This document shows positions 1 through 40,570 of a stretch of DNA of 40,570 bases, one piece after another. The position numbers were made by a program, and so were the translations under genes. This stretch comes from Acidisphaera sp. S103 (GTDB lineage Bacteria; Pseudomonadota; Alphaproteobacteria; Acetobacterales; Acetobacteraceae), in assembly GCF_009765975.1 (NCBI RefSeq), contig NZ_LMUJ01000012.1, positions 1 to 40,570 of the forward strand, in the 5' to 3' direction. Under the pieces are notes generated by a model that was given only the letters and a program-made list of their open reading frames with translations, did no database searches and had not been told where the DNA came from. Each line of letters begins with the position of its first letter. The stretch's first letter is position 1.

Positions 1-96
1 GAACGTGCCCGGTGACAAGTGAGGCCGCCGCCGTGCCGCTGCATCCGGTCCACGTCGCGCCGGCCAAGCCGACACTGGTGGCGCCAAACGCCAGAG
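1..96. repeat. Terminal copy of the 130-bp direct repeat (contig-end overlap)
   Basis: These 96 bases are identical to the last 96 bases of the window (40475-40570) and to 40100-40195. The sequence diverges from the 40100-40195 copy exactly after base 96, and the window also ends exactly at that point. This is what an assembler produces when a circular molecule is broken at the exit of a repeat. I infer that 1-96 and 40475-40570 are the same locus and that the molecule is a circle of about 40,474 bp. A genuine third copy cannot be excluded from the sequence alone. Confidence 0.8.
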
Positions 97-175
97 AGCA
101 AGCGCCCTCCTTAGAGAAATGGTGGACCGATTCGCAACAGGAATCATCAATAATTAGCCGAATTTTAGGCGAAGT

Positions 176-400
176 CCGGCGTGTCCCCGCGCGTTATGGC
201 GCGAGGCCAGGTGCTATGCGCCACGCGCACCGAGCCGCGAAATAAGCGTCTCGGCCCATCCGGGTAACGCCCCTTCACGCATCATCCCATAGGCCGCCGA
301 CGCGGCCCGCGGGGGCCGAGAGGCGTTGCCTCTTCTCTCCCCCAAACAGGCTTCCGCCCAAAACGAAGACGAAACCGCCCGAAAGGGGCGGTCAATTTCG
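176..400 (+). promoter_or_regulatory. Structured leader upstream of the DUF6876 gene (copy A)
   Basis: The stretch 97-510 holds no convincing gene. Bases 246-281 match 23633-23668 at 32 of 36 positions, and looser similarity extends on both sides (roughly 176-300 against 23581-23700). In both places the block lies 200-260 bp before an unrelated small DUF gene on the same strand. A stem at 374-380/386-392 (ACCGCCC paired with GGGCGGT, loop GAAAG) followed by a T-rich run resembles an attenuator or terminator just ahead of the gene at 511. The repeated context suggests a cis-acting leader RNA or shared promoter module. The ligand or regulator is unknown. Open frames within it look like chance GC-rich frames. 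Confidence 0.5.
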
Positions 401-510
401 TTTCGTTTCGGGTCCCCGCGAAGCCTGTTTTCCCCCTCCATCTCCACCGCTCACGCGGCCCCGGGAAGCAGACGCGCTGCTTCCGCAAACCAAGAGAAAG
501 GGGAAAAACC

Positions 511-873
511 ATGAGCAAGACACTCGATAAAGCCGCACTCAGCCAGTTCACCGGTTCCGAAAACTGGTATCGCCACGGCATCAACCGCAAGGTCACTTTC
601 ACGGACGGCGCGAAATACGTGGCCGATCAGGCTGGCGCTTACTGGCTGCTGGACGAGATCGCGATCATCCAGCCCCACGACAAAGCCGTTGCCGCCGAAG
701 AGTTTCAGGTCTGGACGCTGAAGGTCCGCGAAAATCACACGGCCACCCTGACCTGCGAGGACGGCAATGGCCATGCCGTGTTCGCGAAAGACATCCCCTT
801 CACCGACTTCCCGCTGCCGGAATTCACCCTCTGGTTCGCGAACAACGTGATCTTCCTGCCGAGCGAATACTGA
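511..873 (+). CDS. DUF6876 family protein
   Basis: A 120-residue protein. It resembles the DUF6876 family, small proteins common on alphaproteobacterial plasmids and of unknown function. The N-terminal part (S-Q-F-T-G-S-E-N-W-Y-R-H) followed by a segment reading Y-W-L-L-D-E and a C-terminal part ending in L-P-S-E-Y fit that family from memory. There is no signal peptide or membrane segment, so it should be cytoplasmic. The ATG is preceded by an A/G-rich ribosome site (GAGAAAGGGGAAAAACC). It has its own structured leader and a hairpin after the stop (882-907), so it may be expressed independently of the ParB-like gene downstream. Family assignment is from memory of similar proteins; the function is not known. 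Confidence 0.75.
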   Translation: MSKTLDKAALSQFTGSENWYRHGINRKVTFTDGAKYVADQAGAYWLLDEIAIIQPHDKAVAAEEFQVWTLKVRENHTATLTCEDGNGHAVFAKDIPFTDFPLPEFTLWFANNVIFLPSEY

Positions 874-881
874 CCAAGACA

Positions 882-907
882 GGGCCACCGGCAGGGGCGG
901 CCCTTTT
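882..907 (+). terminator. Hairpin with T-run after the DUF6876 gene
   Basis: GGGCC at 882-886 pairs with GGCCC at 899-903 and is followed by TTTT at 904-907. It lies between the stop at 873 and the ATG at 941, so it is either a terminator or an attenuator between the two genes. Confidence 0.5.
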
Positions 908-940
908 CATTCCACCGTCAAACCAACAGGAGATTGAGCC

Positions 941-2710
941 ATGAAGATCAAGAGCATCCCCCTTTCGCAACTGATCCCCTCCCCTTCCAACGTGCGGAAA
1001 ACCGGGAGCGGCATCGGGATCATGGAACTCGCCGCCAGCATCGAGGCCCATGGCCTTTTGCAAAACCTTCAGGTGCGCGAGGCCGCGAACGGCAAATACG
1101 AGGTGGTGGCCGGAGGACGCCGCCATGCCGCGTTGAAGCTGCTGGCGAAGCGCAAGGCGTTGCCGAAAGACGCCGCCGTCGCATGCAACTTGCTGGACGG
1201 CGAGGACGCGACCGAAATCAGCCTTGCCGAAAACGAAATGCGCAAAGCTATGCATCCCGCCGACCAGTTCGAGGCGTGGAAGGCGCTCATCGATGCGGGT
1301 CATGGGCTGGAAGATATCGCCGCGCGTTTCGGCGTTGCGCCGACCGTGGTGCGGCAGCGGCTCAAGCTTGCCGCCGTCAGTCCGAAGCTTATGGCTCTCT
1401 ACCGTGACGCGGAAATGACGCTCGACCAGCTGATGGCCTTCACTGTATCGGACGATCACGCGGCACAGGAAGCGGCATGGTTCGACGTGCCCGAGTGGCA
1501 ACGTAAGGCCCATGCGATCCGCCAGGCGCTCACCGCCGCGCATGTGCGGGCCGACGACAAGCGGGCGCGTTTCGTGACGGTCGAAGCCTATGTTGCGGCG
1601 GGCGGCCATATCATCGCCGACCTGTTCCAGACGGAAAGCGAAGGCTATCTCACCGTCCCTGCCCTGCTCGACCGGCTCGTTGCCGAAAAGCTCGAACGTG
1701 AGGCCGGGGCCGTGCGGGAAGAAGGCTGGAAATGGGTCGAGATCGTTTCCGATTTCAGCACCCTGCCGTCCTTCGGCGAGGTAAAAGGCAAACGCCAGCC
1801 GCTGCCGCCGAAGACAGTCAAGACGCTCGCCAAGCTGGAACAGGAAGCCGACCGGCTACGCGCAATGGACGAACTGACCGACGAGGAACTTGAACGGCTG
1901 GAGGCCCTCGAAGCCGAGATCGGCACTCTCTCCACGCCCGTTTATGTCTGGAGCGACCGGCAAAAGACCCGCGCCGGGGCGCTGCTATCAATCGGCCATG
2001 ACGGTGCGCTCATTGTCGAACGGGGCCTGATCCGTCCCGCCGACATGAAACCGGCAAAACCCAATGAGGCCGAAGTGCCAGACGAGGCCGATCATACCTC
2101 CCGCCCGTCTTTCTCATCCGCCCTTGCGGGTGAATTGACCGCGCACCGGACGGCGGCGCTACGCGCAGTGCTTGCCGACCGTCCCGAGGTGGCGCTTGCC
2201 GCCGCCGTGCACGCGCTCCTGCTGCCGGTATTCTATGGCAGTGACGGGGAGAGCGGACTTGCGATCCATGCCACGGCCCCTGCCCTTCGCGCCGAAGGCA
2301 TGGACGACAGCCCCGCCGCAAAGCGGCTGGCCGAGCGCCATACGGCGTGGGTGGCGCAGTTGCCGGAGGACGGCGGGGCTGTGTGGGATTGGCTGCTGAC
2401 ACAGGACAACGCGGCCCTGACCGGTCTGCTCGCCTATTGCGTGGCCTGCACGGTGGAGCCGCAGGGCGGCGGGCATGTCAGCCAGCTTGCCGCCGCCGTG
2501 TCGCTCGATATGGCGCAATGGTGGCATCCGACCGTGGCTGGATATCTGGGCCGCGTGCCGAAGCCGCTGATCATTGAGGCCGTTACCGAAGGCAAAGGCG
2601 CTTTCGAAGCGAACTGCCTTGCCGGTCTCAAAAAGACCGAGATGGCCGGACGCGCCGCCGAACTGCTCACCGGCACCGGTTGGCTTCCCGCCATGCTGAA
2701 AGCCGCCTAA
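941..2710 (+). CDS. ParB/RepB-like nuclease-fold protein, orphan
   Basis: A 589-residue protein with a ParB N-terminal domain in roughly the first 100 residues. It includes the signature VVAGGRRHAALKLL and E-N-E-M-R-K-A-M-H-P-A-D-Q-F-E-A-W, the box that precedes the helix-turn-helix in ParB proteins (here near residues 115-150). The remaining 400 residues are a long acidic and then helical C-terminus unlike a classical ParB dimerisation domain. It is not next to parA, which lies at 5656, so a role in partition is doubtful. Proteins of this kind occur in accessory plasmid modules beside DUF6876 and DUF3768 genes and may act in DNA binding or CTP-dependent loading. The start has a good ribosome site (AGGAGA, 7 bases before ATG). 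Confidence 0.8.
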   Translation: MKIKSIPLSQLIPSPSNVRKTGSGIGIMELAASIEAHGLLQNLQVREAANGKYEVVAGGRRHAALKLLAKRKALPKDAAVACNLLDGEDATEISLAENEMRKAMHPADQFEAWKALIDAGHGLEDIAARFGVAPTVVRQRLKLAAVSPKLMALYRDAEMTLDQLMAFTVSDDHAAQEAAWFDVPEWQRKAHAIRQALTAAHVRADDKRARFVTVEAYVAAGGHIIADLFQTESEGYLTVPALLDRLVAEKLEREAGAVREEGWKWVEIVSDFSTLPSFGEVKGKRQPLPPKTVKTLAKLEQEADRLRAMDELTDEELERLEALEAEIGTLSTPVYVWSDRQKTRAGALLSIGHDGALIVERGLIRPADMKPAKPNEAEVPDEADHTSRPSFSSALAGELTAHRTAALRAVLADRPEVALAAAVHALLLPVFYGSDGESGLAIHATAPALRAEGMDDSPAAKRLAERHTAWVAQLPEDGGAVWDWLLTQDNAALTGLLAYCVACTVEPQGGGHVSQLAAAVSLDMAQWWHPTVAGYLGRVPKPLIIEAVTEGKGAFEANCLAGLKKTEMAGRAAELLTGTGWLPAMLKAA

Positions 2711-2725
2711 CTCGGCCTGACGATA

Positions 2726-2753
2726 CCGGCTCCGGCGGCAACGCCGGGGCCGG
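2726..2753 (+). terminator. GC-rich hairpin after the ParB-like gene
   Basis: CCGGCTCCGGCG (2726-2737) pairs with CGCCGGGGCCGG (2742-2753) apart from one wobble position, with a GCAA loop. It lies 15 bases after the stop of the ParB-like gene. There is no T-run, so termination would be inefficient or Rho-assisted. The rest of the gap up to 2924 shows nothing else. Confidence 0.45.
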
Positions 2754-2924
2754 ACATCGCGGCGGAAAGCGGAAACCGCGCCGGGATCGTCCGGCGCGCT
2801 TGCGTTGTTGCGGTCGTCTTGCGAAGACTCCGGCCTTAGCATCTCCGACGTACGACCCATCGTCACCACTGCAACGCTGCGGCTACGGATCGGTATGGCG
2901 TCGATGTATCGAATATTGCGCAAG

Positions 2925-3890
2925 TCAAAATATATCGGATACGATGGCGATACAACGGCACCCCATGTCATGCGTGCATTGGGGATGTGGCAGCTCAGGG
3001 AGCTGGTTGGGTGCAAATTTTTTCCCGACGAATCTCTGGCAGTGGCGACAGCTATCACCCGATCCAAGAATTTCGCATTTTCGAATGCCAAGACGTGTGA
3101 ACGACGCCCGCTCAGTTTGATGATTCGCAGCGAACGTGACCATTCGCACTGCGACAGCCGCTTCGAGGGCGCAACTGAAATCGACCGGGACAGGGAAGCT
3201 GGAAGAACCGCCATGACCGGCTCCGGCCCAATTCCAGGCGGCGCAGCGCCTCAGGTATTGAAGGTTCGATGCGGATATGTCGCCTAAAATCCCAGGTTTA
3301 ATGTCCATGATGACCCGCAACATTTCGAGCATGCGGTCATCCTGAAGCGTGATCGCTAGGGGGTTGAAGGACGGCGGGGGCTTTATCTCCCAATCTGCGA
3401 ACGCGTGATGGGCTGCCAAGACACCCTTCAAATCGCCGCGCTCAAAGCAGCGCATCCAGTCTGCGGTATATTTCCCCTCGGCCGTCTGTTCGGCCGCCAA
3501 AAAAGTCTGAACTCTCGTTCGTCCTTCCGCGCTCAGGACGAAGTATGGACCGTTTATCATTCGGTGTGCAGCGTCAGGTTTGCTCTCAAAGAGCCGCCGC
3601 GCCAGCTCTTCTTTTTTCCCCGAAACTTTTAGTCCTGCGTCGCGCAGCGCCTGCTTCAGCTCCACCTGCCTAGTCGACACAAGGAGGCTATCCAAATCGG
3701 ACGCGCTCTCGACGAAACCAGCATCGAGAAATCTTTTGGCGGTCTTGATAGGATCTTGCTGGAGAATAGCCTCCAAAAAAGCTCCCGTAGCCGCCGGATT
3801 TTTTGGGCCATCGAATTTTGAGAGGAAGAATAGCTCAGCGCGCGAAAGCTGGGTTTTGTCTTTGAATAGGTTGATGAGAGATTTGAACAT
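2925..3890 (-). CDS. SAP-domain protein with Cys-rich C-terminus
   Basis: A 321-residue protein. Residues about 78-103 (KQALRDAGLKVSGKKEELAR and onward) form a SAP motif, a helix-extended-helix DNA-binding unit. The C-terminus carries C-x2-C, then HPQC and G-C-R-C, a probable metal-binding knuckle. Its spacing recalls the C-terminal signature of phage Mu F-like head proteins and of several SAP-containing orphan proteins. The region is clearly lower in GC than the neighbouring genes and lies on the opposite strand, suggesting acquisition. No catalytic motif is visible. DNA binding is a reasonable inference; a defence or phage-derived role is only a possibility. Confidence 0.6.
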   Translation of the reverse strand: MFKSLINLFKDKTQLSRAELFFLSKFDGPKNPAATGAFLEAILQQDPIKTAKRFLDAGFVESASDLDSLLVSTRQVELKQALRDAGLKVSGKKEELARRLFESKPDAAHRMINGPYFVLSAEGRTRVQTFLAAEQTAEGKYTADWMRCFERGDLKGVLAAHHAFADWEIKPPPSFNPLAITLQDDRMLEMLRVIMDIKPGILGDISASNLQYLRRCAAWNWAGAGHGGSSSFPVPVDFSCALEAAVAVRMVTFAANHQTERASFTRLGIRKCEILGSGDSCRHCQRFVGKKFAPNQLPELPHPQCTHDMGCRCIAIVSDIF

Positions 3891-4213
3891 CGCGGTCGCT
3901 TTTCGAAGAATGCCGGTTTTCTGGCGACCTTACGCTGCCTTCTTTCCCTTTGTGAACTGCTTCACCCATACGATAAAAGCGCGGCGTGGGTTCTTAGGGG
4001 GCTTTTGCCGCGGTTCCATTCGCGATAGCGCGTCCGTACGGCCGTGCCCCGCTTTGCGATGACCTGGTCGCGTTTTGCGGCCTATGGGTCGGGCCCGGCA
4101 GCGTCCTCATCATCCGTTTCTGCGTCGAAGACGCCGTAGCGGAATTTATAACAAGGTTTATACTGCCATTCGCAAATACACCTGCGAATCACCTCTCGAT
4201 TAAGAGGCAGCTC
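3891..4213. other. Intergenic stretch without a convincing gene
   Basis: This is the divergent interval between the SAP-domain gene and the small gene at 4214. A 29-codon frame exists on the minus strand (4019-3930) ending in basic residues, but it has no recognisable ribosome site or homologue that I know. AT-rich sequence at 4140-4200 is a likely promoter for the gene pair at 4214. Confidence 0.4.
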
Positions 4214-4465
4214 ATGACGAAGAATGCTTCCCGGCCTGCTTTCATTTGGAAACGCACCGGCGAGAATTCGGGCCGCTGGCTCGAAGCCGGCACCGGGCGG
4301 AAGCTGAATGACGGCGATGGCTTTGCCGTCCAGATCGACCGGATGCCGTTTAATCCCGAGGACTGGAGCGGTTATATCTGCGTGCCTCCCGTCGGGAAAA
4401 TGCCGACAGCCGCAGATATGGAAGAGTGCGAACGATTGGAAAGGCGCACCGCGTCCGACGCATGA
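4214..4465 (+). CDS. Small hypothetical protein, coupled to the Mrr-like gene
   Basis: An 83-residue acidic protein without a signal peptide or membrane segment. I do not recognise the family. The start is supported by GAGG six bases upstream. Its stop (TGA 4463-4465) overlaps the ATG of the next gene (4462) as ATGA, so the two are translationally coupled and probably act together. Confidence 0.6.
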   Translation: MTKNASRPAFIWKRTGENSGRWLEAGTGRKLNDGDGFAVQIDRMPFNPEDWSGYICVPPVGKMPTAADMEECERLERRTASDA

Positions 4466-5175
4466 CACAAGCTGCCCTCGTTCGTTATGACGTGGGCGCC
4501 GATGAATTGCGCCAGCGCGAATTTTCCCGCCTCGCGTCCTTCGTCGTGCCGACGCTCGAAGCCCTGCGTTCCCTGACCCCGAGGCCGTTTCGCGTGGAAG
4601 TCGCGCACATGATGGAACGCCTCGGTTATGAGGTCATCACCGGCGAGGATGCCGCTTATCTCGTGACGCTCAAGACCGGCGCAAAACATCTTGTCGCTTG
4701 CGGATCTCCGGCGACCTTTGAGCCCACGCCCCTGCGCGACCTGGCGCGTTTGCACGATGCCGTCATCGCGGCGAATGCCGTTTCGGGTTTCTTCGTCACG
4801 GCGCGCCGTTTCACGCCCGAAGCGGAAGCCTACGCCGCGACAGCCCCACTCAAACTGGTGGACGGCAAGACGCTGGTCGCCTCGATGCAGCGGAGCCGCG
4901 AGGGGATGATTATGCCCGAAACCTATGCCGCCATGTGCCGCCAGTGCGGCGAGATCGTCAAACACCGGCTCGACTGTGCCGAGGCGATCCCGTGCACGGA
5001 AGGGCATCCCGTCCCACCGACAATTGCCCTGGCGGCGCTGATCGCGCCGAAGAGGTCGGACGGATCAGGGGGCGACGACGCGGCGCCCAAGCAATCCAGC
5101 CGCTTCGAAGTCCGGCAGCACAATGCGAAATTCCAGGCCCGCATGCGCCGCGGCGGCACGAAGCCCAAGCAGTGA
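4462..5175 (+). CDS. Mrr-like restriction-endonuclease-fold protein, degenerate
   Basis: A 237-residue protein starting at the ATG that overlaps the preceding stop. Residues about 45-150 follow the Mrr_cat pattern: M-E-R-L-G-Y-E-V-I, a central strand ending L-V-A-C, then F-F-V-T-A-R-R-F-T-P-E-A-E-A-Y-A and L-V-D-G-K-T-L. In active Mrr-type nucleases the central strand carries a Q-x-K or E-x-K motif; here it reads HLVAC, so the catalytic lysine appears to be lost. A later C-x2-C (MCRQCGEIVKHRLDC) may bind zinc. The C-terminal 40 residues are basic and low-complexity. It may bind DNA without cutting it. The family assignment is moderately secure and the loss of activity is an inference. Confidence 0.6.
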   Translation: MTQAALVRYDVGADELRQREFSRLASFVVPTLEALRSLTPRPFRVEVAHMMERLGYEVITGEDAAYLVTLKTGAKHLVACGSPATFEPTPLRDLARLHDAVIAANAVSGFFVTARRFTPEAEAYAATAPLKLVDGKTLVASMQRSREGMIMPETYAAMCRQCGEIVKHRLDCAEAIPCTEGHPVPPTIALAALIAPKRSDGSGGDDAAPKQSSRFEVRQHNAKFQARMRRGGTKPKQ

Positions 5176-5330
5176 CGGCAGATACGTAAAGACCGACGCC
5201 CCACTGGGAGGCGCCGGCCTCGTTTTCTTTGCAATCTCAGGCATCACCCTTCGACTGCCCGTGGAAAATATCATTCGACGTAGACAAAGAGAATTTGAAA
5301 GTTTTCTTTGCATAAACATCTGCCGAGAGC

Positions 5331-5353
5331 GCGAGAGGTGCAACACCTCTCGC
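5331..5353. repeat. Perfect 10-bp inverted repeat upstream of parA
   Basis: GCGAGAGGTG at 5331-5340 and CACCTCTCGC at 5344-5353 form a perfect stem with a CAA loop. No T-run follows on either strand, so it is not a classical terminator. It lies in the 480-bp non-coding interval between the Mrr-like gene and parA and could be a protein-binding site or part of an origin or centromere. Confidence 0.5.
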
Positions 5354-5464
5354 ATAAAAATCGCGCGCGTAGCGCGCACCGTAGTGAGACCCCGTTTCGT
5401 TGCGCGAGACCGTTAGGCCAGGATCTCCGTCGCCCCTCCCCTCGCCGGATTGCCCGACGTTAGG

Positions 5465-5655
5465 GAGAGAAAGAGAGAATTCTCGAAATATAGAATTCAG
5501 ATGAGGGGCGCATGCGTCCCTGCCCCGCTTTTTACTCACGCCCGTTCAACGCGGCATTGGAGAAGGGAGATAATTCACGAAAGCGAGAATTACACTTTTC
5601 GCTCTTTCATAATTCTCTCTTTCTTGAAAAACGGAATTATGTCAATCTCTCTTTC
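5465..5655. repeat. AATT-centred repeat cluster, candidate centromere/operator
   Basis: Copies of a motif close to AAAGAGATAATTC, in both orientations, cluster here: 5470-5484 (AAAGAGAGAATTCTC), 5567-5576, 5585-5592, 5609-5623 (inverted) and 5644-5655 (inverted). Further copies lie between parA and the RHH gene (6286-6297, 6310-6322) and just after the RHH gene (6667-6680, inverted). Short repeated boxes around a parA plus ribbon-helix-helix operon are typical of type Ib partition sites, where the RHH protein binds them and also represses the operon. Assignment as parS/operator is an inference. Confidence 0.55.
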
Positions 5656-6285
5656 ATGAAAACGATCATCATCGCGAATCAAAAGGGCGGGTCGGGCAAA
5701 TCCACCATTACCGTCCACCTGGCTGCCGCCGCCGAAGCCGCCGGCAACGGACCGGTCGTCATTTCCGATACCGACCCGCAGGGCACCGCCGCCGACTGGT
5801 TCAACCAGCGCAAAAAGGCCGGCATCGAGACGCCACGGTATTCCGCCCTCACCCTTTCCGACCTTTCAGGCCGGGTCAGCGCCCTGAACGAGGCGGGTGC
5901 GGCTTATCTTTTCATCGATACCGCGCCCTCGATCGGCGCCGTCAACGCCGATCTGTTCGCGCTTGCCGACCTGATCCTGATCCCGCTCAATCCAACGCCG
6001 GCCGATCTGCGCGCGCTTGTCAAAGGGCTGCCGCTTGTCAGGCAATCAGGCAAGCCTTTTCAGTTCGTGCTGACGCGTGTGCGTCCAAATTTGCGCAACA
6101 ATGACGGGGCTGCGGTCGCGCTCGATGCTCTCGGCCTCGTACTGACGACCCGGATGCATGAACGCGTCATATATGCCGAAACCTTCGCGCATGGGAAAAC
6201 CGCGTTTGAGACCGATGCCAAAGGGGTGGCGGCGCAGGAAATTGCGGCGCTTTGGACGGAGATCAGGGCCAAGCTAGAAAGTTAG
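5656..6285 (+). CDS. parA: ParA-family partition ATPase
   Basis: A 209-residue Walker-type ATPase. The deviant Walker A motif KGGSGKST lies at residues 10-17, immediately after the first strand, and D-T-D-P-Q-G-T-A-A-D-W lies near residues 43-53. A-Y-L-F-I-D-T-A-P-S is the Walker B region. The length and the absence of an N-terminal HTH put it with the small ParA proteins (ParF/type Ib) that partner with ribbon-helix-helix proteins. The start is the ATG at 5656; upstream in-frame codons run through the AT-rich repeats and are unlikely to be coding. It probably forms an operon with the RHH gene at 6340 and moves plasmid copies apart before division. Confidence 0.92.
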   Translation: MKTIIIANQKGGSGKSTITVHLAAAAEAAGNGPVVISDTDPQGTAADWFNQRKKAGIETPRYSALTLSDLSGRVSALNEAGAAYLFIDTAPSIGAVNADLFALADLILIPLNPTPADLRALVKGLPLVRQSGKPFQFVLTRVRPNLRNNDGAAVALDALGLVLTTRMHERVIYAETFAHGKTAFETDAKGVAAQEIAALWTEIRAKLES

Positions 6286-6339
6286 AAAGAGATAATTAGA
6301 GAAAACAGGAAAGAGATAATTCGGGAAAGGGAGAAACTA

Positions 6340-6651
6340 ATGAGCAAACGCCCCGCCGTCAATCTAGCCGATCTTACGTCCGAAGCCGCGGCCCCGATGA
6401 GCGAAGCCGCCCAGCGCATTGCACAGCCAGCCGCACCCGTCCCGGCAGCCGTGGCGTTGGCACCTGTATTGGCCCGCCGCGCGGCCGACGCGGCAACCAG
6501 GACCGAGAACCTGGAGGCTCTCGCGTTCAAGGTTCCCAAGGCGTTCCGGAGACGGTTCAAGCAACGCGCGACGAACGCCGACCTCAAACTCAACCAGCTT
6601 CTGTTCGAAGCGCTCGAAGCGTGGGAGGAGAAGAGAGGCCTCAAAAGTTAG
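6340..6651 (+). CDS. Ribbon-helix-helix partner of ParA (ParG-like)
   Basis: A 103-residue protein with an Ala/Pro-rich disordered N-terminus (residues 1-60) and a C-terminal RHH-like segment (A-F-K-V-P-K-A-F-R-R-R-F-K-Q-R-A, then a helix L-N-Q-L-L-F-E-A-L-E-A-W). The layout, flexible N-terminus plus short RHH, matches centromere-binding partners of small ParA proteins. It lies 54 bp after parA, with two AAAGAGATAATT boxes in the gap and one after its stop, which it may bind. The ribosome site is GGGAGAAACTA. Confidence 0.75.
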   Translation: MSKRPAVNLADLTSEAAAPMSEAAQRIAQPAAPVPAAVALAPVLARRAADAATRTENLEALAFKVPKAFRRRFKQRATNADLKLNQLLFEALEAWEEKRGLKS

Positions 6652-6924
6652 AATTCCTTTTTTCAGGAATTATCTCTTTCTCCCTTTCCTGATTTCCGCC
6701 TGCTGCCGCCTTTCCCGATCCGCCTTGGCCGGTCCTGGTCGTCCGACCGGGATCATGCCCAACGCATGCTGTCCCCATGGCGCGCAAAAGAATCCACGCC
6801 CGAAATTGTCCAGGAAATCGATAGAATTCAGCGCGTAAGGGCAATGCGTTCGTACGAATCGGTAGACTCTGACGCAAATCGGTTCGACACTCGCGTCCCT
6901 AGTGAGACTGATTCGGGTTCGGCG

Positions 6925-7134
6925 ATGCAGAAAACCACCAACTCCACGGCCCATACGAGGCAATACCGCCAACGCCTTCGCGCGTCCGGCGGCGAGGAGG
7001 TGCTGTTTCAGCTCCCGCGCGAAACCATCGCGTTGCTCGATCAGCTCAAGGAAAGTCAGGGCCTGCGCAACCGCAGCCAGGCGCTGATGCAATTGATCGA
7101 AAAGGGGAGGGCGACCGCCCAGCAGATGACCTGA
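6925..7134 (+). CDS. Small ribbon-helix-helix DNA-binding protein
   Basis: A protein of 69 residues from the ATG at 6925. The frame is open back to an ATG at 6766, so a 122-residue form is possible; the N-terminal extension is low in family-like character. The core E-V-L-F-Q-L-P-R-E-T-I-A-L-L-D-Q-L followed by R-N-R-S-Q-A-L-M-Q-L-I is an RHH strand-helix-helix. It lies between the partition operon and repC, so a role as a regulator of replication or as a second partition or antitoxin-like repressor is plausible. No toxin partner is adjacent. Confidence 0.6.
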   Translation: MQKTTNSTAHTRQYRQRLRASGGEEVLFQLPRETIALLDQLKESQGLRNRSQALMQLIEKGRATAQQMT

Positions 7135-7138
7135 AAAT

Positions 7139-7170
7139 GCAAAAGCCCGCCTTGCCGGGCGGGCTTTTGC
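7139..7170 (+). terminator. Strong stem-loop terminator before repC
   Basis: GCAAAAGCCCGCC (7139-7151) and GGCGGGCTTTTGC (7158-7170) form a perfect 13-bp stem with a 6-base loop. The A-run and T-run at the two stem bases make it work in either direction. It separates the RHH gene (stop 7134) from the repC leader. Confidence 0.85.
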
Positions 7171-7318
7171 GAAATTCGTGACGGGCCTTACGGCTGGCGT
7201 CGGAGGATCTAACTCACCTCCAACCTAGTACGAAGACGCCTCATCCGCAAGTGGAAATTGCCGTTTCCGCTCGAGGGGGAGGTTTGCCCGTCGCGATCCA
7301 ACCAGAAGGAGGATTGCG
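7171..7318 (+). promoter_or_regulatory. repC leader, possible antisense-RNA region
   Basis: A 148-bp leader ends in a very good ribosome site (AAGGAGG) before the repC ATG. Short inverted repeats are visible (GGAGG...CCTCC around 7202-7222 and GTGGAAA...TTTCCGC around 7251-7270). In repABC replicons the equivalent interval encodes a small counter-transcribed RNA that folds the repC leader to limit initiator synthesis. Position and structure fit that, but I cannot point to a definite antisense promoter here. Confidence 0.35.
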
Positions 7319-8701
7319 ATGCAGACCGAAAGCGCCCTGGGGGCGCACAGGAGAAGCTCGGGCAGAAGCCCGAGTGGATTACGCCGCTTGTCGCTTGCCA
7401 TGCTGGCAACCGGGAAAATGGCGGCAGATTTTAAAGGCACATCGGAAGGGCAGGGGGCAACCCGCCCCGGTCAGGTGCTGGCGGCCTTCAAAGCGGCGGC
7501 GCCACATCTTGGCCTTAGCCCGCGTGTCGTCCATGCAATCGATTGGCTGTTTACTTTCACCCAGCCGCAGGACTGGTGCGAAGGCAGCCGTCCGGTCGTC
7601 TGGCCCTCGGCCGCGCTCCAACGCGACACCTTCGGCCTGGAGAAGACTCAAGCCAAAATGCTCAACCGTTATCTGGTCGAGCTTGGCCTGGTGATGATGA
7701 AGGACAGCCCGAACGGCAAGCGGTATGGCAAACGGGATCGCCAGGGCCGCATCGTCGAGGCCTATGGGTTCGATTTGTCGCCGCTATTCACGCGTCTGGC
7801 GGAGTTTCAGGCCGTGGCGGAGCGGGGCAGGGCGCTGCGCGAGCGTATGCGCCACTTGCGCCGGCGTGCCACGATCGCCCGCAACGGGTTGCTGCAGATC
7901 CTCGATACCGCGGCCGAGCAGGGTTTGAGCGATCTAACTTGGCGGACGTTGGAAGCCGAGGGCAGGGCGCTTGCCTGTTCCCTCCGGACCATCGAACGGA
8001 TCGAGGAAATGGAGATCGGCGTCGCCAGTCTGGAGCGTCGCCAGCGGGAAGCGCTGGAACGGCTGGAAACGCAGCTTGCGTCGGTTGATCCATCATCATC
8101 TAAACCAGTGAATTCCGACCCCAAGGAGCCAGAAAACCGACCCCACCAATACAACTACAAACCATCCTCTTATCCTCAAGAGGAAACTGTAGTGGCTTCC
8201 AAAGAAAGTAAGTCGGGGGTGGCCAACACGGATCTCGACCAAGCACCGGCGGTTCGGGCGAAAGGCCAGCAGGAAGGGCAGGGGGATCGTGTGGCACGGA
8301 CCGACAACGGAACCGTGCTGCGGATCAAAACCGACGAACTGGTGCAGCTCGCACCTCGGCTCAGGCCCTATTTGCGGACATCCTCGCCCGCCTGGCCCGA
8401 TATCGTCGAGGCAGCCGACTGGCTACGTCACGATCTCGGCGTTTCGAAGTCGCTGTGGGGCGACGCCTGCCTTGCCATGGGCCGAGAGAAGGCCGCCATT
8501 GCCCTGGCGATCGTCTCGGCGAAGCCGGAAGGTTATTTCACGGCATCGCCGGGTAGCTATTTCCACGGCATGGTCGCACGCGAAAAAGCCGGAACGCTCA
8601 ATCTGGCCCGAACCCTGTGGGGTTTGCGTGAGAACCCCCGGCGGCGGGCAGGCTCTCCGCCGCGGCAAAATCGTGAAAAGGGAGAATTCATGAATTCATG
8701 A
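7319..8701 (+). CDS. repC: RepC-type replication initiator
   Basis: A 460-residue protein with the strongly conserved RepC N-terminal block. This includes H-A-I-D-W-L-F-T-F-T-Q-P-Q-D-W, then R-P-V-V-W-P-S, L-N-R-Y-L-V-E-L-G-L-V and NGKRYGKRD, and E-A-Y-G-F-D-L-S-P-L. These form the winged-helix DNA-binding half of alphaproteobacterial plasmid initiators. A Ser/Pro/Asn-rich linker (about residues 255-330) leads to the C-terminal domain (A-W-P-D-I-V-E-A-A and A-L-A-I-V-S-A-K-P-E-G-Y-F). Length is slightly above the usual 400-440. In repABC plasmids repC follows repA and repB in one operon; here parA plus RHH genes replace them and are separated by a terminator. RepC alone normally suffices for replication, with the origin inside the gene. 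Confidence 0.92.
   Translation: MQTESALGAHRRSSGRSPSGLRRLSLAMLATGKMAADFKGTSEGQGATRPGQVLAAFKAAAPHLGLSPRVVHAIDWLFTFTQPQDWCEGSRPVVWPSAALQRDTFGLEKTQAKMLNRYLVELGLVMMKDSPNGKRYGKRDRQGRIVEAYGFDLSPLFTRLAEFQAVAERGRALRERMRHLRRRATIARNGLLQILDTAAEQGLSDLTWRTLEAEGRALACSLRTIERIEEMEIGVASLERRQREALERLETQLASVDPSSSKPVNSDPKEPENRPHQYNYKPSSYPQEETVVASKESKSGVANTDLDQAPAVRAKGQQEGQGDRVARTDNGTVLRIKTDELVQLAPRLRPYLRTSSPAWPDIVEAADWLRHDLGVSKSLWGDACLAMGREKAAIALAIVSAKPEGYFTASPGSYFHGMVAREKAGTLNLARTLWGLRENPRRRAGSPPRQNREKGEFMNS
8088..8215. other. Candidate origin of replication inside repC
   Basis: The part of repC that encodes the linker between its two domains is clearly AT-richer than the rest of the gene, running from the CATCATCATC tract to AAAGAAAGTAAG. 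In repABC replicons the origin maps to an AT-rich segment at this place within repC, and RepC binds there. The assignment is by analogy only; no iterons are seen. Confidence 0.4.
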
Positions 8702-8783
8702 AAGGGGGAAAAATGGCAAGAATACGTATCTTAGGCCTTCCTTCGTGCGGCCTAAGCCATGGATGGGAAGGCAACGGATGCGT

Positions 8784-9485
8784 TTAAACGATCTCGGCTG
8801 CTGCATCGAGGTCAGGAAGTCCGGCACCTTCCCCGGCCTGCAACTCTTCACTCTCCGGCCATTCGACGACCATCGCACCATGTTTGGGGCAATGGGGCGG
8901 ACCAATCTCGCGAGCGGGCGTCGCTGCGATACGTACGACGTAGGGGCATGTTTCGTCCGGGCAGGAGGCCTTGAGCATCCGGGTTCCCTGCTTTTTGGGG
9001 CGATCTGCCGGACCTTTATTTTCGCGGCCTCGCTCGATGTTAAGCCGGGCATGGGGCAGGGGACCAAGGTTGGCAGCCAGATCGGCCAGAAAGTCGCGCA
9101 ACAGCCTCCCCGGCATAGCGTGCCGCATCTGACCTTCCAGTCCGATTTTCAGGGCAGCATCGCGATATTGCTTTCCGTGACCCGCATCGACCGGCAGGAC
9201 GACATGGATCAGCTCGTGCACCAGTACGCCGAGTACTTCGGCCGGATCGGCGATATCGGCGCGGATGATGATTTCGAAGTTACCGTCTTCGGATGTCGAT
9301 GAATGCCAGCATTCCCCAATTCGTGTACCACGGCGACCCGTCGACGGAAAGGCAATCGCAAAGCGGATGTTCTCAGGGATCGGAAAGTCCTGCGCACCGA
9401 AGTAAGGCCGCAATTCTCCTGTCGCCGATCGCAGCCAACTTTCACGCGTGTCATGCTTATTCGGTTTGGGGTGAAGCTCCTTCAT
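8784..9485 (-). CDS. SprT-like zinc metalloprotease-domain protein
   Basis: A 233-residue protein. The metalloprotease signature V-H-E-L-I-H-V-V (HExxH) lies near residues 89-96, followed by H-G-K-Q-Y, supplying the third ligand region. The C-terminal third contains C-P-D-E-T-C and later C-P-K-H, a zinc-ribbon typical of SprT/Spartan-like proteins. SprT-like proteins are linked to DNA-protein crosslink handling and are frequent on alphaproteobacterial plasmids next to mobilization genes. It is transcribed divergently from mobC. A 12-bp sequence, TGCGTTTAAACG, occurs at its 3' end (8779-8790) and just upstream of its start (9526-9537). Confidence 0.8.
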   Translation of the reverse strand: MKELHPKPNKHDTRESWLRSATGELRPYFGAQDFPIPENIRFAIAFPSTGRRGTRIGECWHSSTSEDGNFEIIIRADIADPAEVLGVLVHELIHVVLPVDAGHGKQYRDAALKIGLEGQMRHAMPGRLLRDFLADLAANLGPLPHARLNIERGRENKGPADRPKKQGTRMLKASCPDETCPYVVRIAATPAREIGPPHCPKHGAMVVEWPESEELQAGEGAGLPDLDAAAEIV

Positions 9486-9682
9486 AGCCTGGTTCCTTGT
9501 CTGTTTTGCCGATCATCGCATGGAGTGCGTTTAAACGCATCCGCCGCAAAACGCCCCAGGCCGAGCATTTGATTGTCATGGCTGAAGAATCGCGATAGAG
9601 GGGAAGTTGTTAAGGCTAACGGGTAGCGAGATGGCTAATTCCTTTGGAATTCCTCTCGCCCCTCGCCGGGGAGGCCACTCCA
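9486..9682. promoter_or_regulatory. Divergent promoter region, likely oriT location
   Basis: This is the interval between the SprT-like gene and mobC. It contains an inverted repeat AATTCC-TTT-GGAATT (9637-9651) and a short GTTA...TAAC dyad (9609-9620). The transfer origin of mobilizable plasmids usually lies directly upstream of mobC or the relaxase gene, so this interval is the first place to look. I do not recognise a nic-site consensus. Confidence 0.3.
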
Positions 9683-10072
9683 ATGGCCCGCTATGGCCGC
9701 GCGTTCGACGGAGAGAGGCGCACCGCGTTCCTGGGGGTTCAACTGACCCCGACCGAACGCGCAGCCCTTGAGGCTGACGCGAAGCGACAAGGGGCGCAGG
9801 TAAGCGCCTATGCCCGCGAACTGATGTTCCGTAGGAGCGCCGCCGTGGTCGCGGGCACGCGCCGCAACCCGGACGCATCGGCGCTTATGGCTCGCCTGGA
9901 GCAGCTTGCCGAGGAACTCAGCCGCGTCGGGAACAACCTCAACCAGATCGCCCGGCAGATGAACACGACGGGCGAATTGCGGAACCCAGCCAACCTCGAT
10001 CAGGCACTCGAAGTGCACGACCAGATTGGCGCTTTGATCGTGCAAGCGGTCGAACGGGTGATCACCCTATGA
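9683..10072 (+). CDS. mobC: MobC-like relaxosome protein
   Basis: A 129-residue protein from the ATG at 9683, chosen because GGGGAGG lies 8 bases upstream. An upstream in-frame start at 9644 would add 13 residues. The N-terminal half is ribbon-helix-helix-like (F-L-G-V-Q-L-T-P-T-E-R-A-A-L). The C-terminal half has the MobC signature L-S-R-V-G-N-N-L-N-Q-I-A-R-Q-M-N. MobC proteins bind oriT and help the relaxase melt and nick it. Its stop overlaps the next ATG (10069), coupling it to the 55-residue gene and then to the relaxase. Confidence 0.85.
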   Translation: MARYGRAFDGERRTAFLGVQLTPTERAALEADAKRQGAQVSAYARELMFRRSAAVVAGTRRNPDASALMARLEQLAEELSRVGNNLNQIARQMNTTGELRNPANLDQALEVHDQIGALIVQAVERVITL

Positions 10073-10236
10073 CCGTTCTTGCGGAATGCCCCTTCCTGGC
10101 GCTGCGCGCGGCCGTCGAGGGTCTTGCGCTGCGGGGCCGCCCTCCTTGCCCGCACCCGAGGCTGCAAGACCTCCTGCGGCACGATTGGACGAAGGTCGAC
10201 AGGCGTTTGCCCGGCCGCCAGACGGACGCGGACTAA
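10069..10236 (+). CDS. Small 55-residue protein between mobC and the relaxase
   Basis: This frame starts at the ATG in the ATGA overlap with the mobC stop and ends at TAA 10234-10236, five bases before the relaxase ATG. The product is 55 residues, without membrane segments; it begins MTVLAECPFLALRAAVEG and contains a P-P-C-P-H-P segment. The exact overlap and spacing argue for translation, either as a functional relaxosome component or as a coupling peptide that delivers ribosomes to the relaxase start. I know no family for it. Confidence 0.5.
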   Translation: MTVLAECPFLALRAAVEGLALRGRPPCPHPRLQDLLRHDWTKVDRRLPGRQTDAD

Positions 10237-10241
10237 ACGCC

Positions 10242-12575
10242 ATGACCCCCCGCCTCAATACCGGGAAGGGGGTAACGGGCGCGGTACGCTACGTCTTCGG
10301 CCCTGGCCGCGATCCGAAAACCAACGAGCTTAAGACGCACGGCCCGAGCCGCGTCGCATGGGTTAGCGGCCAAGGGTTTGCATTTGCCGTCAGTGACGAA
10401 AAGACCGCCGACCTTGCCCGCCGCGTGATGGAGTTTTCGGCGCTCAACCAGACCAGCCGAACCCGGCAATGCGAACAGGATTGCGTGCATCTCTCCATCG
10501 CCTGGCGCCCAGGGGAGACGCCGGACCGGGCGATAATGGAGGAGGCGGCCCGCGAGGCGCTGAAATACCTCGGGATGGAGAATGCGCGGGCGATTTTCGT
10601 CGCCCATAACGACGAGGACTATCACCATGTCCATATCGTCGCCTCCAAGATCAACCCCGCGACCGGCCGCGCCTACGACCTTGCGGGGAGCTGGCGCACC
10701 CTTTCCCGTTGGGCGCAGGATTTCGAGTTGCGGAACGGCGGTGTCATCTGCGGCCGCCGGCAGGACGCGAACGAACTGCGTGCCGCGATCGCCAACCGGG
10801 ACGCCGATGGCGTGCTGGAGGCGCTGACCAGGCAGCGGTCGACATTCACCCAGGCGCAGCTCCATCGCGCGCTCGAAAAGGAAATTCTTGGCGCGATCCG
10901 TGGCGGGGAAAAGCGCATCGCGGCCGAGCGGGATCTGGTGCAGTTCGAACGGGACGTGCTCAGCCGGCCCCAGCTGATCGAGCTGTCCAATGAAATCGGC
11001 GGCCCGACGTCGCGCTATACGACGCAAACCGTCCTACGGGCGGAAATGCATGTGCTCGCCGCCGCCGGCGACCTCGCCGCCAGCAACGTCCACGGCGTCG
11101 ATGCCGCCCGCCTGGCTGCTGTCCGCCGGTCGGAAAAATTCAGGACGATGACCGGCGAGCAAGATGTTGCCTTTCGCCATGCCACGGACGGGAAGGGGCT
11201 CGCGATCATCGACGGCCAGGCCGGCACGGGTAAGAGTTACACGATTGCCGCGATCCGCGAGGCCTACGAAGGGCAGGGGTATAATGTGATCGGTCTGGCG
11301 CCGACCAATGCCGTTGCCCAGGACATGCGTTTGGACGGTTTCAGCCGCGGCGCAACCGTTCATTCCGAGCTTTTCGCGCTCAACCAGGGCCGCACCGCCT
11401 GGACCGAAAAGACCGCCGTCGTCGTGGACGAAGCGGCGATGCTCGATACCAAGCTCACGGCCATGGTCACGGCCTACGCCGCCGCGGCCGGCGCGAAGCT
11501 CATCCTTGTCGGCGACGACCGGCAGCTTTCGAGCATCGACCGCGGCGGCATGTTCGGGGCGTTGAAAGACCGGCACGGCGCTGCGGCGCTGAGCGAAGTG
11601 AAGCGCCAGCACAAGAACGACGACCGCCGGGCGGCCGAGATGATGGCCGAAGGCAATTTCAACGACGCGCTAAATATCTACGACCAGAAAGGCGCGATCC
11701 GTTGGACCCGCACCCAGGGCGAGGCCCGGGCTGCCCTGATCGAGCAATGGGCAAAGGACAGCGCCGCCGACCGGGCCAAATCCCGTTTTGTGTTTGCCTA
11801 CACCAATGCCGACGTTTCAACCCTCAACGCCGAGCTGCGTGCCGTCCGGAAATCACGGGGTGAGTTAGGCGAGGATCATAACTTCGAGACGAAGCACGGG
11901 CGGCAGGACTTTGCTCCCGGCGACCGTATCCAGTTCTCCGCGACCGACAAGAAGGCCGGCATCGTAAACGGCGCCGCCGGCAGGATTGCCGGCATCGAGG
12001 GCGACAGGATCACCGTCAGCCTGGACGGTCGCGGCGGAGAGCTTGCCTTCGATGCCACCGTGTTCGCGGATTTTCGGCACGGTTATGCCGGCACCATCTA
12101 CCGGGGGCAGGGCCGTACGCTCGACCAAACCTATCTCTACCATTCGGAACATTGGCGTTCGGCCGCGAGCTACGTCGCCTTAACCCGGCATCGCGACAAG
12201 GCCGAACTTTTCGTGGCGCGCAATACGGCGAAAGACGTGGCGACGCTCGCCCGGCAAATGGCGCGCACCGATGACAAGCGGGCGGCGTCGATGTTCCATC
12301 CGCGCCAGGCCATCGAGCCCGCGCGGGAATTGTCGCCCACCGAACTGCTTGCCGAGATCGCGCCCGACGACGCGAAGCGCGCGCGCGAGCAAGATCGCGA
12401 GCCGAAACCCGAGCAGGTTATCGACCAAGACCTTCTGCGCGAGCGTTTCCTTGACATCGATGGCTTGCAACGAGAACGCCGCGTGATCGGTCGCTACGAT
12501 GATCTCACCCGAGAAGGGCGCGGCCAAGATGACGACGACCCAGACCTCGATCGGGATCGAACGTTACGGCGATGA
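10242..12575 (+). CDS. traA: Relaxase fused to RecD/TraA-like helicase
   Basis: A 777-residue protein. The N-terminal relaxase carries the metal-binding H-N-D-E-D-Y-H-H-V-H-I-V near residues 120-132, the three-histidine motif of MOB relaxases; no single catalytic Tyr can be fixed by eye. From about residue 315 comes a superfamily 1 helicase: Walker A GQAGTGKS (about 325-332), V-V-V-D-E-A-A-M-L (Walker B), V-G-D-D-R-Q-L and a C-terminal Y-V-A-L-T-R. The order matches Ti-plasmid TraA-like proteins but without a long C-terminal extension. The start at 10242 is used because translation upstream belongs to the 55-residue gene in another frame. The C-terminus (about residues 730-745) carries the tail motif L-L-R-E-R-F-L-D-I-D-G-L-Q-R-E shared with two neighbours. 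Confidence 0.88.
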   Translation: MTPRLNTGKGVTGAVRYVFGPGRDPKTNELKTHGPSRVAWVSGQGFAFAVSDEKTADLARRVMEFSALNQTSRTRQCEQDCVHLSIAWRPGETPDRAIMEEAAREALKYLGMENARAIFVAHNDEDYHHVHIVASKINPATGRAYDLAGSWRTLSRWAQDFELRNGGVICGRRQDANELRAAIANRDADGVLEALTRQRSTFTQAQLHRALEKEILGAIRGGEKRIAAERDLVQFERDVLSRPQLIELSNEIGGPTSRYTTQTVLRAEMHVLAAAGDLAASNVHGVDAARLAAVRRSEKFRTMTGEQDVAFRHATDGKGLAIIDGQAGTGKSYTIAAIREAYEGQGYNVIGLAPTNAVAQDMRLDGFSRGATVHSELFALNQGRTAWTEKTAVVVDEAAMLDTKLTAMVTAYAAAAGAKLILVGDDRQLSSIDRGGMFGALKDRHGAAALSEVKRQHKNDDRRAAEMMAEGNFNDALNIYDQKGAIRWTRTQGEARAALIEQWAKDSAADRAKSRFVFAYTNADVSTLNAELRAVRKSRGELGEDHNFETKHGRQDFAPGDRIQFSATDKKAGIVNGAAGRIAGIEGDRITVSLDGRGGELAFDATVFADFRHGYAGTIYRGQGRTLDQTYLYHSEHWRSAASYVALTRHRDKAELFVARNTAKDVATLARQMARTDDKRAASMFHPRQAIEPARELSPTELLAEIAPDDAKRAREQDREPKPEQVIDQDLLRERFLDIDGLQRERRVIGRYDDLTREGRGQDDDDPDLDRDRTLRR

Positions 12576-12765
12576 TCCGCGCCGGGCCGAGGCAGCCCGC
12601 GCGCGCCGAAGCCGACAGCCTCATGGAAAGAGCCTTCTTCGCTACTGGCGTTTCGTTGCGGAATGGGTGACGCGGCAAGCACGGCCGGCCCAGCCGTTCC
12701 CTACCCGCCGCAAGCATAAGCAACCCAGCCAGGCGGCGATGTGCCGCGGGCACGGCAAGTATTAG
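12529..12765 (+). CDS. Possible small basic protein overlapping the relaxase end
   Basis: A frame of 78 residues starts at an ATG inside the relaxase 3' end and runs 190 bp beyond it. The product is very basic (many Arg and Lys, with L-L-R-Y-W-R-F-V-A-E-W in the middle) and has no recognised domain. An AAGGG lies about 11 bases upstream. The frame may be real, since small basic proteins often follow relaxases, but chance opening in GC-rich DNA is a real alternative. Confidence 0.35.
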   Translation: MTTTQTSIGIERYGDDPRRAEAARARRSRQPHGKSLLRYWRFVAEWVTRQARPAQPFPTRRKHKQPSQAAMCRGHGKY

Positions 12766-12810
12766 AATAATTCGCACCAAAGGCAGCCAGTGTTGTGCTA
12801 CCATCGAGAC

Positions 12811-13020
12811 ATGAGCGACGACGTAAAAACCGGTTGGATAGGACAGCGTTTCACCAGCTTTAAGGCGGTGAAGGATGAGGAATACGCTTATTGGCAATCG
12901 CGTCCTGTGCGTGAGCGTCTAGCCGCCGGCGCGGACCTGTCAGCGAGGGGATATGCCTTCAAAGATCGAACTTCCACTGTATCCCGACTTCGAACAGTTG
13001 CTGTCAAATTTAAACGATGA
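12811..13020 (+). CDS. Small partner protein of the nucleotidyltransferase (antitoxin-like)
   Basis: A 69-residue protein beginning MSDDVKTGWIGQRF. The segment E-Y-A-Y-W-Q-S-R-P-V-R-E-R-L-A-A and the following helix are typical of the short proteins encoded directly before nucleotidyltransferases of the DUF6036 type. It overlaps the nucleotidyltransferase gene by 68 bp (12953-13020), the usual arrangement for such pairs. By analogy with other nucleotidyltransferase pairs it may be the antitoxin or regulatory partner; that role is inferred. Confidence 0.65.
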   Translation: MSDDVKTGWIGQRFTSFKAVKDEEYAYWQSRPVRERLAAGADLSARGYAFKDRTSTVSRLRTVAVKFKR

Positions 13021-13576
13021 GGGCGTCGATTATCTCCTGATAGGCGGCTATGCCGTCATGGTTCACGCGCAACCTCGCGGAACTAAAGACCTCGATATTC
13101 TCATTCGATGCGACGCCGAAAATGCTTCCGCCACCTGGCGCGCACTCGCGAAATTCGGTGCGCCCCTGGAAGGTGTGACGGCCGATTATTTTGCCGAACC
13201 CGGCAACGGCTATCGCATGGGCGAGCCGCCGATCATGGTCGAGATCTTGACCCAGATCGACGGCATCGATTTCGCGACGGCGCGTGCGAATGCCGCGACG
13301 GAAATCGTCAACGATGCCGGCCTGCAAGCGCCGATTATCTCGGCCGCCGATCTTATCACGAACAAGCTCGCGGCCGGCCGGAGCCAAGACATCGCAGACG
13401 TGGAAGCGATCCGCCAGGCCCAAGAACAGAAACGCGCCCGCGCAATTGATGGCGATAAACCAGAGCCAAAACGGATCGTCGACCCGACGCTCACGCGCGA
13501 ACGTTTCGTCGATGACCCGGATCTCACGCGCGAGGTTGACGGCGAACCGGATTTATCGCCCGGCCGACGCCGCTAA
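12953..13576 (+). CDS. Nucleotidyltransferase-domain protein (toxin-like) with relaxase-like tail
   Basis: A 207-residue protein. Residues about 25-55 contain Y-L-L-I-G-G-Y-A-V-M-V-H and R-G-T-K-D-L-D-I-L-I, the GG...DxD signature of minimal nucleotidyltransferases, and I-M-V-E-I-L-T supplies the third acidic strand. From about residue 155 the protein ends in a charged tail, K-R-A-R...K-P-E-P...D-x-x-L-T-R-E-R-F-V-D-D-P-D-L-T-R-E (motif at 179-194). This tail aligns with the relaxase tail upstream, not with nucleotidyltransferases. Either the domain was joined to a relaxase-type tail or the tail is a common signal. It converges on the minus-strand gene at 13573; the stop codons overlap. Confidence 0.75.
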   Translation: MPSKIELPLYPDFEQLLSNLNDEGVDYLLIGGYAVMVHAQPRGTKDLDILIRCDAENASATWRALAKFGAPLEGVTADYFAEPGNGYRMGEPPIMVEILTQIDGIDFATARANAATEIVNDAGLQAPIISAADLITNKLAAGRSQDIADVEAIRQAQEQKRARAIDGDKPEPKRIVDPTLTRERFVDDPDLTREVDGEPDLSPGRRR

Positions 13577-14406
13577 AGCTTCATCCCGAACCCGTCGCCA
13601 ATCTCGAAATCCGACGTGCGTTCGCGTTGCAAGCTGTCGACGTCACCGAAGCGTTCCCGCGTCAAACCGGGATACCGGTCATACACCGTTTCCGACAGCT
13701 TGACCTCGGCGCCCGGCATGTCGCGCGGCTGATTATGCGCGATGCCGGTGTTGACGGCATCGAGCGCCGCCGCATCGTCCAGACGCGCACCTTCGACGGC
13801 GCGGGCTTCCAGCTTTTCCTCATAGGCCCGGTTCAAGTCGCGCGCTTGCTCAGGCGTCACGCCGGGATCTGGAACCAGCACGGCCATCGTCTCACCCAGC
13901 ACAATATCCACAGCACGGGCAAGATGTTCGCCTATTGACGCCTCAATGCTCGCAAGCGGCCGGAAATTATAATCCTGCCCTTCCGGTAGCGGCGGCCGAG
14001 GCTCGGCTTCCAGCGTCGCCGTTTGCGCCGGCATATGGCCGACCAATTCAGGCGCGTAGTGCGGCCCTTCTTGCGTGATGATCGTTTCGTGCATTTCGGG
14101 CAGTGTCTCCGTCCGACGGAAAATCTGCTCGCCGTCGCTGGGAAGCCCATATTCGCCGAGCATTTGGTCATCGATTTCAAACCTCCGAACGAGGGCAAAG
14201 CCGCCGTCGCGGGCATCGATATCGTAGTGCGAATGCATATCGCTCATGCGCGTGAGAATTTCGTTCGCGAGTGTCGCCCGTTCGTCCGGCGTCTGCTCGA
14301 CCGTCCCCCCAGGGACTGGCGACACCGTGGTGGGCTCCGGCAGCGACGAGACCAAATCAAGCTGGGTCACCGGCGTCAGTTGCAGCCCGCTATCGAGATC
14401 GGCCAT
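13573..14406 (-). CDS. Hypothetical protein downstream of the coupling ATPase, with shared tail
   Basis: A 277-residue acidic protein with no signal peptide or membrane segment and no domain I recognise. It begins 11 bp after the coupling-protein stop and is therefore the last gene of the minus-strand transfer operon. Proline-rich stretches (E-P-R-P-P-L-P-E-G) and a helical region (A-R-D-L-N-R-A-Y-E-E-K-L-E-A-R) precede the C-terminal motif G-L-T-R-E-R-F-G-D-V-D-S-L-Q-R-E (residues 247-262), near-identical to the ends of the relaxase and the nucleotidyltransferase. Its position suggests a partner or substrate of the coupling ATPase. Confidence 0.65.
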   Translation of the reverse strand: MADLDSGLQLTPVTQLDLVSSLPEPTTVSPVPGGTVEQTPDERATLANEILTRMSDMHSHYDIDARDGGFALVRRFEIDDQMLGEYGLPSDGEQIFRRTETLPEMHETIITQEGPHYAPELVGHMPAQTATLEAEPRPPLPEGQDYNFRPLASIEASIGEHLARAVDIVLGETMAVLVPDPGVTPEQARDLNRAYEEKLEARAVEGARLDDAAALDAVNTGIAHNQPRDMPGAEVKLSETVYDRYPGLTRERFGDVDSLQRERTSDFEIGDGFGMKL

Positions 14407-14417
14407 GCATCACCTGT

Positions 14418-16016
14418 TTAACCGGGGGTTAAGGGGTTCGGCTTCACACGCGCAGCCCATGGTGCGCGCAGCTTCCAGAAATTCGGGGCATAGAAGGGAA
14501 TGCTCAGCCGTCCCTCGCCGGCGACCCAGATGCGGCCTTCACCCGGCCGCAGGCTGCGAAAGTCTTGCGGCAAGAGATAGCGCCGCTTCACCAGCTGAAC
14601 GCCGTAACCATCGCCGGAATTCGAGTTGGCGCTATCGCCGCCGCCCTCGTTGTTCGTGTTGCCATTGGGCGACGACGCAGAGCCAGCGTTATAAGTCGCG
14701 CCGTTCGCGGTGCCACTGGAGGCGTTGTAACCGGCTTGCGCACGGGTCGTGTCGCCGCTGCGCTCGGACATCCATTCGCAGGACAGGCGATCACCGGCGG
14801 GACCGATGGTGGCAACAATTCCTGCCTGGGAAACCATCCCCTCCCACTCGTCACCCCAGCACGCCCGGAGGTGTTCGAGCGATTGCACTATCGGAAGGAA
14901 TTGCATGCCATACTCTGGCACCACGGCCCAATTCTTCACCAGCACCGGCAAATTGCCGACCGTTGCGCGGAACTCATCGAGCACGAATAACGTGCTGTAT
15001 TTGCCCGGCCGGAAATGCCCGCGTATCGCACAAGACAGCAGGACTTTGAGCCAGCGGCGCTGTTCATCAAGCTTGTCCGGCGGCAACACCACCAGGACAG
15101 TCGTGCACTCGTCGCGCAGCTTCGTCAGATCCGCGCCGTCAGTCACAGACAAATCCCGTTCGATGCACGGATCGAGAAAGGGCGTTAACTGCGTGACCGC
15201 TGTCGAGTGAATGCCGGCCAGCTCATCCTTGCCGGCCTCGCGCATGAAACGCGACGCCACCAGGCTAATGAGGGGACCGCCCTCTTTAATCATCCGCTTG
15301 ACCGTGACGCGCAGCCCTTGCGTCTGTTCCTCGATTACTCCCCCTTTTGGCCCTCTAATCTCTTTGCCCTCGGCATCGCGGAGCGGCTCGAATTTATCGG
15401 GTTCCATCAGCTTGCGGACGACGTTCACGAGGGAAGGTGTCCGGTGCTCGGCCTTGGCGAGCTGCACTTCGAACATGACGAAGGCCGCCACGATTTGAGA
15501 GCCACCATCCGTAAAGTGCGCGCCGGTGCCGCCCTCATAACGATCAAAGATCGCATCGACGATCGCCCGCGCGTCACTGAAAGAGCTATCGCTGTCGGCA
15601 TCGAAACGGAGCAGCGCGTTGAACCCGACGCCTTTGATGTTGTGAACCGGGTAGGGGCTGATCACCTGCAGCTTGCTGTGCCGGGCGATTTCATCGCCGC
15701 ATGTCGACGTAATCGTGCCCTTCGAATCCACCCAGAAGAAGCTGCGGCCGCGCGAAGTCATGGCCAGCTCGGTCAACATCCGCGTCTGCTTACCGGCCCG
15801 CGCGAGCCCATGCAGAATCGCGTGACGCTCCCCATGCCATAGAAGTGGCGTTCCGGGCTTGCCGGTTTTCCGGTCGAGATAATATCCGAACTTGATCGGC
15901 GTTGGTCTTACCGTCTTCGCCTTCGCCGGCTTCGGCACATCGCATCTGCGCGGCGATGGTTCGTCTGGCAGCTTGCCATGTTTCCACGCGTCGCCCAGCT
16001 CGCTCAGGAAACCCAT
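14418..16016 (-). CDS. VirD4/TraG-like coupling ATPase without membrane anchor
   Basis: A 532-residue protein from the ATG at 16016 (a GTG at 16019 is possible). A TraD/TraG-type nucleotide-binding core is recognisable: Walker A region G70-L-A-R-A-G-K-Q-T78, Walker B L-F-V-L-D-E-F, and Q-S-L-E-H-L, corresponding to the Q-S-x-x-Q-L of VirD4. Two features are odd. The usual GK[ST] is GKQT, confirmed in the DNA, and the N-terminal transmembrane helices of VirD4 proteins are missing. A Gly/Asn/Ser-rich insert (about residues 425-475) precedes the conserved C-terminal part. It likely brings relaxase-DNA to a transport channel, possibly anchored through the small membrane proteins of the same operon. 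Confidence 0.8.
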   Translation of the reverse strand: MGFLSELGDAWKHGKLPDEPSPRRCDVPKPAKAKTVRPTPIKFGYYLDRKTGKPGTPLLWHGERHAILHGLARAGKQTRMLTELAMTSRGRSFFWVDSKGTITSTCGDEIARHSKLQVISPYPVHNIKGVGFNALLRFDADSDSSFSDARAIVDAIFDRYEGGTGAHFTDGGSQIVAAFVMFEVQLAKAEHRTPSLVNVVRKLMEPDKFEPLRDAEGKEIRGPKGGVIEEQTQGLRVTVKRMIKEGGPLISLVASRFMREAGKDELAGIHSTAVTQLTPFLDPCIERDLSVTDGADLTKLRDECTTVLVVLPPDKLDEQRRWLKVLLSCAIRGHFRPGKYSTLFVLDEFRATVGNLPVLVKNWAVVPEYGMQFLPIVQSLEHLRACWGDEWEGMVSQAGIVATIGPAGDRLSCEWMSERSGDTTRAQAGYNASSGTANGATYNAGSASSPNGNTNNEGGGDSANSNSGDGYGVQLVKRRYLLPQDFRSLRPGEGRIWVAGEGRLSIPFYAPNFWKLRAPWAARVKPNPLTPG

Positions 16017-16336
16017 CACCAGATCCTCTCATCGAGAGGATTCGGACGGCCGCCCCCGCGGCCGGCGAGCATGGCAACGGCTTCCGCTTCCGTCGCATCG
16101 CGCGCCCATCCATGAACCGCCTGGCGGCGCATCATTTCGAGCCAGGCGCGGCGGCGCTTGCGCGCCTTCCGTGCCGCGCGCCTGGCAGCCGCTTCGGTGT
16201 TGACGGCGGACGGCGCACGGCTGAAAAGACCGGCGGCAGGGGCTTGGCGCAATCCGTTCGCGGCGGCGTTGATTGCTGCAACGAACGGAATGCTCAGGAG
16301 GGAAAAAATGCCCTCGCGGCCGGTTGAGTCGCCCAT
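16016..16336 (-). CDS. Small basic protein coupled to the coupling ATPase
   Basis: A 106-residue protein with a weakly hydrophobic N-terminal segment (F-S-L-L-S-I-P-F-V-A-A-I-N-A-A-A) and a very basic middle (A-R-R-A-A-R-K-A-R-K-R-R-R-A-W). Its TGA stop overlaps the ATG of the coupling ATPase as TGATG. I recognise no family. The overlap and its basic, partly hydrophobic composition suggest an accessory DNA- or membrane-associated component of the transfer operon. Confidence 0.6.
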   Translation of the reverse strand: MGDSTGREGIFSLLSIPFVAAINAAANGLRQAPAAGLFSRAPSAVNTEAAARRAARKARKRRRAWLEMMRRQAVHGWARDATEAEAVAMLAGRGGGRPNPLDERIW

Positions 16337-16357
16337 GACGCCATGCGCTCCGGCTCG

Positions 16358-16876
16358 TTAGTCGCCAGCCAGGTCGGCGTAATCGAACACTTCGTCGGCC
16401 TCGGGCGCGTCGTTGGGACCGAAAAGGAAATCCGCTGCCGTCTTCTCCACCCAGTGATCGAGCATGAACATCAGCAGACCCGGCACAGCACCGGCGAATG
16501 CGCCGGTCGAATCGTAGTAGCCGGTTGAAAAATACCAGGTGGCATTGCCGATGATCCCGATCAGGATCGCGGCGAGCGGGGAAAGCCGCAGCCGAGCCTG
16601 CATCTTCCGGCAAATCAACACGCGGAAAACGATCTGCGAGAAGATCACAAGGCCGGCGACGAAGACCGTCAACACGACACCCGTCACGAGGCCGCGTGTC
16701 GAATAGAGAAGCGGTTGCGGCAGGCCTTCGATGAAATAGCGCAGACCCACAGCATCACGAGGATGAATAAGCGTTTGTAGGATCACCGGCACCGCCAGCC
16801 AGCCGGCGACGACCAACCAGGCGTAGATCCCGCCGAGCCGGAAGAACACGATTACCGAGAATAAGTATTTCTTCAT
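16358..16876 (-). CDS. Integral membrane protein of the transfer operon
   Basis: A 172-residue protein starting MKKYLFSVIVFFRLGG at 16876, supported by AGGAGA about 10 bases upstream. Four hydrophobic segments are visible: near residues 12-35, 60-85 (G-V-V-L-T-V-F-V-A-G-L-V-I-F), 100-115 (L-A-A-I-L-I-G-I-I-G) and 125-140. The C-terminal tail is acidic. It sits in the operon with the soluble coupling ATPase and may provide its membrane anchor; that is an inference. No known family was recognised. Confidence 0.7.
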   Translation of the reverse strand: MKKYLFSVIVFFRLGGIYAWLVVAGWLAVPVILQTLIHPRDAVGLRYFIEGLPQPLLYSTRGLVTGVVLTVFVAGLVIFSQIVFRVLICRKMQARLRLSPLAAILIGIIGNATWYFSTGYYDSTGAFAGAVPGLLMFMLDHWVEKTAADFLFGPNDAPEADEVFDYADLAGD

Positions 16877-16880
16877 TGTC

Positions 16881-17441
16881 TTACTTTCTCCTGAAAGCGA
16901 GTCTCGCAGGTTGCGGCGGCGGCAGAGAGGGACGCTCAAGATGACCGAGACCGATGATGTCCAGCGGACAACCGGGATAGCGGCGGCCCTCGGCGCGGCA
17001 GGGGCGCTCGACCGAAACGGTTAAGGTGTCGCTGGTCATCGTCCGTTCGACGAAGCGGCCGCAGGCGCAATGCACCCGGCGACCTAACCGACCGCCGCAG
17101 TGCAGAACATTGCGCATTCCGGGGCAGTCGAAACTGCCGCAGCCCCAGGCATCGCGCGCGCCAGGCGCAACACCGCAGATCGGACAATTCCAATCACGCA
17201 CCGCGCCGCCAAAAGTGAAGGCCGACGGATTGACCGCGCCGCCGTTGCGGGCGCTTCCGCGTTTCGCCAATTCCGATCCGGTCAGCACCGCGTTGCCGTT
17301 CCGGTCGCGGCCGACAAGACCGATGAAGGAGACGCCTTCGACGCTGCATGTCATCGGTATGCGCGCCCACACTCGCGCGGGCGGCGTGACCGCTAGAGCC
17401 GGCAACTGGATCACCGGCCGCGTGACGACATCGCGGCTCAT
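16881..17441 (-). CDS. Cysteine-rich zinc-ribbon-like protein
   Basis: A 186-residue protein starting at the ATG at 17441 that overlaps the lipoprotein stop as ATGA. Central cysteines are arranged as W-N-C-P-I-C-G, then W-G-C-G-S-F-D-C-P-G, V-L-H-C-G-G and H-C-A-C-G, enough for two zinc sites. Most of the remainder is basic or proline-rich. I do not know the family. It lies four bases upstream of the membrane-protein start, firmly inside the operon. Confidence 0.6.
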   Translation of the reverse strand: MSRDVVTRPVIQLPALAVTPPARVWARIPMTCSVEGVSFIGLVGRDRNGNAVLTGSELAKRGSARNGGAVNPSAFTFGGAVRDWNCPICGVAPGARDAWGCGSFDCPGMRNVLHCGGRLGRRVHCACGRFVERTMTSDTLTVSVERPCRAEGRRYPGCPLDIIGLGHLERPSLPPPQPARLAFRRK

Positions 17442-17794
17442 GATCCGCACCACAGCAACGACATACGCCACCAACCGGCGCAATCGGAATTATCCGGGTT
17501 GATGGCCGGCCGGGGTGGCGTCGAAACGGCCGCCCGCTGCACAGGATCTGGCGGCGGCGCTTGGCGCACGGTCGGAGCCGCAACGAGCGGCGGCAGTTCA
17601 TAGCTCGGTGCTTCGCGCGTTCCACCGTCACAGCATGCCGGCACGTAGGGCGCGGGTTGCGGCGGGGTGTAGTGGTAAGAGGGGAAGCTCGGCGGCTGGG
17701 CGTAGCTCGCAAAGCTCGGCACCGGCGGCGTCGGGTTCGATACGCAGCCGGCGAGCAAGATCCCCGCCGCCACCAGGATGATAGGGCTTCTCAT
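17438..17794 (-). CDS. Proline-rich lipoprotein
   Basis: A 118-residue protein with an N-terminal signal (M-R-S-P-I-I-L-V-A-A-G-I-L-L-A-G-C) and lipobox L-A-G-C with the cysteine at residue 17. The mature part is rich in Pro, Ser and Tyr. A small lipoprotein in a transfer operon recalls VirB7-like or entry-exclusion lipoproteins, but no sequence match supports either. Both ends overlap neighbours as ATGA (17794 with the upstream stop, 17438 with the downstream start). Confidence 0.7.
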   Translation of the reverse strand: MRSPIILVAAGILLAGCVSNPTPPVPSFASYAQPPSFPSYHYTPPQPAPYVPACCDGGTREAPSYELPPLVAAPTVRQAPPPDPVQRAAVSTPPRPAINPDNSDCAGWWRMSLLWCGS

Positions 17795-18000
17795 GACGTC
17801 GGCACCTCGGACGGGTCACCGGATGACGCCGGCACCATCAATCGCCAATTCGCGAACCGGCATAGCGGCGCATCGCGGAACAGATCGGGCTGTGGCCCTC
17901 GGCAATCCTCGGCTTCGCATAGGCAATCGCACCAGCGAATTTCGGGGGGGACGCTTTCGGATGCAGAAGGGCGGCCGCCGTAAAGTTTCAGGTGATCCAT
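17791..18000 (-). CDS. Small cysteine-rich protein
   Basis: A 69-residue protein starting at 18000, inside the last 13 bases of the preceding gene, and ending in an ATGA overlap with the lipoprotein gene. It contains W-C-D-C-L-C-E-A-E-D-C-R-G and a further Cys (P-L-C-R-F), so metal binding is possible. No signal peptide. No family recognised. Confidence 0.55.
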   Translation of the reverse strand: MDHLKLYGGRPSASESVPPEIRWCDCLCEAEDCRGPQPDLFRDAPLCRFANWRLMVPASSGDPSEVPTS

Positions 18001-18317
18001 TTGGACGCCCTCACTAAAAGGCAGCAACCCGCAAAGGCCAAAGCAAGGCCACATAATTGCGCCGGGTGCGTATAAACAAACGCCATGCAATGGACGAGTA
18101 GAGTGGCGATCATTCCGCCGTAAAAGCAGAGCGGGGAAAAATCGCCACGGACGAAAAGGTCCATGCCGACATCGATGACGACGAGACCGGCTAAAACCGC
18201 TGCGAAGGGGCGACCGTACCCCATCGCGAAGGCGATGAACCGACCAACGCGGCCGCGAAAAATCCTGCGAGGTTTGTAATCGAACCTGTCGAACGAGAAA
18301 TTGTCTTCGAACTTCAT
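17988..18317 (-). CDS. Small membrane protein
   Basis: A 109-residue protein starting MKFEDNFSFDRFDYKPRR at 18317. It has about three hydrophobic segments: residues 32-55, a middle one around Y-G-G-M-I-A-T-L-L-V-H-C, and a C-terminal one, L-C-G-L-A-L-A-F-A-G-C-C-L-L-V. Its ATG overlaps the stop of the 19-codon frame upstream, and its own 3' end overlaps the next gene by 13 bp. It is an inner-membrane component of unknown function. Confidence 0.6.
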   Translation of the reverse strand: MKFEDNFSFDRFDYKPRRIFRGRVGRFIAFAMGYGRPFAAVLAGLVVIDVGMDLFVRGDFSPLCFYGGMIATLLVHCMAFVYTHPAQLCGLALAFAGCCLLVRASKWIT

Positions 18318-18373
18318 GACAGCCCCCGCACCATGCGCCACGGCTTGGCGGCGATTTCGCGGTGCGCGCTCAT
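18314..18373 (-). CDS. 19-residue frame bridging two overlapped genes
   Basis: The ATG at 18373 overlaps the TGA of the 93-residue gene (ATGA), and the TGA at 18316-18314 overlaps the ATG at 18317 (ATGA again). The product would be MSAHREIAAKPWRMVRGLS. The double overlap keeps ribosomes moving through what would otherwise be a 55-bp gap, so it may be a coupling peptide rather than a functional protein. Confidence 0.45.
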   Translation of the reverse strand: MSAHREIAAKPWRMVRGLS

Positions 18374-18651
18374 GACTTAGACGCCTTGCGCGCACGAGCC
18401 CTGACGACGAGCCACGCGATGACCGAGATCCCGGCAACGGTGACGATGATCGACTGCACCGGGTAAAATTCGAAGCAGGCAACGATCCCGCCGATCATCA
18501 TGGCGATAAGGGACAGGCAGAAGAGGAACGCGAAATAAGCCCCCCATTCGCCGCGGCTTTGCGACTTAGGAGCAGGCGGCGCGATCAGGGTGACGGGCTC
18601 GACGGTTACGACCCGGTATTCGGTGATGAGGTAGTCCGGTTTCGGTGCCAT
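18370..18651 (-). CDS. Two-helix membrane protein, paralog of its upstream neighbour
   Basis: A 93-residue protein beginning MAPKPDYLITEYRVVTVEP, followed by a charged linker and two hydrophobic segments (A-Y-F-A-F-L-F-C-L-S-L-I-A-M-M-I and I-I-V-T-V-A-G-I-S-V-I-A-W-L-V-V) and a basic tail. The N-terminal 19 residues match those of the 49-residue protein just upstream, so the two arose by duplication. The start lies three bases after that gene's stop. Confidence 0.65.
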   Translation of the reverse strand: MAPKPDYLITEYRVVTVEPVTLIAPPAPKSQSRGEWGAYFAFLFCLSLIAMMIGGIVACFEFYPVQSIIVTVAGISVIAWLVVRARARKASKS

Positions 18652-18654
18652 CGG

Positions 18655-18804
18655 TCAGTGACCGAAAGCGAACAGCAAGACGACGCCAATCGCGACGAGC
18701 AGCAGCAGCAGCCAGCCAATGCCGCCTTCCGGCTTCGGAGGCTCAGTCGGTTCGATAGTGACAACGGTGTATTCGGTAACGAGATAGTCGGGACGACGCG
18801 CCAT
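18655..18804 (-). CDS. 49-residue single-helix membrane protein
   Basis: This frame encodes MARRPDYLVTEYTVVTIEP, a Pro/Glu linker and one hydrophobic segment (G-W-L-L-L-L-L-V-A-I-G-V-V-L-L-F-A). It is the first gene of the minus-strand operon, and its N-terminus is clearly paralogous to that of the 93-residue protein. Coordinates follow from direct translation: ATG at 18804, TGA at 18657-18655. It is too short to be found by ordinary length cut-offs. Confidence 0.6.
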   Translation of the reverse strand: MARRPDYLVTEYTVVTIEPTEPPKPEGGIGWLLLLLVAIGVVLLFAFGH

Positions 18805-18843
18805 TGCTCAACCCTCCACTTTCGCGGGAGGCTACATGAGAAA

Positions 18844-18873
18844 AACACGGCGAGAAACTTTTCACGCCGTGTT
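18844..18873 (-). terminator. Terminator of the TPR gene
   Basis: AACACGGCG (18844-18852) and CGCCGTGTT (18865-18873) form a 9-bp stem. On the minus strand the stem ends in a T-run, so it terminates the TPR gene that stops at 18879. The promoter of the transfer operon must lie in or around the following 40 bp. Confidence 0.75.
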
Positions 18874-18878
18874 AATGT

Positions 18879-20735
18879 TCACTTCGGCGTGAGGGCCGCT
18901 TTATGGGCGCGGTATCGCGCTGCTTGAGCTAGGCTCGCTTCGGAACTCCACCCCCGCACGTCACGCGGCGGCTCTTTGGCTTTTGCGAGTTGGCGCGTAT
19001 TCCATTCCGGCTTTGTCGGAATGTCGATCCCGTCCGGTACTGGGTTCGAACGCAGCCAGTTCGCCAGCTTTATAGCGAGCGGCTTATCCTCATGTCCGAT
19101 CACCCCCCGATGCAGTGTTCCGGCCTTAGCTTCTGTCTGATACGCCCGCCACGCGAAAGCAGCCGGGTTTTCGTCCAGCCGGTTGTCCTTGCCCCATTTC
19201 AGGCGCGGCTTTGCTCTCGCGCGTTTTGTCGTCTGGACTGCCTCTGAAACCGTGGCGCTCAGCAGCTGATCCGGGGAGCCGCCGTCCGTGTTGCTTGTCG
19301 AAATGCGGCCGGTCGTCGAACGGGCGGCCAGCTCCAGTTGGCCCCGTAAATTCAGCCCGAGGCGTGTGCCGATCTCCACCCATGCGGAAGCTCTACTCTC
19401 AGGTGCTATTCCATGAGTATCGAGGACCGAGCAAATATCGGTTATCAAGTCCTTCCCCAAGGCCATATCACTATATAGCGTAAAAACCCCGCTATCGCGA
19501 AATACTTGCATGATGTATTCGGCAAGAGCGGGGCGGATATTAAGCATAAGGCGCGGAAGAACTTGCAAATACAATGGCGCCGCTTGGCTAAAGCTGCCAA
19601 TCAGATGAAAAATTCCTCCTATGCCAGCAACCGTTTCCGCCCAAAGCTCGGGGGCCCGATCGCGATGAAGCTCCGGCATGAAGGGCAGGGAAAGTACCCC
19701 TTCCAGGGTGATCACGATCTCCTGGAAGACGCTTTCTCCTTTCCCGATACTTGCCAGATAGGGGTATGCCTCGCCGAATAATCGAACCGCGCCGGACAGC
19801 CGGCGAACGCCTTCGCGCTTCTTTTCATCAGCCGTCGATTTCGCCAGCGCGCCTCCCACATCCCGTTCGGTCAGGGCGAGCACAACCGTGATTTGATTCC
19901 AATCCGCTGCGGCCTTTCCTCTGGGAAGGGTATCCCGGGCTTCCTCCAGGATTTCGACGGCCCTGCGCCCGGTCTGGATGGCGACGTTTTCTCCTTCGTG
20001 CAGCCAGCTCTTCTGCATTTGAGCACGCAGGCATTCCGCCTGCACACGCCGGGTGCGGGCCCAGGCCAGGCTCCAGTCTAATGTGTCCTCTTCGTGGGGG
20101 CGTAGCAGACCGAGCGCCTGGTCGATGATGGGAAGAGCTTCGTTGGGGCGCCCGTCCTCGTGATAAGTCGCTGCCAGATTACTGAGAATCCGGACGCGCA
20201 ATACGCGGCGCTCCGCGGATGTCTTCACGATCACCGGGCCGAGTAAGGTCAGCGCGAACGTGTAGGCGTCAATGGCTTTTGTTCTGTATTCGGCTCGACC
20301 GTGATCGGGAACGGCGTCCTGTCTTGCAAGCTCGGCATAAGCGGAGCCGAGCGTATCCAACGCGCGCGGAGCATCCGGCCAAACGGTCGCGGGTGTCAGG
20401 TTTTCCCGAATTTCCTCCAGCAGGTTCACGGCGTCCCGGGGCCGGCCCAAACGGCGAAGGATAATGGCGCGATTGATGGTCACCCGCCATTCGAAGGCTG
20501 TTGTGTCCGAGGTTGCCGGATGGACCGCACGCGCTGCCGCGACCGCTGTCCGAAGCTCAAGTTCCGCAGCCTGCAACAGCTCCGCGCGGCCCTCGGCAAT
20601 GCCTTGCCGTAAGTTTTTCAGTCCAGCGTGCAAAGGCAGATCCGCCGCGCGTAGGCGCAGGCGTGCCACAGGCAAGTAGTCGTCGTCACTCGACCGCTGC
20701 GGTTCGGGGATGAGTTGCGAGGCCGCGCCGGACAA
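18879..20735 (-). CDS. TPR-repeat protein
   Basis: A protein of about 618 residues dominated by helical repeats of TPR type. Examples are R-A-I-I-L-R-R-L-G-R-P-R-D-A-V-N-L-L-E-E, L-G-S-A-Y-A-E-L-A-R and L-A-A-T-Y-H-E-D-G-R-P-N-E-A-L-P-I-I. The last 130 residues are basic and unlike TPRs. The longest open frame begins with TTG at 20735, with an in-frame stop just upstream and no ribosome site, so the exact start is uncertain; GTG codons slightly downstream are alternatives. It diverges from the exported protein and caspase-fold genes. TPR proteins commonly act as sensors or scaffolds for caspase-type proteases, but a link here is inference. Confidence 0.7.
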   Translation of the reverse strand: MSGAASQLIPEPQRSSDDDYLPVARLRLRAADLPLHAGLKNLRQGIAEGRAELLQAAELELRTAVAAARAVHPATSDTTAFEWRVTINRAIILRRLGRPRDAVNLLEEIRENLTPATVWPDAPRALDTLGSAYAELARQDAVPDHGRAEYRTKAIDAYTFALTLLGPVIVKTSAERRVLRVRILSNLAATYHEDGRPNEALPIIDQALGLLRPHEEDTLDWSLAWARTRRVQAECLRAQMQKSWLHEGENVAIQTGRRAVEILEEARDTLPRGKAAADWNQITVVLALTERDVGGALAKSTADEKKREGVRRLSGAVRLFGEAYPYLASIGKGESVFQEIVITLEGVLSLPFMPELHRDRAPELWAETVAGIGGIFHLIGSFSQAAPLYLQVLPRLMLNIRPALAEYIMQVFRDSGVFTLYSDMALGKDLITDICSVLDTHGIAPESRASAWVEIGTRLGLNLRGQLELAARSTTGRISTSNTDGGSPDQLLSATVSEAVQTTKRARAKPRLKWGKDNRLDENPAAFAWRAYQTEAKAGTLHRGVIGHEDKPLAIKLANWLRSNPVPDGIDIPTKPEWNTRQLAKAKEPPRDVRGWSSEASLAQAARYRAHKAALTPK

Positions 20736-20846
20736 GGCTTAAATGCCCCGGACCGGCGGCAATAACCCGGTGATCGATAGACGAGAGGGCAAACGCGCCT
20801 GCCGACGCGGGAGCGGCGAGAAGCGGCGAGCCCGATGGAGGATCAA

Positions 20847-21278
20847 ATGCTGCGCTCCCGCACATTGCGGATCGTCATACTCGTTCTTTCCGTCCATGCG
20901 GCCAGTTGGGCCGCCCCCTCTAGTCCCACGCCTTTACTAGACCAGGGGCCGCTCGGCACTCGGCTCCACGCGGTTGCGCCGACGATGCTGGCCAGCGTCG
21001 AGACCCAGCTCCAGGTCCTTCTCGGAAACGGCCAAACGCCACCCTCTGCCAATGACAACAAGTCGTTTACCCCCATCGGCCGCAGCCCGTTGCAGGGATA
21101 TGTGGACAGCACACGGCGGCAGGATACCCCCAAAGGGGATGCCGTATCGCCAAGCCCGGCCGAACGCCGCCAGTTAGAAGTAAACCCGGCCTTTGCCAAG
21201 GCCTTCGCTAAAGACCCACTGGGGGCGCTTCGGCTGCTGCGCCGGGTCAATATCATTTTGCAGGACGCCCAGAACTGA
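20847..21278 (+). CDS. Exported hypothetical protein upstream of the caspase gene
   Basis: A 143-residue protein starting at the ATG at 20847 (GGAGG five bases upstream). The N-terminus M-L-R-S-R-T-L-R-I-V-I-L-V-L-S-V-H-A-A-S-W-A is a Sec signal peptide with cleavage likely after A-S-W-A. The mature part is Pro/Ser-rich with a final helix (L-G-A-L-R-L-L-R-R-V-N-I). No family recognised. It lies 39 bp upstream of the caspase-fold lipoprotein and is probably co-transcribed with it, so a partner or inhibitor role is possible. Confidence 0.6.
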   Translation: MLRSRTLRIVILVLSVHAASWAAPSSPTPLLDQGPLGTRLHAVAPTMLASVETQLQVLLGNGQTPPSANDNKSFTPIGRSPLQGYVDSTRRQDTPKGDAVSPSPAERRQLEVNPAFAKAFAKDPLGALRLLRRVNIILQDAQN

Positions 21279-21317
21279 CCTCACAGGCCACGGAATCTTA
21301 TGAGTAGGAGCGTATGC

Positions 21318-23240
21318 ATGACAAGACTTAGGCATCTTGGCGCCTTCCTCGCTTTGGGTTTGCTCATCGCGCTGGCCTCATGCGTATCCGGAGGCGGGGG
21401 TGCCGGAGGATCTATCGCCGTTCTCGATTCGGTGGAAGCTCCGAAGGTGGCCGCGCTTCGGATCGCGCCGCGCATCGCCCTGGTGATCGGCAACGGCGCC
21501 TATGGCGGTCCCCTGATACCGCTCAAGACCGCTAAGTCGGACGCCCAGCACGTCGCCGCCGTATTGCGGCAGAGCGGGTTTCAGATCGTCGGGGGAGGGG
21601 CCCAGCTGGACGTAAATCGCGAGCGTTTCGATCAGTTGCTCGATCAGACAGATCGTGCGGTTCAGCAAAATCCCGGCGCCGTGGTCGTGGTCTATTTTTC
21701 CGGCCATGGCTATGTTCGCGGCGGCCATAGTTATCTCGCCCCCGTGAATTGGGACCCCGGGAAGGTCGATCCCGAGCGCGCAAACGCAGCCGCCGAGGGC
21801 GGTCTCATCGGAATCGCCCAGAACCTCGCATCATCCGGTGCGGGCTTGACGATCATGTTCGTCGATGCTTGCCGCGACGCCGTAGACGGCCAGGCTGGGG
21901 GCCTGCTCGAAGAGAAAGTCCCGGACAATACCTTCATAGGCTTCGCGGCCCAGTTCGGAGCCGTTGCCCTTGAGCCGGCGGCCGGCGCGGACGGCTATTA
22001 TACGGCTGCCTTGCTAACGATCTGGAACCGCAGGTGGGACCGCATCGAGGATATGCATACCGCCCTAGCGTCGGAGGTCCTGCAAGGCACGCAAGCGCGA
22101 CAGATACCGGTTTATCGGGAAGGGGCGTCGATGCCGGTCGTGCCCGTTCGATTTGGCTCCGCAGACCCTCAAAGTCTGTTCGCCCGTGCTGCCTATGCTC
22201 GAACGACGGCGCAGAACGCGGACGTGCTCGCCGCGCGGTGCGATGCGATGAGCGACATGCGTATTATCGCCGGGTCCGTCCCGGTTCATTCCAGCGGCAA
22301 GCTGCCTATCGTTCCCGGTCCTCGCGGGCAAGCCGTCGATCTGGAAAATGCCCGGAGGGCTTGCAACGATGCGCTCGATGCCGGTGTGCGCACGGCCTCC
22401 GTTCTGAGAGGCGCGGCCATCACCGATATCTTAATCGGCGTTAGCCAGGACCGGGGGGCAAGAGATAGAGCCCTATTGGCGCAGGCCGCAGAGCTTGGCG
22501 ATCCATCCGCCGAGTTTCTTCTCGCAAACCTTGCATCGATCTCCGATCCATCCGCCGTGGACAAGCAGACTCTCGTCTATGACCGATTGGTCCGCGTGGA
22601 AAACGCCAACGTTCCCATGCTCAGCGCGTGGCTCGCGCTTATTCGCCTCAATTTAGGGGAGCAGAACCGGCAGCTTCAGGAATTCACAAATCTGACGATG
22701 CAGCCGGTGCGCGCCATGGAGGTTTTGCGCCGCGAGGCCGAACTCGGCGACCAGACGGCGTTGGTCGAACTGTTTTTTCTTTACGTCGAAAGGCCTGAGT
22801 TCAGGTCCCAGATCGACGGGCCTTGGTTGCGCGGCCAGATCCGCCGGGCGGTGGCGCGGGGCGACGAATCCGTCGGCATGGAACTGGGGGGCCTCACGCC
22901 ATACCAATCGCTCTATCTCATGCTGATATTCGATTATGGCGCCAACGTTCTTAGTCCTCTCAATGCAAATGAATTCCTCGATGTGCTGCTTCCCACCGAA
23001 CCGTTTTTCGGACAACTGAACGCGGCCTTTCACCAGGCTTTCCCGTCACTCAACCTGGTGGGGATACTGGCGTGCCGCGTCGTGATGGGCATCGACGTGA
23101 ACAGGCAACCCGTGCCTGGAGGCGTCGCTAATCCCGAGGCCGGATTGCGCTTTCTGGAATCGGTTGCCGCCTACGGAGGCCCGAACGGACAAGCGGCAGT
23201 CGGGTTCCTTCGGCGAGGCCATAGCTTGAACTGCCTGTAA
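21318..23240 (+). CDS. Caspase-fold (peptidase C14-like) lipoprotein
   Basis: A 640-residue protein from the ATG at 21318 (AGGAG eight bases upstream). A signal peptide ends in the lipobox L-A-S-C, so the protein should be lipid-anchored in the envelope. The caspase-like domain follows: R-I-A-L-V-I-G-N-G-A-Y, V-V-V-V-Y-F-S-G-H-G-Y with the catalytic His at 130, and I-M-F-V-D-A-C-R-D-A with the catalytic Cys at 185. Both catalytic residues are intact. The C-terminal half has Sel1/TPR-like helices (A-A-E-L-G-D-P-S-A-E-F-L-L-A-N, E-A-E-L-G-D-Q-T-A-L-V-E-L-F). It is probably a self-processing or Arg/Lys-specific peptidase; the substrate is unknown. Confidence 0.85.
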   Translation: MTRLRHLGAFLALGLLIALASCVSGGGGAGGSIAVLDSVEAPKVAALRIAPRIALVIGNGAYGGPLIPLKTAKSDAQHVAAVLRQSGFQIVGGGAQLDVNRERFDQLLDQTDRAVQQNPGAVVVVYFSGHGYVRGGHSYLAPVNWDPGKVDPERANAAAEGGLIGIAQNLASSGAGLTIMFVDACRDAVDGQAGGLLEEKVPDNTFIGFAAQFGAVALEPAAGADGYYTAALLTIWNRRWDRIEDMHTALASEVLQGTQARQIPVYREGASMPVVPVRFGSADPQSLFARAAYARTTAQNADVLAARCDAMSDMRIIAGSVPVHSSGKLPIVPGPRGQAVDLENARRACNDALDAGVRTASVLRGAAITDILIGVSQDRGARDRALLAQAAELGDPSAEFLLANLASISDPSAVDKQTLVYDRLVRVENANVPMLSAWLALIRLNLGEQNRQLQEFTNLTMQPVRAMEVLRREAELGDQTALVELFFLYVERPEFRSQIDGPWLRGQIRRAVARGDESVGMELGGLTPYQSLYLMLIFDYGANVLSPLNANEFLDVLLPTEPFFGQLNAAFHQAFPSLNLVGILACRVVMGIDVNRQPVPGGVANPEAGLRFLESVAAYGGPNGQAAVGFLRRGHSLNCL

Positions 23241-23336
23241 CCAGCTCCAGTTCCGTTCCGACAGCACCGCGCCGTGTTGCGCCAGGGCGCGCACAGGGCG
23301 ATGCTCACCGCGGAAAGGGTTCATGCGAGGGAAGAC

Positions 23337-23534
23337 ATGCGCTTTGACGATCAGGCGAGAGACGTGGCTGTCGCGTGTGCTGAAGCTTTGGAAATGCTTC
23401 TAAATGTCGCGACGGATGAACGTTCGAAACTGCCGACCTTGGAGCTGTATACAAATCTAGCTTTGATCCGCGCGCGCGCCGCCGTCGCGAACGCGGTTGC
23501 AGCCGGGCTTTTGAACGGACCCGACTATCGTTGA
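23337..23534 (+). CDS. Small helical hypothetical protein
   Basis: A 65-residue protein from the ATG at 23337 (GAGGGA six bases upstream). It is mostly helical and rich in Ala and Leu (V-A-V-A-C-A-E-A-L-E-M-L-L-N-V-A, then a second helix A-L-I-R-A-R-A-A-V-A-N-A-V). No membrane segment. Similar small proteins occur on alphaproteobacterial plasmids; the function is unknown. Confidence 0.5.
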   Translation: MRFDDQARDVAVACAEALEMLLNVATDERSKLPTLELYTNLALIRARAAVANAVAAGLLNGPDYR

Positions 23535-23580
23535 AGCAAACAGCTTGTAGAAAACATTAACCGAACCTGGTTACCGCCGT

Positions 23581-23800
23581 AGCGTGTCCCTGCGGGGCCG
23601 GGTGATACGCGCAAGAGCACGCGGAGCCGAAGGCGTCTCCGCCCATTCGGGTAACTCCCCCTCACGCACACATGCGCCGCAGACGCGGCAGTTGCTAAGA
23701 CGCCCGGCGTCTCGCGCCCCCGCAAGGGACCGGCCGACGGCGGTTTTGGCTCCCCCCGTAAGAACGGGTGCCCCCCAAAAATGCTGCAAGCAGCATCCGA
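23581..23800 (+). promoter_or_regulatory. Structured leader upstream of the DUF3768 gene (copy B)
   Basis: This is the second copy of the leader described at 176-400. The core 23633-23668 matches 246-281 at 32 of 36 bases, starting GCGTCTC and ending TCACGCA. Downstream, the RNA could fold CCCGTAAGAACGGG and then ATGCTGCAAGCAGCAT (23781-23796), a perfect 7-bp stem with a two-base loop. The gene it precedes is unrelated to the gene after copy A, so the element rather than the protein is what has been conserved. Confidence 0.5.
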
Positions 23801-23886
23801 ACCCTTGCGCTTGCTACCTCCGCTCTCGGCGAGGGCCAAGGCTGCATCAGCCGATGCAACCGAAGCTAACCAAGAAGGGAAACGCC

Positions 23887-24432
23887 ATGAGCAACTTTTT
23901 CGATATCCGCTGTCCAAAATGCGGGGCCGACGATCAGATTGATATTGCAGCTACGGTTTGGCTGCGCGTCATGGAAGACGGCACCGACGCCGACCAATCA
24001 GAGGACGGCGACCACGACTTTGAACCGACAAGCCCGGCCACTTGCAACGCCTGCGGCTTCACCGGGCGCGTGCAGGACTTCGAGCAGGAAGAAAAAGCCG
24101 GGATCGTCACCACAAACAAAATCGCCGAACTGAACGACCTCTGCCGGACAGCTATGGGCGTTGCGGGCAGGCTTTTTCAGACCGCCGGAATCAACGCCTT
24201 GCCTTTCGCCGATCAATCCGCGATCCGCGAGAAGGTGGAGACGTTCGACGCTTTCACGCCGGACAACGATCCGCACGGCGAGCGGGATTTCGGGGCGTTC
24301 GAGCACAACGGCGAACGCATTTTCTGGAAGATCGACTACTACGCTCCCGACATGGAACACGGCAGCGAAGATGCCGCCGATCCGCAAAAGGCCGTCCGGG
24401 TTCTGACCATCATGCTTGCATCCGAATATTGA
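23887..24432 (+). CDS. Zinc-ribbon plus DUF3768 protein
   Basis: A 181-residue protein from the ATG at 23887, preceded by AAGAAGGGA. The N-terminal 60 residues carry R-C-P-K-C-G and C-N-A-C-G, a four-cysteine zinc ribbon. The rest is a DUF3768 domain (N-K-I-A-E-L-N-D-L-C-R-T-A, then F-E-H-N-G-E-R-I-F-W-K-I-D-Y-Y and V-L-T-I-M-L-A-S-E-Y). DUF3768 proteins are common on alphaproteobacterial plasmids and have no established function. The C-terminal ending L-x-S-E-Y resembles that of the DUF6876 protein. Confidence 0.8.
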   Translation: MSNFFDIRCPKCGADDQIDIAATVWLRVMEDGTDADQSEDGDHDFEPTSPATCNACGFTGRVQDFEQEEKAGIVTTNKIAELNDLCRTAMGVAGRLFQTAGINALPFADQSAIREKVETFDAFTPDNDPHGERDFGAFEHNGERIFWKIDYYAPDMEHGSEDAADPQKAVRVLTIMLASEY

Positions 24433-24439
24433 GAAAGGC

Positions 24440-24466
24440 GGGGCCGTGCGCGAGCGCGGCCCCTTT
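24440..24466 (+). terminator. Terminator after the DUF3768 gene
   Basis: GGGGCCG (24440-24446) pairs with CGGCCCC (24457-24463), extended through inner GC pairs and followed by TTT. It is placed eight bases after the stop, like the hairpin after the DUF6876 gene. Confidence 0.7.
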
Positions 24467-24599
24467 CCCCCCGCGACCTGGCTAGTTGGGCGAGCGGGCG
24501 TGGTTGCTTGTTGTCCGTTTTGACAGAACATCTATTTACGCGGCACTGTGGTGCCTCACGAAAGCGTGAGAGACGCTAGGTGTAGAAGCAGGGTCAACC

Positions 24600-25097
24600 A
24601 TGCCAGCCAGAAAAATCACCGCCTTCGCCGCCATGCTCGGCCTGCTCGCGGCCACCGCGCCCGCCCACGCTGATGGGCCTCTCCTCATCATCGACAGATG
24701 GTGGGGTGTCGATTACGCAAAAGAACCTTGCCACATACCGGCGTTCAAATCCGCCGGGAAGAACGAGGCGACTTGCGATCAGGAAAGCACGGAGGGCTAC
24801 AACAGTTTTGAACTAGAGCTTAAGACGCAATTTGCAGCGTCGGCGGAATGCGCCGGGATTACCGTGTCATCATTCGGCTATCCACAAAATCCCAAAGAGC
24901 CACCGCCAGATATTTCCCGGCTCTCCTTTTGGAGTTTTTCGCTTAACTATGAAAAAGACAGACCCGCGCAACTTTGGCAGATGCTACCGCCACGAGAGAG
25001 CGATTTGCCAATGATGCAGGGGACGGGAACACCGTCACGGATAGCCACGCAGGTTTGCACGATCATCAGGGGCAAGGGTGGCGCTGTTCGTCAATGA
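24600..25097 (+). CDS. Exported hypothetical protein
   Basis: A 165-residue protein with a Sec signal peptide (M-P-A-R-K-I-T-A-F-A-A-M-L-G-L-L-A-A) and a likely cleavage site after A-H-A. The mature protein has four cysteines (P-C-H-I, A-T-C-D, A-E-C-A, V-C-T-I), suggesting two disulphides in the periplasm. Its stop overlaps the start of the membrane-protein gene (ATGA at 25094). No family recognised. Confidence 0.6.
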   Translation: MPARKITAFAAMLGLLAATAPAHADGPLLIIDRWWGVDYAKEPCHIPAFKSAGKNEATCDQESTEGYNSFELELKTQFAASAECAGITVSSFGYPQNPKEPPPDISRLSFWSFSLNYEKDRPAQLWQMLPPRESDLPMMQGTGTPSRIATQVCTIIRGKGGAVRQ

Positions 25098-25420
25098 ACA
25101 CACGCTTCGCTCTCTTGTTTTTTGGTTTTGACAATTCATTCCGACTTAGCCACAACGAACTCATTTATGGGGGTTCGTGTGGCAAGGTGACTTTGGAAGG
25201 TAAAATCTTTCTTCCGCTTTTCGTGGCCTACGGCGCTGAAATTTTGCTTCTGGCGATAATTGAAATTTTGCCTAAGTCATGGAGGCCTGTGCTTGAGCGA
25301 TTCCAAGGCATTTATCTCTATGTCCTTCTCTCTTATTCGGCAATTCTGGGAGTTGGCTTTTTTATATTTATGTTTCTTGTATTGCCGATTACCGCCTTCA
25401 TCAAATGGATTGCGGGTTAG
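25094..25420 (+). CDS. Small membrane protein coupled to the exported protein
   Basis: A 108-residue protein starting in the ATGA overlap. Two or three hydrophobic segments are visible (I-F-L-P-L-F-V-A-Y-G-A-E-I-L-L-L-A-I-I and Y-L-Y-V-L-L-S-Y-S-A-I-L-G-V-G-F-F-I-F). GC content is visibly lower here than in the plasmid backbone. The function is unknown; the overlap suggests it works with the exported protein. Confidence 0.55.
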   Translation: MNTRFALLFFGFDNSFRLSHNELIYGGSCGKVTLEGKIFLPLFVAYGAEILLLAIIEILPKSWRPVLERFQGIYLYVLLSYSAILGVGFFIFMFLVLPITAFIKWIAG

Positions 25421-25481
25421 CCCGAACCGTCCCTTAAAGGGTGAGTTACGGAACGACAAATCCGGTCACCCAAATCAATAG

Positions 25482-25554
25482 TGAGGTGGACCCCATCGGC
25501 TGGACAGGAACCGGGGTGACTTAAGAGAGAGTCCCGCCGATGGGGTCCACCTCA
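25482..25554. mobile_element. MITE-like element with 19-bp perfect terminal inverted repeats
   Basis: TGAGGTGGACCCCATCGGC at 25482-25500 is repeated in inverse orientation at 25536-25554, enclosing 35 bp. The element starts TG and ends CA, as IS3-type insertion sequences do, and there is no transposase. It could be a miniature element or the collapsed ends of a deleted insertion sequence. A long hairpin acting as a terminator is an alternative, although only a short T-run follows. It marks the left border of the defence island. Confidence 0.55.
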
Positions 25555-25641
25555 GTTTTCCAGCTATAACGTCCGCCAGACGACGGTTTTGGGACTGGCG
25601 GATGAGCGAGACGACACTCACTGGCGAACATAGGAACGGAC

Positions 25642-26850
25642 GTGGCACAAAACATATTTCATGCGGGCCTGAATGACTTTAGCCGAAAATATTTTATCAC
25701 CGGCCAGCCGGTGAGCGCCGAGGACATCGCTAAATTTCAGGAGCGACTTAATGAACAGAAAATGGCAATTTTCGAGCAACTGATGCTGTTCGACCGAATT
25801 ACGTTTAAGGTCTGGGGAGAGTCTGTCGTCATCCCCATCCTCATGAGGGCGATTCTCGGGGAGAGGTCGTTTGACGCGCTTATCGAGCAAGGTGCGATTC
25901 ACTTCGTGCTGTGGCGGCCAACGGTTGTCTATCTGCAAAAGAATATTCCTGGGGTGAATGCTCTTGCCCACGGAAATCTCAGCACCCCAGCACATTCCGA
26001 TCCGAAGGCATCGATTGATCTTGGCCTTAAGTTCCTCAACCCCCCGCTCGATGCAAAAAAGGCCAAGAAATTAGCCAAGAAATTGCTGCGTCTTTACACC
26101 TTGCCGGACAAGAAATTACCAGAGCAAGCAGTCCGAGGTGTCAATGATGCTGCGCAATGTGGGTTGCTTGATGGTTACGGGATAAAAAACCGCAAGTTGG
26201 ATGAGTTCTCACTGGCAGAGAAGGTGACATTATCAAGGTGTGCAGAGGACTTTCTCGAATACCAGTATTTGACACAGCAAGGGATGACATCATTTTCGGA
26301 ATATAAATTTTTTAGCCCTTTTTGGGAGTCTATAGAGCGATTTCGCACCGTGAGAGACATAGGAAAAGGCTTCGGTGAGCTTTCGAAAATTGAAAATGTT
26401 CCCAACCTAAGGGAGCTTTTCCGCCAGCTACCTGACCCACTAGGCCAGTTACCTAAGCTTCGCAGCACCAGCAATGCCGTCAAATTCCGCGAATGGCTGG
26501 AAACGACAGCCGGTGAGTCAGCCAGCCCTGATTTCCCGAAGGAATACATAAATTCGGTTACCGAAAGAAAGGGGCTCTTTGAGACGGCACCGGGCAAATT
26601 CGCCAAGGCGGTGGCTATGGCTTCGATTGGGGGCAGCATAGGAGCGTTTATGGGTGGCCCTGCGGCCGCAGCTGTCGGAGGTGGCTTAGCAGCAGCGGTT
26701 TCGGTTGCTGCAGAAAGGTTGCCGGAGATCACGGCCGAATTGGGCCTGCATCTGATCGACAGCTTCCTCTTAGACCGCTGGCTACATGGCTGGTCGCCAC
26801 GTATGTTTTTCAACGAAGTCGAGCGCGTCATCGGAAAAGGTGAGGCCTAG
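25642..26850 (+). CDS. Orphan 402-residue protein with a Gly/Ala-rich hydrophobic segment
   Basis: The start is GTG at 25642 with TAGGAA upstream. The N-terminal 300 residues are mixed helical without a motif I recognise. Residues about 325-360 (A-S-I-G-G-S-I-G-A-F-M-G-G-P-A-A-A-A-V-G-G-G and onward) form a glycine-rich hydrophobic stretch of the kind that inserts into membranes in some pore-forming effectors. GC content is well below that of the backbone. Given the neighbouring defence genes, a single-gene abortive-infection protein is possible, but that is guilt by association only. Confidence 0.55.
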   Translation: MAQNIFHAGLNDFSRKYFITGQPVSAEDIAKFQERLNEQKMAIFEQLMLFDRITFKVWGESVVIPILMRAILGERSFDALIEQGAIHFVLWRPTVVYLQKNIPGVNALAHGNLSTPAHSDPKASIDLGLKFLNPPLDAKKAKKLAKKLLRLYTLPDKKLPEQAVRGVNDAAQCGLLDGYGIKNRKLDEFSLAEKVTLSRCAEDFLEYQYLTQQGMTSFSEYKFFSPFWESIERFRTVRDIGKGFGELSKIENVPNLRELFRQLPDPLGQLPKLRSTSNAVKFREWLETTAGESASPDFPKEYINSVTERKGLFETAPGKFAKAVAMASIGGSIGAFMGGPAAAAVGGGLAAAVSVAAERLPEITAELGLHLIDSFLLDRWLHGWSPRMFFNEVERVIGKGEA

Positions 26851-26965
26851 TCCGTGCCGGACCTTTGCTGCGCTTTGGGGGCCCCGTCGCCACCCGTTCA
26901 TTCTTGATAACAGATTTCGTCCGGATTGCCTGCCGGCCCCCTGCTCTCCCGCCCCGTGTTTATTC

Positions 26966-26991
26966 CCCATGATAACGTCCTTTATCATGGG
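26966..26991. promoter_or_regulatory. 10-bp perfect dyad upstream of the integrase operon
   Basis: CCCATGATAA (26966-26975) and TTATCATGGG (26982-26991) are separated by CGTCCT. No T-run follows, so it looks more like an operator than a terminator. It is 50 bp upstream of the 76-residue gene and the recombinase. It may bind a regulator or the recombinase itself. Confidence 0.5.
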
Positions 26992-27041
26992 CAAAGGATG
27001 TGGTAGGAAGGTACAGAAACAACCCCGGCTAAGGAGACCTA

Positions 27042-27272
27042 ATGTGGCAACTCAGGATGACGAACGCCGCCAAGGAGTGGACCGAGGCCGGCAGCTTTGA
27101 CACCGTGACCGCGGCGGCCCGTCGCATCCGGGAAATTGAGGGTCGAGCCGAGGGTGGAATATTCCTCAGCATCTACGTGGAAATCGATTTCGGTAGCGAT
27201 GACGAGGCTTTCGGTCATCTGGAATACACGGGCAAGCGCGCGCTCTACGTCATCAAACGCCGGATGAACTGA
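27042..27272 (+). CDS. Small hypothetical protein upstream of the recombinase
   Basis: A 76-residue protein with a good ribosome site (AAGGAGACCTA). It begins MWQLRMTNAAKEW and has a mixed alpha/beta pattern with Y-V-E-I-D-F-G-S-D-D-E-A-F. It lies three bases before the recombinase start and so shares its transcript. Similar short proteins accompany recombinases on alphaproteobacterial plasmids; the role is unknown. Confidence 0.6.
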   Translation: MWQLRMTNAAKEWTEAGSFDTVTAAARRIREIEGRAEGGIFLSIYVEIDFGSDDEAFGHLEYTGKRALYVIKRRMN

Positions 27273-27275
27273 CCT

Positions 27276-28268
27276 ATGACCGATGACCAGCTTCCAGCCA
27301 TCATCCCGCCCGCTGCGCTGACGACCACATCCGACACCTATATAGTGCCGTCGCTGATCGCCGATGCCGGTGACGCGGCCGGCTGGCGCTACGTCGAATT
27401 TTTCACCGCCAATATCAACAACGACAACACGCGGCGAGCTTATGCTCGGGCATGCGCCCGGTTTTTCGCCTGGTGCGAAGATCGTGGTCTTACGCTCATC
27501 ACCATCCGACCGTTCGATGTGGCGGCATGGCTCAAAGAACTTCAGGAGAAACACGGGGCGCCGGGCGTCAAACAGCAACTCGCGGCCGTGCGCATGTTGT
27601 TCGACTGGCTCATCACCGGCCAGGTGGTGCCGACCAATCCGGCAGCGGCCGTGCGCGGCCCAAAGCATGTCGTGAAAACCGGCAAGACGCCGGTGCTCGA
27701 CGCCGCCGAGTGGCGCAAGCTCATCGACAGCATTCCGACCGAGACCGTGCGCGATCTTCGCGACCGGGCACTGATCGCCACCCTCACCTATTCGTTCGCG
27801 CGCATCACCGCGGCACTTAAGATGAAAATAGAGGATCTTCGGCCGCAGGGCGCCGGATGGCGGCTACGGTTACACGAGAAAGGGGGCAAGCATCACGAAA
27901 TGCCTTGCCATCATGCGCTCGCAGAGGCGCTGCATGCCTACATTGCGACGGCCGGCATTGCCGAAGACCGCAAGGGCTGGCTGTTCCGTACCAGCCCCAG
28001 GCATGCCGCGACAGTGCTGACTGAGCAGCCGATGGACCAAGCCGATGCCTGGCGCATGATCCGCCGCCGGGCCGTGGCGGCCGGCATACATGCACCAATC
28101 GGCAACCATACATTCCGCGCGACCGGGATCACGGCTTATCTCGGCAATGGCGGCGCGCTTGAACACGCTCAATCGATGGCCGCGCATGAGAGCCCGCGGA
28201 CGACCAAGCTATATGATCGCACGCAAGACAGGCTTACGCAGGATGAGGTTGAGAGAATTCGGCTGTGA
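27276..28268 (+). CDS. Tyrosine recombinase / integrase (XerC/D-like)
   Basis: A 330-residue protein. The N-terminal SAM-like DNA-binding domain covers about residues 35-125 (N-T-R-R-A-Y-A-R-A-C-A-R-F-F-A-W-C). The catalytic domain has the full set: Arg in T-Y-S-F-A-R-I-T-A-A, Lys in E-K-G-G-K-H-H, H-x-x-R in N-H-T-F-R-A-T-G, His in A-A-H-E-S and the nucleophile Tyr in T-K-L-Y-D-R. It is probably active in resolving plasmid multimers or in site-specific insertion; no attachment site could be identified. Confidence 0.88.
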   Translation: MTDDQLPAIIPPAALTTTSDTYIVPSLIADAGDAAGWRYVEFFTANINNDNTRRAYARACARFFAWCEDRGLTLITIRPFDVAAWLKELQEKHGAPGVKQQLAAVRMLFDWLITGQVVPTNPAAAVRGPKHVVKTGKTPVLDAAEWRKLIDSIPTETVRDLRDRALIATLTYSFARITAALKMKIEDLRPQGAGWRLRLHEKGGKHHEMPCHHALAEALHAYIATAGIAEDRKGWLFRTSPRHAATVLTEQPMDQADAWRMIRRRAVAAGIHAPIGNHTFRATGITAYLGNGGALEHAQSMAAHESPRTTKLYDRTQDRLTQDEVERIRL

Positions 28269-28334
28269 CATATGCTTGGCGCCGCTTGCAGCACCCTATG
28301 GCGTCACACGCGCAGGTTAGGTAATCAAGGTTGC

Positions 28335-31232
28335 ATGTCCCAGACGGTTGAAAATATTAATAGGTTTATCTCTTATGCCGCGACCTTGCAGGGTGACGAG
28401 AAGGGAGAGGCGCAGGTGTTCTGTGACCGGCTTTTTCAGGCCTTCGGTCACAAGGGTTACAAAGAAGCCGGAGCCACCCTCGAATATCGCATAAAAAAAG
28501 GCAGGTCCACCAGCTTTGCTGACTTGATTTGGAAACCACGTCTTCTTCTGGAAATGAAGAAAGAGGGAGAAAAGCTGCGGCTCCACTACCGGCAGGCGTT
28601 CGACTATTGGATAAACGCGGTCCCTAATCGGCCACGCTACGTAGTCCTCTGCAATTTTCGCGAATTCCAAATCTATGATTTCGACAAGCAGCTTGATGAA
28701 CCCGTGGACACGGTCGCTACCAGTGATCTGGCAAAGCGATACACGGCCTTCAACTTTCTTTTTCCCGATGAGCGCAAGCCGCAATTTAATAACGATCGCG
28801 AGGCCGTCTCGCGCAAAGCGGCCGCCCAGATGGCCGAATTATTCCGAAATTTGACGCATCGGATCTCGAAACCTATTCCGCGCATCCAGGCGCAACGGTT
28901 CGTGCTTCAAATCGTCATCTCCATGTTTGCCGAAGACATTGACCTTCTACCCCGCGGAACGATCAAAAGCATCGTTGATGATTGTCAGGAGAATGGGCAG
29001 AGCTCCTATGACCTTTTTGGCGGACTGTTCCGCCAGATGAACTCCGATGTGCCAGCCGCCGGCGGAAGGTTCCGGGGCGTCCGCTATTTCAATGGCGGCT
29101 TGTTCTCAACCGTCGAACCTATCGAGCTGTCGCGCTCCGATCTCGATCTCATCGGCGGCGAAGATGGAGCTGCAATGCGGGATTGGTCCAAAGTCAGTCC
29201 GGCGATTTTTGGCTCCCTCTTCCAGCAAAGTATGGATAAGGGCGAGCGGCACGCCATGGGCGCGCATTTTACGTCGGAGGCGGACATCCAACGTATCGTT
29301 GGTCCGACTATCGTCCATCCATGGACCGAACGGATTGATAAGGCCAAGACGATGAAAGAGCTCACTGACCTGCGCCGGGAGCTCGCCACTTTTCGTGTTC
29401 TCGATCCCGCTTGCGGGAGTGGCAACTTTCTGTATGTCGCCTTTCGTGAGATCGCGCGGCTCGATCTTCTCATCTTATCCCGGTTGGAAACAATCTTAAG
29501 CCCGAGGGAATTCGCGGCACAAACGAAGCAGATCAGCGTCGCGACGCCAAAGCAGTTTTTCGGAATCGACAATGACAGCTTTGGCGTCGAACTCGCCAAG
29601 GTTTCCTTAATGATCGCCAAAAAGCTTGCCCGTGATGAAGTTATGGCGACGCTTGCACATACGCAGGAAGAGCTCGCCTTACACGACGATGACGCACTTC
29701 CGCTTGATAATCTCGATGATAATGTTGTTTGTGCGGATGCCCTTTTCTTCGACTGGCCCGAAGTCGACGCGATCATCGGCAACCCCCCCTTCCAGGCCAA
29801 AAACAAGATGATCAGCGAGCTAGGGCGGGCCTATGTCAACAAGGTCAGACTTGCCTATCCCGATGTCTCAGGTCGTGCAGATTATTGTGTCTATTGGATC
29901 AGAAAGACGCACGACTATCTGAAGGAGGGGCAGCGCGCCGGGCTTGTCGGCACAAACACCATTCGTCAGAACTACAGCCGCGTCGGCGGTCTGGACTACG
30001 TCGTGAATCACGGCGGCACCATCATTGAGGCTGTCAGCACCCAGGTGTGGTCCGGCGATGCTGTTGTTCATGTCTCTATCGTCAATTGGCTCAAGGGCGA
30101 GCAAAGCGGCAAACGGAGGCTTTTCCGGCAAATCGGTGACCAACAAGGCAGCCCATGGGAGGTTCGTGAGCTAGAAGCTATAAATTCTGCGCTGTCCTAC
30201 GGTATGGATCTGAAAGACGCACGCACGCTTACCATCAATGCAAAATCTGACGCCTGTTACCAAGGCCAGACGCATGGTCATGATGGTTTTCTTATCCCCT
30301 CCAACCAAGCCAGGCTTTTGCTCGGAAGGGAACCAAAATTCGCGTGTGTGCTGTTTCCTTGCCTGATCACGGATGATCTGATCGGGACCCATACGGGAAA
30401 AGCTTCGCGCTATGTCATAGATTTCGGCCGCCGCAGCATCCATGAGGCGCAGGATTACAAAATTCTCTTAGACCAGGTTGAGGCTCGCGTGCTCAAGGAT
30501 CGGCAGGCATCAGCAAAGAAAGAGCGCGAGCAGAACGAACAGGCGGTCCTGGCAGACCCCAGAGCGAAAATAGCAAAAGATCACGCAAATGCCCTGGAAA
30601 AATGGTGGCTCCTATTTCGTGCCCGAGAAAAAATGCTGACCGCAATCAACGCGCGGCCCCGTTATATTGCATGTGGCCGTCTCACAAGACGGCCGATTTT
30701 TACCTTCATTCATCCCGAAATTCATCCGAATGACTCACTGGCTGTTTTTCCGTTGGATGACGATTACTCGTTTGGGATACTGCAATCGGGGATTCATTGG
30801 CAGTGGTTTACGGCGCGGTGTTCAACCATGAAGGGCGACTGGCGGTATACGTCAAATACAGTGTTCGACAGTTTCCCTTGGCCGCAAGCGCCGAGGCCAG
30901 AGGCTATCGAATTGGTGGCGAAGGCCGGGCTGGCCTTGCGAAAGGAGCGGGCAACACTGCTTGAACGCCATGGGTTAACGCTGCGCGATCTATACCGAAC
31001 CCTGGACAAGCCTGGCGCCAATCCGATGAAGGTACTGCAACACCGTCTGGACGAGGCCGTGCGCCGCGCATATCGTATGTCCAACGAAGATGATCCCATC
31101 ACCTACCTTCTGGCGCTTAACGAGGAAGTGGCTGCAAAGGAAGGGGCTGGCGGGTTTGTCGACGGCCCGGGTCTTCCGTCTTCCGTCGATGACCCGCGTA
31201 AATTTGTCACCGAAGACTGCCTCAGGGCCTAA
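28335..31232 (+). CDS. Type IIG (MmeI-like) restriction enzyme-methyltransferase
   Basis: A 965-residue single-chain enzyme starting MSQTVENINRF at 28335. The N-terminal nuclease has D63...E73-x-K75 within F-A-D-L-I-W-K-P-R-L-L-L-E-M-K-K, a PD-(D/E)xK site. A helical linker leads to the N6-adenine methyltransferase, with motif I V-L-D-P-A-C-G-S-G-N-F near residue 355 and motif IV I-I-G-N-P-P-F near 481. The C-terminal part contains the target-recognition domain (around F-P-W-P-Q-A-P). Length and order match MmeI-family enzymes, which modify one strand and cut at a distance. All catalytic motifs look intact. GC is lower than in the recombinase gene before it. Confidence 0.88.
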   Translation: MSQTVENINRFISYAATLQGDEKGEAQVFCDRLFQAFGHKGYKEAGATLEYRIKKGRSTSFADLIWKPRLLLEMKKEGEKLRLHYRQAFDYWINAVPNRPRYVVLCNFREFQIYDFDKQLDEPVDTVATSDLAKRYTAFNFLFPDERKPQFNNDREAVSRKAAAQMAELFRNLTHRISKPIPRIQAQRFVLQIVISMFAEDIDLLPRGTIKSIVDDCQENGQSSYDLFGGLFRQMNSDVPAAGGRFRGVRYFNGGLFSTVEPIELSRSDLDLIGGEDGAAMRDWSKVSPAIFGSLFQQSMDKGERHAMGAHFTSEADIQRIVGPTIVHPWTERIDKAKTMKELTDLRRELATFRVLDPACGSGNFLYVAFREIARLDLLILSRLETILSPREFAAQTKQISVATPKQFFGIDNDSFGVELAKVSLMIAKKLARDEVMATLAHTQEELALHDDDALPLDNLDDNVVCADALFFDWPEVDAIIGNPPFQAKNKMISELGRAYVNKVRLAYPDVSGRADYCVYWIRKTHDYLKEGQRAGLVGTNTIRQNYSRVGGLDYVVNHGGTIIEAVSTQVWSGDAVVHVSIVNWLKGEQSGKRRLFRQIGDQQGSPWEVRELEAINSALSYGMDLKDARTLTINAKSDACYQGQTHGHDGFLIPSNQARLLLGREPKFACVLFPCLITDDLIGTHTGKASRYVIDFGRRSIHEAQDYKILLDQVEARVLKDRQASAKKEREQNEQAVLADPRAKIAKDHANALEKWWLLFRAREKMLTAINARPRYIACGRLTRRPIFTFIHPEIHPNDSLAVFPLDDDYSFGILQSGIHWQWFTARCSTMKGDWRYTSNTVFDSFPWPQAPRPEAIELVAKAGLALRKERATLLERHGLTLRDLYRTLDKPGANPMKVLQHRLDEAVRRAYRMSNEDDPITYLLALNEEVAAKEGAGGFVDGPGLPSSVDDPRKFVTEDCLRA

Positions 31233-31285
31233 GTATCACGAGAATAACCCCCTCATCCGCCATTCGCGGTATCGCCGCCACGCCA

Positions 31286-32419
31286 TCAGGCGGCGTTTGG
31301 AGGAGTCACATCTTCAAAAAGCTGTTCCTCCTCTGGGAAAAGATCGGCGACAGCGCTCAGTGAAAGCTGTTCGCCGAGGAATGTCTTAGCTCTCGCTATT
31401 CGAACAACGATCTTTCCGTCTTCATCAGTCAAGTTCAGCTGCTTCTTGATAACGCTCTCAAAAGATAGCCGTTTTACCTCTTCGGTTTCCTGCCCACTGG
31501 ACCAGGTGACCGCGAGGAGTCTTTTGCCAGGACTACGACGTAATGCCTGACTGAGAATTGCATTAACGTGTTCGTCAGCAAATCCATAGCCGATGACGAG
31601 TAACAACCGGGCTGCAAGCGACTGGCGGCGAAGCTGATACATTAGGAAGAGAAACGGATCTACGTATTGCAGCTTATAAATCACGCCAAATATGATCTGA
31701 CCATCATCAACTTTAATATTTGCAGTGCTGTCACTGAATGTAAGCTTTTCGTCGTCAGCCTTCACCCAATCGACAGATCCGTGTAATTTGTAGAGATAGA
31801 AATTCTTCTCGTCCGGGGCAGATTCCTCAAGAAGTTCATGACTCCACAACCGAGTTACTTTGTCAAAGCCCCGCTCAGGAAGTTCTCTATAGAAAGCGTC
31901 ATAAGTCCTTTCAACGCACATGTCGTAGTTCAACGTGAAAACTCGAAGTGGGAAATTGAGATCTTTTTGAAATCGGAACAGCCCTTCAAAATAGCGGGCG
32001 CTTTCATAATTTCGGATTTCGAGCCAGTCGCGACGTAGTTTTTCAAGGACTTTAGTTCGGAACGGCTGGATATTTTCAAAACTGGGGCCTGCCACTTGTA
32101 GCAAACGAGGGTTCCAGGCACCCACAAAAGGATAGAGCGGGTGATCTTCGCGACGAGCTAACTCGTCAAGAGATTGGACAAGGCGTTCGATATTGTAGTT
32201 GACATCCTTCGCGTAGCGGCCGGCGATCCCTTCGGCGTAAAAAATCGCGCTGCGTACGTAATTGTAAAGATGCTTGAACTCCGCCCATTCATTTTCTAAG
32301 GCGGCTTCGATCTGGCTTACCATATCGGCGGAGTGCGGAATTCCAGCATCCACGCTGGCGCCGGCCCCTAGAAGGACCAGCACTTCATCCTTTTTGAAAG
32401 TGATTGCAGAACTGCTCAT
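31286..32419 (-). CDS. SIR2-like effector of a prokaryotic Argonaute system
   Basis: A 377-residue protein. The NAD-binding start V-L-L-G-A-G-A-S-V-D-A-G-I-P, the catalytic-region F-T-L-N-Y-D, K-L-H-G-S-V-D-W and V-I-G-Y-G-F-A-D-E-H-V-N are the usual SIR2-family landmarks of defence NADases. The ATG at 32419 is preferred because it overlaps the Argonaute stop as ATGA; an ATG three codons earlier is possible. In characterised SIR2-Argonaute systems, target recognition by the Argonaute triggers NAD+ depletion and abortive infection. No APAZ domain is seen, fitting a stand-alone effector of a long Argonaute. Confidence 0.87.
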   Translation of the reverse strand: MSSSAITFKKDEVLVLLGAGASVDAGIPHSADMVSQIEAALENEWAEFKHLYNYVRSAIFYAEGIAGRYAKDVNYNIERLVQSLDELARREDHPLYPFVGAWNPRLLQVAGPSFENIQPFRTKVLEKLRRDWLEIRNYESARYFEGLFRFQKDLNFPLRVFTLNYDMCVERTYDAFYRELPERGFDKVTRLWSHELLEESAPDEKNFYLYKLHGSVDWVKADDEKLTFSDSTANIKVDDGQIIFGVIYKLQYVDPFLFLMYQLRRQSLAARLLLVIGYGFADEHVNAILSQALRRSPGKRLLAVTWSSGQETEEVKRLSFESVIKKQLNLTDEDGKIVVRIARAKTFLGEQLSLSAVADLFPEEEQLFEDVTPPNAA

Positions 32420-34356
32420 AGGAACCATGGAGATACGTTTTCAAAATCCACGTCGGGAAGACCACCTTCCCGAAAGCGGGCATAGTAAGTAGCAATAATT
32501 TTCGCATAATAGACTGAAATTGGCATCGATTTGGCGTTGAACCCACGCCAATTGGCGCCGGCGATGTTCATCGCGTCCTGGAGAACACGCTTTAAATCAG
32601 CCTCCGGAAGAGGTGACTCCGGGAACAGAATTCTCAAATGCACGGGCCGCTCTGGCTGCTTAGGCACCTTCGCGTCGGCGAGTCCGAGGCCCGAGAACCA
32701 CATCAGAAATTCGCGCTTGGACAGCGGCATCACTGTGCCCTCGTATGGCACACGACTGTTGTGATCGAGGGAAAATCCAAAAAACTCATTCTTATCGTTG
32801 AATTTGATAGCTACGAATTCGTGGCTAGGCCCTTCTCCTTTAAGCTCTTCAAGAAGTTCCTTGATCGCGTCGATATCGTGGCGTCGCATGTTGAAGGTGA
32901 CATGCAGGACGAATGAGTCGTATTGGGCCTTGTGGGATTGCAGGACCTGTCGCAAGTTTTGCCGCAAGGCACGCAAATAGTCGCCTTCGTTCGTGGAATC
33001 TCCCAACACCTTGATGGTCTCATAGCCGCCTGCTGAATCCGCGAGAACGGAATAGGCTATGTATCGAGTGATGTGTCTTTCGACGCTTCGATGAGCTTGG
33101 CCAATGCCAACGATAAGACAGCGGTTCGTAGATGGCTTAATGCGCCATGGAACCCCTCCCATTTTTGCGAATAGCGCGAGGCTGATGTTGGAAATCGACC
33201 ATTTCAGCGCGTTGCGATCAAGCGTCTGCTTGCGGTCGACAAACTGACTTGCAAGCCCCTGACTGATGAAAGCGTGCTTAGCCGAAAAATACCCGGCCGT
33301 TTCCTCGTCGCTCGAGTGCTTCGAAAACGGTACGAGAGCCACGGGCAAGATGTGCTCATTCGGAAACTGCCTTTTGAGGGTATCACATGTCGCAAGCAGT
33401 TCCTTGTTCGTGAACCCGGACACCGGGATCCCGGAAACATTCTCGCGTCCGATCGCAACCCCGAACATCGATTGCATTCCGGGAAAGGTCGAATACAGGT
33501 CTCCGCGCAATGCCCGAAAGAGATGCTGAGACTGTTCGCGGTCTTCTGGCTTGAAAACGAATACCAATCGAGTGGCCGCCTCGACAGGCCGATAAGGACC
33601 GATGTCGCGCAAGCCGAAGAACTGATTGCCGGCCTCGCGATCATTTTGAAAAACATAGGTACGGCGCGCCAAGGCGAATGATTTAACAACGGAGAGCCTG
33701 GGTTCGAGCTCTACGATCGATCCATCGTGGAGTGTCAGGCTCGCAATATTGGCGAAGTAGTGCCGAACGAAATCTTCGAGTTTTTGGTTATGGTCGAGAT
33801 AGAAATCTTGGTTGCTCCGGCCATTCTTGTGAGTCAGACTTAGTTCCAGCCGAAGGCGTGCAGTTAAGTCCGTCTCTTTGGGCACGCGCAGCGCGAAGTG
33901 ACAAAGGAATCCGAACTTGCCTTTGGCCTGCAAAGCGTAGGCCCGCAACCACATCACCTCGCGGACGTCGCCATGCTGCGCAAGGACAAACGCCACCTCT
34001 CGTCTAAACCGGTCTTCCTCAAGTTCAACTTTGGCCCGTAAGTCGGAATCCTGAGTGCGGATGACGAGCGCCGTGTGGAGCGCTTCTATAGTCAATCCCT
34101 GATCCACCCAGGCGGCGACGCGGACCTGTTCGAATCCGGCCCGCGGCTGCAACGAGACCTCGTAACGATGCCGCTCGACTGGCCCCTCCGCATATGCCTC
34201 GCAGGACACCGGCAGATTTCGCGTTCCAGGAACCGCTTCTTGCCCAGGTGCAAGGCGCTTCCGATAGGCTATGTAGCTGAAGTCGGCTGCTTTTAAGGCG
34301 AAGAAGCTGAGGGCAATTTTTGATGTTTCGGCCATGGTGGCGAGGGGTTCTTTCAT
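32416..34356 (-). CDS. Long, catalytically inactive prokaryotic Argonaute (long-B type)
   Basis: A 646-residue protein, longer than short pAgos (about 450-500), so it has N-terminal domains in addition to MID and PIWI. The MID region includes H-I-L-P-V-A-L-V-P-F-S-K and Y-F-S-A-K-H-A-F-I-S-Q-G-L-A-S-Q, the usual guide 5'-end pocket segment. In PIWI the position that normally reads G-I-D is L-I-V-G-I-G-Q-A-H, so the first catalytic Asp is absent, and the H-R-D-G region reads V-T-F-N-M-R-R. It should bind guide and target but not cut. Coupling to a SIR2 gene matches long-B Argonaute/SIR2 defence systems. The ATG at 34356 has GGAGG very close; the Met at 34335 is an alternative start. Confidence 0.85.
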   Translation of the reverse strand: MKEPLATMAETSKIALSFFALKAADFSYIAYRKRLAPGQEAVPGTRNLPVSCEAYAEGPVERHRYEVSLQPRAGFEQVRVAAWVDQGLTIEALHTALVIRTQDSDLRAKVELEEDRFRREVAFVLAQHGDVREVMWLRAYALQAKGKFGFLCHFALRVPKETDLTARLRLELSLTHKNGRSNQDFYLDHNQKLEDFVRHYFANIASLTLHDGSIVELEPRLSVVKSFALARRTYVFQNDREAGNQFFGLRDIGPYRPVEAATRLVFVFKPEDREQSQHLFRALRGDLYSTFPGMQSMFGVAIGRENVSGIPVSGFTNKELLATCDTLKRQFPNEHILPVALVPFSKHSSDEETAGYFSAKHAFISQGLASQFVDRKQTLDRNALKWSISNISLALFAKMGGVPWRIKPSTNRCLIVGIGQAHRSVERHITRYIAYSVLADSAGGYETIKVLGDSTNEGDYLRALRQNLRQVLQSHKAQYDSFVLHVTFNMRRHDIDAIKELLEELKGEGPSHEFVAIKFNDKNEFFGFSLDHNSRVPYEGTVMPLSKREFLMWFSGLGLADAKVPKQPERPVHLRILFPESPLPEADLKRVLQDAMNIAGANWRGFNAKSMPISVYYAKIIATYYARFREGGLPDVDFENVSPWFL

Positions 34357-34464
34357 GCCTCCAGATGCAAGCGGCTTAGAGTCGACGACTCGGGATTTTA
34401 GTCGTTGTACGAACTAAAGCTATGCCCCACTTTGCCGGGCCATGACAGTCCCGAAAGCCGCTCG

Positions 34465-34666
34465 TCAGGTCGTTCCCGCTGCCACATGCAGCTCGACGCC
34501 GGCCTGGCGTTGCAGAAAACCGATTATGCCGAACAAGTTCCGGGCCTGCGGATTGCCGCGCGGGCCAAGCATGCGGATGAGGCTTTTCGCCGGCGTGCCG
34601 GTCGCCTCCCCCAGCTTTTCGAAACCGCCGCTTCAGCCCCGTTAGGCGATAAATTTCGGTCATCAC
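34465..34666 (-). pseudogene. Frameshifted HigA-like antitoxin remnant
   Basis: An in-frame segment (about 34632 down to TGA at 34467-34465) reads K-L-G-E-A-T-G-T-P-A-K-S-L-I-R-M-L-G-P-R-G-N-P and ends in a helix followed by G-V-E-L-H-V-A-A. This is the HTH pattern of addiction-module antitoxins of the HigA/antidote type. The natural start (M-M-T-E-I-Y-R-L-T-G at 34666) is in another frame, so the gene is broken. Its toxin partner is missing; the AbiE genes occupy the upstream side. Confidence 0.55.
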
Positions 34667-35619
34667 TTACCGTTCCAGCCCTGTTGGATCATTTTGTCGG
34701 CCAGATTCATGACCGTGCCGAAAGCTGTGCCAAAATCCGGTTTCTCCCCATACACCATTGCAGAAACGAAGTCATCGTAGCGGCGGCGGTGCATGGGATC
34801 GGTGCGCAGGGCCTCGACGGCCTTGCGCGTTTCGCCGGCGATGTCGGCTGCATAGGCTGGATACTGGCTGGCGAATTCCTCTGCGTCGGTTTCGGCGATG
34901 ACGCGGGCCAGGGCGGCGATGTCGGCCGGCTCGACGAGGGCGCGCATCATGTGGAGATCGTAGATGTGCCGTACCAGGGTCGGGTCCGGATCGCGGCTGG
35001 CGCCGGCCATCTCCATGGCGGTACGGCGCGTGAGCGACACCAGTTTCTCCGCCGCCGTCTGGGCGAGGCTGACGCAAGCCAGCTGCGCCACTTCCGGTTG
35101 CCGGTTGGTCGCCTCCGCCACGAACGAGCTGACCTGCAGCATCAGGGCCGGCCGGCGGAGCAGCGCATAGTTGACCTCGACCTTAATCGCCGGGCGTAGC
35201 CCCTCCCCTGCCCCGCCCCCGCTTGGATAAGGCAGATGCCAGACGGCGTAGCGGCCTTCGTCGCGCGCCCAGGCGACCGACTTGTCGGCCAGGTCGAAGG
35301 CAAAGCCGCCGTCCAGCAGCGCGGCCGAGATATCTTTACGCACGCGATCGAGCTGCCGCCGCAGCGCGCTGCGGCTCACCGGCTCTGCGGTTCGCGGCAC
35401 GATCTTGAAATCCACATCCTCCGACATGCGCCGGACGATGCGGTGCGCGCGCGCCAGCGCGGTGCCTCCGCCGAAGACGAGATCGAAGGGAGCGGCATCG
35501 ATCGCAGCCAGGATGCGGATCGCCCGCACGACGAAGAAGTCCTTGGCGACGACCGCCGAGCCCGGCAGGCCGAAGAAATCGACGATCGGCCGGAGATTGC
35601 CGGGCAGCTCATCGCTCAA
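34663..35619 (-). CDS. abiEii: AbiEii-type nucleotidyltransferase toxin
   Basis: A 318-residue protein. F-G-G-G-T-A-L-A-R-A-H and R-M-S-E-D-V-D-F-K-I form the GG...DxD nucleotidyltransferase site, A-I-K-V-E-V-N-Y supplies the next acidic strand, and A-E-K-L-V-S-L-T-R-R is the conserved AbiEii helix. AbiEii toxins, including the MenT family, add nucleotides to tRNA acceptor ends and cause growth arrest on phage infection. It is encoded immediately downstream of its antitoxin, with an 11-bp overlap (35609-35619). All expected residues are present. Confidence 0.88.
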   Translation of the reverse strand: MSDELPGNLRPIVDFFGLPGSAVVAKDFFVVRAIRILAAIDAAPFDLVFGGGTALARAHRIVRRMSEDVDFKIVPRTAEPVSRSALRRQLDRVRKDISAALLDGGFAFDLADKSVAWARDEGRYAVWHLPYPSGGGAGEGLRPAIKVEVNYALLRRPALMLQVSSFVAEATNRQPEVAQLACVSLAQTAAEKLVSLTRRTAMEMAGASRDPDPTLVRHIYDLHMMRALVEPADIAALARVIAETDAEEFASQYPAYAADIAGETRKAVEALRTDPMHRRRYDDFVSAMVYGEKPDFGTAFGTVMNLADKMIQQGWNGK

Positions 35620-36025
35620 CCGTCAACTCCATCGTCTTGTAACGGAGCTTGCGGCTGAACCGGCTGCCGCGCAGCCGCACCCGCGGCGTCATCGGCACCT
35701 GGGTGCTGCGGCCTTCGTTGTAGTCGCGCTCGGCCGTGGTGGGCTCCCAACGGATCTTCAGCTTGTCCAGCACTTCGCGCGAGACCGCGCCGAACCCGTC
35801 GCCGGCGAGCATGGGCTGGTTTGTCAGCGGGGAAATCTCGGCGCGCCCGTAAGCGCCATAGCCGAGGCGGATCAGCTTGCCTTCTTCGGTCAGTTCGCGG
35901 AGCGCGCGCAGCACCTGACGCTCGCCCGCAAGATCACGGAACTCGCGCGTGAGAAAGGCGTCGTCGCAGCGCTTCGCAATCCGCGCCTCGATCCGCTGCC
36001 TCAATGTCATCCGTCGTCCGCTCAT
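35609..36025 (-). CDS. AbiEi-like antitoxin/repressor (DUF6088)
   Basis: A 138-residue protein from the ATG at 36025 (M-S-G-R-R-M-T-L-R-Q-R-I). An N-terminal winged-helix segment (V-L-R-A-L-R-E-L-T-E-E-G-K-L-I-R-L-G-Y-G) is followed by a C-terminal domain, the usual AbiEi layout. In-frame codons upstream to 36079 run through the operator repeats and are unlikely to be used. It should neutralise the toxin and repress its own operon through the repeats at 36043-36077. Confidence 0.8.
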   Translation of the reverse strand: MSGRRMTLRQRIEARIAKRCDDAFLTREFRDLAGERQVLRALRELTEEGKLIRLGYGAYGRAEISPLTNQPMLAGDGFGAVSREVLDKLKIRWEPTTAERDYNEGRSTQVPMTPRVRLRGSRFSRKLRYKTMELTVER

Positions 36026-36042
36026 GGCCAATCCGCCAGTTA

Positions 36043-36077
36043 CAAAAACCTGACTCTCAATATAGCAAAAACCTGAC
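36043..36077 (-). promoter_or_regulatory. Direct-repeat operator of the AbiE pair
   Basis: CAAAAACCTGAC occurs at 36043-36054 and again at 36066-36077, 23 bp apart (about two helical turns), directly upstream of the antitoxin start. An AT-rich stretch with an inverted repeat ATAATAAC/GTTATTAT (36092-36099, 36115-36122) lies behind it as the probable promoter. The arrangement suits an autoregulatory operator. Confidence 0.6.
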
Positions 36078-36278
36078 ATTCATCAAGGAAAATAATAACC
36101 TATTCAATGTATTAGTTATTATGGCGTGCCCTACACACAGGCGGGTCCGCCTCTAGCTCCTTCGCGGGCGCCAATCGAGCCCGCATGAAGGCGATAGATA
36201 GCTGCCCCTCCGGAGCCCCTGGCCAGGTGCGGACTCTTTGCCCAGCACTGCACGTGGGCCGAGATGCTTGGATTTCAG

Positions 36279-37862
36279 TCACTTTTCCTCAAGCCATTTG
36301 TTGAGCATCGCGATGCTGACGGCAAAGTCTCGACCTTCCCCCGGACCGCCTTTGTGAATGATCCCCACAACCCCATCGTCGCCATTGAGTACCGGGCCGC
36401 CCGACATCCCCTGCGTCAGCGTTTGATTTACCTCGATCATCTCGACACCGCTTCTGGCCACCAGCGAGATGACATTGCCTGGGCGGGCGTTCAGCCTGTC
36501 GCCGACATGAAAGCGAGGATAACCCACAGCCGTCAGAGGATCGCCCTGAGAAACGGCTCGCTCCGAGCGGATTAGTTCGAGAAATTCGGTGCTGGAAATA
36601 CTATGCTCAAGCAAGGCGAGATCCCTGTGCTCGCATTTTTTCGATACGCGGGCGACAAATTTATTAGCGGGCTTCGTCGGATGATATACCTCGACTTCGT
36701 CCGTATTTTCCACGCAATGCGCGGCTGTCACCAGGCCCACATCTTTTAGGAAGAAGGCACTTCCCTGTTGCTGCGCCGGGTCATTTTCAACGACCCAGAC
36801 TGATCGCCCACGGATTTCTTGCGGAGTGGGCCGGACTTTCAAAGCACGCTCGGGAAAGCACTTGTTGAATCGTAGCGTTATGCCTCGCACGACCGGGTCC
36901 CATCGACCCTTAATGTGGGTCAGGAACGCGATCTTGCCTTGAAGATGCGCCGCAAGGCTGGATCGGCCGCCATGCGAATCGTGGAATTTTTGCTCCGCTT
37001 CCTTGGCGCCGAGTTTCTCAACCGAATAAAGGGTCGCCCGGATGTTTCTAACATAGCGGCGATCAACGTTGAGCAATTCGTTGACCTTCAGACCGGTCAC
37101 GATCCGCCGTGAATGGCGATCGGCATAGTGCGCTTTCTCTGGATTGATGACGAAGCCGTTCTGCTGAATGACGCCCCGCAGTGCGGGCGTAAGCAGGTCG
37201 GGCAAGAACCGGCCGGACGGCGGCAATGTCGCTTCGAACAGACCCACCGGAGGCTGGTAGCTTGAAAAGGTTATGTCATCGGCGTAGCGCGTGTAGATGC
37301 AGCGTGTGTCCTTTGCGATTGTCATGAGTTGCTTGTCCAATCGGAAGCAGATCATGTTCGAAAGCACCGGGCTGCTCGGTGCGCCTTGAGGCAGCTGACC
37401 GTCATTGCAACAGATACGCGCAATGATGTCTGCCACGCGACTGTCGATGCCAAGCGAAATCAGGAGACCTTGAACACGGTTTTCGGTGATCGTCGGGAAA
37501 AACTCCGCCAGATCGATATTCAGCAGGAAGCGTCGATGCAGGTGTGAGAGCGCATTCGTTTTTACCGATCGATCGGCCACGAAGCCATGGACCGGGTTTC
37601 TCGGTCGGTAAAGTTCATCGAGCTTGTCGGCAAGTTGGCGCTGAAGGAATTTGAGCCGCTGGTCGGGCGCACTGATCAGCCTAACTTTGGTCGAACTTTT
37701 GGCGATCGAGAAATGCCGATACATCCGAGCGCGATAAAACCAGATCTTCTTGAGTTCGGGGCCACTCAAGTTGAGATATGTCAAAAGCGATGTCTCGTCC
37801 GCCAGCGCCTCGGGGATGGTGACGCGAACAGGCGCACCAAAAAACGCTCCAAAAAGCGGCAC
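36279..37862 (-). CDS. Retron reverse transcriptase fused to trypsin-like protease
   Basis: A 527-residue fusion. The RT part (about 1-320) has the retron hallmarks: N-A-L-S-H (NAxxH motif), Q-G-A-P-S-S-P, catalytic Y-A-D-D at 193-196 and V-T-G-L-K-V-N. The C-terminal part (about 350-527) is a chymotrypsin-fold serine protease: T-A-A-H-C with His382, R-D-L-A-L-L with Asp414, and G-M-S-G-G-P with Ser487. All four sets of catalytic residues are present. RT-protease fusions are known among retron families; the protease would be the effector released when phage activity disturbs the RT-msDNA complex. The start is GTG at 37862 with AAAGGAGA ahead of it, lying in the a2 strand of the candidate ncRNA. 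Confidence 0.88.
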   Translation of the reverse strand: MPLFGAFFGAPVRVTIPEALADETSLLTYLNLSGPELKKIWFYRARMYRHFSIAKSSTKVRLISAPDQRLKFLQRQLADKLDELYRPRNPVHGFVADRSVKTNALSHLHRRFLLNIDLAEFFPTITENRVQGLLISLGIDSRVADIIARICCNDGQLPQGAPSSPVLSNMICFRLDKQLMTIAKDTRCIYTRYADDITFSSYQPPVGLFEATLPPSGRFLPDLLTPALRGVIQQNGFVINPEKAHYADRHSRRIVTGLKVNELLNVDRRYVRNIRATLYSVEKLGAKEAEQKFHDSHGGRSSLAAHLQGKIAFLTHIKGRWDPVVRGITLRFNKCFPERALKVRPTPQEIRGRSVWVVENDPAQQQGSAFFLKDVGLVTAAHCVENTDEVEVYHPTKPANKFVARVSKKCEHRDLALLEHSISSTEFLELIRSERAVSQGDPLTAVGYPRFHVGDRLNARPGNVISLVARSGVEMIEVNQTLTQGMSGGPVLNGDDGVVGIIHKGGPGEGRDFAVSIAMLNKWLEEK

Positions 37863-37979
37863 GAGGTCTCCTTTCCAGTCACGCCGCGCGCATCAATCAT
37901 CGTATGGCGCGCCCGATCTGTGCTGACATTAGCTCTTACGCCGCAGGTTACGACAGCGCGTATGCGAAGGGAGACCTCG
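37862..37979 (-). ncRNA. Candidate retron msr-msd RNA with a1/a2 inverted repeats
   Basis: On the minus strand CGAGGTCTCCCTTC (37979-37966, a1) pairs with GAAAGGAGACCTCG (37875-37862, a2) at 13 of 14 positions, enclosing 90 nt directly upstream of the RT start. Retron non-coding RNAs have this form: a1 before msr, a2 after msd. Inside, GCGCGCC...GCGCGC around 37890-37912 can form the msd hairpin. The RNA is short for a retron but complete in layout. The a2 strand holds the RT ribosome site. The branching guanosine cannot be fixed by eye. Confidence 0.65.
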
Positions 37980-38441
37980 CGCAATCGATATAATCACGGT
38001 CAACGCAAAACTCCAGTCCGATAACCGTTGCGTCGGCCGCGATACCGTGACCTATGCCGCGGCCGGCGTCGCGCGGCGAGGACGGAGCCTGTAGCGCCGT
38101 AGCCTTTCATCGCGCCATTGGACGAGCTGGGAGGAATTGCCGACCGTGCTGCGTCCGCTCATCCTTCTCGACTGGTGGGGTTCGGACTGGCCTGCCGCCC
38201 TCGATGCTCTTTACCCGTTCATCGATCGCCCGCCAGGGGCCTCGTCATCAGGCGAACCTGCGCCCGGGCGTGTCACCGCGTCGCTATCGCAAGGGAAAAA
38301 CGGCAGACCGTGTTGGCGCTGACGCGCCTGCCCGCACCGCTCCGCCCTTTTTGCCCTTGGCCATTGCCACTGATGCCCGGTCGCCCTGGGTCGCCATCGA
38401 GGCCCCACTCCGGCGGTCTCCAACCACGAAGGAGAAGCATC
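37980..38441. other. Intergenic region with retron promoter and gene leader
   Basis: The left part should hold the retron promoter (minus strand, AT-rich around 37985-38000). The right part is a long leader for the gene at 38442. A possible 58-residue plus-strand frame from GTG 38146 to 38322 begins MLRPLILLDWWGSDWPAALD and has GGAGG about 10 bases upstream. I cannot decide whether it is translated. Other frames here are GC-driven. Confidence 0.3.
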
Positions 38442-38639
38442 ATGAGCAGCAAACCATCCCACATCGCCTATGTCGTCGTCGATCCCGAGGAAGGCAGCGA
38501 CCGCAAGACGCAGTGGCATCCAGTCGGAGCCATCTGGTCCCACTCGAAAGGCAACGGCTTCGACCTGGTGATCCCGCCCGGCGTCACCTTATCGGGCCGC
38601 ATCGTCTGCACGCCCCGCAAGGAACCAGACGCGGAATAA
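38442..38639 (+). CDS. Small conserved plasmid protein
   Basis: A 65-residue protein with GGAGAA upstream of its ATG. It begins MSSKPSHIAYVVVDPEEG and is beta-rich (W-H-P-V-G-A-I-W-S-H-S, then F-D-L-V-I-P-P-G-V). Small proteins of this type are frequent on alphaproteobacterial plasmids and have no assigned role. It is a single gene between two reverse transcriptase genes, on the opposite strand. Confidence 0.6.
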   Translation: MSSKPSHIAYVVVDPEEGSDRKTQWHPVGAIWSHSKGNGFDLVIPPGVTLSGRIVCTPRKEPDAE

Positions 38640-38646
38640 CGTCCCT

Positions 38647-38676
38647 GCCCCGCCGGAAGATCCGGCGGGGCTCTTT
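38647..38676 (+). terminator. Terminator after the 65-residue gene
   Basis: GCCCCGCCGGA (38647-38657) and TCCGGCGGGGC (38661-38671) form a perfect 11-bp stem with an AGA loop, followed by TCTTT. Confidence 0.8.
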
Positions 38677-38739
38677 CCGACGGCTGGCCTAACCAGGCCT
38701 ATCGATCCGACGATCATCGCACCGCCCGGTTAAAGCGGC

Positions 38740-40020
38740 TTAGGCCGTCTCCGCCGATATTTTTGGCCAGGCAAAAGGAGTGCGCTCTTGCGCCCCGAGT
38801 AATTCGACGCCCAGCATCGGCGCGGCCCGATCCGGATCGGCGCCTTTCCGGGCATCCGAGTAGAAGCCAAGATATTCGCGTATGAGCTGCCCGACCTCCG
38901 CATCGAGATTTCGAAAGCAGCGTTCATCATTGCAAAAGCGGTAATGCTTGCCCCATCCCTGGATGACGCCGTCAACCCGTCTCAATGTGCCGAGTACCGC
39001 GGATGTCTTCGGCAAAGGCTGGCCATTGCGATAGGCAATCAGCGCCTTCCGCGAGCTTGCAAAGGCTTCGCGAAGGCCTGTGACGAATTTATTCCGAGCC
39101 TTTTGGGCGGGCCGTATCAAGCCGTTATTGATTTCGATACCCAAAAACTCGAAGCCCTTCGATACCGGAATGGCGTGCGGCGAGGTTTTTTCGGCCGAGA
39201 GCTGCATCCCAAGATTGCCGAGAATGCTTTTTGCCAGCCGTAGATTTTTCATCACGCTCGCCGGCGACGGTCCAAGCACGATGAAATCATCGATATAGCG
39301 GCGGCACCAACAGCCCCCGTCATTCATGCGCCGGTCGAAATCGGCCAGGATGATGTTCCCCAGCATCGGCGACAGCGCACTTCCTTGCGCGACACCGATA
39401 TCCTCGGTTGGAAAGCGGTCGGCGAGATTGCGCAGGGCCGCCAGGTTCGAAAGCTCGACGGTGATCGCCCGGCGAAAAAGCCCCATGAACTCGGAATCAT
39501 CAACCGCACCTGCAATCAGGTCAGTGACCGTGGTCTTATGGATGCGCGTAAAAAAGGCGCTGATATCGGCGCAAGCGATATAGCTGCCACCGGCGCCAAT
39601 CGCATCGAGGACCGACTTGATCGCAGCGGGAACGGCCGCCAGTTCATCATTCTCGCCGCGCTTGATGCCGCCGAAGCTGTGGGGGTTGCGGAAAAAGGGC
39701 TGCAGCGCCTCGATGTCCTGCATCGTTTCGAGAATTGCGCGCTGAACGATGCGGCTCTCGACGCCGGCGACGACAATCGGACGAATGTCTTTCTTGTTGG
39801 CTTTGGGAATGGCTACGCCGCGGGCCGGCAGAAACTCGAAGCTGTTATGGACGAGACGCGCCTGAAGGGAGCGAAGTTTCCCGTACGCGTCTTCGTCGAA
39901 CTGACGGATTTCTTTCTGAACGTCCATCGACTTCGAGGCAAAGCCGTTCGAGCGCACGTTGCGCCAGGCCGCTTCAAGCGACCGCAGGCTACGAACTTTT
40001 TTTATAAGTACCGTCGTCAA
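38740..40020 (-). CDS. Unclassified reverse transcriptase (UG/DRT- or group II-like)
   Basis: A protein of 426 residues if it starts at TTG 40020, which follows GGAAGA and fits the typical N-terminus (L-I-K-K-V-R-S-L-R-S-L-E-A-A-W). The upstream open frame runs through the 130-bp repeat and is probably not coding. RT motifs are present in order: R-P-I-V-V-A-G-V-E-S-R-I-V-Q-R, C-A-D-I-S-A-F-F, Q-G-S-A-L-S-P, catalytic Y-I-D-D-F (Tyr 242) and F-E-F-L-G-I-E-I. The C-terminus has G-W-G-K-H-Y-R-F-C-N-D, like the thumb/X region of group II intron RTs, but no endonuclease and no intron RNA. It most resembles stand-alone defence-type RTs. A non-coding, repeat-bearing upstream region is adjacent. Confidence 0.75.
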   Translation of the reverse strand: MTTVLIKKVRSLRSLEAAWRNVRSNGFASKSMDVQKEIRQFDEDAYGKLRSLQARLVHNSFEFLPARGVAIPKANKKDIRPIVVAGVESRIVQRAILETMQDIEALQPFFRNPHSFGGIKRGENDELAAVPAAIKSVLDAIGAGGSYIACADISAFFTRIHKTTVTDLIAGAVDDSEFMGLFRRAITVELSNLAALRNLADRFPTEDIGVAQGSALSPMLGNIILADFDRRMNDGGCWCRRYIDDFIVLGPSPASVMKNLRLAKSILGNLGMQLSAEKTSPHAIPVSKGFEFLGIEINNGLIRPAQKARNKFVTGLREAFASSRKALIAYRNGQPLPKTSAVLGTLRRVDGVIQGWGKHYRFCNDERCFRNLDAEVGQLIREYLGFYSDARKGADPDRAAPMLGVELLGAQERTPFAWPKISAETA

Positions 40021-40265
40021 AGCGTCTTCCGGGTCCTGTGGCTCACCCCACCCGCCGACGCTGTGCTGTTCCCTGCGGAGGTGCCTAATGGTCCAATCCG
40101 AACGTGCCCGGTGACAAGTGAGGCCGCCGCCGTGCCGCTGCATCCGGTCCACGTCGCGCCGGCCAAGCCGACACTGGTGGCGCCAAACGCCAGAGCCAGT
40201 CCCGTCAGAAGCGCCCGAAGCGAGCGCCGCCGATTGGGGCGTGCCGAGTTGGCACGTTTTTGCAT
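40017..40265 (-). CDS. Possible 82-residue exported protein upstream of the RT
   Basis: The frame starts at ATG 40265 and ends with TGA at 40019-40017, overlapping the proposed TTG start of the RT as TTGA. Its N-terminus (R-R-R-S-L-R-A-L-L-T-G-L-A-L-A-F-G-A) resembles a Sec signal. About half of it lies in the 130-bp repeat. The overlap favours a real gene; the weak ribosome site, and the same frame continuing without a proper start in the second repeat copy, argue against it. It could equally be non-coding RNA sequence. Confidence 0.3.
   Translation of the reverse strand: MQKRANSARPNRRRSLRALLTGLALAFGATSVGLAGATWTGCSGTAAASLVTGHVRIGPLGTSAGNSTASAGGVSHRTRKTL
40066..40195. repeat. 130-bp direct repeat, copy 1
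   Basis: Identical to 40441-40570 at 129 of 130 positions; the only difference is T at 40089 against C at 40464. It begins CTGTTCCCTGCGGAGG and ends AACGCCAGAG. It starts 46 bp upstream of the proposed RT start. The two copies are 375 bp apart, start to start. Confidence 0.95.
40240..40262 (+). terminator. Hairpin with T-run between the two repeat copies
   Basis: CGTGCC (40240-40245) and GGCACG (40251-40256) form a stem with a GAGTT loop, followed by TTTTT. As a terminator it would stop plus-strand transcription. On the minus strand it would be an internal hairpin of any RT-linked RNA. Confidence 0.55.
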
Positions 40266-40440
40266 GTCCTGCGCATCAATCGCCTCCGGCGCTCAGGCTA
40301 GACTTTTTGCCTCGCGTCGCAAGCGTCCGGGCGCAAGCCTGGCCGCCCCCGCCCCGTCCGATAACAAAATGCGACTAGCCACCCAACAGGAACCTGAAAA
40401 GCTAAAGGTTATGGCTCGGCGTTCGTCGGACGGGTCAGGT

Positions 40441-40570
40441 CTGTTCCCTGCGGAGGTGCCTAACGGTCCAATCCGAACGTGCCCGGTGACAAGTGAGGCC
40501 GCCGCCGTGCCGCTGCATCCGGTCCACGTCGCGCCGGCCAAGCCGACACTGGTGGCGCCAAACGCCAGAG
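40441..40570. repeat. 130-bp direct repeat, copy 2 (runs into the window end)
   Basis: Second copy of the repeat at 40066-40195, ending exactly at the last base of the window. Its last 96 bases equal bases 1-96. In a circular reading it continues at base 97 with sequence different from that after copy 1. The 245 bp between the copies (40196-40440) hold the hairpin at 40240 and no convincing gene. Confidence 0.95.

Follow-up and report, generated by a model that had tools for sequence, protein, structure and literature searches.

A conserved repeat module upstream of G2L4-class reverse transcriptases suggests a circularly permuted gene

The locus and its features

The window, by which we mean the whole stretch of DNA that was analysed, is an entire contig of 40570 bp. 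Two direct repeats of 130 bp each lie at 40066-40195 and 40441-40570 with a spacing of 375 bp, identical at 129/130 positions and enclosing a hairpin, just as the first-pass annotation had described them. The first 96 bases of the contig are identical to its last 96, all of them within the repeat, and a search of the repeat against the 8.37-Mb genome of the same organism returned three places, every one on this contig. The contig carries ParA/ParB-like, RepC and relaxase genes. Because its ends share these 96 bases and the repeat was found nowhere else in the genome, we read the contig as most probably a circular RepC plasmid of 40474 bp whose assembly was broken at the repeat. On a closed circle the DNA upstream of the distal repeat is therefore the window from position 97 onward, read on the minus strand; by eye it resembles the DNA upstream of the distal repeat in a relative (L050), which supports the closure.

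The annotated reverse transcriptase (RT) with a YIDDF motif is present as a 470-aa open reading frame (38740-40152, minus strand) that extends into the proximal repeat. Alignment with relatives places its likely start near 40020, at a TTG codon, and we have revised the start to that position. The surroundings are the defence island that had been reported, with a retron type XI RT-protease (36279-37862), AbiE, SIR2/short Argonaute and an MmeI-like enzyme. We refer to the RT-distal and RT-proximal repeats as DR1 and DR2, to the sequence between them as the spacer, and to the sequence between DR2 and the RT gene as the leader. The features of the locus, including the parts of the putative permuted frame discussed below, are as follows.

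38740..40020, minus strand: G2L4-class reverse transcriptase, 426 aa, TTG start at 40020 (open reading frame; PDB match, AlphaFold2, Foldseek)
40021..40065, minus strand: leader between DR2 and the RT gene, with the 3' halves of helices P1 (40050-40058) and P2 (40031-40041) (covariation counts, own-versus-other permutation test)
40066..40195, minus strand: DR2, the RT-proximal repeat, putative middle part of the permuted frame (repeat comparison)
40196..40265, minus strand: putative N-terminal part of the permuted frame, frame B, ATG at 40265; basic, then hydrophobic
40240..40256, minus strand: hairpin CGTGCCAACTCGGCACG (CGTGCC..GGCACG) between the repeats, directly after the CAAAAAC motif (40256-40262)
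40274..40287, minus strand: Shine-Dalgarno-like GGAGG (40283-40287) and ATG (40274-40276), one frame off the permuted frame
40295..40322, minus strand: internal promoter-like pair TTGCGA .. TAGCCT, which reaches into the end of the C-terminal part (consensus score across the family higher than in shuffles; hexamers picked by eye)
40293..40440, minus strand: putative C-terminal part of the permuted frame, stop TGA at 40293-40295, with the 5' halves of P1 (40426-40435) and P2 (40383-40394) (joined frame open)
40441..40570, minus strand: DR1, the RT-distal repeat, lying at the end of the contig; window 1-96 is identical to its first 96 nt
97..137, minus strand: promoter-like sequence ahead of DR1 on the far side of the plasmid junction, TTGCGA at 132-137 and TCTAAG at 110-115 (family-wide score, likeness to L050 by eye; a weak match in the window locus alone)

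The enzyme is a G2L4 reverse transcriptase

The RT had been called unclassified, a label that no longer holds: it is a group II intron-like 4 (G2L4) RT. A search with the single sequence already finds the G2L4 RT structures 9d5x/9d4s in the PDB (E 1e-62), and a family profile built from 46 relatives matches 9d5x at 485 bits (E 2e-144), with the next group at 147 bits. The AlphaFold2 model of the window RT (pLDDT 93.7) retrieves 9d4s in Foldseek (E 7e-33), and the top four matches are all G2L4 chains. Among the relatives, the RT of a Stutzerimonas locus (L096) matches the crystallised G2L4 enzyme over its full length at 782 bits, which makes it a very close relative of that enzyme judging by sequence, and this locus has the repeat module with identical copies. 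The YIDD of the active site is present in the window RT; across 41 aligned sequences its Y and I are at least 90% conserved and both D are invariant. In an alignment by eye, the RT3a plug (D182, R190, R191) keeps the acidic residue and R190, R191 is replaced, and the insertion is 2 residues shorter.

Pfam finds RVT_1 as the sole match, in agreement with the annotated lack of a maturase endonuclease, and every NCBIfam match of the window RT falls below its own cut-off, including the group II RT/maturase model (143 bits against 300). An ordinary group II intron, with intron RNA around the RT, can be set aside: an Rfam search of window 37800-40570 gave no match, and neither did the modules of 8 relatives, where the single intron match (L050) lies elsewhere in that locus. 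Other RT classes were tried and rejected. Among the UG/DRT families of PADLOC and NCBIfam, the best scores are far below the NCBIfam cut-offs, as for Drt2 (36.7 bits, cut-off 390), or below that of a true UG17-model match. In PADLOC a generic RT model comes first with 138 bits and UG17 follows with 106 bits, and a full-length match to the UG17 model elsewhere scores 439 bits. A retron-type RT was dismissed on the St85 model, which scores 40 bits for a cut-off of 235.

A repeat pair conserved across diverged loci

We compared the window with homologous loci, for a total of 78 distinct loci: 73 from a genome scan, 3 from a viral scan, a P. aeruginosa plasmid record (L040) and the window itself. 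A repeat pair of 109-146 nt is found in 45/78. The DR1-DR2 distance is 334-485 nt, with 41/45 loci at 345-382, and the proximal copy ends 43-86 nt ahead of the start of the RT match in all 45. The two-copy loci include Alpha-, Beta- and Gammaproteobacteria, Acidobacteria, a Bdellovibrionales bacterium and a Desulfovibrio, and their RTs have diverged down to 30-35% identity. Within a locus the two copies have a median identity of 0.992, at least 0.97 in 40/45 and complete in 21/45; between loci, in 13 chosen pairs, DR identity is 0.65-0.96. The DR pair is thus old and kept near-identical within each locus, both copies changing together.

The near-perfect identity had been read as the mark of recent duplication. 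A promoter region next to an ordinary RT, duplicated recently and by chance, would account for 129/130 identity in the window, yet the same pair stands beside diverged RTs in all 45 loci, and the census refutes recent duplication to the point where we give this explanation a negligible chance. Chance is likewise excluded for the window pair, because the same pair recurs upstream of homologous RTs. That the repeats form part of a unit with the RT and bound an RNA element, as had been suggested, is supported, since pair, spacing and position are kept in homologues and their flanks covary. We also weighed a diversity-generating retroelement, in which DR1 would be the template repeat and DR2 a target repeat rewritten by the RT. 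The repeat does lie within a small ORF adjoining the RT, and its identity is maintained, but the differences between DR1 and DR2 are of all types with no adenine-specific pattern; we rejected this candidate for its mixed substitution types and regard it as very unlikely.

The remaining loci are heterogeneous. In three (L072, L079, L082) the repeat pair is partial or lies across a gap; eleven contigs start inside or after the module and are not judgeable, and L076 has a gap; in two (L075, L117) no DR was recognised. In 16 loci, L067 among them, a single DR copy was seen by eye directly before the leader. Tandem units upstream in L067 looked unrelated. Some loci stand outside the counts. L011 and L012 were left out of all 45-locus counts, being taken as the same loci as L071 and L113. 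L046, with a more distant RT, has the repeat pair with no clear pairing or frame contrast and was left uncounted, and L045, which did not belong to the discovery set, shows identical repeats together with an open joined frame (see below), closed genomic contexts, a strong P1 and a weak P2 score.

Covarying helices and promoter-like sites

The sequence that follows DR1 can base-pair with that following DR2 (P1). Another spacer segment is complementary to the leader segment that comes next (P2), so that P1 and P2 cross as in a pseudoknot. Over the 45 loci, mean pairing scores with a locus's own leader are 27.4 for P1 and 26.9 for P2, against 19.3 and 19.8 with the leaders of other loci. Both own scores exceed the highest of 2000 permutation means (21.9 and 22.3), and two control regions stay at background in the same test. 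A locus pairs best, or equally well, with its own leader in 11/45 cases for P1 and 10/45 for P2, and that leader ranks among the top three in 28/45 and 22/45; such modest ranks are to be expected if relatives have much of the sequence in common. Duplex energies over long windows proved too noisy (own -43.5, other -37.7; own leader best in 8/45), and we therefore tested the helices by local pairing and alignment counts.

For the alignment counts we took 19 loci out of the 45, and a further set of 14 was aligned and left uncounted. In the four proposed helices, 94.5% of cells are paired, falling to 30-43% when partners are slid, a control that favours the structure because it was drawn from the same 19 sequences. 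Fourteen of 32 helix pairs changed on both sides, 12 of these 14 in P1 and P2, and there are 25 double-change cells for 4.1 in shuffles. The hairpin CGTGCC..GGCACG (helix 4) is paired in 99.1% of cells, with a both-sides change in one pair only. The upstream comparison that the first-pass annotation had proposed thus gives two copies in 45/78 loci and covarying flanks, and given this covariation one RNA should hold both the post-DR1 and the post-DR2 sites.

Among 44 loci (L113, which lacks upstream sequence, was dropped), sigma-70-like sites before DR1 score at least 9 of 12 in 12/44, compared with 0/44 in two control regions, and the -10 element ends a median of 13 nt upstream of DR1. Sigma-70-like sites are also found inside the spacer in 8/44 loci.

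A candidate reading frame permuted between the repeats

In most loci a frame opens in the spacer, where it encodes a basic stretch and a segment of hydrophobic character, and runs through DR2. The hydrophobic N-terminal segment is present in 35/37 loci, a count made without L040, L051, L052, L054, L058, L085, L113 and L122. If DR is joined to the sequence that follows DR1, as it would be in a concatemer or circle of the unit, this frame continues into a C-terminal part. Tested over 50 nt before DR2, the DR and 100 nt after DR1, the joined frame is fully open in 44/45 loci; in L122 a stop lies in the DR2 copy only, and with the DR1 copy the count becomes 45/45. The genomic contexts are open far less often (10/45 around DR2, 21/45 around DR1), as are junctions shifted by 1 or 2 bases (19/45 and 10/45) and the antisense strand (13/45). 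Chimeras joining different loci are open in 52%, which we counted against the model. Fixing the frame independently by CAAAAACG leaves it open in 33/33, and the two other frames in 0 and 1. The two DR copies of three Methylobacterium loci (L051, L054, L058) differ in length by one base, and which copy is used decides the frame there.

The joined frame stops 101-171 nt after the DR in 32/45 loci, later in the same spacer in 3/45 and beyond the next start in 4/45. In 6/45 the unit is a multiple of 3 and the frame is endless (L051; L052, in one of two open frames; L054; L056; L059; L063). The window unit is 375, yet its frame stops 145 nt after the DR. This unevenness of the C-terminal end across loci we counted against the gene model. 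Support for coding from substitution patterns is mild: in 12 close pairs pN/pS is 0.50 in the N-terminal part, 0.85 in the DR and 0.76 in the C-terminal part, the last two only mildly below 1, and 0.98-1.35 in other frames, with nine loci of irregular or uncertain frame left aside (L051, L052, L054, L058, L085, L087, L089, L113, L114). Codon positions in 76 moderately similar pairs showed no third-position excess; overlapping RNA constraint could blur both tests. The piece running from DR1 into the C-terminal part gave no confident fold (pLDDT 53.6) and no match in a plasmid collection. Taken together, these comparisons suggest that a gene lies circularly permuted between the repeats, its joined form here encoding a predicted protein of about 115 aa with a hydrophobic N-terminus. 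That the repeats divide a permuted gene is a point absent from the earlier reading of the locus.

The start of this putative gene has an unusual arrangement. In 35/36 judged loci (9/45 were not judgeable) the start codon that has a Shine-Dalgarno sequence lies in a different frame from the joined ORF, the offset being such that a -1 shift at the conserved CAAAAAC, with the CGTGCC..GGCACG hairpin directly 3', would enter it. C AAA AAC differs from the textbook frameshift heptamer, and programmed -1 frameshifting at this site therefore stays a proposal. An internal ATG (ATGCAAAAACG) would be an alternative start in many loci and is absent in several, and by eye L101, L112, L116, L118 and L124 have an apparent in-frame start without the CAAAAAC motif.

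Two alternatives bear on these observations. The upstream region might instead be a regulatory RNA of the RT gene, an attenuator or frameshift control, with each repeat copy read as a separate small protein. Each copy does have a reading frame open on the side of that copy, RT translation could be under the control of P1 and P2, and the promoter-like site inside the spacer would suit such a reading. The promoter-like site before DR1, ending a median of 13 nt ahead of it, leaves little room for a ribosome site, though, and a regulatory RNA explains neither the identity of the copies nor why N- and C-terminal parts share one frame in 33/33 loci; we hold it to be quite unlikely.

Alternatively, recombination or annealing between DR1 and DR2 could excise a DNA circle with an intact gene, the RT repairing or copying that circle. 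The 16 single-DR loci look, by eye, exactly like the deletion product, and the G2L4 RT has been published as an enzyme of microhomology end joining. Against this, DNA recombination gives no obvious task to the helices that pair sequence after DR1 with sequence after DR2, 45 loci retain both copies, and the single-DR loci come from draft assemblies or MAGs, in which a direct repeat can collapse. Either short-read assembly collapsed the pair or deletion occurs. A 14-base spacer piece, sought in ten genomes that have one DR copy or, in L075, no copy, gave one match, whose surroundings did not resemble the module. On balance excision as a DNA circle appears unlikely, with some small chance of being right.

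Proposed mechanism

From the anatomy, its conservation, the covariation, the open joined frame and the RT class, we infer cDNA synthesis, strand transfer, translation, a trigger and an effect. We think it probable that the G2L4 RT and an upstream template RNA form a two-part system that rebuilds the permuted gene by a template jump from DR1 to DR2. The template layout would be A-B-A', with A of about 130 nt and B measuring 214-254 nt in 42/45 loci. The template RNA probably begins near the 5' end of DR1 and extends through the spacer and DR2 into the leader, where the two crossing helices would bring the ends of DR1 and DR2 close together. The RT would copy this RNA toward its 5' end, through DR1; the nascent cDNA, complementary to the DR, would then re-anneal at DR2 and extension would resume. 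The resulting cDNA would be concatemeric (or circular), its unit about 350-380 nt long, and in it internal promoter, Shine-Dalgarno sequence, start, DR-coded middle and C-terminal part would become contiguous, as they are not in the chromosome. A protein with a hydrophobic N-terminal segment (about 115 aa here) could then be made, probably by way of the -1 frameshift at CAAAAAC or from the internal ATG.

Strong strand-annealing activity is reported for the G2L4 RT in the available sections of PMC12337344, and this fits a template jump. More broadly, and with only slightly better than even confidence, we suggest that G2L4 RTs may be gene-assembling machines: a permuted effector gene would sit between two repeats of ~130 nt and be rebuilt by RNA-templated strand transfer, a -1 frameshift would act as a second lock, and the strand-annealing and end-joining activities would be side effects of the jump. 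The most likely role of the product would be that of a conditional effector, perhaps in antiphage growth arrest as in DRT2. That it acts at the membrane to arrest growth is a guess, made because of the hydrophobic segment and the DRT2 precedent.

The neighbours of the relatives were scanned for 109/156 nearest neighbour ORFs at 36/39 loci. Among the matches listed for these 109 ORFs, no Pfam family occurs more than 3 times and no PADLOC family more than twice, and the scanned neighbours show no consistent defence context. Because no neighbour family recurs among the scanned ORFs, the system looks self-contained.

The RT class is already published, and the new part is the upstream module. In the literature searched, which lacked most subscription journals and a separate bioRxiv collection, no paper describes the repeat/permuted-gene module. 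If our model is true, a protein-coding gene with no form other than cDNA would have been found for the second time, now in another RT class and arising by a mechanism close to retroviral strand transfer. G2L4 RTs would gain a natural template, and their published repair activity would be open to a different reading. Permutation of this kind could hide small genes from annotation. The model predicts junction reads at the DR, which can be checked in natural hosts.

Comparison with known systems

The window RT is linked to the G2L4 RTs of known structure (PDB 9d5x/9d4s) by a full-length profile match and a YIDD active site, with no intron RNA found at its module. The G2L4 RTs differ in their published role, given in the available sections of the two papers as double-strand break repair by microhomology-mediated end joining, MMEJ (PMC12337344, PMC13015716), the end-joining activity being described for the P. 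aeruginosa enzyme (PMC12337344). The term 'direct repeat' is absent from the searchable text of both.

DRT2 (UG2) offers the nearest precedent for the proposed mechanism. As far as the available sections describe it, an upstream pseudoknotted RNA is copied with jumping to make a gene absent from the chromosome (PMC12039810, PMC11100668). The module resembles it in its upstream pseudoknotted RNA, in a de novo gene made by copying and jumping, proposed here from sequence, and in the never-ending joined frame of 6/45 relatives. The differences are several: the RT belongs to another class, as the Drt2 score indicates; the unit is ~350-380 nt, whereas that of DRT2 is 120 nt; ~130-nt repeats take the place of ACA motifs; in 35 loci, the window among them, the joined frame ends within the following spacer; and the unit contains a complete promoter-like site, whereas DRT2 reconstitutes its promoter over the junction. 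Membership in DRT2 was rejected on RT family, on unit length and, in the window, on the endless ORF.

DRT10 (UG17) is described, in the available sections of its report, as using an A-B-A' template with realignment at the repeated part (PMC12632851), the template type and realignment that we propose here. Its A is 4 nt and its unit 9 nt, whereas A in the module is ~130 nt. DRT10 also has a SLATT partner, whereas no partner gene recurs among the scanned neighbours here, and SLATT is not among the families listed for the 109 neighbour ORFs (25 of 117 in PADLOC, 25 of 85 in Pfam).

In LTR retroelements, direct repeats at both ends of the RNA could allow strand transfer (the R region). The module shares with them direct repeats at both ends of its putative RNA and a possible strand transfer of the R-region type, but its RT lies outside the repeats, and in its own genome the repeat is found only at this place.

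Genes surrounding the G2L4 reverse transcriptase

The gene for the G2L4 reverse transcriptase (RT) has as its neighbour a second RT gene, a retron type XI RT fused to a trypsin-like protease, and several other genes lie further along the same contig:

36279-37862, minus strand: retron type XI RT-trypsin-like protease fusion (PADLOC, 608 bits)
34663-36079: AbiE pair, next after the SIR2-like/short Argonaute pair
31286-34356, minus strand: short Argonaute paired with a SIR2-like protein (PADLOC matches: Aga_SIR2, 387 bits; pAgo_II, 578 bits)
21300-23240: caspase-domain protein
18879-20735: TPR protein, weak TPR-S match

The TPR protein is encoded close to the caspase-domain protein, and the two are possibly a sensor-protease pair. 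Window positions 1-96 are the same as 40475-40570, a 96-base overlap of the contig ends that falls inside the direct repeat found upstream of the G2L4 RT. Most likely this contig represents a circular plasmid of the RepC type.

Repeats and tRNA genes at related loci

Instead of two direct repeats (DRs), L055, L064, L102, L111 and others show one, which reflects either assembly collapse or true deletion between the repeats. A tandem repeat occurs about 2 kb from another RT in the genome to which the window belongs, Acidisphaera sp. S103:

L048, contig C56, 10424-11717: six 234-nt units in tandem, with 61-72% similarity to the reference unit

tRNA genes lie a few kb or less from the module in three of the eight scanned loci (L040, L063 and L097).

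Start region and reading frame of the permuted ORF

In 35 of 36 judged loci, comprising window 40240-40287 and its relatives, a Shine-Dalgarno sequence and start codon lie one frame off the circularly permuted ORF. This out-of-frame start is accompanied by CAAAAAC and a hairpin, an arrangement that makes it a candidate for programmed -1 frameshifting. Two Pseudomonas loci, L095 and L092, hold within the spacer two copies of the ORF start region, each with a CAAAAACG-like motif; those of L092 are about 105 nt apart.

The joined frame, read from the spacer through the DR into the sequence following DR1 (the RT-distal repeat), contains no stop anywhere in L051, L052, L054, L056, L059 and L063. 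Because the unit length in these six loci is also a multiple of three, the protein predicted from a concatemer would have no end, as is the case in DRT2.
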